From Methanosarcina flavescens (lineage in GTDB: Archaea > Halobacteriota > Methanosarcinia > Methanosarcinales > Methanosarcinaceae), in NCBI RefSeq assembly GCF_001304615.2, contig NZ_CP032683.1, positions 3,100,001 through 3,164,000 of the forward strand: a stretch of DNA of 64,000 bases. Reading direction: 5' to 3'. Shown here piece by piece: positions 1-64,000 of this stretch (positions within the stretch are counted from its first letter, which is position 1; every line of letters begins with the position of its first letter). The notes beneath the pieces are model-generated. The model was not told where the DNA came from and searched no databases. It was given only the letters and a program-made list of their open reading frames with translations. Both the position numbers and the translations under genes were made by a program.

Positions 1-185
1 ATGCCATACCTTGCCACCATAGACTGCGAGGGAGTGGAATTTACCTCAACCACGGCATTCTCAAGAGGCTCGAAGGTATCCCAGCCGTATACTGCACCGT
101 GGATTGTAGCCGTGCTGTCCGCTAAGGCAGGTCCAACTAAAGCAAGTACAGCAGCGATACAAACAATAAAGAGCCTCAGATTCAT
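1..185 (-). CDS. N-terminal part of a secreted or membrane protein with a CarboxypepD_reg-like domain (cut by window edge)
   Basis: About 61 codons are visible, from an ATG at 185 to the left edge, so the C-terminus is missing. The product begins with a clear Sec signal peptide (MNLRLFIVCIAAVLALVG, likely cleaved after ALA). It continues with ATIHGAVYGWDTFEPLENA and VVEVNSTPSQSMVARYG, the opening of a carboxypeptidase-regulatory-like beta-sandwich. From memory, Methanosarcina has a family of such proteins with a membrane helix and a C-terminal winged helix, but that part cannot be checked here. The plus-strand reading frame over the same bases is a shadow. Confidence 0.6.
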   Translation of the reverse strand, partial: MNLRLFIVCIAAVLALVGPALADSTATIHGAVYGWDTFEPLENAVVEVNSTPSQSMVARYG

Positions 186-348
186 TTCAGGCAAACCCAG
201 ACTTGCATTTTTAATTTTCTATCTTTCCAGGCCTTTTTAATATTCTTTTTCGAGGTTTATGGGCTCTCCGGAAGAAAGCATCTCCTGTTTTCTATTTCCA
301 AATAAGTTCTGTTGGTGTCCGTAATATTACCTCTTTACCTGTGCCCGA

Positions 349-1437
349 TTATTGTGTCATTATCTCCCTATCTGGTCCGCGTCCAGTATCGTTATCTTTC
401 CTATCGGCCCCATATCCTTTAATATCGTCCTCTCCCTCTCTACCGCGTTCTCCGTGATCCGTTTCTTCTTCAAAGAGAGGTCTCGCCCAGATCTCTTCCC
501 TTACCGCCCCCTCTTCCTCCTGAATGCTATATGTGCCGTTACCCTGGAAAGCTGCATAACCCTCGCCATCTGCAGTGAGGGTAATGTTTTCATTGCTTAA
601 CATTACAGTCTTATGAGAGCCGGAGACCTTTACATCGGCAGAATTGATATTATACAGGAGCACCTTATCATGCATATCGGTTTTCTCCTCAAATGTGTAA
701 TCCCCTTCGATATCAATTTCTGAGTCTCTGGAAAGATCCCCTATTGCCATGTTTCCTTTTTCCAGATGCATGTTAAGGGTGAAACTGCCCATGAGGATAG
801 CTTTTCCTTCTCCTGCTGCACTGAGCTTGGATGTGCTGTTGAGTTCCTCACTCCCAGGCATCAGCAATTGTATCTCATCGAAAATATTTTTGAGAACATA
901 ATTAGCCTTAATCATGCTTTCCTGCGACCTTATCAAATACCCCCTTTCCATGTCTTCGGATGAACCATTGCATCCATCAGAACTCTTGACTGAGCTATTA
1001 TTTTCATCACTTGCGGCTGCGTCTGCGAGGGCTTGATATTGCTTTGCTTCTTCTACAAGAAGGTTGTATTCTTCAAGCAATGCTTCAAGTCTGGTAACAT
1101 CTTCCCCCTCGGCTTTATATCGTTCAATTACGTTTTTGAGCCGCACTGAGATGATTTCTGCCTTCTGGATATTGCTATCAAGAAGGGATGCCGCATCTCT
1201 CAGCTTATGGACGGACTCATAGCCTGGGTGAGGTCCGCCTGGAGGGATATCATGTGGATGTAAACCCAGCATTCCAGGTTCCTCACGGTCCAGAAGCCCT
1301 GTATAAGGGCAAAATATAGCCCTGTAAAGCTCTTCTGAAGCTCTGGAAGCAGGATACTGGTCCTCTGCATCAACACAGCCTGAGATCACGATAATCCCTG
1401 CAAGCATAAGGAGCAGGGACAGAAATTTGGTTTTCAT
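349..1437 (-). CDS. Secreted lipoprotein of unknown function
   Basis: I do not recognise the family. The product is about 362 residues. It starts with a lipoprotein signal (MKTKFLSLLLMLAGIIVISG followed by Cys21), so it is probably lipid-anchored outside the membrane. A helical, coiled-coil-prone segment follows (about residues 75-130, rich in E, K, L and A). A second half is richer in beta strand with several N-x-S/T sequons. The tail is very charged (E, D, R, G repeats). I prefer the ATG at 1437 over the GTG at 1446 because it gives a normal signal peptide. The gene stands alone, with long AT-rich DNA upstream. Confidence 0.75.
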   Translation of the reverse strand: MKTKFLSLLLMLAGIIVISGCVDAEDQYPASRASEELYRAIFCPYTGLLDREEPGMLGLHPHDIPPGGPHPGYESVHKLRDAASLLDSNIQKAEIISVRLKNVIERYKAEGEDVTRLEALLEEYNLLVEEAKQYQALADAAASDENNSSVKSSDGCNGSSEDMERGYLIRSQESMIKANYVLKNIFDEIQLLMPGSEELNSTSKLSAAGEGKAILMGSFTLNMHLEKGNMAIGDLSRDSEIDIEGDYTFEEKTDMHDKVLLYNINSADVKVSGSHKTVMLSNENITLTADGEGYAAFQGNGTYSIQEEEGAVREEIWARPLFEEETDHGERGREGEDDIKGYGADRKDNDTGRGPDREIMTQ

Positions 1438-2405
1438 ACTGAGCACGTCCCGTGGAGAGAAATGATTGCTGGACTGTACTTTTTATTCAGGTCCTTATAT
1501 TTAATGTTGGTTATTTTCAAAGTTTTCTCGGAGTCAATGGAATCTTCCTGTAGACTTTGAATCCGTAATTATTTTGAAAAAGCTTTCAGAGATATCAACT
1601 TGGTGTTGAATATTGTACGCATAATTTCTTCAATACTTTACCTGGTTTACTGTGCAGTAGAGTAATCTATTCTGGAACATGTTATCAATGGATGATACTG
1701 CTCGATATGTTGCTAACTGGAGATGCTATATTTGGATTTAAAAATAAAAGAATACTTATTCTCTCAGTAAGATTAGTGGATTGAGTTTATCATTCAGAGT
1801 TAAAGAGAGATTGTTTTTGAATTTAACCCTTTATAGCCTGTAATTTTCGGTTTTTAAATATTTACTCCCATCTTAACAGTCCCCAATGGATAACTTTATC
1901 TTATTTTTGAACAATCTTCTCAATTTAAACAAGTCTGTTCTTAATTCTAAGTTATAGAGGATAGAAGAATATTTTAGAAAACAGGAGAAGGGCTCAAAAG
2001 AGAGGGCACAAAAATAAAGAGATATTTACACAGGAGGAAATTGCCAGAAAACAGGGAAAACCCTGCAAAACAGAGAAGTCTGTAAAGCAGGAAAATTCTA
2101 AAATTTTGGGTCTGTCAACCATCTCAAGTCTGTCAACCTACGAACAGCCGATGAGACAGGAGAATAAACTTGTCTGGGAATTTGATGAAGAAAATTTCAC
2201 TGAGGTTCAACATCCTTTCTTAACTCAATCAGTAAAAAATTCCTGAACTACAGACGCTTTAAAGACAACCGCAAACTGTAGATTTTTTGATCTTTTCCTT
2301 CTTGCGATTTAACCTGCGTTTTCAGGAGCGTCTAATGCTAACTTCCGTCGATTTATTAGCGGGATACAGCTGTTAGTCTTTATAACTCAGCGAAAATGGC
2401 ACTTT
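1438..2405. other. Long intergenic region with a possible gene remnant
   Basis: There is no convincing gene in about 970 bases. From about 1976 to 2246 one plus frame stays open without a good start. It ends in a 31-codon stretch starting at ATG 2151 (MRQENKLVWEFDEENFTEV) that reads like protein. It may be the decayed tail of a lost gene. I cannot identify it. Confidence 0.3.
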
Positions 2406-4064
2406 TCAACACTTAAATTTCAACTTCATCCCACAAAATGGACAGAAATTAGGAGCAATGGGTAGATTCAAATTTCCTGAACAGTAAGGGCAGGTCAGCC
2501 TGGTACCTTTTCTCTTTCCAGGAACTGCGTTTTGATGGGCTCTGGACTCTTCGCTCCCTTCAACAGAAATTGAGAGTTCAAGCTCCTTAAGAGAACTCGT
2601 TTTATGAATATTACCTGAAAGCTTTGAAGTTTCAATCCGAGTTTCAGAATTACAGCCTTTCAGGCAGCCCTTCAGGGCAGGCTCCTCCTCAGGGATTTCG
2701 GCCTTTTCCGTAGCATTTGCCAGTAACGGACTGGATTTATTAATTCTTTCTAGAGCTTTTAATGCAGCCCTTCTTACGCAGGCATCTGAACTTTCACTGG
2801 CTCTGACAAGTCCTGAAACTGCATCAAGGGTACCGATTTTCTCAAGTGATCCAATCGCGGTTTTTTGTATTAGACTTTCAGGATTTTCAATAATCATTAT
2901 CAGCTCTGGAACAGCCTGCTGCGCTTTGAGATCCCCAAGTGCTGAAGCCGCAGCTTCTCTAACCGCGATTTTGGGATCCTTAAGGGCTCTCAAAAGCCCT
3001 AATATAGCCTCATCAGTGCCTGCTTTTCCAAGACCCACAACTGCCGATTCCCTTACTGAACTGTCGGAGTCGTTAAGAGCTTTCAATAACCCATCTACGG
3101 CTTCAGGGGTCCCGTTTTTTCCAAGGGCACAGGTAATCGCCTTCCTTACAGAGTTCTCATAGATATCGAAAGCTTTAATCAACCCACGGGCTGCTTCAGG
3201 AGAACCAATATCCCCAAGGGCTTCAGCAGCCCTGCTTCTCAGATACCAGTCCGGGTCATCCAGGGCTTTTAAAAGCCCCGAGACAGCCTCAGGCGTTCCT
3301 ATCTTCCAGAGGGCCTCAATAGAAGTTTTCCTCACATCCCTGCTCGAAGCTTCGAGAGCCTTGATAAGCTCAGGTACTGATGTTGACACATTTAAGATCT
3401 TACAAAGAGTCTCAGATGCTGCTTCCTGCACAGGCTGCCTCGGATCCTTAAGGGTTTCCATAAGCTCGTCAAGCACATCTGATTTTCCTCTTTTTCCAAG
3501 AGTTTCGGATGCATGCTTCCTTACTTTAGTATCTGAGCTTTCAATTGCTTTTACCAGGCAGAGAGCAGCTTCATAAGTATCGATTTTTCCGAGAGCTGTT
3601 ATTGAAATTCTTCTCAGCGAATCATCCGGATAAGCCAGAGCTTTCTCAAGACCGTAAATCGCTTCTATGGAGCCTATCCTCATCAGAGCTTTCACTGCCT
3701 CTTTCTGAACAAATCTGTCCCTATCCCCGAATCCTTTAACGATACCTGAAATAGCCTCAGGTGTGCCTATTTTCTCAAGGGAGGCAATAGCCGTTTTTTT
3801 AACAGGACTTTGAGGGTCATCAAGTGCCTTTACAAGACTAGGAACAACCTCAGGGTTATTGAATTTTCCCAGGGCTTCCGCGGCGGCTGCTCTTACCTTT
3901 GGGTTTGAGTCATCCAGCGCTTCAATCAGCGCGGGTAAAGCATTAATGTCTCCTAACTTTCCAAGTTCTTCGGCAGCAGCCGCTCGATTTCCTGCAAAAA
4001 CCGAGCGTTCCAATTTCTTAATCAGATCTTTTATCTTCTCATCCATTTTCCTTTTATCCCCCAT
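2406..4064 (-). CDS. HEAT-repeat (PBS-lyase-like) protein with C-terminal zinc ribbon
   Basis: The product has 552 residues. From about residue 15 to 440 it is a run of roughly 13 HEAT_2/PBS-lyase-type repeats of about 31 residues. Each has the pattern 'A..ALG.ig..eAv..L..aL.D.....vR..A', which forms an alpha-solenoid used for protein-protein contacts. A low-complexity linker leads to a C-terminal zinc ribbon with paired CPYC and CPFC motifs. There is no signal peptide, so it is cytoplasmic. It is likely a scaffold or adaptor, and its partner is not indicated by its neighbours. A second in-frame ATG at 4046, preceded by GGGGGAT and AGGAAA, may be the true start. Confidence 0.85.
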   Translation of the reverse strand: MGDKRKMDEKIKDLIKKLERSVFAGNRAAAAEELGKLGDINALPALIEALDDSNPKVRAAAAEALGKFNNPEVVPSLVKALDDPQSPVKKTAIASLEKIGTPEAISGIVKGFGDRDRFVQKEAVKALMRIGSIEAIYGLEKALAYPDDSLRRISITALGKIDTYEAALCLVKAIESSDTKVRKHASETLGKRGKSDVLDELMETLKDPRQPVQEAASETLCKILNVSTSVPELIKALEASSRDVRKTSIEALWKIGTPEAVSGLLKALDDPDWYLRSRAAEALGDIGSPEAARGLIKAFDIYENSVRKAITCALGKNGTPEAVDGLLKALNDSDSSVRESAVVGLGKAGTDEAILGLLRALKDPKIAVREAAASALGDLKAQQAVPELIMIIENPESLIQKTAIGSLEKIGTLDAVSGLVRASESSDACVRRAALKALERINKSSPLLANATEKAEIPEEEPALKGCLKGCNSETRIETSKLSGNIHKTSSLKELELSISVEGSEESRAHQNAVPGKRKGTRLTCPYCSGNLNLPIAPNFCPFCGMKLKFKC

Positions 4065-4522
4065 CAGTGTAAAGCTTCATCCTGATTTGTGTAAAGTAAA
4101 ATATTTAATAAAATACAGCCCGATGGACTTAAAATAAATAGAACGTTGTTAGGTCTGCTAATCTAAAACCGACACTCTTGCCGAATTTTTTTGACATGCT
4201 GATCGCACAATTCGGAGACAGCTTAACCCAGCTTTTGAACTCGGGCATGAAAAATTGCATATACCCCCTCTTTACGCTATAAACTCAACCTTTAACATTC
4301 TACATTCTTAAAATATATTATGTCCTAACATATAAAAACTTTTAGCCCGTTAATATAAATAATATGTAACTGTAGATTACTATAAGGCTGCAGTGCTAGT
4401 CTAAAAAACGGAAGCTTTAAAGGTAGTATAAAAGGAAAACTTGATATTAAAGCAAATCACAAAATTAAAAAGTAAGGCAAATTAAAAAGAAGAAGATAAG
4501 TAAAGAATTTTTATCGTAAACC
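4065..4522. other. AT-rich intergenic region
   Basis: This is the upstream region of the HEAT-repeat gene and the 3' side of the dolichol-kinase-like gene. Several TATA-like stretches occur around 4310-4370. No gene, repeat or clear hairpin was seen. Confidence 0.4.
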
Positions 4523-5221
4523 TCAATAAAGAGAGACAGTAAACGAAGGGAAGTAATGTTGAGCTGCAAGCAGGATTAACAGACCCGATGCCGGAACTGT
4601 GAAATTATCGTCTATGTTCTCTATCCTTTCCACAAATGAACAGACAATTCCTGCAAAAATACCGGCAAAACCCATTTTTGCGCCGATAATTACGCACAGC
4701 ACGAGCATGCCTGCAGTACCTTCCCAGGCTTTTGTCCTCTTGTTATATTTAAGGTTCCTTATTATACCTGTGATCCCGTCTCCATATGCCATGAAAAGCA
4801 CCGGGATCACTCCAAGCCAGAAGCTCCTGTCAATGTACCAGGTGAAAAACACTATCAATCCCCAGCTCAATGTAAAATTCACATCATAAAAGTTTTCAGG
4901 GTCTTGAAACCAGTACATCCTCCTGTTGAGTTTATGAGGCAGATAAGTCATAAGAGCAAGCCCAAAAGCAGTGGCTGCTGGCAATATAGGCTCATGGGCG
5001 ATAAAAGGAAGCAGCATTGCTGTCAATCCGCCAGCCAGGAAGTGAATAACTTTTCTTGAGAAGTACATTGAAGAATTAATTGATCTGCCCTTTTTTAAAG
5101 CAAATTCATATACCTTTTTTGAGAGAACCAGAAGCACAAACAGGTTCCAAACTGAGAGGACCGCAAATATGGGCAGGTCTGCCTGTATAGTTTCCCATGA
5201 GATTTGAAACAGAGGTATCAT
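4523..5221 (-). CDS. Integral membrane dolichol/phytol kinase-like protein (CTP-transferase fold)
   Basis: The product has 232 residues and about seven membrane segments. It carries the three marks of the dolichol kinase / phytol kinase / CDP-alcohol family: RKVIH (residues 56-60), GDGITG (147-152) and KAWEGTAG (164-171). Enzymes of this family use CTP, or rarely ATP, to phosphorylate a polyprenol, phytol or diacylglycerol, or transfer CMP to a phospholipid. In an archaeon the substrate is probably an isoprenoid alcohol or an archaeol-type lipid. That is inferred, not shown. The gene is divergent from cam, with 215 bases between the two starts. Confidence 0.75.
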   Translation of the reverse strand: MIPLFQISWETIQADLPIFAVLSVWNLFVLLVLSKKVYEFALKKGRSINSSMYFSRKVIHFLAGGLTAMLLPFIAHEPILPAATAFGLALMTYLPHKLNRRMYWFQDPENFYDVNFTLSWGLIVFFTWYIDRSFWLGVIPVLFMAYGDGITGIIRNLKYNKRTKAWEGTAGMLVLCVIIGAKMGFAGIFAGIVCSFVERIENIDDNFTVPASGLLILLAAQHYFPSFTVSLY

Positions 5222-5436
5222 AACATATTAAATATCTTTTAAATATATATTTTTTTTGAGTATTCTGAGTGTTTTCCAGCAAAATTTATCAGACGTGATT
5301 TTTGGATTATAGAGTTTAAGTACAGGATATTATTCTTGACTTTGATATTTCCTTTTTTTACATTTTTATATTTTCTCAAATAAAAATAGAAATGTCTATA
5401 TATTTCATAATCTTCATACTGTCATGGAGGAACTCT

Positions 5437-6186
5437 ATGAGGTTTAATAAGCAGATCTTTACAATTCTTATTCTTTCTCTTTCACTGTCCCTCGCAGGGA
5501 GCGGGTGCATCTCAGAAGGTGAAGGAGCAGAGGACAATGTCGCACAGGAAATAACCGTGAATGAGTTTTCGAATATCAGGGAAAATCCGGTAACACCATG
5601 GAGCCCCGAACCTTCAGCACCTGTGATTGACCCCACCGCCTGTATTGACCCCCAGGCTTCAGTCATAGGAAAGGTGACAATAAGTGCCAACGTTATGGTT
5701 TCCCCCATGGCGTCTATTAGGAGTGACGAAGGAATGCCAATTTTCGTAGGAAACAGAAGCAATGTCCAGGACGGAGTTGTGCTTCATGCCCTTGAAACAA
5801 TAAATGAAGAAGGCGAACCTATAGAAGACAACATTGTTGAAGTTGATGGCGAGAAATACGCGGTTTATATAGGAGATAATGTTTCACTTGCCCATCAAGC
5901 TCAGGTTCATGGTCCAGCATCGGTAGGCGATGATACCTTTATCGGTATGCAGGCTTTCGTATTCAAATCAAAGGTAGGGAACAACTGTGTACTTGAGCCG
6001 AAATCAGCAGCAATTGGCGTAACCATTCCTGATGGTAGGTATATCCCGGCAGGTACGGTTATCACTTCGCAGGCCGAAGCAGATAAGCTGCCAGAGGTTA
6101 CCGATGATTACGCATACAGCCATACTAACGAAGCTGTAGTATATGTAAATGTCCACCTTGCCGAGGGTTATAACGAAATTTCATAA
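5437..6186 (+). CDS. cam: Gamma-class carbonic anhydrase Cam, exported
   Basis: This enzyme interconverts CO2 and bicarbonate and in acetate-grown Methanosarcina is placed outside the membrane. The start is the ATG at 5437, which has GGAGG six bases upstream; a longer frame from 5392 is not needed. Of 249 residues, the first 36 form the leader (with a lipobox-like LAGSGC). The mature part from QEITVNEF is 213 residues, the length of the M. thermophila enzyme. The left-handed beta-helix carries ligands His117, His153 and His158 (mature 81, 117, 122). Catalytic and support residues are Arg95, Asp97, Glu98, Gln111 and Glu120, and the acidic loop after His117 is present. All key residues are intact. 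Confidence 0.97.
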   Translation: MRFNKQIFTILILSLSLSLAGSGCISEGEGAEDNVAQEITVNEFSNIRENPVTPWSPEPSAPVIDPTACIDPQASVIGKVTISANVMVSPMASIRSDEGMPIFVGNRSNVQDGVVLHALETINEEGEPIEDNIVEVDGEKYAVYIGDNVSLAHQAQVHGPASVGDDTFIGMQAFVFKSKVGNNCVLEPKSAAIGVTIPDGRYIPAGTVITSQAEADKLPEVTDDYAYSHTNEAVVYVNVHLAEGYNEIS

Positions 6187-6308
6187 TTACGATGACCTTG
6201 AAGCATAGAAGATCCAGATAAAAAATAAACCAATTAAAACGAAGAAAGCAAATTAGTTCAAATAAGGAAAATCAACTGGTAAAAATCAGGAATTTAATTA
6301 ACCCGATG

Positions 6309-6346
6309 TTTACCCGGAATTCAGGTATCCTTCCTTTCCGGGTAAA
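6309..6346 (+). terminator. Hairpin downstream of cam
   Basis: A perfect 11-bp stem, TTTACCCGGAA with TTCCGGGTAAA, is followed by T-rich sequence about 160 bases after the cam stop codon. It is probably a 3' processing or termination structure. The rest of 6187-6549 holds a smaller palindrome (CTAATTCT-ctt-AGAATTAG, 6402-6420) and TATA-like DNA before the next gene. Confidence 0.45.
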
Positions 6347-6549
6347 TTTCCCTTTTGCTTTCGGATTTCTTCTCCTGACTGACAAAAATAGAATCCGTCG
6401 GCTAATTCTCTTAGAATTAGATGTTTAATATATAAACTTAATTCTAAGTTAGGTTCAAGATGTATAATATGAACTAGGATTTCTATATATTATTTAACCA
6501 GATATTTATATTTGTAAAAGTAATTTTTTTAAGTTAACGGTGATAATTA

Positions 6550-7779
6550 ATGAAAATAATGTGCAGATATCTATCTTCGTTTTTAACTCTTGTACTTCTT
6601 ACCCTACCTGCAGGTGCAGAACCTATTGACGTATCCGGATACGGAAATTTTACTGGGGAACCGGGATGGAACATAACGCAGAATACTTCACATAACTATT
6701 TCTATTCTGATTCGGGTTTAGTTTGCGTTGCTACCGGAGAGGCAGAAGGCATTGGAGAAGAGGTTTATGCGGATAGCTTTGTAGAAAATATTACTTTTCT
6801 TACTGACAGCCCGGAATCGGAATTATTCCCTTCATGGACTGCCGATGGGAATAATATCATGTATATAGTTCACAGGGATGAAACCGGAAATAATGAATCG
6901 TATGTAATGAAATCAAATGGAAGCGAGATTGAGCGAACAGGAATAGGGGAAGGGAACCTTATTGGCTTTAACGATATAAATCCCAGTGGGACAGAACTGG
7001 TTATAACAAAATCAATTAATTCCCAGCAAGGGCTCTACCTAGTAAGTCTGGAAAACGGGACAGTAAGCCCTCTTGCAGATGATCCTGATAAATCTGAAGG
7101 CTGGGGGGCATGGTGTCGTCTGGGGCAGAAGATAGTATACACACAGAAATCGGGCAATTCCTCTTCCGAGCTATGGATAGTTGACCGGGATGGGAGCAAT
7201 AGACACAGGCTTGGGACTTCTGAAAACGTTGGAACGGGAAAAGACTGGTGCCCTCTCGGGCTTAAGGTTCTGTACAGTGCTAGAAATTCAAAAGAAAAGC
7301 CTGATCTCTGGGTAATAGATTGGTATGGCACAAACCAGACTCAGCTTACAGACACCCCATATGGGGAGTGGAATCCTTCCTTCAGCCCTGATGGTAAAAA
7401 AATCATATATATCTCTGATGAAGGAGGTAAGCCTGAAATCTGGCTCCGGGATATTGAGGGAAACTACAGGACAAGACTTACAAATGATATTGGAATAGTT
7501 GATTCCATCCCCAGATGGAGCCCCGACGGCTCAAAAATCGTTTTTACAGTACATACTCTGCAAAATACTACGGGCAATTCCATAACAGGCGGTTCAGACT
7601 CCAATCTGGAGAATGCTTCAGATAATTTGATAACAAACAGCACGGAAATTGCTGTTATAAAGCTTGAAAACGCACCTGCAGTCTCTCCTTTGCCGGAAGT
7701 TACGAGTATCAAAATCGACTCTGTGAGTACAATCCTGGAAAGTGGGGCTATCAACATTTTCCATAACCATAAAAAATAA
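6550..7779 (+). CDS. Secreted TolB-like beta-propeller protein, C-terminus frameshifted
   Basis: The reading frame gives 409 residues. A signal peptide (about residues 1-24, ending PAGAEP) is followed by six to seven TolB/WD40-like PD40 repeats such as 'fPSWtaDGnnImYi', 'wnPSFSPDGKKIIYIS' and 'iPRWSPDGSKIVFT'. These fold into a propeller exposed outside the cell. Such proteins are multi-copy surface proteins in Methanosarcina; the ligand is unknown. After about residue 390 the frame turns into an unlikely tail (FHNHKK). The expected domain continues in the next frame from about 7742, so the gene looks damaged near a GTGGGG run. Confidence 0.8.
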   Translation: MKIMCRYLSSFLTLVLLTLPAGAEPIDVSGYGNFTGEPGWNITQNTSHNYFYSDSGLVCVATGEAEGIGEEVYADSFVENITFLTDSPESELFPSWTADGNNIMYIVHRDETGNNESYVMKSNGSEIERTGIGEGNLIGFNDINPSGTELVITKSINSQQGLYLVSLENGTVSPLADDPDKSEGWGAWCRLGQKIVYTQKSGNSSSELWIVDRDGSNRHRLGTSENVGTGKDWCPLGLKVLYSARNSKEKPDLWVIDWYGTNQTQLTDTPYGEWNPSFSPDGKKIIYISDEGGKPEIWLRDIEGNYRTRLTNDIGIVDSIPRWSPDGSKIVFTVHTLQNTTGNSITGGSDSNLENASDNLITNSTEIAVIKLENAPAVSPLPEVTSIKIDSVSTILESGAINIFHNHKK

Positions 7780-8011
7780 AGGGGGGGACTCAAGTGAAGG
7801 TTATATCTGGGTATCTTTTCCTGACTGCGGAGAGATTGATAAGGTGGAAGGAACAGGCAGCAGCGTAAAAAATTATCCCAAAGGAAGCCTGATCAAAAAG
7901 GATGTTGTGAAAAATCTAGGTTATATGCCTATTTCTTTAATTTTCCTTTTCTATACGTTTTGCTTTTATTCCATGCCTATTTTCCGTTTTCTGCCTTTCT
8001 TTCCTTTTTAA
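7742..8011 (+). pseudogene. Out-of-frame continuation of the TolB-like protein
   Basis: In the +1 frame relative to the upstream gene, the sequence reads LSTFSITIKNKGGDSSEGY and then IWVSFPDCGEIDKVEGTGSS. This is the start of an immunoglobulin-like or CARDB-like domain that normally follows the propeller. It overlaps the end of the main frame, so a one-base deletion or two-base insertion would rejoin them. From about 7912 the text degrades into a hydrophobic, non-protein-like tail, so the gene is also truncated. There is no independent ribosome binding site. Confidence 0.6.
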
Positions 8012-8048
8012 TTTATCTTCATTTTAACTTTTGATACTTAACGTATAA

Positions 8049-9254
8049 TTATTCGTCAAGCCCTTTTCTTCCGAAAATGTAATTCGCAACCCGAATGGCG
8101 TCTCTCTCTCCTGTTTCCTTTTCAGGGGAATCGCTCAGTTTTACAACAGGAATGCCGTCAATGCTGTGCAACTTTATCACCATGTTAAGAGGAGGGCTCT
8201 CCCGGAAGAAATCAGAGTTATTGGTAAGGCTTGTGCCAATCCCGAAACTGCAGTTAATTCTGCCTTCACAATATTTTTTAAGCAGGATTGCCATATCCGT
8301 ATTAAGGGCATCACTGAAAACGATTGACTTTTTCATTGGGTCAATACCCATTTTCCGATAGTGTTCTATCACAGCATCCACAAAGTCATAAGGGTCTCCA
8401 CTGTCGTGCCTGAAACCATCGTAAATTTTTGATAACCTCAGGTCCATGTCTTTAAAGAAAGCTTTTGAGCCAAATGTATCAGTTAATGCAATTCCCAGGT
8501 CACCGTTATAGACATCTATCCAGTTATCAAAAGCGAAACGGTTAGCATATCTTAACCCTACAAGCGCCGAAGTGCCCATAATCCACTCATGCCCGACTGT
8601 ACCAATGGGTTTAAGGTTATATTTTTTTGCAAAATAGACATTGCTTGTTCCCATAAGGGTTTTTATGCCAGAGAGAGTTTTCATCACAAGGTCATGAAGT
8701 TCGGAACTTCTTCGCCTGCGGGTTCCAAATTCTGAAAAGAAGCAGTTGTTTTCTTCAAGGACTTTTCCCATCTCAAGGATCTTGCTCTCATAAGCAGCTA
8801 GAACGGATTCGGAAGTGCAGCCATTTTCGGAATCCCCTTTCCATGCTTTTTCAATGGTCGCGAAATAGAGTTCTGAAACCACAGCCATAAGTACGATCTC
8901 CCAGAGAATTGTGCTGTGCCAGGGGCCTTTTATGCGGATATCGAGATCTTTTTCTTCGGTAAGGCAGACTTTTACCTCATATGGCTTGAAGCGGAAATTT
9001 TTAAGATATTCAAGGTACATGGGTTTCAGGTAAGGGCAGTGCTCGGAAAGCCAGTTGTATTCTTCTTCCGTTAGCGCTAACTTCGGGAGCTCTTCGTTTA
9101 TGACCCTCTTCAGTTCTTCTACGAATTCCGTAGAAAAGCGCTGGGTACCCCGGTTTGTAAACCGGTACTCGGCTTCTGCTTTAGGAAAAAGTTCAAGCAC
9201 TGCAAGCTGCATGGTGAATTTATAAAGGTCGTTATCGAGTATGGATTGTATCAC
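8049..9254 (-). CDS. pncB: Nicotinate phosphoribosyltransferase
   Basis: This cytoplasmic enzyme of NAD salvage joins nicotinate to PRPP, driven by ATP, giving nicotinate mononucleotide. The 401 residues match the bacterial PncB type in length. Recognisable are the start ([13 protein letters not shown]), the substrate region with YRFTNRG, 'FGTRRRRS' (about residues 175-182), '[13 protein letters not shown]' with the histidine that is phosphorylated in this family, and 'RHDSGDP' near residue 285 for PRPP binding. It stands as a single gene. An isochorismatase-fold protein that could feed it nicotinate lies 9 kb away, but the link is only inference. Confidence 0.95.
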
Positions 9255-9714
9255 TGAAGGTCTTCCTGTAGCGTTTTAGATTATTTCTAAAGCAAACTTG
9301 TCTTTTTATTCACTTTTATTAAATTGAATTTTCAGCTGCAAATATATAACCACTTTATTTTTAAAATTTCTGACGCCCGGGTAGTGCCTTGAAATGAAGT
9401 AAAACTTTCTTTATTAAGCATGGGAAAGTGCGGATACTTCTTACCGCCAAATAAATAATTACCGGAAAAGCAGATACTTATTCCGGAGGTTAATTTTAAG
9501 ACATAATTGCAGACTTCAAATAGGCTCTTGAAGCAATCTAAACCTGCCAGACAGGGCCGCTTTACCTGTTTTATTTTCAAAACCAGACAAGGTATATGTG
9601 TTGCAAGAAAAATCTTTCATCCGCAAGTTAAATATAAAAATTCGATCTGAAAACTAAATCTATAATATAAAACGCAAGATTTAAGCTGTAACACTAAACC
9701 CGGGGGAAATTCAT
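9255..9714. other. AT-rich intergenic region
   Basis: This holds the promoter side of pncB (minus) and of the DJ-1 gene (plus). A TATA-like stretch near 9655-9670 and an RBS-like GGGGG just before ATG 9715 serve the latter. An 82-codon minus frame inside has no start signal and no recognisable product. Confidence 0.4.
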
Positions 9715-10215
9715 ATGAAAGCACTTGTATTCGGAGCCGATGGTTTTGAAGATCTTGAACTTTTCTACCCTTATCACCGCCTGAAAGAAGAAGGAATTAC
9801 AACGCACGTAGCCTCAATGAAGAAGGGCCCGATAAAAGGAAAGCAGGGGTATGAGATCAACGCTGATGCCGCCTTTAAGGACATAAACCCTGCAGATTAC
9901 GATATTCTCGTAATTTCCGGAGGAAAAGGCCCCGAAAAAATGAGGCTTGACGAGAGCGCTCTTGAGATTGCAAGGCATTTTTTCAAAGAAAACAAACCTG
10001 TTGCTGCAATCTGCCACGGCCCTCAGGTTCTTATCTCCGCAGGCGTCATAAAAGGCAGGAAAGCAACCTGCTGGATAGGCATAAGGGATGATATTATAGC
10101 TGCAGGAGCACTCTATGAGGACAAAGAGGTTGTCATAGACGGTAATTTTGTATCCTCAAGAAGCCCTGCTGACCTTCACGCCTTTGGAAGAGAAATGATT
10201 AAACTGCTGAAGTAA
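9715..10215 (+). CDS. DJ-1/PfpI family protein
   Basis: The product is a 166-residue class I glutamine-amidotransferase-like protein. The nucleophile elbow is AAICHGPQ with Cys100 and His101. Glu12 sits in the GFEDLE motif, matching the conserved acidic residue beside the cysteine. PfpI/DJ-1 proteins have been described as proteases, chaperones or glyoxal-adduct deglycases. The sequence does not decide between these, so only the family is assigned. GGGGGAA lies directly upstream of the start. It is a single gene with no evident partners. Confidence 0.9.
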   Translation: MKALVFGADGFEDLELFYPYHRLKEEGITTHVASMKKGPIKGKQGYEINADAAFKDINPADYDILVISGGKGPEKMRLDESALEIARHFFKENKPVAAICHGPQVLISAGVIKGRKATCWIGIRDDIIAAGALYEDKEVVIDGNFVSSRSPADLHAFGREMIKLLK

Positions 10216-10314
10216 ATGTCAAAGTGTTAAGATAAATGGAAAAGAGGTTTTGAGAGTCAAAGCTTTAATTCCAGAATTTTGTTTTAAATTTTACATTTTT
10301 GCTATCCTTCTATA

Positions 10315-10475
10315 CCAAACCGTTGATCTGCAACCCTTTTACGAAAAGGCTTGACCGAAACTGTTGAACCGGTTTATCACCAACCGTTGCGCCGCTTGGC
10401 CACGCCGTTGCTCGGGGTTTTCGCTCAAGCCTTTTTTCAAAAGGCTTGTGATCAAACTTTTTCTTAAAAAACTCG
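10315..10475 (+). repeat. Dispersed intergenic hairpin repeat, copy A
   Basis: This is a mosaic of inverted repeats made of AAGGCTT-type and CAAACTTTTT-type stems around a core close to CCGGTTTATCACCAACCGTT. A 28-base block (10328-10355) is repeated exactly, in reverse orientation, at 61240-61267. The core and the GATCAAACTTTTT part recur at 13960-14078 and 61108-61290. The copy fills most of the gap before rio2. Confidence 0.75.
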
Positions 10476-10524
10476 GGAGGGGCAGTTATTATTTAAATAC
10501 CGTGGGTTATATTGTACTATCAGG

Positions 10525-11634
10525 ATGATAGACGAAGCGCTGAGGGTTTTTAAGGAGCTTGACTCAAAGGATTTCAGAATCCTTATTGGCATTGAAACCG
10601 GAATGAAGCATTTTGAATGGGTGCCAATTGAAGAGCTGAATAAGTACACCAGGCTGCCTTTTGAAAAGCTGGAGTACAGAATAAAGAAACTTGTCCGGAA
10701 TAAGCTTGTGGTAAGGACTACCCAGCCATATGAAGGTTATCAGATATACTTCGAAGGGTACGATGCTCTTGCTCTCAATGCTTTTGTCAAAAGGAAAAGT
10801 ATCAGTGCGATAGGGGATGAAATTGGAGTAGGAAAGGAATCAGTCATTTATGAAGCGATCCTGCCGCCCGAGCTTGCAATTGGAGAGCCTGTCCCGGTTG
10901 TGATCAAATTTCACAGAGAAGGCAGGACCAGTTTCAAACAGATAAAGAGGGTGCGTGAACATCTGGGAGACAGAGAGCATTTTTCCTGGATCTATGCAGC
11001 CCGGCTTGCCGCTCAGCGGGAGTACGACATCATGGTTATGCTGTATCCCAAAGTTTCAATCCCGAAGCCATTTGACCATAACAGGCATGCTGTAGTCATG
11101 GAACTTGCAAAGGGCAGCCTGCTCTCAAAAACGAAACTCCTTGACCCCGAATGGTACCTAGATGAAATCCTCAAGCAGGTGAAAATTACCTATTCCCTGG
11201 GAGTCATCCACGCCGATTTAAGTGAATATAATATCTTTGCTTCCGAAGATGGTGTCCAGCTTATCGACTGGCCACAGTATATCACTCTTGAACACCCTCA
11301 CGCTGACGAAATCCTCGAAAGGGACGTTTCAAATATACTGACTCACTTCTCCCGGAAGTACGAAATTAAAAGAGAGCTTGATGAAACAATCCGGGAGATT
11401 AAGAACCAGGCAGCCAGGAGCGCAGAGGGCGAAGAAGGCGAAGAAATTAGGGGTCTTAGTACTGTGGAGAAGCTTGATCTTGAAGAAGCCCAGGAAGAAG
11501 AAGCCTTTGAAGAGGATATTTTTCAGGATGAGGATTTTGAAGTCGAAAATTTCGAAGCAGAAGAATTTGAAGCTGAGGAATTCGAGGCTGAGGAAACTGA
11601 AGCCGAGGAAACTGAAACAAAAGATTTAAAATAA
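10525..11634 (+). CDS. rio2: Serine/threonine protein kinase Rio2
   Basis: This is an atypical kinase/ATPase required for maturation of the small ribosomal subunit in archaea and eukaryotes. The 369 residues have an N-terminal Rio2 winged helix (1-85), a nucleotide loop GDEIGVGKES (97-106), an invariant lysine in VVIKFH (Lys128), the catalytic loop IHADLSEYNI (Asp231, Asn236) and the metal-binding LIDWP (Asp248). After about residue 290 there is a very acidic tail with repeated five-residue units of the type FEAEE/TEAEE, built from near-identical 15-base repeats. Family members commonly lack such a long tail. The gene ends in a strong terminator-like hairpin. Confidence 0.95.
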   Translation: MIDEALRVFKELDSKDFRILIGIETGMKHFEWVPIEELNKYTRLPFEKLEYRIKKLVRNKLVVRTTQPYEGYQIYFEGYDALALNAFVKRKSISAIGDEIGVGKESVIYEAILPPELAIGEPVPVVIKFHREGRTSFKQIKRVREHLGDREHFSWIYAARLAAQREYDIMVMLYPKVSIPKPFDHNRHAVVMELAKGSLLSKTKLLDPEWYLDEILKQVKITYSLGVIHADLSEYNIFASEDGVQLIDWPQYITLEHPHADEILERDVSNILTHFSRKYEIKRELDETIREIKNQAARSAEGEEGEEIRGLSTVEKLDLEEAQEEEAFEEDIFQDEDFEVENFEAEEFEAEEFEAEETEAEETETKDLK

Positions 11635-11684
11635 CAGGACTACGAGAAAGCTGCCTCAAAAACAACTGAGTTGACGCTTATATC

Positions 11685-11709
11685 CCCTGAGCTAATGACT
11701 CAGGGTTTT
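11685..11709 (+). terminator. Hairpin and T-run downstream of rio2
   Basis: A perfect 7-bp stem, CCCTGAG (11685-11691) with CTCAGGG (11699-11705), is followed directly by TTTT, 50 bases after the rio2 stop. The rest of 11710-11939 is AT-rich and holds the promoter for the DUF460 gene, with a TATA-like stretch near 11876-11910. Confidence 0.6.
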
Positions 11710-11939
11710 ACGCCTCGCAATAAACCGATTTTGTTTTCATTAAAATTCAGATAAAAAAATAGATCTGAAGGCAGAGAATTCCAGAATGGGCAAATAGTAG
11801 AGAGTATAAGATTCCGACTATTTTTGTCTTCTGAGGAAGCGTGAAAATAACTTTAGGAATCAGATAAATAAATAGATTTATATAATAAAAACAAGTACAG
11901 TTAAATATATATTCTACAAAAAATAAAATATAGACGCTC

Positions 11940-13922
11940 ATGCAAAAAAGGATTATCTATGGGATTGATATTGCCCGGGGCTCTTCCAGGGCAAGGGAAC
12001 TTCCCAGATATGCACTTGCTATCCTAAAAGATGGTGAAGTTTCCCATCAAAGTATGCTCCGTCGCCAGAAGATCTTTAACATGATCCAGAAAGAAAGGCC
12101 GGAGATAATAGCTGTTGATAATATTTTCGAGCTTGCAGCCGATAGGAATGAGCTTCTTTCTCTTATGGAACGACTGCCTGAGGGAGTTAAACTTGTTCAG
12201 GTCACAGGTGGGCTGCATCCTGAACCGCTTGTCAGGCTTGCACGAAAACATGGTTTTTCTTTTGATCCCGAAAACCCGAATGAAGAAGCTGAAGCATGTG
12301 CCCGCCTTGCGGACATGGGAGTTGGGCATGAGGTTTCCCTTTTTGAAGACATCACAAAGATTAAAGTCAGCAGAGCCCGTTCCCTGGGAAGGGGAGGCTG
12401 GAGCCAGAATCGGTACCGTAGGAAGGTACACGGAGCTGTGCTGCAAAGGAGTAGAGAAATTGAAAATACCCTGAGAGATCTATCCAGGGAAAAAGGCATC
12501 AGGTTCGAAGCCGTAAATGTAAAAGGCTTCGGAGGCTATGTCAGGTCTGAATTCACTGTTTATGCAAAACGCGGAGAGATACCGATACACCCAATGGCAA
12601 GCAATGATGCTCAGGTAAGCGTAAGAAGCGTTGAACGCGATAAAATCCGGTATGTTCCTCTTAAACCGAAGAACTCGAGGCGTAAATTTACAATCGTGGG
12701 AATTGACCCCGGAACAACCGTAGGAATAGCCATCCTCTCACTTGACGGAGACCTTCTCTACTTGAAAAGCTTCAGAGGAATAGCACCTGATGAGGTGGTC
12801 AAACTTATTGCAGAATATGGAAAACCTGCAGTCATTGCCAGTGATGTAACTCCTATGCCGAGCTCGGTTGAGAAAATTAGAAGGAGTTTCAATGCTGTGC
12901 CTGCAAGTCCTGGGATCGAAGTTTCTGCCGAAGAAAAAATTGCACTTGGGAAGACCTTTGGCTACTCCAATGACCATGAAAGAGATGCACTGACTGCGGC
13001 TCTCCTTACTTACAGGAGTTACAAGAATATCTTTACCCGAATTGAAAAGAAAGCTCCGCAGAATGCCGATATCGAGCTGATAAAATTCCACGTAATCCAT
13101 GGAATTCCAATAGAGGCTGCAATTGAAAAAGTCCAGGCTTCAGGTGAGCCTGAGAAATCAAAGCCAAAAGAGCGTGCTGAAAAGCCAGAGGACAGGGCAA
13201 TTGATGAAACCCTCCTGAAAATGAGGGAAACTATCCAGCGGCAGAGCGAGCAGATTCAGAACCTGCAGGAATACCTTGAGGAATTAAAAGAAGAACTGAT
13301 CGCAAAAGACAGGAAAATCTCAAAACTTGAATCAAGGTTGAATAGCTTCAAAAAGGAAGCCTACAGCGAAATCCGGAAATCAAAAGAAATCCAGAACCGG
13401 GATGAGATCATTGAAAGCTTGAAAAAAGAAGTAAGCAAAAAAAGCAAAACTATAAAAGAGCTGCGGCGCAGAAGTAACAAACTGCGTAAAATCCAGAAGA
13501 TGGAAGTACGTGGAGAAGGTACGGCTGTCAAAGTTATTGCCGCTTTTACTAAGGAATCAATTGCCGAAACAAAGGAAAAATATGGGCTTAAGGCAGGCGA
13601 CGTCGTTTTCCTGGAAACCCCAAGCGGAGGCGGGGCTGCAACAGCCCAGATTCTTGTAGAAGCCGGAGTCCGTGCCGTACTTATCCCTGAGGACATTTCG
13701 CACGCAGCCAACGAGACCTTCTTCAAAGGGGACGTGCCGGTTTTAAAAGACATTCCGTTAGAAAGGGCCGAAGATTTTGCAATGGCTGATCCCGAAACTC
13801 TAAAAGCCGCAATCGCAGCCTGGGAAAAAGAAGCCGACGCAAAACGGCACAAAGCCAAACAGGACGAACTGCAAAGCCTCTTTGAAGAATATAAAAGTGA
13901 AAGGCGCAGGGGCCTTGTTTAG
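11940..13922 (+). CDS. DUF460 protein, predicted RNase H-fold nuclease with coiled coil
   Basis: The product is 660 residues and belongs to the archaeal DUF460 family (COG2433). An N-terminal region (1-130) is followed by a RuvC/YqgF-type RNase H fold around residues 240-360. In it, 'TIVGIDPGTTVGIAIL' supplies the first acidic residue and 'NDHERDALTAAL' the later acidic pair. A long coiled coil (about 410-525, E/K/R/L-rich) leads to a C-terminal domain with 'VFLETPSGGGAATAQ'. The family is predicted to act on structured nucleic acid but no reaction is established as far as I know. It starts at ATG 11940 without a clear ribosome binding site, which is common in archaea. Confidence 0.88.
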   Translation: MQKRIIYGIDIARGSSRARELPRYALAILKDGEVSHQSMLRRQKIFNMIQKERPEIIAVDNIFELAADRNELLSLMERLPEGVKLVQVTGGLHPEPLVRLARKHGFSFDPENPNEEAEACARLADMGVGHEVSLFEDITKIKVSRARSLGRGGWSQNRYRRKVHGAVLQRSREIENTLRDLSREKGIRFEAVNVKGFGGYVRSEFTVYAKRGEIPIHPMASNDAQVSVRSVERDKIRYVPLKPKNSRRKFTIVGIDPGTTVGIAILSLDGDLLYLKSFRGIAPDEVVKLIAEYGKPAVIASDVTPMPSSVEKIRRSFNAVPASPGIEVSAEEKIALGKTFGYSNDHERDALTAALLTYRSYKNIFTRIEKKAPQNADIELIKFHVIHGIPIEAAIEKVQASGEPEKSKPKERAEKPEDRAIDETLLKMRETIQRQSEQIQNLQEYLEELKEELIAKDRKISKLESRLNSFKKEAYSEIRKSKEIQNRDEIIESLKKEVSKKSKTIKELRRRSNKLRKIQKMEVRGEGTAVKVIAAFTKESIAETKEKYGLKAGDVVFLETPSGGGAATAQILVEAGVRAVLIPEDISHAANETFFKGDVPVLKDIPLERAEDFAMADPETLKAAIAAWEKEADAKRHKAKQDELQSLFEEYKSERRRGLV

Positions 13923-13959
13923 AGAGCCTCCTTTTAACCTCCAAGCCGTTAACCTAAAG

Positions 13960-14078
13960 CTGTTGTGCCGAAACCGTTGCGCCGGTTTATCACCAAGCGT
14001 TGCGCCGTTTGATCACGCTGTTTTAATTAAAGCATGGTTTTTGATCAAATTTTTTTCTAAAAAGTTTGTGATCAAACA
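13960..14078 (+). repeat. Dispersed intergenic hairpin repeat, copy B
   Basis: It contains the core GAAACCGTTGCGCCGGTT followed by TATCACCAAGCGTTGCGCC, then the palindromic TTTTTGATCAAATTTTTTC and AAAAAGTTTGTGATCAAA. The core is shared with copy C, and the GTGATCAAA end is shared with copy A. It fills the gap between the DUF460 and UPF0280 genes. Confidence 0.75.
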
Positions 14079-14123
14079 TATTTACGGCACCTTTTTTAAG
14101 TAATAAATTCTATCTGGGTCAAC

Positions 14124-14885
14124 ATGCCATATCCCGTAAAAAAGCCAGCTGAAGAACCTGACCATGCCCCGATTAAAGAGCATTTCCAGCTCAGGGAAAC
14201 CATAGTTACTATTGCGGCTGATGACCAGGCTCATATCGAAGCTGCAAAAGAAGCGATCCGCATCCACAGGGCAGCCCTTGAGACTTACATTCTTTCCGAT
14301 CCTTATTTTCGGCTTACTCTTGAGCCCTATGAATGCCCGAAAAATGCTCCTGAGATTGTAAAGAGAATGGTAAAAGCCGGAAACACTATGGGAATAGGTC
14401 CTATGAGTGCGGTTGCAGGTACGATTTCGGCGCTTGCAGTGGAAGCTATGGTTAATGCAGGAGCTAGGTACGCAATTGTTGATAATGGCGGAGATATTGC
14501 ACTTATTAACGACAGGCCTGTTGTGGTAGGGATCTATGCTGGACAATCCGCTATTAAAAATCTAGGTCTGATATTCGAGCCCCGACACTCGATTACAGGC
14601 GTATGCACTTCAGCCGGTACAGTTGGGCCCTCGATAAACTTTGGGATGGCGGATGCAGCGGCTGTGTTCTCGGACGACGTTTCCCTGGCAGATGCGGCTG
14701 CAACTGCTCTTGGAAATGAGGTGGGCATAGGCAAGGAATCCGTAGAGGCTTCTTTCAGAGCTGTGAAGGGAATTCCGGGAATAAGAGGGGCACTTGTGAT
14801 TCAGGGAGAATACATTGGCATGTGGGGTCAGTTACCAGAAATTACAAGGGCTGATATTAGGTATGAACATATAACTAAAGCGTAA
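14124..14885 (+). CDS. UPF0280 family protein (ApbE-related fold)
   Basis: The 253 residues match the archaeal UPF0280 family, distantly related to the ApbE flavin-transferase/FAD-binding fold. Typical features are '[18 protein letters not shown]' in the middle, '[12 protein letters not shown]' (about 111-122), '[20 protein letters not shown]' near 170-189, and the '[12 protein letters not shown]' block. The glycine-rich loop and conserved Asp/Gly residues are intact. No reaction is established. It follows DUF460 on the same strand, but a repeat-filled gap of about 200 bases argues against a tight operon. Confidence 0.9.
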
Positions 14886-15229
14886 GTATTTTTAAAACAG
14901 GATACTCACATGAAATTTATCACGGCTTTTATATATTCAAAGCACTTTTTATTAGCTATGCATGTAGTAAAATGGCCTTTTAACTTGATTCTGCATGAAG
15001 CCAGGGCAAAAAACTAATACAATATCAGATTTATTTTTAAATAAATATTAAAATTATAAAGTATACCGACCCTGTTTTTGTACATATTCTAGGGAATATT
15101 CTGCTAATTTACCCTTTCTGCTATTTACTAGATATATCAGAAAAACTGTCTCATCTCAAAAACTAAATTACATACTAGCAATTAAATAAATATTTAAAGG
15201 TTATCATTAATTGTGGGGAAAGATATAGA
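14886..15229. other. AT-rich upstream region of the sensor kinase
   Basis: No gene seen. Several TATA-like stretches occur (about 15030-15060 and 15180-15205). GTGGGGAAAG just before ATG 15230 can serve as ribosome binding site. Confidence 0.4.
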
Positions 15230-15481
15230 ATGAGTGAAAAACTGAGAAGATCCGGTATTGATATCATTGGAGATCTGCCCTGGGGAGCACATTTTTGTCA
15301 ATTCTATCGGACAAAGGATGATTTGACGGAAGTACTTATTCCCTATTTTAAAGCAGGACTGGAGAGTAATGAACTTTGCCTGTGGATCACAGCATATCCG
15401 CTGCGTGCTGAAGAAGCAGAAGAAGCCTTAAGGAAAGCTGTCCCTGACTTTGATGTTTATCTCAAAAATGGCCAGATATAA
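15230..15481 (+). CDS. MEDS-domain fragment: N-terminal part of a sensor kinase cut by an in-frame UAA
   Basis: The 83 residues form the first half of a MEDS domain (named from methanogen and DcmR sensors): 'GIDIIGDLPWGAHFCQFY', 'LIPYFKAGLESNELCLWIT', 'EEALRKAVPDFDVYLKNGQI'. The frame then meets TAA at 15479-15481. It continues in the same frame with IIPYTYWYVKENILDSERAL, the exact second half of the domain. Comparable MEDS domains read 'GQIEIIPYT', so the stop replaces a Glu codon (GAA to TAA). UAA is not the pyrrolysine codon, so readthrough as Pyl is not an explanation. The gene is either a recent pseudogene, a split gene or affected by a sequence error. Confidence 0.75.
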   Translation: MSEKLRRSGIDIIGDLPWGAHFCQFYRTKDDLTEVLIPYFKAGLESNELCLWITAYPLRAEEAEEALRKAVPDFDVYLKNGQI

Positions 15482-15592
15482 ATTATTCCCTACACTTACT
15501 GGTATGTAAAAGAAAATATTCTTGACTCGGAGAGAGCTTTAAATGGCTGGATTGAAAAACTCAGTCAAGCCCAGGAAAATGGCTATGAAGGA

Positions 15593-18427
15593 GTGAGATT
15601 TAGCTGGAGCTTTTCCTGGCTAAAAAAGGAGGATTGGGGAAATTTTGTTAATTATGAGAGAAAAGCGAATGATGTTGTTAGCAACTACCGTATAATATCT
15701 TTATGTACCTATTCTCTTGATGCACACGATGTAACAGAAGCCTTAGATATTGCCACAAACCACCAGTTCAGTCTGGTTAAAAAGGAAGGAAAATGGGAGC
15801 AGGTAGATAACTCCGGGAGGAAAAATCTCAACTGGCATAAAAGAATCGAGAAGACTCCTCCCCAGAACAAGCAGAGTATCAGGTTGAAGCCGGCAAATAT
15901 GCTCTCACATGATAGGGAGACGATAAACCTGGAGTTTGCCGATATTATTGATATCCAGGCTATACAGTCTCTTATGGAGGATTTCTATAAGCTTGCTCAC
16001 ATTCCCATCAGTCTGAACGATCTCAAAGGCAATGTTCTGGTAAGTGTCGGATGGCAGGACATCTGCACGAAATTCCACAGAGTTCATTCTGAAACCTGCA
16101 AGCACTGCACGGAAAGCGACACAAAACTGTCTTCAGGAGTTTTTCCTGGCGAGTTTAAGATGTACAAGTGCAAGAACAACATGTGGGATATAGTGACTCC
16201 CATTATGGTAGGCGACCAGCATGTCGGTTATATCTTCTCAGGGCAATTCTTTTTTGAGGACGAGCCTCTTGACTATGAACTTTTCCGATCTCAGGCCAGA
16301 AAATACGGCTTCAATGAGGAAGAATACCTTGCAGCGCTTGAGAAAGTCCCACGGTTGAGCAGGGAAGCCGTGAACACAGGCATGTCCTTCCTCATGACGT
16401 TTGCCAATATGATCTCGCAGCTAAGCTATAACAATATAAAGCTAGCCAAATTGCTGGCTGAACGCAGTAAACTTGTTGACGCACTGCAGGAGAGTGAGAA
16501 ACGTGAGCGGACTCGCTCAGATGAGCTGTCAGTATTACTGGATACTGTCCCTGTAGCTGTGTATATTACACACGATCCCCAGGCACTTAAGATAACTGGC
16601 AACCGGCTCTCATATGAGTGGTTACGGATTCCTGTGGGTACAAATTTCTCCAAGTCCGCTCCTGAAGGAGAGAGACCCGAGATGTTTAAGCTATTCAAGA
16701 ATGGGGTGGAGATCCAACCAGAAAAAATGCCGTCGCAGATGGCAGCTACAGGCATAGAGGTAGACAACTGCGAGCTGGATATCGTATCTTCTGACGGCAA
16801 AACACGGCACGTATTGGGCAATGCCAGGCCTCTGCGTGACGAACAGGGAAACCTGCGCGGATCAATTTCTGCATTTATAGATATTACAGAACGTAAAAAA
16901 GCAGAAGAAGCACTGGTTAGAAGTGAGAACGAGTTCCGAACGCTGGCTGAGAATTCCCCTGACGTGATTGCTCGCTATGATAGACAAAAGCGCTACATAT
17001 ATGTTAATCCTGCTGCTGCAGAACCTGTTGGTTACCTTCCGGAAGAAATCATGGGAAAAACCAGCAGTGAACTGGGAATGGACCCTGAGATAGTAAAGTT
17101 CTGGGAAAAGCATATTGAAAATGTTTTCATTACAGGTAAACCTGAAGAAATCGAATCCCGATATAAATCACCTGATGGAAAAAAATATTATTTTAATACC
17201 AGAATAGTACCCGAGTTTATTGACGGTGAGGTGATATCAGCTCTTGCTATCTCACGGGATATTACAGATATAAAAAAAGCAGAGATCGGGTTGAAAGAAA
17301 CACTTGATAATCTGGAAAAATTAGTTGAAAAAAGGACTGAAGAACTTGAGAAAGCTTATATTTCGTTAAAAGAAAGTGAAAAAGGTCTTGCTGAAGCTCA
17401 AATGATGGCTCATATAGGAAGCTGGGAATGGAATATTAAGACTGATAAAGCATACTGGTCTGAGGAGATGTATCGTATATTCGGGCGAGATCCTAAAAAA
17501 CTGGCACCGTCTTATAATGAGTATCTAAGTTATATACATCCCGATGATCGAGATTATGTGGATAATACCCTTAAAGAAGCCGTAAGTTCAAGACTTCACG
17601 GTATTGAGTACAGGATTGCCCAGGACAACGGAGAAGAAAGGATAGTCCAGACTCAGTCTGAAGTTATTTTCGATGAAAAAAATACTCCCATTAAAGTAAA
17701 AGGAATAGTTCAGGATATTACTGAACGCAAAAAAGCCGAAAAAGCTCTTTTAAGCCTTGAAATTGCCCGCAAAAAGGAGATTCATCACAGGATTAAAAAT
17801 AACCTGCAGGTGATCTCTTCTCTCCTGGATCTTCAGGCTGAAAATCTCAGTAACAGGAAATGCGTTGAAGAATCTGATGTCCTTAACGCTTTTCAGGAAA
17901 GTCAGGACAGAATAATGTCTATTGCCCTGATTCATGAAGAGTTGCATGAAGGTGGAGGAGACAATACACTGTATTTTTCACAGTATCTTGAAAAGCTCGT
18001 TGAGAATCTTTTCCAGACATACAGCCTTGGGAATGCCGATATTAACTTAAAGATGGATCTTGAAGACAATATCTTCTTTGACATGGATATTGCTGTCCCA
18101 CTGGGAATAATTGTCAATGAGCTTGTCTCTAATTCGTTAAAATATGCATTTCCAGACAGGAATAGAGGAGAAATTCGGATTATATTATTCAAAGAAGAAA
18201 AAGCCGAAAATTCAGCAGATAATAATGATAAAGAAATTACTGGAAAAGGTGCAGAGTATACCCTGATTATCTCAGATAACGGAGTGGGCATTCCTGAAGA
18301 GATTTGTTTGGAAAATTCGGATACTCTTGGTCTACAACTTGTAAATATTCTTGTAGATCAGTTAAACGGTGAAATCGAGTTAAAAAGGAATAATGGTACG
18401 GAATTTGACATAAAAATAAAGGTATAG
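15593..18427 (+). CDS. Sensor histidine kinase: MEDS (C-terminal half), PocR, PAS repeats, HisKA_2, HATPase
   Basis: This is the rest of the protein begun at 15230, in the same frame. If translated alone the only early start is a GTG at 15593, with poor spacing to any ribosome binding site. Domains by residue from that GTG: end of MEDS (1-80); PocR ligand domain (about 103-285) with cysteines in 'CKHCTESD' and 'MYKCKNN'; three PAS domains (about 305-440, 445-565, 595-715) each ending in 'DITERKKAE' or a variant; HisKA_2 with EIHHRIKNNLQVISSL (His732 the likely phosphoacceptor); and HATPase_c (about 835-944) with 'NELVSNSLKYAF' and 'DNGVGIP'. There are no membrane segments, so it is a cytoplasmic sensor. 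No response regulator is adjacent. Confidence 0.88.
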   Translation: MRFSWSFSWLKKEDWGNFVNYERKANDVVSNYRIISLCTYSLDAHDVTEALDIATNHQFSLVKKEGKWEQVDNSGRKNLNWHKRIEKTPPQNKQSIRLKPANMLSHDRETINLEFADIIDIQAIQSLMEDFYKLAHIPISLNDLKGNVLVSVGWQDICTKFHRVHSETCKHCTESDTKLSSGVFPGEFKMYKCKNNMWDIVTPIMVGDQHVGYIFSGQFFFEDEPLDYELFRSQARKYGFNEEEYLAALEKVPRLSREAVNTGMSFLMTFANMISQLSYNNIKLAKLLAERSKLVDALQESEKRERTRSDELSVLLDTVPVAVYITHDPQALKITGNRLSYEWLRIPVGTNFSKSAPEGERPEMFKLFKNGVEIQPEKMPSQMAATGIEVDNCELDIVSSDGKTRHVLGNARPLRDEQGNLRGSISAFIDITERKKAEEALVRSENEFRTLAENSPDVIARYDRQKRYIYVNPAAAEPVGYLPEEIMGKTSSELGMDPEIVKFWEKHIENVFITGKPEEIESRYKSPDGKKYYFNTRIVPEFIDGEVISALAISRDITDIKKAEIGLKETLDNLEKLVEKRTEELEKAYISLKESEKGLAEAQMMAHIGSWEWNIKTDKAYWSEEMYRIFGRDPKKLAPSYNEYLSYIHPDDRDYVDNTLKEAVSSRLHGIEYRIAQDNGEERIVQTQSEVIFDEKNTPIKVKGIVQDITERKKAEKALLSLEIARKKEIHHRIKNNLQVISSLLDLQAENLSNRKCVEESDVLNAFQESQDRIMSIALIHEELHEGGGDNTLYFSQYLEKLVENLFQTYSLGNADINLKMDLEDNIFFDMDIAVPLGIIVNELVSNSLKYAFPDRNRGEIRIILFKEEKAENSADNNDKEITGKGAEYTLIISDNGVGIPEEICLENSDTLGLQLVNILVDQLNGEIELKRNNGTEFDIKIKV

Positions 18428-18642
18428 AAATGATAAGTGTTTTTCTATTACTTTGCAATCCCGAATGATCTTCTCAGCGCCTGGCAGCTATAGAATTTAA
18501 AAGGCTAAGTCTAAGAAAGCTGTACTGTAGTTCCAAAATAGATTTATGTTATTCGTACAGTAATTTACAGATAGAGAAAAAAATACAGATAACATTGACA
18601 AGGGATGAGCCTGGCATGGGATCAGTAGAAAAAGGTGAAACT

Positions 18643-19224
18643 TTGAAAGCTCTGGTTATTATAGATATGACTAACGATTTTGTCTATGACACATACGATT
18701 ATGAAGGGACGTTATATGAGGGAAAACTTGTAGCCCCGATGGGAAAAGCGATCGTTGACAATATAGCCAAGCTGGTAATAAAAGTAGTAAAAGGGGGAAC
18801 AGTCAGCGTCTTCAGGCTTCCGAAAGATCATGCCAGCGCCTTTATGAATCCCGAACTCGAACTGAAAATTGCAGAGCTTGGAATCAATGAAGTCTTCATA
18901 ACAGGTCTGGTTGAGGAAGTCTGCATATACATTAACAGCATGGGTTTCCTTGAAAGGGGTTTTAAAACAAATATCGTAAAAGGGTGTACAGCACCTTTCA
19001 ATAAAGAAAAAGGGAGAGAAGCCTTCAGGGAACTTACGGAATGCGGTGCAAAAATGGTTGATGATATTCCGGACGACATAAAAGTTATACTGCTTCTCGA
19101 AGACGAGCACGACGAAAACTCTGAAGAAATAAAATCAGGAGCCTGGCCGCCCCATAATATGAAAGGGACACCAGGTGCCCTGACCGTGAAAACGATCAGG
19201 GACGCACTTGAGGAAAGGATATAA
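18643..19224 (+). CDS. Isochorismatase-fold hydrolase with relocated metal-site segment
   Basis: The product resembles nicotinamidase/isochorismatase enzymes. From TTG 18643 (AAGGTGA upstream; family members begin 'MKALVIIDM') it has 193 residues; an in-frame ATG at 18616 and TTG at 18595 are alternatives. The catalytic triad is present: Asp8 in IIDMTNDF, Lys61 in FRLPKDHASAF and Cys94 in TGLVEEVCIY. The block that binds metal in the family, D-x-H followed by WPPH..KGTPGA, normally sits between the Asp and the Lys. Here it is absent from that place and found at the C-terminus (LLEDEHDEN 151-159, WPPHNMKGTPGA 168-179). Substrate unknown; nicotinamide is one possibility. Confidence 0.8.
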   Translation: MKALVIIDMTNDFVYDTYDYEGTLYEGKLVAPMGKAIVDNIAKLVIKVVKGGTVSVFRLPKDHASAFMNPELELKIAELGINEVFITGLVEEVCIYINSMGFLERGFKTNIVKGCTAPFNKEKGREAFRELTECGAKMVDDIPDDIKVILLLEDEHDENSEEIKSGAWPPHNMKGTPGALTVKTIRDALEERI

Positions 19225-19318
19225 GAGCAATAAAGCCCTTACTGGCTTCTTCTCATTTCTCTTTATACTTTTTCTTCGTATCCGAGTTACCATTTCTTTA
19301 AATATAATTTTTTCAGGC

Positions 19319-21292
19319 TTACTCTTCCTCTGCCAGTTTATGCAATTCCTGAATCCTTGATTCCACGACGTCCATGGCATCTTCAAAAAGTTGCCTGTTG
19401 ATTTCGATCCCGAAGTGTTTCCTGAGTTTTGCTTCAGGAGGCATTGTGGAACCTGCCGAAAGGTACGCTATATAGTTTTTATTGAAAGTTTCGGGATCTT
19501 TCCTGTACTGTTTGAAGAGAGCGAGGGTTATTGCCTTCGAAACTGCGTAATTGAAGGTATAGTAGTTGCTTGTCAGGTAAATATGGTTGATGTAGGTCCA
19601 TTCCGCAGAATCTTCAGGGTAATACTCAACTGAAGGGCTCCTGTACTCTTTTGATAGGCTCGTCCAGATGGCATTGAGTTCTGCTCCGGTTATGTTTTCT
19701 TTTTCTACACACAGCTTATGCGCTTTATATTCGAATTCCGTGATTAGCGGCTGCCTGGTGAAGAAATTCTGGTAATCGTCGATTTGCTGGGAAAGCACGG
19801 CAATTGCGGTAGCCCTGTCCGAAGTTTCGACAACGTGATCAACAAAAAGTTCTTCGTTAAAAGTGGAAGGGATCTCCATCTCGTAGATCGTGCCTGAGCA
19901 GTAAAGGTAGTCTACGGAATTGCTCATTAGATAGAAATTAACAGCATGTCCCAGCTCATGTATCAGAGTTTTCTGGTCTCTTAAAAGGCCATCGTAGTTC
20001 ATAAAGATAAGGGGCGGAGCTTTCAGGGCGCATGAGTTGGTACAGTAGCTTCCTGGCTGTTTTCCGTGTTCAGGGTCAGGATATACGTCTATGAAGCTGC
20101 CAGTTACCATTTTTAAGAAGATTTCTTTAAAGCTCGGATCCATCCTCGAATAGGATTTCTGAACTTCTTTTAAGGCATCTATGTAAGCATACTTTTTCCC
20201 GGGTTGATCTGTCAGTTGCAGCATAAGATCGTACGGTTTTAGCACATCAACCCCTAGTTTTTTCCTCCTGAATTCGTTATAGTCCTCAAATACCCCTTTT
20301 CTCTGCTTGAAAACTGCGTTCATGTCATCAATCTGAGCATGGGTAAGATAGGAGTTATACAGGGTATTATCATAGAAGTCCGCGTATTTAAGCTCCCTTG
20401 CAACAAGATCGTCAAGCCGGGATTTTCTTGAATAAAGGGCTGCCATGGAATCTGACTCGTTTATCAGGTGGTAGAACCTCTTGTCATAACACCTTCTCCT
20501 GTTTTCCCGGCTCGGGTCGGTTGAAAGTAGGGTATTGTAAGACTGAGAATTGATGGAAAATTTCTCTCCGTTCTCAAGTGTTATTTCTCCTGCCTTTGTG
20601 ACTTTGTTCGTTATTTGCGAAAGAGCTTCTGTCTCAAGTTTCATGCGCTGGTTTTCGAGTTCAGCGAGATACATAGCCTGAGACTCATTCACTGGCCTGT
20701 GTTCTGCAAACCTAATATAGCTGGCTTCAAGATAAGCCCTGTAGAATTCAAGTCCGGGCTCTTCGGAAAAGAGCCTGTCCCATTCCTCCTTCCCGAGCGA
20801 GGTCAATTTTACAGCTGAAAAGGCTATAGCTTTCCTGTATTCGGTAAACAGATCCTGAATACCCCTTACCAGGGAAATAAAAAACGGCTCGTTCACGTTT
20901 TTACTGAGCTGAGTATGTGCGTAGGTGTACAGAATCTCCAGCGATTTTGAATACTCCTTTTCACTTTCCAGAAAATCAAGTAAATCAGACCCCGACAGCT
21001 TTTCAAATTTTGGACGGAAAGTTTCGTTTATCTCTTGTGGTTTCTTTTTCAGTCTCTCAAGCTCTTTCGAAGCATCTTCCCTGCTGCTAAAAAGGTATGT
21101 ATCATTCCATTCCGTCGTAACCTCATCGGGATTAAGCTCCTCTGATGCAGATTTCTCGCTTGTGATTTCAGAAGATCTTTCTGTCGTTTCCGAAGCCCTG
21201 CCTTCCGGAAAAACTGCAAAGGACAGCAATGCTCCGAGAGCGAGGGACCCTTTTAATTTTCCTGAGGATATAAGCCTTTTAACTGAATTCAT
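19319..21292 (-). CDS. pepF: Exported M3-family oligoendopeptidase F
   Basis: The product is a zinc metallopeptidase that cuts short peptides. The 657 residues carry the M3 signature HELGHAVNFYLM with zinc ligands His445 and His449 and catalytic Glu446. Downstream, 'EIPSTFNEELFVDHV' contains the third ligand Glu. Unlike most PepF enzymes it begins with an apparent signal peptide (hydrophobic stretch about residues 13-29, then ASE) and a Ser/Glu-rich linker before the core. Action outside the membrane is therefore likely, perhaps on peptides released from surface proteins. The gene is single and convergent with the isochorismatase-like gene. Confidence 0.92.
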   Translation of the reverse strand: MNSVKRLISSGKLKGSLALGALLSFAVFPEGRASETTERSSEITSEKSASEELNPDEVTTEWNDTYLFSSREDASKELERLKKKPQEINETFRPKFEKLSGSDLLDFLESEKEYSKSLEILYTYAHTQLSKNVNEPFFISLVRGIQDLFTEYRKAIAFSAVKLTSLGKEEWDRLFSEEPGLEFYRAYLEASYIRFAEHRPVNESQAMYLAELENQRMKLETEALSQITNKVTKAGEITLENGEKFSINSQSYNTLLSTDPSRENRRRCYDKRFYHLINESDSMAALYSRKSRLDDLVARELKYADFYDNTLYNSYLTHAQIDDMNAVFKQRKGVFEDYNEFRRKKLGVDVLKPYDLMLQLTDQPGKKYAYIDALKEVQKSYSRMDPSFKEIFLKMVTGSFIDVYPDPEHGKQPGSYCTNSCALKAPPLIFMNYDGLLRDQKTLIHELGHAVNFYLMSNSVDYLYCSGTIYEMEIPSTFNEELFVDHVVETSDRATAIAVLSQQIDDYQNFFTRQPLITEFEYKAHKLCVEKENITGAELNAIWTSLSKEYRSPSVEYYPEDSAEWTYINHIYLTSNYYTFNYAVSKAITLALFKQYRKDPETFNKNYIAYLSAGSTMPPEAKLRKHFGIEINRQLFEDAMDVVESRIQELHKLAEEE

Positions 21293-21458
21293 AAAAAAGC
21301 TACCCCTGCTATAATATAGAAAAACTATTTATTATATTCAATTATTAGCATTGATATGATTTATTGCATGCTAATAGAGCAATTTGAATTTTTAATCAAT
21401 TGCAGGATTGTGAGAGTTAACGGAATGAATATCCTTTAGAGTGTATTAACAGGTTCAC

Positions 21459-22367
21459 TCAGGATAAAACCCTTTCCTCATAATTTATTACACTCTCGAT
21501 TTGCTTTTCCGGCGGCATCATTTCTTCAGGGATTTTCTTTGGATCGGACTGGATACGAACTATACGCTGCGGTAAAGGAACTTCTATACCATAATCCTCC
21601 AGAGTCTTTTTTATATTCCATAGGACTCTGGTTTTTATTCCGAACCATTCACTCACAGGCGCCCAGATCCTGACAGTAAGATTTACCGAGCTGTCCCCAA
21701 AATCACTTACGAAAATCGAAGGAGGGGGATTCAGGAGAGCAAAAGGCTCTTTGTCGATAAGGTCTTTGATGAGAAAGATTGCGGTATCTGCGTCGTCACT
21801 GTAGCGGATCCTTATTGTATATTCAAACCGCCTGACAGGATGCCCGACAATATTTGTGATATTTGTGGTAAAGACCTGCTGGTTGGGCAGGCGGACAAGG
21901 AGCCCGTCATAAGTCCTTATAATTGTTGAAATTATACGAATATCGGTTACATAGCCTGAAATTCCGCTTATCTCAACCTGGTCTCCAATCTTTATTGGCC
22001 TCTCGACCATAAGGAAAAACCCCGAGATCAGGTTTCCCACAATGTTCTGGCTTGCAAAACCGAGAATGATACCTGTGACTCCTCCCGCAACCAGAAGAGC
22101 TGAGGGATTAATTCCTATTAGAGATAGATTAGAAAGAAATACAATAGTAAGCATACCGTAGTAAAAGATCTTAATTATAGTCTCACACATATCCTTACTG
22201 ACTCTATCTTTGAGAGACCTGCGCAGGTAAAGCGAGAGAATTTTGGCAATGAGTGTTGAAAAAGAAAGAATTAGAATAAACTTTAGCACCGATCCCAGAG
22301 TTACGGTACCGTCTGAAATAGGCAGGCTGATATCAAGAAAATCGAGATCCGTAATCAAAAGCCCCAC
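21459..22367 (-). CDS. MscS-family mechanosensitive channel
   Basis: This small-conductance mechanosensitive channel opens when membrane tension rises, to release solutes. The 302 residues have three predicted membrane helices. The pore-lining TM3 and following beta domain read 'VAGGVTGIILGFASQNIVGNLISGFFLM' (about 93-120, split here only by position), then VERPIKIGDQVEI. The C-terminal alpha/beta part is intact (ends near 'VPLPQRIVRI'). Its start overlaps the end of the DUF432 gene by 13 bases, so the two are translated from one mRNA and probably work together. Confidence 0.92.
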   Translation of the reverse strand: MGLLITDLDFLDISLPISDGTVTLGSVLKFILILSFSTLIAKILSLYLRRSLKDRVSKDMCETIIKIFYYGMLTIVFLSNLSLIGINPSALLVAGGVTGIILGFASQNIVGNLISGFFLMVERPIKIGDQVEISGISGYVTDIRIISTIIRTYDGLLVRLPNQQVFTTNITNIVGHPVRRFEYTIRIRYSDDADTAIFLIKDLIDKEPFALLNPPPSIFVSDFGDSSVNLTVRIWAPVSEWFGIKTRVLWNIKKTLEDYGIEVPLPQRIVRIQSDPKKIPEEMMPPEKQIESVINYEERVLS

Positions 22368-23104
22368 CCCATGTAAAACTTGGGAGGTACAAAACCAAGT
22401 TTCTGAAGACTATAGACCCCGAAAGCTTCTTTTCTGGCTTTAAAATCTCTTAGAGGGCTGCTTTTTAGCTCCCCACTAATATGCTGCAATTCAAAACTAG
22501 TTTCAGCCGTGTTCCTGTTGAGAATATCCATACGTGCCCGCATGAAAGCATCACCATCACTCCCATAATAAAGTTTCATACCATATGCACTGAAAACCGC
22601 CTTTGAGATGGACGCCCAATCCGAGGAGGTATTTCGAAGGGTCAATTCCATAATTCCCTCCTGTAGAGAATTGGGGGAAGGAGAAATTGAATATATCTTG
22701 CTTTTCCAGTGCTTACAGAGAACTCCATTTGAAACCTCCCCATAAAGGGTAAATTTCTGTCTCGCCAGTGTCATCACATCCAGAAGCTGAATATTCCTGT
22801 CTCCCTTATCCGAGATAAAAACGCCTATCTCTATCGGGAAAGTAAGGAAAATTCTTCTTTTTGCTCCTCCTGCAAGAAGCAGGGTTTTTTCAAACTCAAT
22901 AAGCAGGTTTGGAGTAATTTCTTTAGGTGTATTCAGGGGTTCCACCGGATTTATTATCAGGCGTTTTCCATCCGCAAGGATAATCTTCTCTACTTTATCG
23001 GTTCCAAGCGTCCTTCTGTATATCCAGTGCTCTCCGTCGTTTTCCACAGAGATCGAAATCCCTTCCTGCTCTACTGAGAACGGGGGTTTATAATAACCGT
23101 ACAT
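22355..23104 (-). CDS. DUF432 family protein
   Basis: The 249-residue product is of the DUF432 family, found mainly in archaea. It is predicted cytoplasmic: no signal peptide and no membrane helix, rich in beta strands. Visible family blocks include 'MYGYYKPPFSVEQEGI' at the start, 'RLIINPVEPLNTPKEIT' near residue 48, and 'IFLTFPIEIGVFI' near 84. No activity is established. Its stop lies inside the start of the MscS gene, and a CorA gene on the same strand lies 251 bases upstream, so a role in regulating ion or solute flux is a reasonable inference. Confidence 0.85.
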   Translation of the reverse strand: MYGYYKPPFSVEQEGISISVENDGEHWIYRRTLGTDKVEKIILADGKRLIINPVEPLNTPKEITPNLLIEFEKTLLLAGGAKRRIFLTFPIEIGVFISDKGDRNIQLLDVMTLARQKFTLYGEVSNGVLCKHWKSKIYSISPSPNSLQEGIMELTLRNTSSDWASISKAVFSAYGMKLYYGSDGDAFMRARMDILNRNTAETSFELQHISGELKSSPLRDFKARKEAFGVYSLQKLGFVPPKFYMGWGF

Positions 23105-23355
23105 AATAATCCGGAATTAAAATTTTGATAATTTCCTGAATCTCTTAATATAGACTTATAACATTATAAAAATTTTTATAGATAAACCCTTTCCTGGATA
23201 ATGAGGGGAAAAGCAAAGAGGAAAAAGCAGGCAGGAAGCAGAAAAGAAGAAAAACGCCTGATAAGAAACAAAGGAAGAAGGTCTGCTGGGAGAGAAAACT
23301 ATGAAGGCACGAAAAAGAACAAAAGAGAAAAGCAGTATACCTGGAAAAAAGAAAG

Positions 23356-24441
23356 TCAAACCCATTTCCTTTTTTTAAAATAAAGAAACATACTGACTCC
23401 CAGAATAGTCATTCCAAACATTACTGCCGGATAACCCCATCGCCATTCAAGTTCAGGCATGTATTTGAAATTCATGCCATAAACGCCTGCTATGAAAGTG
23501 AGGGGAATGAAAATCGTTGCTATAACGGTCAGAACCTTCATGATGTCGTTCATCCTGTAGCTTACACTGGAAAGGTAGATATCTACCATTGAAGATAGAA
23601 TATCCCGGAAATCCTCGACTGAATCAATTACCTGGATTGTATGGTCATAAACATCTCTCAGGTAAATGCGGGTAGTCTCTTTGATAAGATCTGACTCGAT
23701 CCTCTGCAAGCCATTTATCATCTCTCGGAGGGGCCAGACTGCTTTACGGAGAGTAATCATATCCCTTTTATATTTCTGGATAGTCTTGAGAGTTTCAGGC
23801 CTTGGCTGTATTACCAGCCCTTCTTCAAGATCTTCGATTTCGTCCCCGAAGTACTCAAGTATCGAAAAGTAATTATCGACAACTGTATCAATTAGGCTGT
23901 AGGCAAGATAATCCACCCCGGTTTTTCGCAGGCGGGAAGCCGGATTTACAAATCTTTCCCGCACAGGATCAAAAGCATCCCAATGCCTTTCCTGAAAAGA
24001 GAGGATATAATTGGGTCCAATGATGATGCTTACCTGATCTAGAATGATCGCTTTCTTTTCCTTATCAAGGAGCATCATTTTTAAAACCGTATAAATATAC
24101 GATCCGTAATCTTCAGTCTTAGGTCGCTGCCCTGTGTTGAGCACATCTTCGAGGGTAAGGGGATGGATATTGAAATAACTCCCGAGCTTTTCTATAATGT
24201 CTATTCTGTCCAGCCCATCCACATTTATCCATAAATTGAGATGGGGCAGGTTCTTAAACTCCATGCATTCCTCAATGGTCTCCAGCTCTCGTTCTATAAG
24301 CTTATCACTGTTATAAGCCAGGACCCGGATTTCTACCTTTTCGACCTTCTTTTCTCCCACATGGACAAGTGTTCCAGGTGCAAGTCCGGTTTTTGACCCT
24401 CTTCTTTTAAAAGACCCCATGCGTGTTTCTCTGCCCCACAT
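23356..24441 (-). CDS. corA: Magnesium/cobalt transporter CorA
   Basis: This is a pentameric divalent-cation channel of the inner membrane. The 361 residues have a large cytoplasmic N-terminal domain and two C-terminal membrane helices. The signature GMN is at 322-324 (YGMNFKYMPE) at the end of TM1, and the chain ends with the basic KKRKWV typical of CorA. 'FNIHPLTLEDVLN' and 'RPKTEDYGSYIY' in the soluble domain are family blocks. A second in-frame ATG at 24420 is an alternative start. It is upstream of DUF432 and MscS on the same strand. Confidence 0.94.
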   Translation of the reverse strand: MWGRETRMGSFKRRGSKTGLAPGTLVHVGEKKVEKVEIRVLAYNSDKLIERELETIEECMEFKNLPHLNLWINVDGLDRIDIIEKLGSYFNIHPLTLEDVLNTGQRPKTEDYGSYIYTVLKMMLLDKEKKAIILDQVSIIIGPNYILSFQERHWDAFDPVRERFVNPASRLRKTGVDYLAYSLIDTVVDNYFSILEYFGDEIEDLEEGLVIQPRPETLKTIQKYKRDMITLRKAVWPLREMINGLQRIESDLIKETTRIYLRDVYDHTIQVIDSVEDFRDILSSMVDIYLSSVSYRMNDIMKVLTVIATIFIPLTFIAGVYGMNFKYMPELEWRWGYPAVMFGMTILGVSMFLYFKKRKWV

Positions 24442-24715
24442 TCTAATAAAATAGATTATTCATTAATTAAAACTTCATTGATTTAAGCTTGTGCACAACT
24501 TTTTACTCGAACAACTTTTATACTTTTGAGTTATTCTGTCTTATTTTTAATGCAACAGAATTTTCAACTTGAAATAAATTTTTTATATGCCTGCAGATAA
24601 ATATATGTATTATATATTTAATAGAATAATATATTAAATATATACAGATCTTTTCCAATAATTGGGGAATTTGGAAAGATCATCAGTTCTAGAACTGCAG
24701 CATGGGGTGGTTAAT

Positions 24716-25636
24716 ATGGTTGAAACAGAAATTATGGATAGCTTATACAGCATGATAGATCAATTCATAGCATTTATTCCGACATTAGTAGCCATAATTC
24801 TTTTAATTATAATAGGAACAATATTGGGGAAATTCCTTGGAAGGATTGGCGCAAAGATACTGGATAGAATAGGACTGGATGAACTCATTGACAGAACTGT
24901 TATAGGTGGGATGTTAAGAAGGGCACAGATGAGTACAGTCGCCTTTTTTGATGCAGTTATCCGGTGGTTTATTTATATCATCTTTGCCATAATCATTCTG
25001 GATCTTCTGAATATTGACGTTGTGAATGATTTCGTCAATCTTGTAATATACTACATCCCGCTTATTATCTCGGCTATTGTTGTCCTGCTCATAGGATTGC
25101 TGATTGTGGATTTTGTCAGCGATTTGCTCGAGAAGCTGCTTATATCGGCTGGAGTAGACGAGAAATTTGAGCAGACCCCTATTGGAGCCTCTCTCAGATC
25201 TGGAGGGCTGACAGTCTCAAAGGTAATAGCTGGAATAGTCAGGATATTCGGATACCTGATTTTCCTTACCGCCGCGTTTGATATCCTGCAACAGACCATG
25301 ATTACCGATCTGCTGAGAGATATTACTCTGTACCTGCCACGTGTCCTTGTGGGTATCCTGATCCTTGTAATAGGGATTCTTGCTATTGATATAGTGATGG
25401 ACTACCTGAGCAATACTGTCAGAGGCATGAATATAGAAGGAGCAGATATAATTATTCCGCTCCTGAGGGGCTTCCTGCTTCTCATTGTGATTCTGGTTGC
25501 CCTGGACACCATGCTAATTGATACCACCATAGTATACATATTCTTCAGGCCGCTGGCATGGGGAGTTGCAATCGTGGTCGCATTCAAGTATGGAGTTAAA
25601 GATGCGCTTATTGCCTATGCGAGAGAAAGGAAGTAA
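24716..25636 (+). CDS. Membrane protein with conserved TM-helix repeats (mechanosensitive-channel related)
   Basis: From ATG 24716 (GGGGTGG just upstream, preferred over a TTG at 24662) the product has 306 residues. It consists of repeated units of a membrane helix followed by an amphipathic stretch. Examples are 'IPTLVAIILLIIIGTILG' then 'ILDRIGLDELIDR', 'IPLIISAIVVLLIGLLIV' then 'LLEKLLISAGVDEKFEQ', and 'LPRVLVGILILVIGILAI'. This matches the 'conserved TM helix' family related to MscS-type channels, without the MscS beta domain. It is divergent from corA. A role in membrane-tension sensing is inferred. Confidence 0.8.
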   Translation: MVETEIMDSLYSMIDQFIAFIPTLVAIILLIIIGTILGKFLGRIGAKILDRIGLDELIDRTVIGGMLRRAQMSTVAFFDAVIRWFIYIIFAIIILDLLNIDVVNDFVNLVIYYIPLIISAIVVLLIGLLIVDFVSDLLEKLLISAGVDEKFEQTPIGASLRSGGLTVSKVIAGIVRIFGYLIFLTAAFDILQQTMITDLLRDITLYLPRVLVGILILVIGILAIDIVMDYLSNTVRGMNIEGADIIIPLLRGFLLLIVILVALDTMLIDTTIVYIFFRPLAWGVAIVVAFKYGVKDALIAYARERK

Positions 25637-26319
25637 CCCTTCCTTTTATTAATTTTTGAGCTCTTCTTTTTGCATCCTGATTGTATCAATACAGATTAGT
25701 CAATACAGACGAAAACAATCCTAATTGACCGAATTTGTTTTGACTGATCAGTCCTATCAAGGATAAAACCACAACTGCAATCCATTATAGAGAGAATAAT
25801 ATATAAATAAAGCAATATTTATCAGATAGTCGACTGTTTTCTAACATTATTTATCTGATAATCAACTTCTTTCTAACATTGGCAGACTATTTTTTAGATG
25901 CTATTCTAAAATAATAATTATATATTTAAGATTCATTCTTTTACAGCTGAGATTTTTCAATTGATCACTAATTAATTTTGGCCAGCATAGAAGAGGACAG
26001 AAAAGAATAATGTCTTTATATCCTGAAACATGAATAAAAGAACTCTTCTTGTAGGCGATATCGAATAAAGAAACCAGAGCCATAAAAAGGATCTGAAAGA
26101 TTCTTCAAATTATAAGAGCTCAAATAAATTTTATAAAATCCGCATTATTCATTATAAAATAATATTAATAAGAAAATACAAGTACTTTTTGTATGATATA
26201 TAAATTTGGAAATCATACATATTCACATAAAATAAATCTTTAAGCAGACCAAAATGGGGATACAGCTCTAACGTGAGGGATTGTTGTCTGCTAAAAGGAT
26301 ATAAGCGGGGGAATCTGGA
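25637..26319. other. Long AT-rich intergenic region upstream of the surface-protein gene
   Basis: It holds a perfect 12-bp palindrome GACTGATCAGTC (25742-25753), the tandem 32-bp repeat listed separately, and several TATA-like stretches (26140-26220). TAAGCGGGGGAATC precedes the next gene. No gene was seen. A 60-codon minus frame inside has no start signal. Confidence 0.4.
25816..25879 (+). repeat. Tandem duplication of a 32-bp unit
   Basis: Two adjacent 32-bp units (25816-25847 and 25848-25879) differ at five positions. Both start TATTTATC and end TTTCTAACAT. They lie in AT-rich DNA between the TM-helix gene and the DUF4430/fasciclin gene. Confidence 0.7.
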
Positions 26320-28530
26320 ATTAGATCAGGATTAAATCTTGTAGTTTATACTTTAATTCTTTTACTACTGGTAGGTGCAGCTGCCTGCACCGCTTCTGCG
26401 CAAGACGGCGAAGCAACAATTACGACGAATCTGACAGGAAATATATCGAGAGGAGCAACCGTACTGTATAATGACACAGTAAATCTAACTGAAGGTAACT
26501 TTACCTTCACACCGGAAAACTCTACCCAATCCTATCAGGTAGACAACTTTACGGATATTGGGGCTCTCAATGCGACAGGACTCCGGTATAATGTGTCCTT
26601 GATACAAGATGAGAATATGACTAATGTATCCGTATTGGAGGGCATAGAAGGCATAAGGAACAATTTTACGACCGGAGAAATCTGGTTTGTATATATAAAC
26701 GGGGAACTTGCTGAAGAAAATTTTGGGATGAACCCGGTAGCTGATGGGGACAACCTGAGCTTCTGGTACACTGTTGAAGAAGATGGAGAAGCCGCTATCG
26801 AGAATGCAACCTACGTGGCAAGCATCACAGTTGCCAGGGAAGAAGGCATTAGAGAAGAAGAAGGCATGGAGACGCAGCCTGAGCTTGAACAAAACCTGAC
26901 TGAATTGTATAACGATACTGTAAATCTCACTCAGGGAACCTTCATGTTCATGCCGGAAAACTCTACCCGGACCTACCAAGTGAATAACCTCACAGACCTC
27001 GGAGCTCTCAATGCGACAGGACTTAACTTCACTGCCTCGGTAATGCAGAATATGACCGACGCTCAAGCCGGAAATATGACTGGAGTCCAGACAGGAGACG
27101 TGACCCAGACTCAGGCTGCAAATCTGACAACTGGAACCCAGACTGCAAACCTGACCCAGACTCAAACTGGAACCATTATCCAGACACCGACCGAAACTAT
27201 GACCGAAGATATAAACGTAACTCAAGAACTCATGCTTCAGAGCATAGAGGGCATAAGAAACAATAACACAACCGGGGAGATGTGGTTCACTTACATCGAC
27301 GGAGTGCTGGCTAACAGAAGTCTCGGAATGAATAACATAACCAATGGAACCAATATCAGTTTCTGGTACACAACTGAGCAGAATAGAGAAGCCGAAATTG
27401 ACAATGCAACCTATGTTGCCAATGTTACGGTTGCTGTAGAAGAAGGCATGGAGCTGGGAGAAAATCAGACCGGAGGCAATCAGACTGGAGATAATCAGAC
27501 CACAAATCAGACTGTCGTTCAGGTAGCACAAAATCAGACGAACTTAACTACTTTTGTAAATGTTGTGCAGACTGCAAACATGACACAGACCCTGAACACA
27601 GAGAACTATACGGTCTTTGCCCCGAGCAATGAAGCTTTCAATAAATTGCCAGCAGCAGCTCGCAATGAGCTTATGGACAATACGAGTCTGCAAAGGGAAG
27701 TTCTCTCCTACCATACCGTGAGTGGAAAACTTACCAGCGAGCAGCTTACCAGTATGAATAATGTCACCAACATTGGAGGAAATGTACTGCAGATCAATGT
27801 TGTGCAGAATAATATAATGATACAAAATGTGAATATTACACAGATAATCAATGCAGATAATGGAGTCATCTGTGTAATTGATAATGTGCTCATTCCTCCA
27901 GACAGTGGAATAGGAGACAACCAGACAGGCGATAACCAGACTGGAGGCATTCCCGATGTTAACCAGAACGGAGGAAACCAGACAGGAATCTGGCACTTCT
28001 TCTCGATTCCGTTTGAAGCCAATAATACAAGCGTGGACCACCTGCTTTCGGGAGTAAACTATAACTCTCTGACATATTACAACGCTTCAAGCAAACGCTT
28101 TGAGAATGTTTCAAGAATCGAGCCACTGAAGGCATACTGGATTAATGTTCCCAATGGAACCCAGTTCAATGCTTCCCAACAGTTCGCCTCGGTTGAAAAG
28201 AAACTTGTTACGGTTCCGCCAAGCCTGAGAGTCTACCCTGGCTGGAATGCACTTGGCTCACCTATAAACGTTACTGTCCCTGCAGAAGTTGCATTCATAA
28301 CTCTCGACAGCCTGAATGACAGCTCGAACAATAATTCGAATATCAGCTCGTTTGTAAAAGTTGTCGGACCCTGGGTGCCACGCAATAATACAACAGGCTA
28401 TTATCAGTATGTCGGTTACAATGGCTTTAATGGAACGATAACTGAGAATCAGCTTGGGACTGATGAGTTCGAGGTCAGACCTTTCGAAGGATACTGGGTG
28501 TTTGTGGATCAGCAGGATCTGTATGCTTGA
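26320..28530 (+). CDS. Secreted surface protein: two DUF4430 domains, fasciclin domain, Methanosarcina-type C-terminal domain
   Basis: The reading frame is open from just after a TAA at 26302-26304 to 28530. No ATG, GTG or TTG precedes the signal peptide (GLNLVVYTLILLLLVGAA..ASA). ATT at 26320 fits best as start (then RSGLNLVV), with GCGGGGGAA upstream. By residue: DUF4430 domain 1 (about 50-170, 'IWFVYINGELAEENFG..DGDNLSFWYT'), domain 2 (about 197-372), NQTG-rich linker, fasciclin/FAS1 (about 400-527, 'YTVFAPSNEAFNKLP'), and a C-terminal domain ('IWHFFSIPFEANN'). There are many N-x-S/T sites, so it is probably glycosylated. Adhesion or matrix role is inferred. A start at 26593 would remove the signal peptide. 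Confidence 0.82.
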   Translation: MRSGLNLVVYTLILLLLVGAAACTASAQDGEATITTNLTGNISRGATVLYNDTVNLTEGNFTFTPENSTQSYQVDNFTDIGALNATGLRYNVSLIQDENMTNVSVLEGIEGIRNNFTTGEIWFVYINGELAEENFGMNPVADGDNLSFWYTVEEDGEAAIENATYVASITVAREEGIREEEGMETQPELEQNLTELYNDTVNLTQGTFMFMPENSTRTYQVNNLTDLGALNATGLNFTASVMQNMTDAQAGNMTGVQTGDVTQTQAANLTTGTQTANLTQTQTGTIIQTPTETMTEDINVTQELMLQSIEGIRNNNTTGEMWFTYIDGVLANRSLGMNNITNGTNISFWYTTEQNREAEIDNATYVANVTVAVEEGMELGENQTGGNQTGDNQTTNQTVVQVAQNQTNLTTFVNVVQTANMTQTLNTENYTVFAPSNEAFNKLPAAARNELMDNTSLQREVLSYHTVSGKLTSEQLTSMNNVTNIGGNVLQINVVQNNIMIQNVNITQIINADNGVICVIDNVLIPPDSGIGDNQTGDNQTGGIPDVNQNGGNQTGIWHFFSIPFEANNTSVDHLLSGVNYNSLTYYNASSKRFENVSRIEPLKAYWINVPNGTQFNASQQFASVEKKLVTVPPSLRVYPGWNALGSPINVTVPAEVAFITLDSLNDSSNNNSNISSFVKVVGPWVPRNNTTGYYQYVGYNGFNGTITENQLGTDEFEVRPFEGYWVFVDQQDLYA

Positions 28531-28648
28531 GGAGGTTGAATAAGCAGGACAAGACATCAGGGGGCTCAACTGAGTAAAATATAAAGAGATTTAATAAGAG
28601 ACCATAATAGGAAACAACAATAGAAAATTGAGAAAAATAACCTGAAAA

Positions 28649-28694
28649 AGCCTAAGAAGGAGGTTTTTGATTATGGAACTTCCTTCTTTGGGCT
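28649..28694 (+). terminator. Long imperfect hairpin after the surface-protein gene
   Basis: AGCCTAAGAAGGAGG pairs imperfectly with CTTCCTTCTTTGGGCT about 120 bases past the stop codon. It is probably a transcript-end structure. The rest of 28531-28859 is AT-rich promoter DNA for the next MscS gene. Confidence 0.45.
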
Positions 28695-28859
28695 AATGGA
28701 TATTTCTGAGGGTTTCCAGCTTAAATATTTTATAATTTCTTTGTTTTAATTCACTACACTTTCAGCCGGAAAAAGCTTTCTTTGCAAACCCACTTTTTTA
28801 CTGTTTTGATCTTTTTTAAATCAATATTTATTTAAAGCTTCTTGTCAATCACTCAGGGC

Positions 28860-29933
28860 ATGGAAACCCCCGAACCCCCTTCCTCTTTCGCAGAAAATAT
28901 GTCCTATTTTGATAGAGGACTGGAGCAGGCATTTGCCTGGTTTTCTGATAACCTTGGTACTTTTTTGTACATATTTTTTATTGGCCTGGTTACTATTCTT
29001 GTCGCAAGGAATGTAAACCGCCTTCTGGACAGCTATTTCAAAAGTGCAAAAAGCAGGCTGCATATAGACACTACATCTTTCCGAATGTTCAGGCATATTG
29101 TGGTCGCATTAATCTATTTTATGGGAATCGTTGTTGTTGTTCTCAGCATTCCCGGCCTTCGAAGCCTTTCGGTTGCTCTCTTCACAGGGGCAGGAATTGC
29201 CGGCATTGTCATCGGTCTTGCGGCTCAGAACACACTGAGCAATATAATAGCAGGGCTTTCCCTTGCCATTTTTCAACCTTTCAGGGTCGGAGACCGGCTG
29301 AATATTATGAATGAGTATGGGAAGGTTGCGGACCTTAACCTCAGGCATACTGTAATCATAACCTGGGACAACAGGCGGCTCATAATCCCTAACTCTAGAA
29401 TCAGCAATGAAGCAATAATTAACTGGACTATAGAAGACCCTGCAGTGATCTGGCCAATAGACATAAGAATTAGCTATAATGCCGACATTGACCAGGCAAG
29501 AAAAATCATGATCGAAGAAGCCAGAAAACATCCCAATGTTATGCCCCCGCATGAAGTTAAGTATAACGTGGTGAGACCCAGCTTAATCAAGTCCGAGACC
29601 CTTAGAATAGGACTCTTTGACTCCCCTGTACTCCACCCCGTAGACCCGGATTTCAGGGAGAGGGGAGAAGTTAAAGTAAGAGTTGTCGAACTGGGGGAGT
29701 ATTCCGTAAATCTCCGCATGAATGTCTGGTTCAAAGATAGGAGTGTTGCGTACAGTTCAGGCTGCGAAATCCTGGAAGCTATTAAAAAACGCTTTGATAA
29801 GGAAGGCATAGAAATTCCATATCCACACAGGACTATTGTGTATAAAACCGATTTTAAGAAGGAAAAAGAGGCTGTCGAAAAATTATCCCATCCAGAGGGG
29901 GATAAAATCGATTGTATGGTTAAAGCCGATTAA
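28860..29933 (+). CDS. MscS-family mechanosensitive channel (second copy)
   Basis: The product has about 357 residues from ATG 28860 (a TTG at 28842 would add six). It has an extra N-terminal membrane helix compared with the copy at 21459. TM3 reads GAGIAGIVIGLAAQNTLSN, followed by 'IIAGLSLAIFQPFRVGDRL' and the beta domain with 'VITWDNRRLIIPNSRISNE'. The C-terminal alpha/beta domain is present ('GIEIPYPHRTIVY'). The tail is charged. The two MscS proteins are clearly not recent duplicates. It is the last member of a group of envelope and ion-flux genes starting at 21.4 kb. Confidence 0.93.
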   Translation: METPEPPSSFAENMSYFDRGLEQAFAWFSDNLGTFLYIFFIGLVTILVARNVNRLLDSYFKSAKSRLHIDTTSFRMFRHIVVALIYFMGIVVVVLSIPGLRSLSVALFTGAGIAGIVIGLAAQNTLSNIIAGLSLAIFQPFRVGDRLNIMNEYGKVADLNLRHTVIITWDNRRLIIPNSRISNEAIINWTIEDPAVIWPIDIRISYNADIDQARKIMIEEARKHPNVMPPHEVKYNVVRPSLIKSETLRIGLFDSPVLHPVDPDFRERGEVKVRVVELGEYSVNLRMNVWFKDRSVAYSSGCEILEAIKKRFDKEGIEIPYPHRTIVYKTDFKKEKEAVEKLSHPEGDKIDCMVKAD

Positions 29934-30043
29934 ATTATACTGACGACCAAGTAAGCAATAAACCGGTGGCAAGAAAAGCAAATGAGAGATCAATGGCGAA
30001 AGGAGCAGTAAGAAGTTGGTTGATGAAAGGTTAAAAGGGGATT

Positions 30044-31351
30044 TCACAATTCCCTTTCATCAATTACTCTTTTTGTCTTTTTCATGCTGCGGGGAAGTTC
30101 CCCTATCTTTACACCCACAACGTCTACGGTTACACCTATGAAGTCTTTGAAGGCTTTACCTAGAACTTTTTCGGTTTTTTGCTTTATTGAAGGGTCTTCT
30201 GCATCTTCGATCTCGACCCTGAAGGTCATGTTATCCCGGCCGTTTTTGCGTGTAAGCAAGATCTGGTATTCACTGCTAACGCCCGGAACTCTATGGATAA
30301 CATCTTCGACCTGGCCAGGGTAAATATTTACAGCCTTAAACTTTATGCGGTCATCCGACCTTCCTAGAATCCTGTCAATTCTCGGGAAAGGGCAGCCGCA
30401 TTTACAGACACCTGGAATAATCCGGGTCAGGTCTCTTGTCCTGTAACGAATGAGAGGAGCCCCATCTTTTGTAAGGGTTGTAATTACAAGTTCTCCAAGC
30501 GTGCCTTCAGGAAGCTGCTCGCCTGTAATAGGATCAATTATCTCAAAGAGCAGGTGATCGGACCAGTAGTGCATGCCTTCATGGAATGAGCAATCAAGAG
30601 CAATGCCCGGCCCGTAGATCTCAGTCAGCCCGTAGATATCGAAAGTCTCTATCCCGAGTTCATTTTCGATGCGGCTGCGCATTTTTTCGCTCCAGCGTTC
30701 CGAACCTATAATCCCTGTCCTTAACTGGATTTTACCCTTAAGCCCGCGCTTTTCAATTTCTTCGGCGAGCAAAAGAGCATAAGAAGAGGTGCTTGCAAGA
30801 GCTGTTGATTTCAGGTCAATAAGCATTTCAAGCTGCTTCTCGGTATTCCCGGGACCCGTTGGGATAGCCATTGCTCCCAGGCGTTCAGCTCCAAGCTGGA
30901 ACCCTATCCCTGCAGTCCAGAGTCCGTATCCTGGGGTGATCTGAATCCGGTCCAGGTTGGAAAGCCCTGCCAGCATGTAGCAGCGCATCATCATTTCAGC
31001 CCAGACATCCACATCTTTGCGGGTATAAGGGATGATTACAGGTTTACCTGTGGTCCCTGAAGAGGAGTGGATCCTTACGACTTCGGCTTCAGGTACTGCT
31101 TTCAGCCCGAGAGGATAAGCATCCCTGAGTTCCTCTTTATACGTGAAGGGCAGAAGTTTCAGGTCTTCGAGTGCCTTTATTTTTTCGATATCGATATTTG
31201 CTTCCCTGAACTTTTTCTGATAAAATGGACTGCTTTCAACTGCGCGCTTAAGCAGTGCCTTTAATTTTGCAAAAGTATCTTCTTCCGAAATATTGGGATT
31301 ATAAAGCTGAACATTGGGATCAAGTTCAGCGTCAATGGATGCTTCATACAT
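30044..31351 (-). CDS. paaK: Phenylacetate-CoA ligase family (AMP-forming aryl-CoA synthetase)
   Basis: This cytoplasmic enzyme activates an aryl acid with ATP and CoA to the aryl-CoA thioester. The 435 residues have the PaaK-type AMP-binding motif SSSGTTGKPVIIPYT (about 96-110), 'IYGLTEIYGPG' near 238-248, 'RYRTRDLTRI' and 'ILGRSDDRIKFKAVNIYPGQ'. The C-terminal domain ends with the conserved lysine region ('SMKKTKRVID'). It lies 25 bases after iorB on the same strand. The operon suggests conversion between arylacetates, aryl-CoA and aromatic 2-oxoacids. Confidence 0.93.
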   Translation of the reverse strand: MYEASIDAELDPNVQLYNPNISEEDTFAKLKALLKRAVESSPFYQKKFREANIDIEKIKALEDLKLLPFTYKEELRDAYPLGLKAVPEAEVVRIHSSSGTTGKPVIIPYTRKDVDVWAEMMMRCYMLAGLSNLDRIQITPGYGLWTAGIGFQLGAERLGAMAIPTGPGNTEKQLEMLIDLKSTALASTSSYALLLAEEIEKRGLKGKIQLRTGIIGSERWSEKMRSRIENELGIETFDIYGLTEIYGPGIALDCSFHEGMHYWSDHLLFEIIDPITGEQLPEGTLGELVITTLTKDGAPLIRYRTRDLTRIIPGVCKCGCPFPRIDRILGRSDDRIKFKAVNIYPGQVEDVIHRVPGVSSEYQILLTRKNGRDNMTFRVEIEDAEDPSIKQKTEKVLGKAFKDFIGVTVDVVGVKIGELPRSMKKTKRVIDEREL

Positions 31352-31376
31352 AAAATTTCACCTTCTGTTCCCCCGC

Positions 31377-31976
31377 TCAGGTACCGGAGATAAATCTGAT
31401 ACATTTCATTGCGCGTTCGAATGCGGCTCTGTTCACAGCTCTGTATTTTTCAGGGATTTCAGCCTCAAGTACTGCCTTTAAAATTTCTTCAGAAAAGGGC
31501 AAAGCCTGCGCACCCACAGCCGCTCCAAGCATTGCAACGTTTGCAGCCCTGTATGTCCCTACATCGCCTGCAAGCTCCGTGAAATCGGAACAGATAATGT
31601 CAGGGTAGCATTCACATAAAAAGGAGAGCAAAGATGCAGGGTCATATTCAGGGCTTCCTGGCGGTCTCGATGCTGGCGGGATAGCATGGGTATTTACCAG
31701 AACCTTCCCGCCCTTCCTGAGAAAAGGCAGGTTCCGTACGGTTTCCGCGGGTTCCAGGCCTAAAAGCAGGTCTGCCTGTCCTATGGGGATAAGTGACCCG
31801 AATAGTTTGTCTCCTATTCTCACATGGCTGCTAACCGAACCTTCCCTCTGAGACATGCCGATGGTTTCGGCAGTACTTACATGGAATCCGGCTCTAATGG
31901 CAGCAAGTGCAAGCAGTCGAGAAGCAAGCACAACACCCTGCCCGCCAACGCCTGCAATTAAAATATCATACTTCAC
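31377..31976 (-). CDS. iorB: Indolepyruvate:ferredoxin oxidoreductase, beta subunit
   Basis: This is the gamma-type subunit of the 2-oxoacid oxidoreductase that, with IorA, converts aryl pyruvates and CoA to aryl-CoA, CO2 and reduced ferredoxin, or the reverse. The start is the GTG at 31976, which overlaps the iorA stop codon as GTGA. A longer frame from 32036 would run into iorA and lacks support. This gives about 199 residues, normal for IorB. 'YDILIAGVGGQGVV' opens the POR-gamma fold, and 'TIGMSQREGSVSSHVRIG' follows. The pair is translationally coupled. Confidence 0.93.
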   Translation of the reverse strand: MKYDILIAGVGGQGVVLASRLLALAAIRAGFHVSTAETIGMSQREGSVSSHVRIGDKLFGSLIPIGQADLLLGLEPAETVRNLPFLRKGGKVLVNTHAIPPASRPPGSPEYDPASLLSFLCECYPDIICSDFTELAGDVGTYRAANVAMLGAAVGAQALPFSEEILKAVLEAEIPEKYRAVNRAAFERAMKCIRFISGT

Positions 31977-33823
31977 AGCTTTCCCCCTCCTATGCAGATA
32001 GCTTCCGACGGGCAGATTTGTGCACAAAGCCCGCAACCGATGCAGCTATCATTTATGACAGGCTTATCTGAATCAAGGCTAATAGCAGGGCAGCCAAGTT
32101 CTTTTATACAGAAACCACAGCCTGTGCAATCATCAGATTTTATTCTGTAATATCTGTCAGATTTTGTAATCCCTGCGCATCTGCCTTTGAATACTATAAC
32201 GGACGGCCCTTTAAAGTTCATGGCTTCCTTTGCGGTTTTTACACAACTTCCCAGGCTGTCCGCCTCTAAAGTATTTACAGTCCTTACAAATTCGACCCCG
32301 CAACTCCGAACCACATCTGCAATCTCAATGGCTTTTGAAGCACTTCCGAGTGCGGTCAGGCCTATGCCTGGATGGGGCTGATGTCCTGTCATTGCAGTTG
32401 TCCGGTTGTCAAGTACGGCAAGGGTGATATCGGCTCCGTTATAAACAACATTTACCAACGCAGGGATGCCTGAATGGAAAAAGGTTGAATCGCCGATAAA
32501 AGCTACATGCTTTGCTTTTGGGTTCGTGCGGAAAAGCCCTCCTGCAATGCTAACTCCGGCTCCCATGCAGAGGCAGGTATCCACCATGTTAAGTGGGTAG
32601 GCATTTCCGAGAGTATAACAGCCTATATCCCCGGAAAAAATCGTATCGGTTTGAGCCTCTTTTTTAAACTGCTTTGCAGCCTGCTTGAAAGCATAAAAGA
32701 CGGTTCTGTGCATGCAGCCGGCGCAAAGAGTAGGTGCGCGGATCGGGAGGGGAGGAAGTTTTTCCATTGAAACGGCAGGAGAAGCGTGGGAAAGCCGTAA
32801 ACTCTCCCCAAAAGCTGCGAGTGCGCTGTTTATGCTGTCAATGACAAGATCCACGTTATATTCCCCACTTACAGGGAAAAAGCCGTTCTTTTTTCCATAA
32901 ACTTCAACAGGCAGGTGTGCTTTTCCTATTAGCTGGAGTACCTGTTCCTCAAGGTAAGGATCAAGCTCTTCAGCCACTATCAGCCTGTCAATTCCTCTCA
33001 GGGAAGAAAGGACTGCTTTTTCCGGAAACGGGTATACTGTCCCGATCCTGAAAAGTGTAAAAAGTTCTTCAAAATCGCTGACAGTTTCCACTGCTTCCTT
33101 TACATAAAGAGCTGAGACGCCTGAAGCAAGAATCCCAATTCTTCCCGATCCCGAAACCGTATTGAATGGAAGCCCGGAAAAACGCTCGGAAAGCTGCGCC
33201 TGTACGCTTTCAAGCCAGGGATGCCGCTCGGCAGTAAGCCTCGGAAAGATCGTCCATCGCCTGTCCTTTACAAATCCCTCACCTACAGCTTCGACAGGCT
33301 CGGGTTCTGCAACTGCAACCTCAACATCCCCGCAGCTATGGGAGACCCGCGTGGTGGTTCTAAGGATAACAGGAATCTCGAATTCGTGCGAAAGCTCAAA
33401 AGCAAGCTTTGTCAGTTCATACGCTTCCAGAGGGGTTGCAGGGTCAAGGACAGGAATATTTGCAAAGTGCCCGAAAACCCGCGTATCCTGTTCGGTCTGG
33501 GAGGAATGAGGCCCGGGATCGTCGGCAACGAGCAGGACAAGGGCTCCTTTTACCCCGATATAGCTCAAGCTCATGAGGGGGTCGGATGCGACATTCAATC
33601 CTACCTGCTTCATTGTCACAAACGCCTTTGCTCCAGAATAAGCAGCCCCTACAGCCGTTTCAAGTGCAACCTTTTCATTGCTGGACCACTCAATATAGAT
33701 TCCATACCTGTCCGCATACCGGATAACCGTCTCCAGAGCCTCGGTTGAAGGAGTCCCGGGATACCCGGTAGCCACCTGGACGCCAGCTTCTATAGCTCCA
33801 AGTGCAATGGCTTCATTACCCAT
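31973..33823 (-). CDS. iorA: Indolepyruvate:ferredoxin oxidoreductase, alpha subunit
   Basis: The product has 616 residues: an N-terminal pyrimidine-binding domain ('GTPSTEALE', 'NEKVALETAVGAAYSG'), a middle domain, and a TPP-binding domain with 'FSGDIGCYTLG' near 390. A C-terminal pair of 4Fe-4S clusters follows ('CTGCGFCIKELGCP' and 'CIGCGLCAQICP'). The start used is ATG 33823. Relatives often begin 'MTxKKLLMGNEA'. Upstream lie TTG ACC GAA and a run of nine A. With eight A, the frame would extend to TTG and read MTEKKLLMGNEA, so the N-terminus may be slightly longer in reality. Confidence 0.94.
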   Translation of the reverse strand: MGNEAIALGAIEAGVQVATGYPGTPSTEALETVIRYADRYGIYIEWSSNEKVALETAVGAAYSGAKAFVTMKQVGLNVASDPLMSLSYIGVKGALVLLVADDPGPHSSQTEQDTRVFGHFANIPVLDPATPLEAYELTKLAFELSHEFEIPVILRTTTRVSHSCGDVEVAVAEPEPVEAVGEGFVKDRRWTIFPRLTAERHPWLESVQAQLSERFSGLPFNTVSGSGRIGILASGVSALYVKEAVETVSDFEELFTLFRIGTVYPFPEKAVLSSLRGIDRLIVAEELDPYLEEQVLQLIGKAHLPVEVYGKKNGFFPVSGEYNVDLVIDSINSALAAFGESLRLSHASPAVSMEKLPPLPIRAPTLCAGCMHRTVFYAFKQAAKQFKKEAQTDTIFSGDIGCYTLGNAYPLNMVDTCLCMGAGVSIAGGLFRTNPKAKHVAFIGDSTFFHSGIPALVNVVYNGADITLAVLDNRTTAMTGHQPHPGIGLTALGSASKAIEIADVVRSCGVEFVRTVNTLEADSLGSCVKTAKEAMNFKGPSVIVFKGRCAGITKSDRYYRIKSDDCTGCGFCIKELGCPAISLDSDKPVINDSCIGCGLCAQICPSEAICIGGGKL

Positions 33824-34521
33824 TAACAGTTTTTTTTTCGGTCAATAAATCATCTCGAATCGAGGGTAATATTTTAACAAATTGACAATATTAATAAACT
33901 TAGATAAACCTTAAGTAAATAAACTTGAAAAGATTTTGGATTTTTCTGAATTCTTAAACTATTTATCAAAATTATTTTGAGGACCCTAAACCACTTTAAG
34001 GCAGTTAACTGTTTTTGTGCCACGGAAAATGTGATGCCCATTTATGTACAGTGTTGTGAAAAGAAGTACGTAAAATTCAAATATAAAGTTTTTGTTTTAT
34101 CCTGAGCCAGTTTTATGAAAAACCAAATTTGAGCTAACAAATTCTTTTGCAGTGTATATCATTCTCAGTCGCCCCACTCCTGATTGATCACTCTTCTTCT
34201 GGAGCGTAAGCAATCAAAAGAAATTAATGCCGAAGAAAAGAACAGAAAAAAATGTTTTAGAAATTTTAGTATTTTTTAGGCGTGGGGATCATCAAAGAGG
34301 ATTATATCCAATTTAAAGAGATCCCATTACATACGCTAATTCCCCACTACCCATAGAAAATAATGCTAATGTTGTATTTATAGCTTCGGGAATTGAATTG
34401 TGGATTTTATTCGAGAGAGTCATAGCTGATCTGGCTCAGGTAGAAAATTGTTCCTGACCCAGAAGAAGCGCATCACAACTTACCGGAAATTATTTTAATA
34501 TTTTGCAATATTGTAAGAGTC
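33824..34521. other. Intergenic region without a recognisable gene
   Basis: About 700 AT-rich bases. One near-perfect inverted repeat occurs at 34431-34462 (CTGGCTCAGG with CCTGACCCAG, 12-base loop), 60 bases before the next start. Nothing else was seen. Confidence 0.4.
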
Positions 34522-34764
34522 ATGAATAACGAAGATAAAGCGTCAGGCGGCGCCGATAAGAGCCGAGAGTTCGGAGTAATGGGAGAACTCTTACGTGCAC
34601 TCCAGAAAGAAGAGATGGAGCAAACCGAAATCTCCCCTGAAAAAATTCCCGAAGCCAGAATAACACAAAGCACAATTGACCTTATGACAGAAATCAATGC
34701 AACATTAAAAGAAGTAGCCGAAACACAGAAGAGCATACTGGAAGAACTCAGAACGATTAAATAA
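34522..34764 (+). CDS. Small acidic coiled-coil protein, unknown function
   Basis: The product is an 80-residue hypothetical protein. It has no signal peptide and no membrane helix. The N-terminal 40 residues are polar and Glu-rich. The C-terminal half (MTEINATLKEVAETQKSILE) looks like an amphipathic helix or short coiled coil suited to self-association. Composition looks like real protein, and the gene is bounded by AT-rich DNA on both sides. There is no strong ribosome binding site before ATG 34522. I do not recognise the family. Confidence 0.55.
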   Translation: MNNEDKASGGADKSREFGVMGELLRALQKEEMEQTEISPEKIPEARITQSTIDLMTEINATLKEVAETQKSILEELRTIK

Positions 34765-34993
34765 ATATAATAACAAATTTTTTAGAAAAATTTTCAGCTC
34801 AAATTTTGTAATAGAAAATAACACAAAAACTGAAATTAGGAATCGAGAGCTGAAAAAATTCTGAAGGTCTTCCTTGATTTTTATATCATTAGATTCAGAT
34901 TTGTAGTCCATGGTTTTATTCTTTAACCCTTTAGAATACACGACTTTTTGTAAGTATAGCTCCCGATTTCCTTATTGCCAATTGCCTTACTTC

Positions 34994-35194
34994 TTATTTT
35001 CTCAACGCTGCCTGAACCTTTTTAGTGTTTTCTATGGCTTTTCTTTTTAATTCAATCATTTTTTCCATTTCAGCTATTTTGGCTTCCAGCCAGAGTATCT
35101 TCATGTCCATCTTCATTAAAGCAATTTCCTTTTTCTGATCTGCAGGAAGAATTTCCCAGATTTCCTTCATCATTCCTCCGTGACCTTCATGCAT
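34994..35194 (-). CDS. Small Met/Lys-rich helical protein, unknown function
   Basis: The product is 66 residues and starts at ATG 35194 with AAGGGGG nine bases upstream, which supports it as a real gene. The N-terminus is His/Gly/Met-rich (MHEGHGGMMKEIWEILP). It is followed by one long amphipathic helix with a heptad-like pattern of M, L, I and K, probably a coiled coil. The His and Met residues at the N-terminus could bind metal such as copper, but this is speculation. No family is recognised. Confidence 0.65.
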   Translation of the reverse strand: MHEGHGGMMKEIWEILPADQKKEIALMKMDMKILWLEAKIAEMEKMIELKRKAIENTKKVQAALRK

Positions 35195-35626
35195 GTTTAA
35201 TTACCCCCTTTTCTCTAGTACTGATTTCACTGACAACTGCCACAACCATGACCAGGGACTGGAAAAAGTCTGTTGGCATCATAAAGAGATTATTATTACT
35301 GACATATAATAACTAGAGAAATATAAATTAGAATCCTATAATGATTGAAATTAGAACTTTAAAAGGAAAGAATGTCAAAGAATGTACTGGTGGTCTTCTA
35401 TTTTGTTCGCAAATTACAGTGGATATTGACATAGAGGGAAAAAGTTAACTTGATCCTGTCTGGTAGCCCCATTCTGTGGAAATTATGACTTATATGGCTT
35501 TGAGATTAGGAAGGATCACAACCCGGAAGAACATTCAGGCGCAAGCTCATAAGGAGCCCTGTGAACTTTAAGTTATGATCCTTCCAGCATCCAATTCTTA
35601 AAATGTTAGTTTGCCTTCTAATTCAA
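35195..35626. other. Intergenic region, nothing recognised
   Basis: AT-rich DNA holding the promoter of the small helical protein gene (minus strand). No gene seen. Confidence 0.35.
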
Positions 35627-35709
35627 TCCTATGAATTTAAGCTCAGATCTGTGAATTTAAACACATATCTGTGAATTTAAACACATATCTGTGAATTTAA
35701 ACTCAGATC
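35627..35709 (+). repeat. Tandem repeat, period 20 bp, at the 3' end of the FMN-binding gene
   Basis: Four units share TGTGAATTTAA or a variant. Two central units are identical (ACACATATCTGTGAATTTAA), flanked by GCTCAGATCTGTGAATTTAA and a partial unit. The array abuts and slightly overlaps the stop of the minus-strand FMN-binding gene at 35703. Confidence 0.8.
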
Positions 35710-36122
35710 GATTTCTCCCAGCCCTGCCCGAAATCTATCAGTGGCCTGACTTCATAGACTTCGAAGGTCAATGCAGCATGTATTAGCTTCGCACCTTCCT
35801 CGCCTACGAAATTTGCAGCCTGGGTCCGGATCATTTCGAGCAGTTCCCCGGATGTAGTATATTCCTTCAGTTTCATGTAAACCCGGATGCCTTTCCAATC
35901 CGTAATCGAGTCTGCTGGCTCCATAATAGTATATATCGCATGAGGATTCTCCAGAAGGTTTGCAAAGGTACGGTTGTTGGCAGTCGCCGCCAGAACAGTC
36001 TTTTCATCAATCATTTGAGGCGAGCCGAAGACAGCGGAATCGACCCGTCCGTCACTGCTTGACGTGCTGAGGACGCCAAGCCTGGGAGCTTTGTTAAAAT
36101 ATTCAATCAAGTTTGATGGCAT
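35703..36122 (-). CDS. Pyridoxamine 5'-phosphate oxidase-fold, FMN-binding protein
   Basis: The product has 139 residues and a split beta-barrel of the PNPOx-like type. It is a short, standalone flavin-binding protein. Family features are 'RLGVLSTSSSDGRVDSAVFG' near residues 14-33, a core motif NNRTFANLLENPHAIY (49-64), and the C-terminal 'FEVYEVRPLIDFGQGW'. It probably binds FMN or F420 as a dimer; the substrate is unknown. AAAGGAGAT lies eight bases before ATG 36122. A 20-bp tandem repeat ends its 3' side. Confidence 0.88.
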   Translation of the reverse strand: MPSNLIEYFNKAPRLGVLSTSSSDGRVDSAVFGSPQMIDEKTVLAATANNRTFANLLENPHAIYTIMEPADSITDWKGIRVYMKLKEYTTSGELLEMIRTQAANFVGEEGAKLIHAALTFEVYEVRPLIDFGQGWEKSI

Positions 36123-36779
36123 ATTTTATCTCCTTTGCATTAGTATTATCATTCATCCTTTAAAAAGAAAAGCGAAATATTTCGGAACTTTATCTCTTCA
36201 AAGGCAGTTTTTCTTTAATTCGTTTAGCTAGTTTTATTTCTTTTAGTCCAGCTTTGGAATTTCTGAACTGGTGAAGGTTTTAGCCCATTCTAAATCTTCA
36301 ATCCAATTGAGGAGAGTCCGATTTAGGAGACTACTAACGATGATTTAGTATATAAGGTAGTAAATATCTTTTTGTATGTATGCCAAAAAATAGCGGCACT
36401 GGCAGATAGTTTTTAATATTACTCAAAGGCAAACTTCAGGGCAGCGACTGCAAAGACTCTGATAGAAAAAAATTCCTGAGCCTCCCCAAAAATGCAGTAA
36501 TTTTCCCATAAAAATATTAGTTTTGGTTAATTGCAATGTTGTGACCTTGCCATAAATCCTAAGTTAACTTTTATATACGGTGGGAGAAATTGGCCTTCTG
36601 ATCTATTTTTTGATTCAATAAATTTTTGAGATTTATGATTTACAGAAATTAGGTACACTGCCTTAGCTACAGGACTACAGAAGAACCTGCGCAAATATAT
36701 ATTCAATAATAAATAATTATGTTTATTATGTAATATAATCTAGCAAATATTATATAAAATAAAGGATACTAGAATATTT
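36123..36779. other. AT-rich intergenic region between divergent genes
   Basis: It contains the promoters of the FMN-binding gene (minus) and the subtilase gene (plus). Long A/T stretches at 36690-36775 are TATA-like. No gene or strong hairpin seen. Confidence 0.4.
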
Positions 36780-37916
36780 ATGTGGGGAAGGGTAATATTT
36801 TCTATGGCGCTAATTTTTATTAGCGGTTTAATGATCACCACAGCTGGAGCGGTACCGGTAATCATAGATTTCAAAGATAAAGCTCACCCTGAGATTGTAC
36901 AGCCTTATGGAAATGTAACACACAGCTACAAATATATCCCTGCAATAGCTGCTGATCTTCCGGAGCAGGCTATTGAAAATCTGAAAAAGAATAACAAAAT
37001 CGCATGCATAGAACCAGACTATGAAGTAAGTACACTGGAAGAGATCGTAACGTGGGGAATAACCAGAATTGGGGCTCCATTGGTACATACAAATGGCAAC
37101 AAGGGAGCTGGAATCAACGTTGCAATAATAGACACCGGAATTAATTATAATCATCCTGACCTGCGTGACAATTATAGAGGAGGATATGATTTCGTAAACG
37201 ATGATATCGATCCTCTTGATGATAACGGGCATGGGACATATTGTGCCGGTATCATCGCTGCGGCAGATAATAATGTAGGAGTTATCGGCGTTGCTCCCGA
37301 AGCCAATATCTATTCACTCAAAACAGTTAATAGTACAGGAAGCGGTAGTATCAGCGACTTGATAGCCGCAATTGAATGGGCGATTGAGACTCACGAGGAT
37401 GCGGATACTTCAAACGATATTCAGATAATATCTATGAGTCTGGCTTCAAAAAGTCGAGTGACAGCACTGGAAGCAGTGTGCTCACAAGCGTATGATTCCG
37501 GAATTCTGCTGGTTGCAGCTGCTGGGAATGATGGAAATATCGAAGGAGCAGGAGACTCTGTAGTTTATCCGGGAGCCTATAGTTCGGTAATAGCAGTTGC
37601 AGCGATCGATTCCTTGAATAAGAGGGCTTCATTCTCAAGCACAGGTCCAGCTGTTGAGCTTACTGCACCGGGCGTTAACGTACTCTCAATCTCCTATCAG
37701 GATGGTTTGACGTCGTTAAATGGGACATCTATGGCGTGCCCCCATGTTGCAGGAACTGCAGCACTGGTTCTGGCAGCAAACCCATCTTTCACCAACGATA
37801 AAGTAAGAGACAGGCTTGCACAAACAGCTACAGACCTTGGGACTCCTGGAAGAGACAAACTGTATGGATATGGACTTGTGAATGCAGAGGCTGCCGCGGC
37901 CGCCTGCACCTTATGA
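36780..37916 (+). CDS. Secreted subtilisin-like serine protease (S8)
   Basis: The product is 378 residues: signal peptide (about 1-24), a short I9-type propeptide (about 25-85, ending near IACIEPDYEVS), then the S8 catalytic domain. The catalytic residues are Asp118 (AIIDTGIN), His151 (NGHGTYCAG) and Ser317 (GTSMACPHVAG), with oxyanion Asn250 (AAAGNDG). All are intact. It lacks extra C-terminal domains, so it is a compact subtilase released or retained outside the membrane. It may process surface proteins or self-mature; no substrate is indicated. The neighbours are unrelated. Confidence 0.95.
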   Translation: MWGRVIFSMALIFISGLMITTAGAVPVIIDFKDKAHPEIVQPYGNVTHSYKYIPAIAADLPEQAIENLKKNNKIACIEPDYEVSTLEEIVTWGITRIGAPLVHTNGNKGAGINVAIIDTGINYNHPDLRDNYRGGYDFVNDDIDPLDDNGHGTYCAGIIAAADNNVGVIGVAPEANIYSLKTVNSTGSGSISDLIAAIEWAIETHEDADTSNDIQIISMSLASKSRVTALEAVCSQAYDSGILLVAAAGNDGNIEGAGDSVVYPGAYSSVIAVAAIDSLNKRASFSSTGPAVELTAPGVNVLSISYQDGLTSLNGTSMACPHVAGTAALVLAANPSFTNDKVRDRLAQTATDLGTPGRDKLYGYGLVNAEAAAAACTL

Positions 37917-38588
37917 AACAACGATGAAAAATCGGAAAATGCCCTAAGAAACATTAAAGGCAGTTTTATCTTAAGCCGGCTTATTTTCTAGTTACAAAAA
38001 ACAAATGAAAACTACCTCCTTAAATCAAATTGTTTTCACAAAAACCCCTAATAAAAACTCCTATTTATAAGCCTGCCGCATCTCCCGTTTTTAGAAAAAG
38101 AAAACGATTTTAAAAAACGCGTTTGTTCTTTATTCATTGTTCAAATGGGAAATCTTTTCTCTACATGTGTAGTGGCATTTCATAAAACATCCAGTTTAAC
38201 CAAGGATTCCTGCAAGATTTTCTGAGATCTCCAAGAGACTCCTGTAACTTTATGCTTGCTGCTCTAGTTCGTGAACATTTCAATGCTGAGATCCCAGAGA
38301 TTGCAAGACTCACTGTTCGTTTGAAATTCTCAAGAAAAGCAACAGTTTGTTTGATAATAAAATCTCAAGAAAATAGCCTAATATTCAGAGAAAAAGAGTT
38401 AAAGTAAATCCAAAAATGCCTTTAAGTCTTAAAAATTTTAAAGTAAAGGAAGCAGGGTATGCTCAAGAGCAAACCCATTCCTTATTTCCATCTTAAGTCA
38501 ATCTGGGTTTTAATCCAAGTTCTATTCATTTACTCCTTTATTTATGCAGTTAGATTTTTCTATTTTCTCCAGCTTCTCTTCCCTTATT
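37917..38588. other. Intergenic region with a short unidentified open frame
   Basis: A 51-codon frame at 38252-38407 (plus) reads like protein (LAALVREHFNAEIPEIARL, then TVRLKFSRKA). It is open for about 20 codons upstream of its ATG. There is no ribosome binding site. It may be the tail of a lost gene. Otherwise AT-rich DNA only. Confidence 0.3.
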
Positions 38589-41246
38589 TCACCTGTGCCT
38601 TCTCCATTCCAGATACTTCGTAAACTCCATGACCATAAGGGTGGTTGAAGCCAGCGGGATTATCATTGCCCAGTCGGAAAGCGAGAGTGGAACAGTCCTG
38701 AAAGCCGTTTGCATGAAAGGCACGTAGATTGCAGCAAGCTGCAGAATTATTGTGCTCAATACGGCATAGATAAGGGACTTATTTGTAAAGATTCCCAGGG
38801 AAAATACCGAATATCGTTCCGAACGCCAGTTAAAGGCGTTAAACATAAGGGAAATAACTACCAGGGTAAAGATTAGGGTCTGGATTTTTGGGAGGGGTAT
38901 ACCGTTACCGAGAGCCCAGTAAAGAACCCCAAGCGACTGGACTGCAATCAAAAGTCCCAGTCCGAGGCTTGCTATAATCATTCGCTTTGAGACCAGCCCT
39001 TCTTTTGCTTTAGCCGGCTTCTGCTTCATAAGCCCCCTGTCAGGAGCTTCCAGGGAAAGCGCCATTGGAGGCAGGCCGTCTGTGATAAGGTTGATCCAGA
39101 GGATCTGAACCGCAATGACAGGCAGAATCTGCCAGGCAAGCACTCCGACAAGCACGATAAGTACGAGACCTATGTGACATGTAAGACCGTATGCAATGAA
39201 GTTTTTAATATTCTTCAGGATATTCCGACCCTCTTCGACTGCCGACACGATGGATGCGAAATTGTCATCGGTCAGGATCATGCTCGAAGCTTCTTTACTA
39301 ACATCCGTACCTGTAATACCCATAGCTATTCCCATATCTGCGGCTTTCAGAGCAGGAGCGTCATTTACTCCGTCTCCCGTCATTGCAACTATGTATCCCT
39401 TTTTCTTGAGGGCCTCAACCACTTTCAGCTTGTGTTCTGGATATACCCTTGCGTAGACCGAGACTTTTTCCACTATTTCTTCGAATTCTTTATTGTCAAG
39501 CGCATCCAGTTCGACGCCTGTGAGGATAAGATCTCCTTCCCGGAAAATCCCGAGTTCCTTTGCAATCGCAAAAGCCGTGGTCTTGTGGTCGCCCGTAATC
39601 ATCACGGTCCGGATTCCTGCACTGGTACAGGTAGCAATCGCGGTCTTTACCTCCTCTCTAGGAGGGTCACGCATACCCATAAGCCCTGCAAAAATCATTT
39701 CTTTCTCAGCGTCTTCAGCAAGAGTATCTTCCGGAACCTTGCGGTAGGCAAATCCCATAACCCGAAGTGTCTGATTTGCCATGTCGTTTACTACATTGAG
39801 GATTTCCTGCTTTCTTTCGGAGGTTAACTCTTCTTCACACTCCCCAAGGAAAATTTTCGTGCATGAAGCAAGGATAACTTCAGGGGCTCCTTTGGAATAC
39901 GCATACGTCCCATCTTCGAAACAATTGAGAGTGGTCATCATCTTCCTCTCGGAAGAAAAGGGGATTTCTCCTTTGCGCCTGTGTTTTTCCTCAAGGGCGG
40001 TTTTCCAGATGCCTTCTTTAGCTGCCACAACTACAAGAGCGCCTTCTGTAGGGTCACCTGTAATATCCCATACTCCATTTTCCTCAACCAGTCCTGCATC
40101 GTTACAGAGAACTCCCGCAACCAGCAGCCTGTGAAGATGCACGTCTTCAGAAACAGGTCTATCTCCGCTGAAGAAATCCCCTATAGGTTTATATCCTTCG
40201 CCAGTAACACTTAAGAGGGTTCCATTCACGTACACCTTATCAACAGTCATCTTGTTCTGGGTAAGCGTCCCGGTCTTATCGGTACAGATAATATTGGTAG
40301 AGCCAAGTGTTTCTACTGATGGCAGTTTTCTTACAAGTGCGTGCCTCTTTACCATTCTCCGAACACCAAGCGCAAGCCCGACTGTCACAACCGCGGGGAG
40401 AGCTTCGGGAATAGCCGCAACCGCAAGGGCAACTCCCCAGAGAAACATCTCAAAGGGATCAAAGCCCTGGAAAATTCCGAGTATAGCTACAAAAGCCACG
40501 ACTATAAGGGTTGCAGTCCCGAGCCAGCGCCCGAACTGGTCAAGCTTCTCCTGAAGGGGTGTTTTCTCCCTTTCGATTTCACCCAGAAGCCCGGCAAGTT
40601 TCCCAAAAGCCGTATTCATGCCGGTTGCCGTAACAACGGCTTTACCCCTGCCGTAGGTGACCGAGGTTCCGGTGTAAGCCATGTTTTTTCTGTCAGGCTG
40701 TGGGGTTTCGGTAGGAAAGATGTCTGTACATTTTCCTACAGGAATGGATTCTCCGGTGAGTGAGGACTCATCTATCTCCAGGGAGAGGGCTTCAAGAAGC
40801 CTTGCATCCGCAGGAATCCGATCTCCTGCCTGCAAAATTAAAATGTCGCCTGGGACAAGCAGGGAAGACGGAATTCTCACCTCTTTTCCGTCCCTTATAA
40901 CCAGGGCTTCTGGGCTGGTAAGTGACTTCAAAAGTTTTATTGATTCTTCTGCCCTGTATTCCTGAACAAAACCAAGCACGCCAGCAAGAATCACGGTAAA
41001 CAGGATAACAAAAGCATCAACAAACTCTCCAAGGAAAGCAGAAACAAGTGCTGCAGCGATCAAAATTATAATAAGGAAACTTTTGAACTGGGAAAGAAAA
41101 AGCTTTACAACCGAGGTTTTTTCTTCTTCTTTAAGTTCGTTTTTTCCGTATTTTTCAAGCCGGTTCTTCGCTTCTCCCGAACTCAATCCGTTTTCGGATG
41201 TGTTCAGGGTCTTTAGAACCGCGTCTGCGGCTTCGTCATAATACAT
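38589..41246 (-). CDS. P-type cation-transporting ATPase, Ca2+ (type IIA) class
   Basis: The product is an 885-residue membrane pump that moves a cation using ATP. In order: N-terminal cation-ATPase domain, TM1-2, actuator domain with SLTGES, TM4 with the ion-site motif IPEALPAV, phosphorylation site DKTGTLTQNKMTV, N-domain, hinge TGDGVNDAPALK, and TM5-10. 'NLITDGLPPMALS' in TM6 resembles the SERCA motif NxxTDGxPA, which points to Ca2+. Type is inferred from motifs. The gene stands alone on the minus strand. Confidence 0.94.
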   Translation of the reverse strand: MYYDEAADAVLKTLNTSENGLSSGEAKNRLEKYGKNELKEEEKTSVVKLFLSQFKSFLIIILIAAALVSAFLGEFVDAFVILFTVILAGVLGFVQEYRAEESIKLLKSLTSPEALVIRDGKEVRIPSSLLVPGDILILQAGDRIPADARLLEALSLEIDESSLTGESIPVGKCTDIFPTETPQPDRKNMAYTGTSVTYGRGKAVVTATGMNTAFGKLAGLLGEIEREKTPLQEKLDQFGRWLGTATLIVVAFVAILGIFQGFDPFEMFLWGVALAVAAIPEALPAVVTVGLALGVRRMVKRHALVRKLPSVETLGSTNIICTDKTGTLTQNKMTVDKVYVNGTLLSVTGEGYKPIGDFFSGDRPVSEDVHLHRLLVAGVLCNDAGLVEENGVWDITGDPTEGALVVVAAKEGIWKTALEEKHRRKGEIPFSSERKMMTTLNCFEDGTYAYSKGAPEVILASCTKIFLGECEEELTSERKQEILNVVNDMANQTLRVMGFAYRKVPEDTLAEDAEKEMIFAGLMGMRDPPREEVKTAIATCTSAGIRTVMITGDHKTTAFAIAKELGIFREGDLILTGVELDALDNKEFEEIVEKVSVYARVYPEHKLKVVEALKKKGYIVAMTGDGVNDAPALKAADMGIAMGITGTDVSKEASSMILTDDNFASIVSAVEEGRNILKNIKNFIAYGLTCHIGLVLIVLVGVLAWQILPVIAVQILWINLITDGLPPMALSLEAPDRGLMKQKPAKAKEGLVSKRMIIASLGLGLLIAVQSLGVLYWALGNGIPLPKIQTLIFTLVVISLMFNAFNWRSERYSVFSLGIFTNKSLIYAVLSTIILQLAAIYVPFMQTAFRTVPLSLSDWAMIIPLASTTLMVMEFTKYLEWRRHR

Positions 41247-41559
41247 CCAGTTTTTATCTCCAGTTTAATCCATGCAAACGCCTTCAAGTTAACAGCGTTT
41301 ACAATCTGTCAATTTTAACTTATTTTCGGGAGCGTTATTAATTTAGTAATAGAATATAGAACTTTGTATGGAAAGATCCTTAAAATGCTCCTGCAAGTCT
41401 TTCACAGGTGCATTAAAATGAAAATTTATGTTTAATTCTGCTATAAAACAGGAATTTAATACTTAAAACAAAACAGGGTAAAAGCAGAGTAACTGGAGAG
41501 TCGCTTCTTAAGGCTGAGTGTTAAGATAAAAATAATTTTAGGGGCAGTTATCCGGGGGC
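41247..41559. other. Intergenic region, nothing recognised
   Basis: About 310 bases upstream of the ATPase gene and downstream of the methyltransferase gene. AT-rich, without hairpin or repeat that I could see. Confidence 0.35.
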
Positions 41560-42168
41560 TCACCGCAGTTTTCCCCGGACGACAATCAATTCCTCGAAAG
41601 AAACTTTTTTTCTTGCCACAACCTCAACCACAAACCCGAGTTTCTCCATTTTTTCCTTAACCGCTTCCATTCCGGTAATGGAAGAGATAAGCACAAGAAT
41701 CTTTCCTCCTGGCTTGAGATAGTCTCTTACTTCGTCCAGAAACCGGTCCAGAGTCTCTCTCCCGCTGGTTCCACCATCAAAAGCATAATTCAGCCATCCG
41801 GGAATTTTTTCCTCCTTCGATGTGGGCAGATAGGGTGGGTTGAAGAGAATAAGGTCAAAACGAGTCTCCTGATGCCGGGGTTTGAGCCCTTTGAAAAGGT
41901 CGGTACGGATAACCTCAATCCCATTCATTTTCGCACAGCGTACAGCGTGCGGGTTAATCTCGGTGGCGACAAGGCGGATATCTTTCAAGTTTGCAAGGAG
42001 TACAGCCGATACAAAACCTGAACCTGTCCCTATCTCAAGAATGTGCATGCCTGGTTTTGCCTCTATCAGGGCTGCATCGGCAAGTAAGAAAGAATCTTCG
42101 GCAGGTTCATAGACAAGGTCCGTGTCACCAAGCTTGATCCTAGCTTTTCTGTATTCGATTTCAACCAT
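41560..42168 (-). CDS. HemK/Mtq2-type protein N5-glutamine methyltransferase
   Basis: The product is a 202-residue SAM-dependent methyltransferase that in archaea and eukaryotes methylates the GGQ glutamine of the class I release factor (aRF1). The SAM site is 'ILEIGTGSGFVSAVLLA' (about 44-60), with 'VATEINPHAVRCA' next. The substrate-glutamine motif NPPY is in 'LILFNPPYLPTSKEE'. It lacks the N-terminal helical domain of bacterial PrmC, as archaeal members do. It starts 12 bases after the ksgA stop and ends a conserved translation-related operon. Confidence 0.92.
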   Translation of the reverse strand: MVEIEYRKARIKLGDTDLVYEPAEDSFLLADAALIEAKPGMHILEIGTGSGFVSAVLLANLKDIRLVATEINPHAVRCAKMNGIEVIRTDLFKGLKPRHQETRFDLILFNPPYLPTSKEEKIPGWLNYAFDGGTSGRETLDRFLDEVRDYLKPGGKILVLISSITGMEAVKEKMEKLGFVVEVVARKKVSFEELIVVRGKLR

Positions 42169-42180
42169 AATTCCGAGTTC

Positions 42181-43014
42181 TTATTGTTCTTTTGTTTCTG
42201 CGAGAATTAATTTCTTTAAATTAACTATCTGATTTGCGACGTGTGCAAGTTCGTCTGGAGTCAGGTTTTCAGCGCGTTTGTTCATTAAATCCTCAGGCAG
42301 CCGGGCAATTACTTCTTTAACACTAGGAATTTTAAGCATGTGATTCGTGTTCAGGATTGCGTTTTTCAGTTTTTTCCGTCGCTGGCTGAAGACAGCAGCC
42401 ACAAAATCCATGAAAAAAGCCTGGTCTTTAACCTCGAAAGGTGCAGGGCGGGGAACAAGTTTGACCACTGCAGAATCAACCTCTGGTGACGGCTGGAAAG
42501 CGCTCTTAGGGACTTTCATCAAAATAGAAGCGTCAGCGAAATAGCACGTATCGACTGTAAGACGTGAATAGTCCTTACAGTTGGGCTGGGAAACCATCCG
42601 GGCTGCAAACTCATACTGGTACATGAGAATGCCAAGTTTAAACTTATGGCGGAGGAGCTTGAAAGTAATCTCCGAAGAGATGGAATAAGGAAGGTTAGAG
42701 ACGACCTTACTGAATTCCGGGAAATCTACTTTAAGAGCATCACCGGCAATGATCTCAATATTTTCAACCTCATCAAAACGGTCATGCAGAATTCTGACCA
42801 GAGCAGGGTCAAGTTCAATTACAATTACTTTTTTTGCCTTCTGTGCAAGCCTCTCTGTAAGGTTTCCGACACCTGCACCGATTTCAAGGACAACGTCATC
42901 AGGATCCAGATCAGCAGCAGCTACTATCCTGTCCAGATAGCCTGCATCGACCAGAAAATGTTGATCAAAAGTGCCTCCTTTTATATTATATTTTTTAAGA
43001 AGAGAACGAACCAG
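42181..43014 (-). CDS. ksgA: 16S rRNA dimethyladenosine transferase KsgA (Dim1), CUG start
   Basis: This enzyme dimethylates two adjacent adenines near the 3' end of 16S rRNA. The coding frame is open well beyond the ATG at 42624 (MYQYEF). The N-terminal part with 'GGTFDQHFLVDAGYLDRIV', the SAM motif VLEIGAGVGNLTERL and the catalytic NLPYSISSEITF lies upstream of it and is essential. No ATG, GTG or TTG exists upstream before a TGA. A CTG at 43014 has AGGAGGT eight bases before it and gives (L/M)VRSLLKKYNIKGGTF, the usual family start, so a 277-residue protein. It is in the rpl21e-rpoF-DUF655-ksgA-mtq2 cluster. Confidence 0.9.
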   Translation of the reverse strand: MVRSLLKKYNIKGGTFDQHFLVDAGYLDRIVAAADLDPDDVVLEIGAGVGNLTERLAQKAKKVIVIELDPALVRILHDRFDEVENIEIIAGDALKVDFPEFSKVVSNLPYSISSEITFKLLRHKFKLGILMYQYEFAARMVSQPNCKDYSRLTVDTCYFADASILMKVPKSAFQPSPEVDSAVVKLVPRPAPFEVKDQAFFMDFVAAVFSQRRKKLKNAILNTNHMLKIPSVKEVIARLPEDLMNKRAENLTPDELAHVANQIVNLKKLILAETKEQ

Positions 43015-43021
43015 AGTTGAG

Positions 43022-43028
43022 ACCTCCT
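43022..43028 (-). promoter_or_regulatory. Strong ribosome binding site that fixes the ksgA CUG start
   Basis: AGGAGGT on the minus strand sits seven bases before CTG 43014-43012. It matches the anti-Shine-Dalgarno end of archaeal 16S rRNA and has ideal spacing. No standard start codon is available downstream within the conserved N-terminus. Confidence 0.8.
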
Positions 43029-43179
43029 GAGTAAATCAAGTATGAGTTCTTTATTTCCTTTAGTCTGAAGCGAGCCAGGTTAATGAAGATTAAGGTCATT
43101 TAAAGTCATAATCAAAAGCTAAATAAACCTGACTATATAAGAATTATTGAATAAAAAAAGAATAGAGAGAGTTCACAGC

Positions 43180-43911
43180 TCACTCGGCTTTCTGGCGGCG
43201 TGGGGGAATTGTGAACAGCCTGTACTTGATGAAATCATCCTTGAGTTCTTCTTCAATCCTGTTGGCAATGACTTTAGCCGGGTCATGCAGGCTTGGAATT
43301 CTCTCACGGATATCCTGGAAACTCTTGAATTCTCCTTTTTTGCGCTCGTCGATTATAGACCACATGAGTTTTTTGCCTATCCCGGGCAGAAGATCAAGCA
43401 TGTGCAGGCGTGTAGTTATGGAATGGGCCTCGTTGAAAAACTTTACAAAACGCTCCTCCTGATACCTGACACATGCCTCAAGGATAAAAGGCAGTTCAAG
43501 ATTGGCTCCTGCCGTAAGCTCAGAATAGCCTATTCTTTGCTTTACGTGATCGATTTCATCCCGATCTCCAGGGCCTATATAGACCCTTGACTGGATTTGA
43601 GGAACTACGCCGTTTTTGGGAACAAGCTCCATAAGGGTAAATTTTTTGTCTCCCACAGCCTGGACAAGAGGCTTCTTCTGGTATGAAGCGGTGCTATTAA
43701 TGGACTTCCCATATGGGAGGTAGTCAAGAACCCATGCATATTCCTCTCTTTCCTGCAAAATTTCCTGGGATTTTCCGGATGAGCGCGAAGCTCTCTCTGA
43801 TTGTCTATCTGATTGTGGTTTGCCTGTCGGACGCCTGCCGCCATAAGAAGGTTTTTCAGCAGCTGATCTGCCAGCGTACGGTCTACCTGATTGCGACTTC
43901 TCTACTCTCAT
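43180..43911 (-). CDS. DUF655 protein, predicted RNA-binding with helix-hairpin-helix
   Basis: From ATG 43911 (AGGATGTG upstream; a longer frame to 43947 is not needed) the product has about 243 residues. A basic, Ser/Arg/Gly-rich N-terminal tail (about 1-55) is probably disordered. It is followed by a DUF655 core with an OB-like part ('EYAWVLDYLPYGKS', 'VPKNGVVPQIQSRVYIGPGD'). A helix-hairpin-helix follows ('LDLLPGIGKKLMWSIIDERK'). The family is archaeal and conserved beside rpoF and ksgA. A role in translation or ribosome assembly is inferred from location. Confidence 0.9.
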   Translation of the reverse strand: MRVEKSQSGRPYAGRSAAEKPSYGGRRPTGKPQSDRQSERASRSSGKSQEILQEREEYAWVLDYLPYGKSINSTASYQKKPLVQAVGDKKFTLMELVPKNGVVPQIQSRVYIGPGDRDEIDHVKQRIGYSELTAGANLELPFILEACVRYQEERFVKFFNEAHSITTRLHMLDLLPGIGKKLMWSIIDERKKGEFKSFQDIRERIPSLHDPAKVIANRIEEELKDDFIKYRLFTIPPRRQKAE

Positions 43912-44140
43912 CAGCACACATCCTATCAAATAAATATAAAATCCCATGGGAATCTGTGTTCAGGATGTAACTGATCCTGAGTCACACGATTTACTTTCAT
44001 TCGGTTTGGAACCTATCCCATTAATTGGACTTGTCGAATATTCACAAAATCACGAGTATTCCTAAAATTTTATACTGTCCTGTAACCTTCATCCCCGGAC
44101 TCCATCTTCCAAACTCAAAGAGTCCTCTGTGTTCGATTTC

Positions 44141-44162
44141 AAATCAGGGTACTCCCTGATTT
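44141..44162 (-). terminator. Perfect hairpin between rpoF and DUF655
   Basis: AAATCAGGG pairs with CCCTGATTT across a four-base loop. It lies about 85 bases after the rpoF stop and 230 bases before the DUF655 start on the minus strand. It may end or partly attenuate the upstream transcript. The rest of 43912-44245 is AT-rich without other features. Confidence 0.45.
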
Positions 44163-44245
44163 AAAGCACTTTAAGTTTCGAATACTTCCCTTATAAACAA
44201 CAAGATGAAAACTGCTATATAGCTTATTCCCTTTTCATTTCAGTT

Positions 44246-44599
44246 TTATTCAATGGCTTCCAGCACGTAATCGAGAATCAGATCCAGTTCCTCATTGCTC
44301 AGGGTATATTTCTCTTTAGCGTAGATTGATCGGATTTCGTCCCTTGACTGAGGCAGAATATCTGCGATCCTGATAGCGATTGCAGGCTTCATTTTTTCAA
44401 GCTCTAATAACTTGTTAACCAATTCTCTTGATTTTTCCCCGCTGATTTTTGAAAACTGTTCAGCATGACGCAGGGCCTTTCTGAAACTGTATCCTATCTC
44501 AAGCCCCTGCTCCCTGCGCTCATCTGCGATCTTGGTAAGTAGTTCTCTAACTTCGGCCAAGGTCAATAATTCTTCACTGAGGACTTCCTTAACTATCAT
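44246..44599 (-). CDS. rpoF: RNA polymerase subunit Rpo4 (RpoF)
   Basis: This is the stalk subunit of archaeal RNA polymerase that pairs with Rpo7 and helps initiation and transcript exit. From ATG 44599 the product has 117 residues, the normal size. The frame to 44659 adds 20 unlikely residues. 'MIVKEVLSEELLTLAEVREL' opens the family, and an HRDC-like C-terminal domain follows ('LLELEKMKPAIAIRIADILP'). Order after rpl21e and before DUF655 is as in many euryarchaea. Confidence 0.92.
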   Translation of the reverse strand: MIVKEVLSEELLTLAEVRELLTKIADERREQGLEIGYSFRKALRHAEQFSKISGEKSRELVNKLLELEKMKPAIAIRIADILPQSRDEIRSIYAKEKYTLSNEELDLILDYVLEAIE

Positions 44600-44967
44600 T
44601 GAAATACACTCTTTTTGACTTAAAAGCTGTTTATGACGAAATTCGATCGTATTTAGCAATGACCTGAAATTGTTACAAATAATCGTATCCTAATCTGGCT
44701 CAGGTATATGTCTGACAAACGATATATAATTATAGATATCCCCGTATCAGAATAAGAGATAAAATCTTAAAAGCAGTTTCTTCAAACTCCCACTCACCTT
44801 TTAGCAAGTCTCCCGGGGGAGATTGAGTTTCTTACACTTATCTACAGGCCATATTCTTGGGAGTTTCCATAAACTCCTGGCAGTAGGCCAAGCTACAGTA
44901 GAAGCCTGCATACTGTAAACTCAGGAAAAAGGGTTAGGTTTTACAACCTAACTGCCCGGAATCGGAA
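44600..44967. other. Intergenic region between rpl21e and rpoF with three hairpins
   Basis: On the minus strand, beyond the rpl21e stop, come a terminator-like hairpin (44926-44952), a second stem GGAGTTT/AAACTCC (44860-44877), and a GC-rich palindrome TCTCCCGGGGGAGA (44809-44822). The 368-base gap and these structures suggest rpoF has its own promoter. Confidence 0.5.
44926..44952 (-). terminator. Terminator after rpl21e
   Basis: A perfect 8-bp stem GTTAGGTT/AACCTAAC with a four-base loop is followed on the minus strand by CCTTTTT. It begins 15 bases after the rpl21e stop codon. Confidence 0.65.
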
Positions 44968-45318
<351 letters not shown>

Positions 45319-45407
45319 CTAGATAAGATGGATATTATTTAAATAAATGTTCAGTCAGGCAATACTCTCCTGACCTGCGCATTAAATAAACCTGATTCAG
45401 ATTGAAT

Positions 45408-46703
45408 TTAAATATCGACGTTGACCACATCAAGATCTTCCACAAGCGCAGGGATACCTAAAAGCCCGCTCAGGTTCGGGTTTGTCCTGCCCTCATCTCC
45501 GGAAATAAGCTCTTTTACATACAGTCCGCCTTCGCAGTTTACTGTTATGTAAGCATAGCCCTCGGATGTCAGTTCCTCAAGCCTGATGCTGTGCACGCGC
45601 CTTTTCCTGATAAGATCAGCCCGCCTGTGAACCACACGCTTTGGAGTCTGCTGTGAAATCTCTGCGCCACTCAAAGCCTCAAGGCTGGATTTAAGCTTTT
45701 CCTCTGAAACAGGCTCTTTAAATGTAACTTTAAGCTTATAAGTTTTATCCGCCTTTGAGCTTTTCAGGGTCTCAATCATATCTTTTCCAGTGAAAGCAAG
45801 CTCGCTTACCTCAACTTTTCCGGCAGCTTTTTCGTTGATGTCTCTCATGAGGGCTTCAAGATCTACGCTGCGTTTTTTAGGGGATTTTGCTTCCACTATA
45901 AAAGGCCTTCCACTTCCAAGCATCAGGGCATCGATATCTTCTCTACCAGAACCGTGAAAAGCCGTATCTGTTGCCTGGAAAGCTTCGATTACAGGCCCTT
46001 TTATAAGCTCGTCTACGGATTCCTGGTACTGTTTCCCTGTAAAACCGCATCTTTCGCATCCCTTTCCCTTGCATTTCCTGCACGGCCAGCGAGTCTGGGG
46101 GATTCCCCTGACCAGCTTACGATAGCGCCCCAGAATATATGCCGAGCGGACCTGGAGTTCAAGTTCGTTTCTTGCAAGATCAAGGGTAATTGTGATGTCA
46201 GGATTCTCAAAATCCACATCTTTCTGGAATTTCTCAGCTATTCTTTTACCCACTTCCCTATTAAGTTCGGTCTTAATCTGTTCGGCGTACGCAGTTCCTA
46301 TCTCAGCCCAGAGTATCTCTTCGTTTTCACTCAGAAGCCCACTAACCTTTGTGCCCACGAGGAATGTTGAGTATTCAAGGCCTTCAAGGGCTTTTGCAGC
46401 TTTATCAGCCCATTCATCCAGTTTCTTGAACTGGTCAAGGCAAACCCAGCACTGTTCATCTTCACCCCTGATTCCGAGTGTCTTTCTTGCAAACGCACTG
46501 CAAGGTGCAAGCTCCTTAAGAAGAGAATCGTCATTTTCAGTTTTGTTGATTCGGTCTCCTTCCAGGGCAAGGGCTAGTTTCAGGGCCTGCCCACGTTCTC
46601 TGTTGCTCAGGCCGGTGGACAGTTTTGCAAACTGGCGGCCCAGGCAGTTGTCACATACAGGGCCTTCGTGCAGAATCTTTTTTGAGATTTCAAGTACATC
46701 CAT
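45408..46703 (-). CDS. pus10: tRNA pseudouridine synthase Pus10
   Basis: The archaeal enzyme makes pseudouridine at tRNA positions 54 and 55. The product has 431 residues. The N-terminal part has a zinc site from 'CDNCLGRQFA' and later 'CWVC', with a further cysteine cluster 'CRKCKGKGCERCGFTG' (about 212-227). The catalytic domain follows, with the aspartate in 'GREDIDALMLGSGRPFIVEA' (near residue 256) and 'VKELISGDEGRTNPNLSGLL' near the end. The upstream neighbour on the same strand is trmY, whose enzyme acts on the pseudouridine at position 54 that Pus10 creates. Confidence 0.95.
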   Translation of the reverse strand: MDVLEISKKILHEGPVCDNCLGRQFAKLSTGLSNRERGQALKLALALEGDRINKTENDDSLLKELAPCSAFARKTLGIRGEDEQCWVCLDQFKKLDEWADKAAKALEGLEYSTFLVGTKVSGLLSENEEILWAEIGTAYAEQIKTELNREVGKRIAEKFQKDVDFENPDITITLDLARNELELQVRSAYILGRYRKLVRGIPQTRWPCRKCKGKGCERCGFTGKQYQESVDELIKGPVIEAFQATDTAFHGSGREDIDALMLGSGRPFIVEAKSPKKRSVDLEALMRDINEKAAGKVEVSELAFTGKDMIETLKSSKADKTYKLKVTFKEPVSEEKLKSSLEALSGAEISQQTPKRVVHRRADLIRKRRVHSIRLEELTSEGYAYITVNCEGGLYVKELISGDEGRTNPNLSGLLGIPALVEDLDVVNVDI

Positions 46704-46955
46704 TTTCTTTCACTTTCTTCAAGCTCTTTGTTCGGAAATAGACCTGAGTGAATAATCAGGAAATGAGGGACAAATACTGGGTAAGAGCAACTGTCTTAAA
46801 GACGATATGTTACTGCCAGTCCCTGAAAAGGCAAAACTTAGGAAACACGGATTTCCGGAAAAAGTATTCGGAAAGATGCCTCCAGATAGGTCTCTATTCT
46901 GATACAGGAAGGTGGAATATAATTTTTGCGTTAGAATAAATTCAGGGACTTCAAC

Positions 46956-47591
46956 TTAATTCTCAATCCAGCGTTCGATTTCTCCGGGCGACTCCCCTCT
47001 TTGCGCTTCAGCTCTATCCAGCTCATTATGCACAAGGGTTATGCAGTGGTTGGAGTGAAGGGAAAGAGGCCCCACCGAGATAATTTTCGCCCCTGCCTTA
47101 AGAAGTTGCTCTTCCTCTTCTTCTGTAACCCCTACATGGTCTCCCAGGAAGAAGACAGGGTCTCGGATCTCATTTGCAATTGCTCTGATATCCTCGCCGT
47201 CCTCTCTCAGGTAGAACAGGGTGCGCCCCTCAAACTTCGAGAGCAGGAAACTAAGGTCTCCCCTGCGAATCCAGATGCCTGGAGTGGAACGAATATCTTG
47301 CTCGGTTGCATCCTTTTTAAGGGCTTTCTGGATAAGAGAACCGCTGCTTCGCTCGTCTGGATTGAGATATCTCAGGTGAAGCCCTTCAAACCTGATGATT
47401 TTTCCAGGGTCAGGTTCTCCAAGAAGCAGCAAGTGCACATTTACATCCCTGCGCATTCCGAAAGAGAGAAAAAGGGCAGAACTCACGCAGCGGCAAAGGA
47501 TATCCATTCTTCCTGCGGAACCAGGAAGATCGTTTAAAGAAAAATCGCCGTCTGTCTTTGCTTTATGCCCTATAATAACGATATCGCGCAT
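46956..47591 (-). CDS. trmY: tRNA (pseudouridine54-N1)-methyltransferase TrmY
   Basis: This SPOUT-class enzyme methylates N1 of pseudouridine-54 in archaeal tRNA, giving m1-pseudouridine in place of ribothymidine. From ATG 47591 (MRDIVIIGHKAKTDGDFSLN; a frame to 47639 adds 16 residues without support) the product has 211 residues. The SPOUT knot region shows 'PVFFLGDHVGVTEEEE' and 'ISVGPLSLHSNHCITLVHNE'. The gene is directly upstream of pus10 on the same strand, with 252 bases between, so substrate maker and user are linked. Confidence 0.95.
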   Translation of the reverse strand: MRDIVIIGHKAKTDGDFSLNDLPGSAGRMDILCRCVSSALFLSFGMRRDVNVHLLLLGEPDPGKIIRFEGLHLRYLNPDERSSGSLIQKALKKDATEQDIRSTPGIWIRRGDLSFLLSKFEGRTLFYLREDGEDIRAIANEIRDPVFFLGDHVGVTEEEEEQLLKAGAKIISVGPLSLHSNHCITLVHNELDRAEAQRGESPGEIERWIEN

Positions 47592-47645
47592 GGGCACTAT
47601 ATTTACATAAGAAATATAAAAGATGTACGCAAACCTCATTAGGAA

Positions 47646-47690
47646 AAAGTTTTATCAAAATTTTTTAGAAAAAAGGTTTATCAAAAAGGC
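47646..47690 (+). repeat. Fragment of the dispersed intergenic hairpin repeat
   Basis: AAAAAGTTTTATCAAAA followed by TTTTTTAGAAAAAAGGTTT and ATCAAAAAGGC resembles the CAAACTTTTTTCTAAAAAGTTTG part of the repeats at 10.4, 14.0 and 61.2 kb, but is shorter and more diverged. Confidence 0.4.
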
Positions 47691-47765
47691 AGCCTTAGGA
47701 TCTTTTGAATAATTGTGAATAATAGGACCCTTACTAATAATTACGAATAACAGGACCGGATAAGG

Positions 47766-48422
47766 ATGAAGATACTGGCTATTTCTGATCCCCACGGGGA
47801 TTATTCGAAGATAAGGAAAATGATGGAAAAGGCAGGAGATTTCGACCTGGTGGTTATTGTCGGAGATATTACTCATTTCGGACCCGATGAGAAGGTCGAA
47901 GAACTGATGGAACTCTTTGATAAGCCCGTACTGGCAATTCCTGGAAATTGTGATCAGAGAAGTATTTTGAAAACTCTTGACGCCTCAAAGGCTACGAATC
48001 TGCACGGGAAGATCGAGCAAATAGGAAATATTAGTTTTATAGGGCTTGGCGGATCAAATCCCACTCCTTTCAACACTCCATTTGAGCTTTCAGAAGAGGA
48101 AATTGAGAAAGCCCTTGAAGGAATGGTCTGCTCTGCCGAAAATACAGGCGAATGTGGAACAATAGTACTTCTTACTCATGCTCCCCCCCACGGCGCACGA
48201 GATGAACTTCCTTTCGGGCACGTGGGCAGTAAGGCTATCCAGAAATTCGTTGACAGGGTGGACCTGATAGTCTGCGGGCATATCCATGAGGCAAAAGGTC
48301 TGGAGAAGGTGGGAAAAACCGTAGTGCTAAACCCTGGCGAAGCTTCCAAAGGTTCCTGCGCCCTTGTTCATCTCGATGAACCAGAAGGCAAACCCATAGA
48401 GGTCGAATTTGTAGAGGTATAA
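47766..48422 (+). CDS. Calcineurin-like metallophosphoesterase
   Basis: The product is 218 residues with all five metal motifs of the family: DPH (Asp8, His10), 'VVIVGDITHFG', 'IPGNCDQ', 'LLTHAPPHG' and 'VCGHIHEAKG'. It resembles the archaeal MJ0936/YfcE-like phosphodiesterases that bind two metals such as Mn or Ni. The natural substrate (a cyclic nucleotide, nucleic acid end or phosphoester) cannot be told from sequence. It is divergent from trmY. Cytoplasmic: no signal peptide. Confidence 0.9.
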   Translation: MKILAISDPHGDYSKIRKMMEKAGDFDLVVIVGDITHFGPDEKVEELMELFDKPVLAIPGNCDQRSILKTLDASKATNLHGKIEQIGNISFIGLGGSNPTPFNTPFELSEEEIEKALEGMVCSAENTGECGTIVLLTHAPPHGARDELPFGHVGSKAIQKFVDRVDLIVCGHIHEAKGLEKVGKTVVLNPGEASKGSCALVHLDEPEGKPIEVEFVEV

Positions 48423-49069
48423 GATATCCCGATTTAATAATGTGAAACGTCAATATACTATCAGCTTCACCCAGGCTTGGCAAGTTTTCCCGGGTATTGA
48501 TATTAGGGAATAAACTATGGAGTTTCCCAGGTTAATAGTCGCCTGAAAAGATTTTTCTCAGGTTTATGAACACCTTAGGAAATCTCACACAGGCTTTTCA
48601 ACATACACTCAACCTTTTTCTTTTTTCAGGGGCTAAATTCATTACCAGGGACATCCATACTATATAATTATATTTTTGTTTTAGCTCGCTAATCAACTTC
48701 ATTTGCAGAATCAATATTAACTTTATTATTCATCTGACTACTCGCGATCATTCGTCTATCACACAATCATTTGCTTTATTACTCTCATTTATTTACCTGC
48801 ATATTTTACTGGCATAATAACCAGGCACAGGCATGATAAAAATCACTAAGAGAAATGTGAATAATAGGATTGTGTGACCGATGACGGAGCAGATAGACAG
48901 ATAGAATTTAAATAAGTTAAATTGAGATTTTAAATAAGGATTTTAAATACCCTAAATATGAATCTCAATTATGGTTTCCTTAAAACCTAATTCTAAGCTT
49001 TATAGATCGAAAAATCATAGAGGTTGAACTACGGGCATTATTGAAGATTTCGGTTTCGATCCGGTTTTT
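48423..49069. other. Long AT-rich intergenic region
   Basis: About 650 bases with no gene. A/T-rich runs with TATA-like character occur at 48660-48760 and 48905-48960. The 10-mer TAATTCTAAG at 48988-48997 is also present at 1942 and 6439, all upstream of plus-strand DNA. Confidence 0.35.
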
Positions 49070-50311
49070 ATGGATTTCATGAAAAAGCTTGCCATATCCT
49101 TTCTGATTGGAATAATGGTGGGTATAGAAAGGGAGCATAGAGCAATTGAGCATGAAATCTTTGCCGGTGTGAGAACCTACAGCATAACCTGCATAACAGG
49201 CATGTTAACTGCTTACGTAAGTGAAGCAACAGGACAGGGTTTTGTTTACGTAGCTGCGCTTTTCATCGGGGCAGTCTGTTCCATAGTCACCTATTCCAAG
49301 ATTTTTCTCTTCAAACGGATAGGAGTTACCAGCCCTATCAGTCTCTTCTTTATTTTCGTAGTTGGTGTACTTGTAGGCTATGACTACGGCATGTTTGCTA
49401 TAGTCTCTTCAATAGTTGTAGCTATTCTTCTGATCCAGAAGAAACTTCTTCACCAGTTTGTAGGAAGCCTGACAAAAGAGGAGCTTTACAATGCCATACA
49501 GTTCCTGGCTGTGGCATTCATACTTTATCCGGTAGTGCCGGATAGAGAGTTCTTCGGAGTTATAAACTTCAGGTCTGCAATCCTTATTGTAATTCTTGTC
49601 TCACTTATCAGTTTTTTAAGCTATGTACTCCTGAGAAAGTTCGGTACAACGCGTGGAATCTGTTATTCAGGCTTTGTAGGCGGCTTTGTAAACAGTGAAG
49701 CCACAACAGCCGCACTTGCTGGTCTCTCTAAACAAACAGAGGAAATGGCTGATCCTGTGCTTACAGGGATCCTGCTCTGCAATATTTCCATGCTCATCAG
49801 GAATCTCGTACTAGCTCTGATAGTTGACCCAACTGGTCAGACAACCCGGTTTATGTTCCCTCCCCAGGCGGTAATTATTCTCTTTTCCATAGGAATGGCC
49901 CTCAAGTACAATAAGGCATTCTGCCCGATAGGAGGGGAAGAATTTAAAATCGAATCTCCTTTCTCACTTGGTCAGGCGTTTAAATTCGGGGTTGCTTTTA
50001 CGCTCATTCTTATAATAGGGAGCTTTGCTCATAGAATTGCAGGGACTGCTGGAATTTACTTCACTGCTCTCGGCGCCCTTATTAGCAGTTCGGGAGTGAT
50101 AGTCTCGGTAACTTTACTGGCTGTAAGCGGGAGTATCTCATATGAGACCGCAGCGAGCACTGCAGTGCTTGCAAGCCTGGTCAGTACAGTTAACAAAATC
50201 CTGATCTCGAAAATTTCTGGTTCTCCCAGCCTTTTTTCCCTTGCGAAAAATACTTTTGGGATAATTACAGCTGTCGGGACCCTTGCTTTACTTTTATTGA
50301 GCAGTATATAA
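49070..50311 (+). CDS. MgtC/SapB and DUF4010 membrane protein
   Basis: The product is a 413-residue polytopic membrane protein. The N-terminal third has MgtC features ('FLIGIMVGIEREHRA', 'GVRTYSITCITGML'). The rest matches DUF4010 ('GFVGGFVNSEATTAALAGLS', about 205-224) with about ten helices in total. MgtC proteins are tied to growth at low Mg2+ and to control of ATP synthase or phosphate uptake in bacteria; the role in archaea is open. The frame stays open upstream of ATG 49070 (IIEDFGFDPVF) with no standard start codon, so the true N-terminus may be a few residues longer. Confidence 0.88.
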   Translation: MDFMKKLAISFLIGIMVGIEREHRAIEHEIFAGVRTYSITCITGMLTAYVSEATGQGFVYVAALFIGAVCSIVTYSKIFLFKRIGVTSPISLFFIFVVGVLVGYDYGMFAIVSSIVVAILLIQKKLLHQFVGSLTKEELYNAIQFLAVAFILYPVVPDREFFGVINFRSAILIVILVSLISFLSYVLLRKFGTTRGICYSGFVGGFVNSEATTAALAGLSKQTEEMADPVLTGILLCNISMLIRNLVLALIVDPTGQTTRFMFPPQAVIILFSIGMALKYNKAFCPIGGEEFKIESPFSLGQAFKFGVAFTLILIIGSFAHRIAGTAGIYFTALGALISSSGVIVSVTLLAVSGSISYETAASTAVLASLVSTVNKILISKISGSPSLFSLAKNTFGIITAVGTLALLLLSSI

Positions 50312-50799
50312 ATAAAACTCTGAAGTGTATTTGTTTTCAGTAAAGGCATTTTATGATCTTAGAATAGATACTCCAGATCTCTTGTGACGTCTACACTTGA
50401 TAAGCAGTGAATGCGATCCTCACAATTACTGCCCATTAGTGAATATCTTTATATGCGAGCAGTAGATTATAATTATTTAATAAGTAAGCTAAAACTGTGG
50501 GGTGGAAGCAAGCCTCAAGAGTTTTTGAAAGGAATACTTACTCAAGGTAGTAAGAACAATTCAAAAAGAGTGAAAAGTATATTTATATGTACGGGTAATC
50601 TTGAAAAAGAAAAATCAGATTTGAAATGCCTTTAAAGAAAGGCTGCAATACTATAAAATACCGGGTCTTATAAAGACTAAAAAAGCTAAAAATCTGGATA
50701 GTCAAGTATCAAATCAAACATTAGCTTAATAATTGCATGGAACTTCGAGCTGAGGTATTGATTTCGGAAATTTCATAACCGCAAGCGGTGGGGAATAAA
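50312..50799. other. Intergenic region with a doubtful short frame
   Basis: A 74-codon plus frame at 50411-50635 has no ribosome binding site and no recognisable product, though 'LKLWGGSKPQEFLKGILTQ' is protein-like. It may be a decayed insertion. AGCGGTGGGG just upstream of ATG 50800 is the ribosome binding site of the next gene. Confidence 0.35.
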
Positions 50800-51345
50800 A
50801 TGAAAATAAAAATAATTGTGCTACTTCTTATATTTGGCGTCGTTTTACTTTCAGGATGCGCAGAGGATGAGCAGCCCTCGCCAGATGAAAACGATACTCC
50901 TGTAGAAACTGAAACACCGGAGGAAAATGTAACTGCTGTAGAAACTGAAACACCGGAAGAAAATGTAACTGCTGTGGAAACTGAAACACCGGAAGAAAAT
51001 GTAACTGCTGTGGAAACTGAAACACCGGAAGAAAGCGAAACCGAGAAAACAGGCGGGGTCATAACTCCTGGGACAAAACCGACTACGTATACCATAAGAC
51101 TGGACAATAATAGGGCAAGCCGATCAAATCTTGAGATTAAGCAAGGAGATACCATTGCCTGGTTAAACTGGGAGGATAGCCCGAGAAGGACTTTTACACT
51201 GGTGAGTGAAGAAAATCTCTTTGATAACACAAATCTTGCGTACAAGCGTCCTTTTGCCTATACCTTTAATGAGACCGGAGAATACCACTTCAGTGTTGTC
51301 GGCCAGCCCAGAATGAATGTTACTGTCAGCGTGGTTGAACCCTAA
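50800..51345 (+). CDS. Lipoprotein with Glu/Thr repeat stalk and cupredoxin-like domain (paralogue 1)
   Basis: The start chosen is ATG 50800 (GGTGGGG upstream) rather than GTG 50788. By residue from ATG: lipoprotein signal with lipobox LLSGC (Cys about 20), a stalk made of three and a half 12-residue repeats ETETPEENVTAV, then a C-terminal beta-sandwich of about 95 residues with the look of a plastocyanin/cupredoxin ('LEIKQGDTIAWLNWEDSPR', 'FNETGEYHFSVVGQPRMNV'). The Cys and His ligands for type 1 copper are absent. It is surface-anchored, function unknown. A MITE begins five bases after its stop codon. A paralogue lies at 52113. Confidence 0.82.
   Translation: MKIKIIVLLLIFGVVLLSGCAEDEQPSPDENDTPVETETPEENVTAVETETPEENVTAVETETPEENVTAVETETPEESETEKTGGVITPGTKPTTYTIRLDNNRASRSNLEIKQGDTIAWLNWEDSPRRTFTLVSEENLFDNTNLAYKRPFAYTFNETGEYHFSVVGQPRMNVTVSVVEP
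50902..51033 (+). repeat. 36-bp tandem repeat inside the lipoprotein gene
   Basis: Three full units (50902-50937, 50938-50973, 50974-51009) and a 24-base partial unit are nearly identical, differing at single bases. Each codes for a 12-residue acidic stalk unit. Such near-identity suggests recent expansion and length variation among strains. Confidence 0.9.
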
Positions 51346-51349
51346 AAAC

Positions 51350-51472
51350 GGCTCTGTAGAAAACCTGTGGAATAACAAATCTACATTAATTTGAACTGAA
51401 CCTTATGATCTATATTTTCCATAGTTAGTTTCAGCCCCATAATGCTTATTTAGATAGGTTTTCTACAGAGCC
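51350..51472. mobile_element. 123-bp MITE with 17-bp terminal inverted repeats and 8-bp target duplication
   Basis: The left end GGCTCTGTAGAAAACCT (51350-51366) is the exact reverse complement of the right end AGGTTTTCTACAGAGCC (51456-51472). The element is flanked by the perfect direct repeat CTAAAAAC (51342-51349 and 51473-51480). It has no coding capacity. The left copy of the target duplication contains the TAA stop of the upstream lipoprotein gene, so the insertion lies right after the stop and leaves the protein unchanged. The parent insertion sequence must be elsewhere. The rest of 51481-52112 is AT-rich with no convincing gene. Confidence 0.92.
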
Positions 51473-52112
51473 CTAAAAACAGCTATTTATAACTAAAAAT
51501 AGTTTTTTTAAAAATAATAGAAAGCTCAGGAAAGCTGTATTAATGGAGTGCTCGAATAGTTTCGTTGTCTCGAATAGAATGGAAGGCAATGATTAAAATT
51601 TTACAGGGAAAGCCGGGAGATCTCCTGACAAATCTATTTTTAATACTTTTTAAAGCAGGATTTCCTGAGCACACATAAGCTATTATTTGCATCCTCCAAA
51701 ATACTTATTGGTTTTTGTTTTCACGGCTCCGGCATATAGGGATTTTACCTGACAGCTAGACTACGGAATTCTTAATACGCCTTACCTTTTCCGCAGTATC
51801 GCAGGATAAATACACAGGTGAATCTGAAGCCCAGTACATTGTCAAAAGAACTGGAAGATTTTCTGGATATCAGGTTGGGGTTGAAAACTGAGACCTTTAA
51901 TGCTGTAGTTTCTTTTCTAAGCAATATACAAAGTAACACTAAGCTCACTTCAGTATTATGTCATCCATATCAGTACTTATCACTCAGAATCCGTGCCCAT
52001 GCTTCAAGAATAACTCCGGTTTAAAGAACTGTTATAAGAAAGCATTATTATTTATAAATGGCTTATATTAAGTTGGGAATACAAAGGTAGATTACTAATA
52101 AGGGGGAGGCGA

Positions 52113-52808
52113 TTGGGAACAAACAAAATAATTTTACTCTTAATAGTTCTGTCAGTAGTAATCTCAGGCTGCCTGAGTTCGGAAGATGAGGAGAATGAAG
52201 AAGAAGATCTGGAGGCAGGCGGCAGTTCAGGAGGCTCACAAAGACCGAGACAAATGACAACACCCTTAGGAACACAGGAAGAGATGTGGACAGCGGAAGA
52301 GACGGAAACTGAAGGGGAAACGTGGATAGCGGAAGAGACGGAAACTGAAGGCGAAATGTGGACAGAGGAAGAAATAGGAACCCCAGTGGAGACGGTAGCA
52401 CAGGAAGAGCTTGAGACACAGACAGAAACAGAAACTCAGGAAGAACTGGGAACACCACAAGAGACAGCAATTCCGGGAGCCGGGGAAGAAGCTGAGGCAG
52501 GGCAAACGGAAGAAGGAAGACAGGCTGGAGATATACAGTCAGGCGGAGCAGTCCCAACAACACATCCTGTAAGGCTTAAGGACTATCTTATGATTCCCCC
52601 AAGACTGGAAATCAATACTGGAGAAACGGTTATATGGAGAAATTACCAGGAATCCAGTGTGCTTTTCCTTACCAGCAGGGAATATCTTTTTGAGGATCAA
52701 AGGCTTGTATACGGAGATACCTTTGAGTATACATTCGATGAACCGGGCAGCTATAATTTCAGTGTAAAAGGCTATCCCAAAATGCAGATGACCATTACTG
52801 TAAAATAA
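52113..52808 (+). CDS. Lipoprotein with Glu/Thr-rich stalk and cupredoxin-like domain (paralogue 2)
   Basis: It starts at TTG 52113 with GGGGGAGGCG just upstream. The product is 231 residues: lipoprotein signal (lipobox VISGC, Cys about 20), a very acidic stalk (about 25-140) with repeats of the type 'TAEETETEGE', then a C-terminal beta-sandwich like that of the protein at 50800 ('LEINTGETVIWRNYQES', 'FDEPGSYNFSVKGYPKMQM'). No Cys or His copper ligands are present. The folded domains are clearly related, while the stalks differ in sequence and length, so this is an older duplication with independent repeat growth. Confidence 0.82.
   Translation: MGTNKIILLLIVLSVVISGCLSSEDEENEEEDLEAGGSSGGSQRPRQMTTPLGTQEEMWTAEETETEGETWIAEETETEGEMWTEEEIGTPVETVAQEELETQTETETQEELGTPQETAIPGAGEEAEAGQTEEGRQAGDIQSGGAVPTTHPVRLKDYLMIPPRLEINTGETVIWRNYQESSVLFLTSREYLFEDQRLVYGDTFEYTFDEPGSYNFSVKGYPKMQMTITVK
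52284..52373 (+). repeat. 36-bp tandem repeat in the second lipoprotein gene
   Basis: Units at 52284-52319 and 52320-52355, plus a partial third unit, code for acidic 12-residue repeats. The unit length equals that of the repeat in the paralogue, but the sequence is different. Confidence 0.8.
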
Positions 52809-52832
52809 TATCCCAAAGTATAGCAGTCTCAA

Positions 52833-53999
52833 ATGATGTATAAAACTATAGTTGAAGGCACAACAAAGGTTTTAGTTCCGGTACCGCCTCAGGATGCAGC
52901 CTTCCCTCCATCGGCAGCTCCGGTTTTTTATAATCCGGAGATGGAGCTTAACCGCGATATTAATGTTGCAGCTACAGCTGCATTTGTGAAAAGGCTTCTC
53001 TCGGGAAAGAAGCTCCTCAGGGAAGAAATCCGTTATGTGGACGCTTTTTCGGCGTCAGGTATAAGGGGACTCAGGATTGCAGGTGAAGTAGGTATCCATG
53101 CTACCATGAATGACTGGAATTCAGACGCGTTTGAAATGATAAAAGAAAATATCAAAATTAACGGGCTTGAGGAAAAAACCCTGGCTACCCACAAGAGTGC
53201 AAATGTATTGCTTCACGAGCAAAAGTTCCATATCGTGGATATTGATCCATTCGGCACTCCTTCACCTTTCCTGGATGCGGCGTCGGCCTCGGTCAGAAAT
53301 ATGCTGTCAGTTACGGCAACGGACACAGCCCCGTTATGCGGAGCCCACCTGAAAGCCGGGATAAGAAAATATGCGGCCGTACCTCTTAACACGGAATACC
53401 ACAGTGAGATGGGACTTCGAGTTCTCCTGGGAGCCTGTGCCAGAGAGCTTGCAAAGCACGAAAAAGGAATGTTACCCCTGATTTCCCATGTGACACGTCA
53501 CTATGTTCGCACTTATCTCAAAGTTCTTCCCGGAGCAAAACAGACTGATAAAACTCTAAAGTCAATGGGTTTCAGCATTCACTGTCCGACATGTGGGTTT
53601 CGAGGGCCAGTGTATGGACTTGCAGTACATATCAAGAATGATTGCCCTGTTTGTGGGTCTTTCACACAGATTGCAGGCCCTTTGTGGCTTGGGCCTTTCA
53701 GGGAACAGGCATTTTGTGATGAAGTTATCTCCGAACTTGAAGTGCATCCTCTAAACACAAAGGATAAAGCGAAAAAGTTAATTACCTTCAGCAGGGACGA
53801 ACTCGATATCCCGATGTTCTATGACCAGCATGTAATCTGTAAAGAACTCGGAGTTTCCGCAACTGGAATAGAAATCCTCATAGAAGCCCTTAAGGCTCAC
53901 GGATTTGAAGCGTCAAGGACCCATTTCAGCGGAACCTCGTTCCGAACCGATGCGCCTATAACGGAAATAAAAGAGATAATCAGGGCGCTTTCTGAATGA
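52833..53999 (+). CDS. trm1: tRNA (guanine26-N2)-dimethyltransferase Trm1
   Basis: This enzyme uses SAM to make N2,N2-dimethylguanosine at position 26 of tRNA. The product has 388 residues: 'FYNPEMELNRDINVAATAAF' near the N-terminus, SAM fold with 'YVDAFSASGIRGLRIAGEV', catalytic 'HIVDIDPFGTPSPFLDAA' (about 131-148), and a C-terminal zinc-binding part with 'CPTCGFRGPVY' and 'CPVCG'. The gene starts 24 bases after the second lipoprotein gene and is followed by a winged-helix gene and DUF2110 on the same strand. Confidence 0.95.
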   Translation: MMYKTIVEGTTKVLVPVPPQDAAFPPSAAPVFYNPEMELNRDINVAATAAFVKRLLSGKKLLREEIRYVDAFSASGIRGLRIAGEVGIHATMNDWNSDAFEMIKENIKINGLEEKTLATHKSANVLLHEQKFHIVDIDPFGTPSPFLDAASASVRNMLSVTATDTAPLCGAHLKAGIRKYAAVPLNTEYHSEMGLRVLLGACARELAKHEKGMLPLISHVTRHYVRTYLKVLPGAKQTDKTLKSMGFSIHCPTCGFRGPVYGLAVHIKNDCPVCGSFTQIAGPLWLGPFREQAFCDEVISELEVHPLNTKDKAKKLITFSRDELDIPMFYDQHVICKELGVSATGIEILIEALKAHGFEASRTHFSGTSFRTDAPITEIKEIIRALSE

Positions 54000-54132
54000 A
54001 TTTTCAGGCAAAAGTTCAGAGGCAAATGAAAATCGGAAACTCTCCCAGTATTGTATATAAATCACTGAAGAATACTTAAAACCTTTGATTGAGGTCCAGA
54101 AGTAATCCGCTAGAAAATTCCAATGTGATATT

Positions 54133-54753
54133 ATGTCCGATGAAAATGCAGAAAAGTTATTTTTGCAGGAAAAGCCCACCCGTGCGCTGCTATTTATTGG
54201 CTCGATGGGAAAGACTTACGCATCTGTTATTTCTAAAGAGATAGATTCCACCTTTGCCCATACCACAAGAATCCTCGCGAAAATGGAACAGTGCGGACTT
54301 ATAAGATTCACATTCGAGGGGCGGATAAAGTTTGTCGAACTTACGGAGTACGGGAGAGAAGTCGAAGCTGCCCTCAAAGAGTTCAGGGATATTATCGCAG
54401 AGAAACCTCCGGAAAATCAGGAAGAAAAGTCCCGGGTAACAGGGGTCGAAAGGGAGGAATTTGAAGCCGAGGAAGAAGAGAAAGAGCCTGAACAGGCAGA
54501 AGAACTTGATCCTCTGAGTGCAGAGATTCTTGAAAAGGTGAAAAAACTCCGGAGTAAAATAGAGAGCATTCACAGGGAAGCAGTGGAACAGGGAGATAGC
54601 AGGGATACGATTTCCCGGAAACTTGGCCCTTACAGTCGGGATATAAAGAAACTCCAGAACCAGATTGAAAGAGCAGAAAGCCCAATTAACGAAACTGTGA
54701 CCTCAGCCCTGGATGAAAGTGAGGAACTTCTGGAAATGTATCTCAGGAGCTGA
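54133..54753 (+). CDS. Winged-helix DNA-binding protein with coiled-coil C-terminus
   Basis: The product has 206 residues. An N-terminal winged helix (about 10-90) of MarR/archaeal type is seen in 'YASVISKEIDSTFAHTTRIL' (recognition helix) and 'GRIKFVELTEYGREVEAAL' (wing and last helix). A Glu-rich linker leads to a helical C-terminal part (about 130-206), probably a coiled coil for dimerisation. It sits between trm1 and the DUF2110 gene, 49 bases before the latter, so it may be co-expressed with it. Target genes are unknown. Confidence 0.85.
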   Translation: MSDENAEKLFLQEKPTRALLFIGSMGKTYASVISKEIDSTFAHTTRILAKMEQCGLIRFTFEGRIKFVELTEYGREVEAALKEFRDIIAEKPPENQEEKSRVTGVEREEFEAEEEEKEPEQAEELDPLSAEILEKVKKLRSKIESIHREAVEQGDSRDTISRKLGPYSRDIKKLQNQIERAESPINETVTSALDESEELLEMYLRS

Positions 54754-54801
54754 GGGGATGTCCCCCTCCCGGCAAAAAAGTAGAGAATAGGTAGGAAGAA
54801 T

Positions 54802-55497
54802 ATGATAAAAGTTGTAACCCTCCAGCATATTTATGGGAAAAACCGGGAAAGGATGGCTGAACTTCTAAAAACCCTGGTTGAGAATGAATTGAAGGATCTT
54901 GAAGTAAAAGTTGAGATATCTATCACCCCTGAAAACTGGGCTGAGTTTACTCTTGAAGGCGAGGATGAGGAAGTGTCTGCAAATTTGCTGACCTCCAGAT
55001 ATGGGACGCCTGCACAAAAAGCTGAACCCGGAAAGGTATACATGGGCTTTCTCCAGGCTTTTTTAGAGGACGCTTTTCTGGTCAATATTGGTATACCTGT
55101 CAGGGTTGAAGCCGGGGAACTGAAAGCTCTTGGCAGTGGAAAGCCAAAGCAGCTTGCCTCAAGGTTCGGCCTTATACCTCATTTGCCGGTTGAAGTCGAG
55201 GTTATTGAGGCAAACAGGGATTTAAAAGCTCGTCTCACTAAAAAGCAGCTTGATCTCTGGTGGAGCTGGAAAAAAGCATCTACTGATAGGGTAACTGTTA
55301 ACGGAGCAACACGATCGGAAATCAAAAGTGCAATTAAAAAAACAGGCCACGGGAGGGATATTTACGAAATCGAGCGCCTGGGGCTGCTGGAACATGCAAT
55401 CGTGTGCCGGGAAAAGACCGATGGCCCAGGTATAGTTGCAGCAATAGGGCCTCACCTGAAATCCGAAATGGGAGTTGTAATTGGAGAGGCGCGCTGA
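54802..55497 (+). CDS. DUF2110 family archaeal protein
   Basis: The 231-residue product matches the DUF2110 family (COG4083), archaeal and of unknown function. Family blocks include 'RYGTPAQKAEPGKVYMGFLQ' near 74-93 and 'KQLASRFGLIPHLPVEVEV' near 118-136. There is an S4/KOW-like or HTH-like C-terminal part ('NGATRSEIKSAIKKTGH'). No membrane or signal segment, so cytoplasmic. Its place after trm1 and a winged-helix gene suggests a role in nucleic acid metabolism, by inference only. Confidence 0.85.
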   Translation: MIKVVTLQHIYGKNRERMAELLKTLVENELKDLEVKVEISITPENWAEFTLEGEDEEVSANLLTSRYGTPAQKAEPGKVYMGFLQAFLEDAFLVNIGIPVRVEAGELKALGSGKPKQLASRFGLIPHLPVEVEVIEANRDLKARLTKKQLDLWWSWKKASTDRVTVNGATRSEIKSAIKKTGHGRDIYEIERLGLLEHAIVCREKTDGPGIVAAIGPHLKSEMGVVIGEAR

Positions 55498-55652
55498 CAA
55501 GACTGCCCTTAAAAGAAAGCAGGACGAAACCCAAAAAAAGAGCTGGCCTGGGAAAATTTTGTAAGCCAGTAAATTCTGAGAACGAGATATGGCTTAAAAC
55601 CCAGGATACTAATAATAATTGGTATGTAAAACAGCGAATGTGATAAAGGAAT

Positions 55653-56390
55653 TCATATTGTTATCTTGAAGAGGCAGTGTTCATGCCCTGTCCCATAACA
55701 CTCAGTCTCGGTAACTCCATAATCCCTTTCAAGCTTTCCTTTAAGGATCCCCTCAATAATGCCTTCTATTAAGGAGCAGAATGGTTTCCCAATGACAGGC
55801 ATTGAACTGGCTTTGAAACTGTCTTCAATCTGAAGAGCAGTGGGATCAGCGAGTACAGTAACTCGGCACTTTCCGTGGAATTCCAGAAAACCCGCAATCT
55901 CTTTCAGGAGTTCATCTGGGGTTCCGGATTTGAAAATTGAGGAGATAGACATTCCAAGATCGCTTCCTATCGTTTTTACAACTGGGGCATTGTCAATACC
56001 ATATGCTTCAAAACCAAAGCAAAGCGCATGAAACAGGATTTCTGCAAAGCAGAACCTATCATATCCATTTGCAGGAGCCTTTTCCAATAGTTTCCTGTAG
56101 TGCTCGATAAATGGTTCCTGAGAGCAACCCATGTAGCGGGATGTGAGGGAATAGATTTTGCGGCGGCGGTCTTTTGGATTAAAGCTTTCTTCCACAAGCT
56201 CACACGACCTGAGATTGTTGAGATGTACGGAAATGGTTGACTTGGCTTTTGCTGTATATTTTACGATTTCATCGAACGACCTGGGTTCTTCCCTGAGCAG
56301 GTTGAGAATCTGGAGTTTTACAGGGCTGTCTATTGCTATCAGTCCTTTTTCATTATAAAAAAATTCTGTTCTACTCTCAGGTTTTGCCAT
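55653..56390 (-). CDS. msvR: MsvR-type redox-responsive regulator (ArsR-like winged helix plus V4R)
   Basis: The product has 245 residues: a winged helix (about 20-85, 'SPVKLQILNLLREEPRSFDE', 'STISVHLNNLRSCELVEES') and a C-terminal V4R domain (about 115-245). V4R cysteines are Cys175, Cys205, Cys231 and Cys239, the last two within 'TECYGTGHEHCLFKI'. This layout is that of MsvR, a methanogen regulator whose DNA binding depends on the redox state of V4R cysteines and which is known to control its own promoter and oxidative-stress genes. A TTCG-N8-CGAA site beside its TATA box fits self-regulation. Confidence 0.85.
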   Translation of the reverse strand: MAKPESRTEFFYNEKGLIAIDSPVKLQILNLLREEPRSFDEIVKYTAKAKSTISVHLNNLRSCELVEESFNPKDRRRKIYSLTSRYMGCSQEPFIEHYRKLLEKAPANGYDRFCFAEILFHALCFGFEAYGIDNAPVVKTIGSDLGMSISSIFKSGTPDELLKEIAGFLEFHGKCRVTVLADPTALQIEDSFKASSMPVIGKPFCSLIEGIIEGILKGKLERDYGVTETECYGTGHEHCLFKITI

Positions 56391-56429
56391 AATATCTTTA
56401 GATAAGTTGCGCTTAGATTATATAAACCG

Positions 56430-56445
56430 TTCGCACAACCACGAA
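56430..56445 (-). promoter_or_regulatory. Candidate MsvR operator in the msvR promoter
   Basis: The 16-bp site TTCGCACAACCACGAA has TTCG and CGAA half-sites and lies 40 bases upstream of ATG 56390. On the minus strand it is followed after four bases by the TATA-like GGTTTATATAATC. A protein bound here would compete with TBP/TFB. MsvR sites of this TTCG..CGAA type are reported from memory, not verified here. The rest of 56391-56731 is AT-rich upstream DNA of msvR and pspA. Confidence 0.5.
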
Positions 56446-56731
56446 TAATATCATATTATATATAATTACCAAATTATAAATCTCCGTTTAAAAGAGTATA
56501 CTTAGAAAGAGATAACCTTGATTTAAGAAGGGAGACCTGGTTCGGGAAGAGAAATTTATAGGTAGAGATACAGATATGCTAATAATATAATTCCAGCGAA
56601 AACAAATAGACCGCAAATATACTGAAGCTTTCTGATAAAGTTTGTGAAAAAACTATAATGGAAATATTAAAAAAAGACAAAAACTCAGATCGTTCGGCTT
56701 TGGAATTTTTAAAAAGCAAAGGGGAAAATAT

Positions 56732-57466
56732 ATGGGATTATTATCGAGAATGGAGACAGTGCTTAAATCAAAGATGAGTAAGGTGCTCAACAAAATGGAA
56801 GACCCGCGGGAAACGCTGGATTATTCCTATGAGAGGCAGCTGGAATTGCTCCAGAATGTGAAAAAGGGTATTGCGGAAGTTGCAACCTCAAAGAAGCGCC
56901 TCCAGCTCCAGCGTGCAAAGCTGGTTCAGAACACGGACAAACTGGAAGGTCAGGCAAGAGATGCCATTGCATCTGGCAGGGAGGATCTTGCAAGGCTCGC
57001 TCTTGAAAGAAAGGCTGCCCTCCAGCAGCAGGTTGAAGAGATTGACCGGGAAATTGCAGAGCTTGACAAGCAGCAGGAGAAGCTGGTAGAATCAGAAAAG
57101 CGCCTCTCAACGAAAGTGGAGATCTTCAGGACTCGAAAAGAGTCGATTAAAGCCCAGTATTCGGCAGCTGAAGCCCAGGTGAAAATCAATGAGTCTGTCA
57201 CAGGGATAAGCGAGGAGATGGCAGATGTGGGTCTTGCACTCGAAAGGGCCGAAAATAAGACTGAAGAGATGAAGGCACGAGCTGAAGCAATCGACGAGCT
57301 TATGGAAGCAGGCACACTTGAAGACCTTACAGGCGGCAGGGACGAAATAGATCGGGAACTTGCAAAAATCAGTACCAAAACCAGTGTAGAATCCGAACTT
57401 GCCAGACTCAAGGCTGAAGCCGGAAAAGAGACTGAAAAATTCAAAACCGGGAAAGAAGGCAAGTAA
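56732..57466 (+). CDS. pspA: PspA/IM30 family membrane-stress protein
   Basis: The 244-residue product is almost entirely helical with long coiled coils, as in PspA/Vipp1 proteins that bind and stabilise damaged membranes as ESCRT-III-like rods. 'MGLLSRMETVLKSKMSKVLN' is the membrane-binding amphipathic start. It is followed by 'KMEDPRETLDYSYERQLELL', which matches the family pattern 'edP...l......'. AAGGGGAAAA lies just upstream of ATG 56732. Downstream, 51 bases away, is a PspAA-domain gene, the usual archaeal and actinobacterial partner. Confidence 0.93.
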   Translation: MGLLSRMETVLKSKMSKVLNKMEDPRETLDYSYERQLELLQNVKKGIAEVATSKKRLQLQRAKLVQNTDKLEGQARDAIASGREDLARLALERKAALQQQVEEIDREIAELDKQQEKLVESEKRLSTKVEIFRTRKESIKAQYSAAEAQVKINESVTGISEEMADVGLALERAENKTEEMKARAEAIDELMEAGTLEDLTGGRDEIDRELAKISTKTSVESELARLKAEAGKETEKFKTGKEGK

Positions 57467-57517
57467 GGAAAAGCAGGGGAGAAGAAATAAGGAAGGAAAT
57501 GTAAGGAGGTCTGAGAA

Positions 57518-57796
57518 TTGATAATCAGGATTATGGGTGAAGGCCAGTACAGGGCACCGGAGGCTCTTTGTAACGAGTTGAATCAGATCGATAACAGGAT
57601 CGTGGACTTGGTTGAGGAAGGAAAAGCCGAGGAATTCCAAAAAGAACTTGCTAAGTTGATTTCCGAGATAAAGAAAAATGGGGAGCCGGTTGAAGCGGAG
57701 GAGATAACAGAATCCGATATCATCGTGCCGCCAGCGGACCTGAGCCTTGAGGAAGCAAAAGACATATTTAAAGGTTCTGGAATCTTTAAGGATTAA
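57518..57796 (+). CDS. PspA-associated domain (PspAA) protein
   Basis: The product has 92 residues from TTG 57518, with AGGAGGTC eight bases upstream. 'MIIRIMGEGQYRAPEALCNE' is the PspAA opening: a small alpha/beta domain thought to bind PspA. 'ELNQIDNRIVDLVEEGKAEE' follows. The C-terminal third is acidic. It forms an operon with pspA, so it probably regulates PspA assembly during membrane stress. The TTG start is supported by the strong ribosome binding site and by family length. Confidence 0.88.
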   Translation: MIIRIMGEGQYRAPEALCNELNQIDNRIVDLVEEGKAEEFQKELAKLISEIKKNGEPVEAEEITESDIIVPPADLSLEEAKDIFKGSGIFKD

Positions 57797-57870
57797 AGTT
57801 ACAGTTTTAAAGATTTTTCCGGCACTGGAGATCAGAGTTAATCGGGTTAGCAGGTCTTCAGGGCCTGTAT

Positions 57871-58311
57871 TTATCGAATAATCATCACCGGTACCTTTGA
57901 GTGCCTGACAACGTTCTCCGCCACGCTACCGATCAGGAATTTTTTGATGCCTGTCAGACCATGCGTGCCCATTACTATAAGGTCAATACTGTTTTCACTG
58001 GCATATTCAAGGATTTTATCCGCTGGAATGCCTTTCATATATACAGGCTTAACTTTAACCCCGGCTTTTTCTCCCAGCTTTTCCACGTTTTCAACCGCAA
58101 CTCCTCCCTTATCTGCAAGATACTCCTCAAAGGCTTCGCTCCAGCCCATAACCGTTCGCGTGGTTACTGCATGCTTAGTAGAGATTACATACAGGGCATG
58201 CACTTCAGCACCTGTTGTCTTTGCGACGTTTATTCCATATGAAGCAGCTCTTTCTGCATTCTCCGAACCGTCGATTGCGACCAGAATTCTTTTGAAGAGA
58301 TTTCCTTCCAT
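57871..58311 (-). CDS. Universal stress protein (UspA family)
   Basis: From ATG 58311 (GGGGGTGG upstream; a GTG at 58320 adds three residues) the product has 146 residues. 'RILVAIDGSENAERAASYGI' is the N-terminal strand and loop. The ATP-binding signature G-x2-G-x9-G-(S/T) is present in 'MGTHGLTGIKKFLIGSVAE', so it belongs to the ATP-binding UspA/MJ0577 type. 'VVRHSKVPVMIIR' ends the chain. Cytoplasmic. It is convergent with pspA-pspAA, a sensible but unproven stress context. Confidence 0.93.
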   Translation of the reverse strand: MEGNLFKRILVAIDGSENAERAASYGINVAKTTGAEVHALYVISTKHAVTTRTVMGWSEAFEEYLADKGGVAVENVEKLGEKAGVKVKPVYMKGIPADKILEYASENSIDLIVMGTHGLTGIKKFLIGSVAENVVRHSKVPVMIIR

Positions 58312-58938
58312 TCTATCCACCCCCCTCTATAGTAGAGATAAAACAAATCCTTTTTAGGCTCACTATTTTCTTATTTTGTAATATCTATAAGTGTTTTTCT
58401 TTATTAAAACTCATTCCATTCTTTATTCTATAATTAAAAATATGAGTATCAATATTATAAACCTCATCCTGGAAGTTAAGTACTGAATTATAGTGGAAGC
58501 TGTTCCTTTTAGGCAGACTTATGCTTTTTTCTATATTGCATTAACATCTGCATCAAACGTTTCCGTTTGATATAAATGGTTTATTATATACAGAATTAAA
58601 AATAAGCTCCCGAAAATTCATAACTCAAAGAAAGGTTTTAAAAATCGATTTAAGTATAGCATGTTAGTGTATACTCTACTAGCGTATTACACACATTTAA
58701 ATAACGGATACCAAAACCAGCAGTCTCAACAATTTAAATAACGAATAGCGAAACCAGCGTCTCTACATCTACTGATACCGGTTAAGATTAATAAGCCAGA
58801 GAAAAAAACTAGAGAACTGGCTTCCTTCACTCCATGGAAGAGAGGGGTTTTAAATTTTTTCCCCGCCCCTCTTCATCCTGTTTTCCTATCCTGCTTTCCT
58901 GGATAGCAACTCTTTCTTTACGGCCTTTTCATTCTTTT
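58312..58938. other. Intergenic region with palindrome and tandem repeat
   Basis: It holds a perfect hairpin ATCAAACG-tttc-CGTTTGAT (58552-58571) and the 36-bp tandem repeat listed separately. No gene was seen in the 627 bases. Confidence 0.45.
58695..58766 (+). repeat. Imperfect tandem repeat, unit about 36 bp
   Basis: Two units (58695-58730 and 58732-58766) share ATTTAAATAACG, then AAACCAGC and TCT. They differ by a few substitutions and one short indel. Confidence 0.6.
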
Positions 58939-59538
58939 TCATTTAGTCTTTTGTCCTGATGCGTGATAATTTCTGGCAAGTTCACACATCTGTTCCGCAA
59001 CCTCGACAGGGTCTTTCCCCACGAGAATACTTACCGGCTCTTTTCCAACCGCACCGGTCACGTAAAAAATTCTGGGCATTTTCCCCCCTGCAGCCCTAAT
59101 AGCTTCCTCGACCATCCAGGAGATAGCTTCTCCCTCCTCATCCTTCAGATTCTCAGGTTCTTGACTTCGGTCCACAACAGAGAAATCCCATCTTTTCTCT
59201 TTACAATAAGTTTTCAGAAAGTCGGCAATCTCGGAACTATTTGCAAAATCTATAATAGACCTTATCTCAGGATCTTTTTTCCGGATTTCCAGAAGGACAC
59301 GTGCCATATACCCGGAAGCTCCAAATTTGATTTTTCCGATAGCTGCCGGAAATCCGTCAACTACGGAGATCCTTCCGTCTACTGCAAGCACATCTTCAGG
59401 ACTTGTCGCTTCTCTTGATGCATATACAAAATTCGTACGAACCTCAGGAATCAAAGCTGAGAATTCCGCACACTCTTCAATCTGCTCAAGCCCAAGATAT
59501 AAACGCCCAATCATGTCTGCCTTTTCATTGAGATCCAT
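58939..59538 (-). CDS. ThiN-domain protein (thiamine-phosphate synthase fold), standalone
   Basis: The product has about 199 residues from ATG 59538 (six more from ATG 59556). It is a single ThiN domain: 'ALIPEVRTNFVYASREATSP', 'DGFPAAIGKIKFGASGYMAR', 'DPEIRSIIDFA', and 'FYVTGAVGKEPVSILVGKDP'. In archaea ThiN is the C-terminal part of ThiDN, where it makes thiamine phosphate, or is fused to a DNA-binding domain in the regulator ThiR. Standalone versions exist. 'GKIKFGASG' keeps the typical FGAS motif. Whether this one is an enzyme or a ligand-binding protein is open. Confidence 0.82.
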   Translation of the reverse strand: MDLNEKADMIGRLYLGLEQIEECAEFSALIPEVRTNFVYASREATSPEDVLAVDGRISVVDGFPAAIGKIKFGASGYMARVLLEIRKKDPEIRSIIDFANSSEIADFLKTYCKEKRWDFSVVDRSQEPENLKDEEGEAISWMVEEAIRAAGGKMPRIFYVTGAVGKEPVSILVGKDPVEVAEQMCELARNYHASGQKTK

Positions 59539-59688
59539 AACATCACGGCTCCCCATTCAGTTTATCTTATGATATCTCTTCCGCATCTGTAACTTCTGTT
59601 ATCTGTCTGTTTGTCAAATGTTTTAAAAGAAGTAGCTTGCCGGCCCTTATGAATTAATTCTATCCGACGTGCCTGTAAGCGTAAGAGC

Positions 59689-60912
59689 TTATTCACTACC
59701 AGTATCATTTGTCTCTAACCGGTAGAAATGATACTCATATGGTTCCCAAGTATCGTTGATGGTTCCGTCTGTGACAGTTATGGTTCTGTTTTCCCATAAG
59801 ACTTCATATGTTCCATCTGGCACGCCGGTAATTGTTGCATTATTTGGTGTACAGTCTGCCTCGGTAAAGTCAAGCATGCTTGACGAAGCTATTAGTTTTC
59901 TACCCTCGGAATCAGTAAACATATAGGCAGTAACTGCATCGATTGTGCCACCAGGATCTGAAGTTATACTCTCCCTGCCACTGGTTACGTTTGTTGTCAG
60001 AAGTGTCCTGTTACCATTCATAATCCAGGGCCAGATCTGTTCATATTTCGGTTTAAAGTCAGCCCACCCTTCATAGTTTGGAGTACCGGCTGCATACTTA
60101 TAAGCATATGAGAAGACCCCCTGCGCTCCGCCTAAGATTCCCATGACAATCTGACTCTCGTGACGGTCAGCTACTTTTTGCTCAGTATCCAGATCCGGAT
60201 CTGAAGGATTCACTTCAATAGCCTGACCAAAAGCTTCGGTTGTTACGTATACAGTCCTTCCTGCATTCTTCCAGTCAGGAGCATTGGCAATAAGATTCCC
60301 GTATACCCAGGCGTGAGGGCGTTCAGGATGGAATTTCGTGTAAGTTGTGAAATAACAGACATCCAGCCCCGGAATGAATTCTTCGTCATCAGGCCCGGTC
60401 TGCATATCACCTAAATAATCACCAGCAACAACATTTGGGAAGTACTGTTTCATAGCTGTACGCATGGTGATAAGTGTAGAAGGATCATCTTCCTCGTCAG
60501 GAAGATAAACGCCATAGAAATCATTATCAGTAACCCCCATGTCCCTGACGCCTCTCCAGAAGCTTTCAGACTCCATCTGTGGACCGCTGGTAGCTACCAG
60601 ATATCTCGAAATACCGAGCTGTTTGCCTCTATTAATATTATCAACAAACTGCCGTGGAGTTATAGAAGTCCTCCATCCTAAATGAACAAGCGTAGCATCC
60701 TCGGTTAAAAATTGAGTCCCTGTCTCCCATCCCATCATTCCATATGGTGCAATTTTGCCACGCGGATATGGAAATTCACTGTTATTCGAGGAGTCATTTT
60801 CCGATGCATTTTGTCCGTTTGATGCCAGTGCAGCCGATGAGCCGAGAATTAAAACACAAACTAGGACTGCTGATGCCAAGAATAATAAGTATAAACTATC
60901 CTTAGTTTTCAT
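59689..60912 (-). CDS. Secreted protein, possible glycoside-hydrolase-like barrel, family not recognised
   Basis: The product has 407 residues with a signal peptide (about 1-31, ending ALAS) and an N/S-rich linker. The core has alternating strands and helices as in a TIM barrel. Aromatic/acidic motifs include 'GVYLPDEEDDPS' (about 132-143), 'YFTTYTKFHPERPHAWVYGN' and 'MGILGGAQGVFSYAYKY'. These, with a C-terminal beta-rich part ('VPDGTYEVLWENRTITVTDG'), resemble glycoside hydrolases of the GH-A/DUF4091 style. No catalytic pair can be named with confidence. GGGGGAT lies upstream of ATG 60912. It faces the window-end protease gene across repeat-bearing DNA. Confidence 0.7.
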   Translation of the reverse strand: MKTKDSLYLLFLASAVLVCVLILGSSAALASNGQNASENDSSNNSEFPYPRGKIAPYGMMGWETGTQFLTEDATLVHLGWRTSITPRQFVDNINRGKQLGISRYLVATSGPQMESESFWRGVRDMGVTDNDFYGVYLPDEEDDPSTLITMRTAMKQYFPNVVAGDYLGDMQTGPDDEEFIPGLDVCYFTTYTKFHPERPHAWVYGNLIANAPDWKNAGRTVYVTTEAFGQAIEVNPSDPDLDTEQKVADRHESQIVMGILGGAQGVFSYAYKYAAGTPNYEGWADFKPKYEQIWPWIMNGNRTLLTTNVTSGRESITSDPGGTIDAVTAYMFTDSEGRKLIASSSMLDFTEADCTPNNATITGVPDGTYEVLWENRTITVTDGTINDTWEPYEYHFYRLETNDTGSE

Positions 60913-61107
60913 CTGTTTCTATCCCCCTTTTCCATCTCCCCTCAAGATGTGTATGGATTACTCCGTGATTATTATAAATTTAGATAATATATATAACTGC
61001 AGGAGCATACTTCCCGGTACTCGGTTGATACTGTTTACAAATTAATCAGTTATTTTACAGTATTTTTTGGGGGCTATAAAAAACCGTGTCGTTTCAATTC
61101 AACTGCG
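60913..61107. other. Promoter side of the secreted-protein gene
   Basis: AT-rich DNA with TATA-like runs near 60970-61000. No gene seen. The rest of the gap to 61730 holds repeat copy C and further AT-rich sequence. An 81-codon minus frame at 61503-61748 there looks fortuitous. Confidence 0.35.
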
Positions 61108-61290
61108 TGATAAAACAAACTTTTCAAGAAAATGTTTGATTACAAGCCTTTTGAAAAAAAAGGCTTGAATGAAACCGTTGCGCCGGTATATCACGCCATC
61201 ATGCCGGCTTTTGATCAAACTTTTTTCTAAAAAGTTTGCGGTCAAGCCTTTTCGTAAAAGGGTTGCAGTGCGACGGTTCTAATCAAACGA
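61108..61290 (+). repeat. Dispersed intergenic hairpin repeat, copy C
   Basis: In order it has CAAACTTTTCAAGAAAATGTTTG, split here into a stem CAAACTTTT..AATGTTTG, then AAGCCTTTTGAAAAAAAAGG, the core GAAACCGTTGCGCCGG, GATCAAACTTTTTTCTAAAA, and GTCAAGCCTTTTCGTAAAAG. The last block (61240-61267) is an exact inverted copy of 28 bases at 10328-10355. Confidence 0.75.
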
Positions 61291-61730
61291 CGCCACGTTT
61301 GTGGGTCAACAGTTGGATAGTAAACGATAAGGAAACCCTTGTTGTCGCAGTTAAAAAAGCCTAAGATTTGATGTATGCAAACCATCCGCTGATTTTGAGT
61401 TCTCGCCAGTGACAGGCTGCTCGGTAAACTGCAATACTGCTGAAGATTTCTCTATAACTATGATTTCTCAATTATTATATTAGTAATACAGGCTAAATAA
61501 ATTCATATATTTTGGGGAAGATACATTCGTAAAAACTTTAAATATCTGGATTTTGCATGTTTACGAAATAATTCCAAAAGTCTTTTTATTTTTAACAATT
61601 CAATTAATAATTTCCAGAATTTTCTCATAGTCTGGAATTTTATAGATTCTATGGGGAGTAAGATTCGAAAACAAATCTTTGGTTTTAGGGCAAACTTATT
61701 TACAAAATGTATGAAGGGAGGCAAATAAAG

Positions 61731-64000
61731 TTGAAGAAAAATAATCAAAAAATGAATACAGAGATCAGCATGAAGAAGAATCTCAGTATAATAAGCGATC
61801 TAAATGTGAGAAAAAAGATAGTAATCTTCAGTGAACTTCTGGTTCTATTTTTTGTTATAGGGTCATCTATAGCGATGGCAGATACAGGATCTTCGGAAAT
61901 AAACACAGCATCTGAGATTCAGAGTAATGCCCTAAACCAGACTGACAGTCTCCCAGAGCTTAAATATGCGCCGGAAAACCCCAAGTTTACCAAATACCTT
62001 AACAATAAAAATTACACTCAAAATGCACTTTCCCAAAATGAATATCAAACCGGTTTTGTACCCGCGCCTGTAGATCTCAGTCATCTAAGCGATGTTTCAG
62101 CAGGACATGTATCTGCTCCAGCTTACTATGATCTGCGAGCTCTGAACAGGGTAACAGATGTTAGAGATCAGGGTCATGAAGGAACTTGCTGGGCATTTGC
62201 AACCTATGCATCTCTGGAATCATGCTTACTGCCGGAAGAGAACCGGGATTTCTCAGAAAACAATATGAAAAACCTGCTTTCTTCTGTATATCCAGAAGGT
62301 TTTGACTTTACTCCGGATGAAGGCGGAAACCATCTCATGTCAACAGCCTATCTGGCTCGCTGGAACGGACCAGTGGATGAAACCGATGATCCTTATGATC
62401 CTTCTAATTATTCCTCGGTCTACTCACCCACTGGATTACATGTACAGAAGCACATACGAGATGTACTCATTATTCCAGACAGGAAAAGTCCAATGGACAA
62501 TGATAACATAAAATCTGTAGTCCAGAACTACGGAGCGGTATACACCACAATGTACGTCAATCCTGCCTATTATTCCCCTGATCAACGTTACTATTACTGT
62601 AACAGTGTTATCTCATATCCTAATCATGCTGTGGCTATTGTTGGCTGGAATGACTCGTTTGATAAGAATCAGTTTTCCAACGTTCCGCCCGGAAATGGTG
62701 CATTTATTGTAAAAAATAGCTGGGGCAAGACCTGGGGGGAGGAGGGATATTTCTATGTATCCTACTACGACACAAAACTCGGATACGATGGAAACGTTGT
62801 GTTCACAGCTGGAAACACTGATGATTATGATTCCATATACCAGTATGACCCGCTCGGATGGGTCAACAGTGTTGGATATAGTAATCCTACTTGCTGGTGT
62901 GCAAACATCTTTACTGCAAAATCTTATGAAGTTCTCAAAGCCGTAGGTTTCTATACAACAGACTCAAACTGCAACTATGAAATATATATATACACTGATC
63001 CAGAGTTCAGCCCCATAAGTAGAACAGGCTATGTTCTTACCCAAAGCGGTACAATTCCATTTGCAGGCTACCACACGATTCCCCTGAATTCAGGAGTTAA
63101 GCTCAAAGCAGGTCAAAAGTTTTCGGTAGTTCTGAAGCTTACAACTCATGGATATAACTTCCCGATTGCCTTTGAATATCCAAAATCAGGCTACAGTAGT
63201 AAAGCAAAAGCAAACACAGGAGAGAGCTTTATAAGTCCTGATGGAATTAAATGGGAAGACTTAACAAAACATTATCCAAATGCAAATGTATGTATCAAGG
63301 CATTCACCTATCCAATTTCGTTTCCCGTTGCAAACTTCAGTAGCAATATAAGCGAAGGTTATGTTCCATTGAATGTACAGTTTAACGACAGTTCAAGAAA
63401 TGTAACCAGATGGAACTGGGATTTTGGAGATGGAAATTATTCAACCGAGCAGAATCCAATGCATGTTTATTCCAGAACAGGAACTTATCCTGTCAACCTG
63501 ACCGCAAGCAATGATAATGGTACAGATTCAAAACTTGCTACTATAGCTGTTCTTCAACAGCCTGCTTACGCATACATTGCAAACACGGGTAGCAACACTA
63601 TCTCTGTAATTGACACCGCAAAAGACAATGTTATCACCACTGTAGAAGCAGGTGCTGGCCCTTATGGAGTTGGAGTAAGTCCGGATGGAAAAAAGGTATA
63701 TGTAGCGCACAATGACAGCAACACTGTCTCTGTAATTGACACTGCAACAAACACTGTTACAGCCACGGTGCCTGTAGGAAGGAAGCCCTGGGGAATTGCG
63801 GTCACTCCGGATGGGAAAAAGGTGTATGTGGCGAATAATCTGGATAATACTACATCTGTAATTGATACTGCAACGAACACTGTCATAGCTACGGTCCCTG
63901 CAGGAATTTATCCTTCTGGAGTTGCAGTTACACCGGATGGAACAAAGGTATATTTTGCGAGTTCACTTCACTTTGAAAACTCAACAAGCAGTATTGTTTC
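61731..64000 (+). CDS. Secreted papain-like (C1A) protease with PKD domain and YVTN beta-propeller (cut by window edge)
   Basis: The frame is open from TTG 61731 (GGGAGG ten bases upstream) or ATG 61752 to the right edge, so the C-terminus is missing. By residue from TTG: signal/anchor segment (about 26-50), propeptide-like stretch, C1A peptidase (about 125-360) with catalytic Cys153 (EGTCWAFATY), His299 (NHAVAIVGW) and Asn329 (VKNSWGKTWGEEGYFY). A beta domain follows, then PKD (about 535-612, 'WNWDFGDGNYSTEQNP'), then YVTN-type propeller repeats ('TISVIDTA..VITTV', 'SPDGKKVYVAHNDSN'). PKD and YVTN modules are common in Methanosarcina surface-layer proteins. A surface-bound protease is likely. 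Confidence 0.9.
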   Translation, partial: MKKNNQKMNTEISMKKNLSIISDLNVRKKIVIFSELLVLFFVIGSSIAMADTGSSEINTASEIQSNALNQTDSLPELKYAPENPKFTKYLNNKNYTQNALSQNEYQTGFVPAPVDLSHLSDVSAGHVSAPAYYDLRALNRVTDVRDQGHEGTCWAFATYASLESCLLPEENRDFSENNMKNLLSSVYPEGFDFTPDEGGNHLMSTAYLARWNGPVDETDDPYDPSNYSSVYSPTGLHVQKHIRDVLIIPDRKSPMDNDNIKSVVQNYGAVYTTMYVNPAYYSPDQRYYYCNSVISYPNHAVAIVGWNDSFDKNQFSNVPPGNGAFIVKNSWGKTWGEEGYFYVSYYDTKLGYDGNVVFTAGNTDDYDSIYQYDPLGWVNSVGYSNPTCWCANIFTAKSYEVLKAVGFYTTDSNCNYEIYIYTDPEFSPISRTGYVLTQSGTIPFAGYHTIPLNSGVKLKAGQKFSVVLKLTTHGYNFPIAFEYPKSGYSSKAKANTGESFISPDGIKWEDLTKHYPNANVCIKAFTYPISFPVANFSSNISEGYVPLNVQFNDSSRNVTRWNWDFGDGNYSTEQNPMHVYSRTGTYPVNLTASNDNGTDSKLATIAVLQQPAYAYIANTGSNTISVIDTAKDNVITTVEAGAGPYGVGVSPDGKKVYVAHNDSNTVSVIDTATNTVTATVPVGRKPWGIAVTPDGKKVYVANNLDNTTSVIDTATNTVIATVPAGIYPSGVAVTPDGTKVYFASSLHFENSTSSIV

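Follow-up and report, generated by a model that had tools for sequence, protein, structure and literature searches.

Circular permutations of protein chains are common. Non-cyclic permutation is an established concept, although few cases are documented in nature; a possible one is AML1/CBF compared with riboflavin synthase, where a structural similarity over 42 residues involves a rearrangement of blocks beyond any rotation of the termini (PMC2096629). In the titles and abstracts of the open-licence literature, we found no description of a permuted isochorismatase or nicotinamidase. The nicotinamidase of S. pneumoniae (SpNic, PDB code 3o90) has the catalytic triad Asp9/Lys103/Cys136 and a Zn ion held by Asp53, His55, Glu64, and His71; more generally, the metal ligands of nicotinamidases follow a D-x-H...H pattern, to which SpNic and OiNIC add a glutamate as the fourth ligand (PMC6271260). 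In SpNic and in the S. mutans nicotinamidase (PDB code 3s2s), the segment carrying these ligands, hereafter the metal block, separates alpha1 from beta3. The usual order of the chain is A-B-C, where A carries the catalytic Asp, B the metal block, and C the catalytic Lys and Cys.

The gene described here lies in a window of 64,000 nucleotides, the whole stretch of Methanosarcina flavescens DNA that was analysed. No other PF00857 gene was found in the host genome, a single contig of 3.28 Mb. The product of the gene matches PF00857 with an E-value of 5.5e-16 (59.6 bits, gathering cutoff 27). The relevant features of the window are the following.

18643-19224, + strand: putative permuted isochorismatase-fold (nicotinamidase-type) hydrolase, 193 aa, TTG start, about 30 full-length orthologs
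18634-18638, + strand: GGTGA ribosome-binding-like site ahead of the TTG start, conserved in orthologs
18643-18798, + strand: block A, residues 1-52, beta1 with Asp8 (18664-18666) and F13
within block A, + strand: extra beta-hairpin (residues 17-26) and alpha1 (residues 35-50), from the AF2 model, orthologs and HMM
18799-19074, + strand: block C, residues 53-144, directly after block A; beta3 with Lys61 (18823-18825), beta4, the nucleophile Cys94 (18922-18924), beta5 and beta6
19075-19191, + strand: block B, residues 145-183, relocated to the C-terminus; beta2 (148-154) and the metal block with D154 (19102-19104), H156 (19108-19110), E162 (19126-19128), W168, H171 (19153-19155) and GTPGA
19192-19221, + strand: C-terminal helical tail, residues 184-193, variable (dN/dS, AF2)
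8049-9254, - strand: nicotinate phosphoribosyltransferase (NAPRT), TIGR01514, E = 7.4e-131

The reading frame is open along its full length. As the TTG codon and the GGTGA-like site upstream of it are both kept in 29 distinct orthologs, and as several of these lack an upstream in-frame ATG, the TTG at 18643 is likely the start codon. Such stability of a non-ATG start (18643-18645) across 29 distinct orthologs is unusual, and the conserved TTG may hold the expression of the gene low.

With regard to the order of the chain, the first-pass annotation of this DNA had placed D8, K61, and C94 ahead of D154-x-H156...W168-P-P-H171...G178-A179 and had proposed the relocation of an internal segment rather than a circular permutation. 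These positions were confirmed, and the comparisons of sequence support the relocation. Whereas PF00857 proteins present Asp, the metal segment, Lys, and Cys in this order, the metal segment comes last here. When aligned by phmmer with solved nicotinamidases, the pieces of the protein map in the order 2-39, 144-180, 55-133. Against an HMM built from 54 normal-order archaeal relatives, the native chain gives three out-of-order domains of 20.5, 43.6, and 13.5 bits (hmm 15-58 at residues 1-53, hmm 104-183 at residues 60-138, and hmm 47-94 at residues 136-185). When the C-terminal segment is placed in silico between residues ~51-58, restoring A-B-C, a single full-length domain (hmm 15-183) is obtained, with a score of up to 105.8 bits. 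The PF00857 score likewise rises from 59.6 to 74.4 bits and the best PDB match from 46.2 to 60.5 bits (3s2s), both becoming full-length. On this sequence evidence, the product of 18643-19224 is a non-cyclic permutation of a nicotinamidase-type protein, from ABC to ACB. A cut in which the strands preceding the two catalytic segments are swapped scores about equally well (~102 versus 105.8 bits); since 'SVFRLPKDHASAF' of the protein matches the beta3 sequence 'RVFWMDKRHYSAF' of SpNic, beta2 together with the metal block is preferred as the moved unit.

A plain circular permutation is rejected, A-C-B being no rotation of A-B-C. As the A-C-B order is kept in ~30 orthologs from independent assemblies, it is due neither to chance nor to an assembly artefact. 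A chance motif is also at odds with the gain upon re-ordering, from 43.6 bits for the best single match to 105.8 bits, which is specific to the segment and to the insertion point: when a 45-aa segment was relocated at random 2000 times and each product scored with the normal-order HMM, the median was 26.8 bits, and the best of these controls all shift essentially the same segment (starts ~135-146) to approximately the same insertion point (41-58). All three of these explanations are therefore left with a negligible probability.

The search for homologues with the same order, suggested by the first-pass annotation, yielded full-length orthologs in 26 of the 31 genomes of the genus and in four genomes of a sister genus in the same family, with 69-94% identity and the same A-C-B order in both genera. 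The residues D8, K61, C94, D154, H156, E162, W168, H171, G178, and A179 are invariant in the 29 aligned orthologs, none of which carries a second, normal metal block, whose presence had been named in advance as evidence against a relocation. The neighbouring genes UPF0280, oligoendopeptidase, MscS, DUF432, and CorA are common to much of the genus. In a sample of 393 genomes of the phylum, all other matches are local (residues ~45-141), and those inspected have the normal order; the D-x-H...P-x-H metal motif is absent from all the further PF00857 proteins inspected in the genus. Close matches in an exact-peptide scan, the method used outside the phylum, were Methanosarcina records. No relatives were found in viral contigs with a normal-order query, nor in plasmids with the permuted query. 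One genome, G007, contains a second, decaying copy (L043:3001-3264) covering residues 105-192 with in-frame stops, the intact copy being elsewhere in the same genome.

The normal-order archaeal relatives of the same phylum (e.g. L087-L099 and L121-L144) have three recognisable blocks in the order A-B-C and a TQDWH...WP[E/K]H motif, and their block C scores 37-49 bits against the permuted profile. In a tree of block C, the permuted proteins stand apart from them and form a single clade with 100/100 support, whose stem is very long (2.93 changes per site). Two proteins of genus g6 of the family, L165 and L166, are normal-order metal-type nicotinamidases resembling Firmicutes enzymes (DYVNDFVA...LFPPHCIEGTAGS), which were perhaps acquired horizontally.

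Among solved structures, SpNic and 3s2s share most with the permuted protein: the Asp-Lys-Cys triad of the isochorismatase superfamily, the Lys in a V-F-x-[LM]-x-K-x-H-x-S-A-F context, and the D-x-H...P-P-H-N...G-T-x-G metal block, which in the permuted protein is at the C-terminus. B. subtilis PncA (5zn8) and the P. horikoshii nicotinamidase (1ilw), both of normal block order unlike the permuted protein, are the next best relatives by sequence and fold. By analogy with SpNic, D8, K61, and C94 would be the equivalents of its triad, and D154, H156, and H171 those of its Zn ligands, forming a putative metal site. E162 is likely the fourth ligand, although it aligns one to two residues off Glu64 of SpNic.

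The structure prediction suggested earlier was performed with AF2. With the permuted sequences alone, the model was poor (pLDDT 59.9, pTM 0.64). It became confident (pLDDT 93.6, pTM 0.90, monomer) only once normal relatives were added to the alignment (A4), with their blocks A, B, and C entered as fragments in separate, unaltered rows. In this model, the mean pLDDT is 96 for the linker 141-150 and 84-93 for the metal-block region, and residues 55-61 (beta3) and 148-154 form strands. All the top Foldseek matches listed are members of the isochorismatase superfamily, of alpha/beta/alpha fold, the best being SpNic (rmsd 2.0 Å, TM 0.63, 179 columns). The TM formula gives ~138 superposed residues for this match, which is the size of blocks A and C together; the superposition would thus keep about these two blocks in place and skip block B of SpNic as a gap. 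In the SCOP c.33 fold, the order of the sheet is 3-2-1-4-5-6, and beta3 pairs only with beta2. As residues 55-61 are modelled as a strand, the only plausible partner for them would be strand 148-154, which we infer most plausibly fills the empty beta2 slot between beta1 and beta3 of its own chain. The model is consistent with a metal block that reaches the active site, whereas a block failing to approach it was the other outcome named in advance as a refutation. The fold and the metal site are well supported.

As for the mechanism, the chain runs through beta1-alpha1, then beta3 to beta6, and then beta2 and the metal block. The short linker 140-147 would let the C-terminal strand 148-154 turn back and occupy the vacant position between beta1 and beta3 in its own subunit, which would set Asp154, His156, and His171, and perhaps Glu162, beside Asp8, Lys61, and Cys94. 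The reaction would then follow that of SpNic: the metal would bind the ring nitrogen of the substrate, while Cys94, aided by Asp8 and Lys61, would attack the amide, giving a thioester and ammonia. Water would then free nicotinate, which NAPRT could take for NAD salvage. We consider it likely that this is a natural, fixed non-cyclic permutation in which an inner strand and the metal site have moved to the C-terminus and thread into the middle of their own sheet with activity kept, possibly after a stage as a domain-swapped dimer. The earlier suggestion that the protein may still be active gains indirect support from the invariant triad and metal ligands, the selection on block B, and the confident AF2 model, and the protein is very probably a functional metal-dependent cysteine hydrolase. 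On balance, we favour a metal-dependent, nicotinamidase-type cysteine amidohydrolase of permuted chain order that feeds NAPRT.

Three other explanations may be weighed against this one. If the rearrangement had broken the enzyme, the gene would be an inactive relic in the course of drifting, in line with its absence from five of the 31 genomes of the genus (G075, G083, G090, G091, and G098) and with the stop codons in the second copy of G007. The permuted gene, which these five genomes lack while keeping NAPRT, is thus dispensable in some lineages. Nevertheless, the ~30 intact orthologs, the conserved gene neighbourhood, the invariance of the catalytic and metal residues, and an overall dN/dS of 0.12 make a relic very improbable. 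The relocated block B is in fact the most constrained part of the protein, with a median dN/dS of 0.058 (about 0.06), compared with 0.19 for block A, 0.12 for block C, and 0.27 for the last ten residues; dS is near 1, so these ratios are approximate. The first-pass annotation had also raised the possibility that the metal segment is contributed in trans within a dimer. Only ~8 residues (140-147) join the end of beta6 to the start of beta2, near opposite edges of the sheet, which is tight and would favour a domain-swapped dimer or a higher oligomer. However, AF2 is confident in the monomer, the only form modelled, and in its linker, and with strand 148-154 placed in its own beta2 slot, donation in trans is not required. 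Monomer runs of AF2 close swapped proteins in cis too, so this confidence is not decisive; we regard donation in trans as unlikely.

A somewhat more serious, yet still doubtful, alternative is that the fold is as described but that the protein acts on another amide, in the manner of YcaC, carbamoylsarcosine amidase, or biuret hydrolase, or has a regulatory role. G88, the Gly ahead of the cis-peptide pair in nicotinamidases, is kept. The residues before Cys94 are [E/D]-E, instead of TD in SpNic and 3s2s and T-[D/N] in nicotinamidases, and a conserved T has given way to N98; a different substrate is therefore possible. The very long stem of the permuted clade and the weak, sub-threshold NCBIfam matches to PncA, BiuH, and YcaC alike would also be explained in this way. 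The nicotinamidase equivalog NF008623, which models one bacterial subgroup, gives 26.8 bits with the native and 27.5 bits with the re-ordered chain, for a cutoff of 174. In contrast, the metal site, F13, W168, and GTPGA are of the nicotinamidase type, and nicotinamidases are also the closest solved relatives, whether sequence or fold is compared. Nicotinamide remains the somewhat better candidate for the main substrate.

NAPRT lies ~9 kb upstream of the permuted gene on the other strand, so that a common operon is not supported. As NAPRT occurs in nearly all genomes of the genus, and equally in those without the permuted gene, a link between the two is plausible, although not specific. The host genome (G000) was searched for a sirtuin (PF02146) that could provide nicotinamide, and none was found; nicotinamide would therefore have to be supplied externally or by another source.

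Unlike the AML1/CBF case, the homology of the permuted protein is clear from sequence and its active-site residues are kept. As there are also normal-order relatives in the phylum and ~30 orthologs in two genera that keep the shuffled order, it can be directly tested here whether catalysis survives when an inner strand and a metal site are provided by the distant end of a chain, be it in cis or in trans. The case also matters for annotation pipelines: profiles that depend on order detect only the middle third of the permuted protein.

Elsewhere in the window, two small secreted or lipoprotein-like proteins (50788-51345 and 52113-52808) exhibit acidic Thr/Glu repeats (e.g. VETETPEENVTA, repeated). 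Their C-terminal domains are similar, and the two are possibly paralogs.
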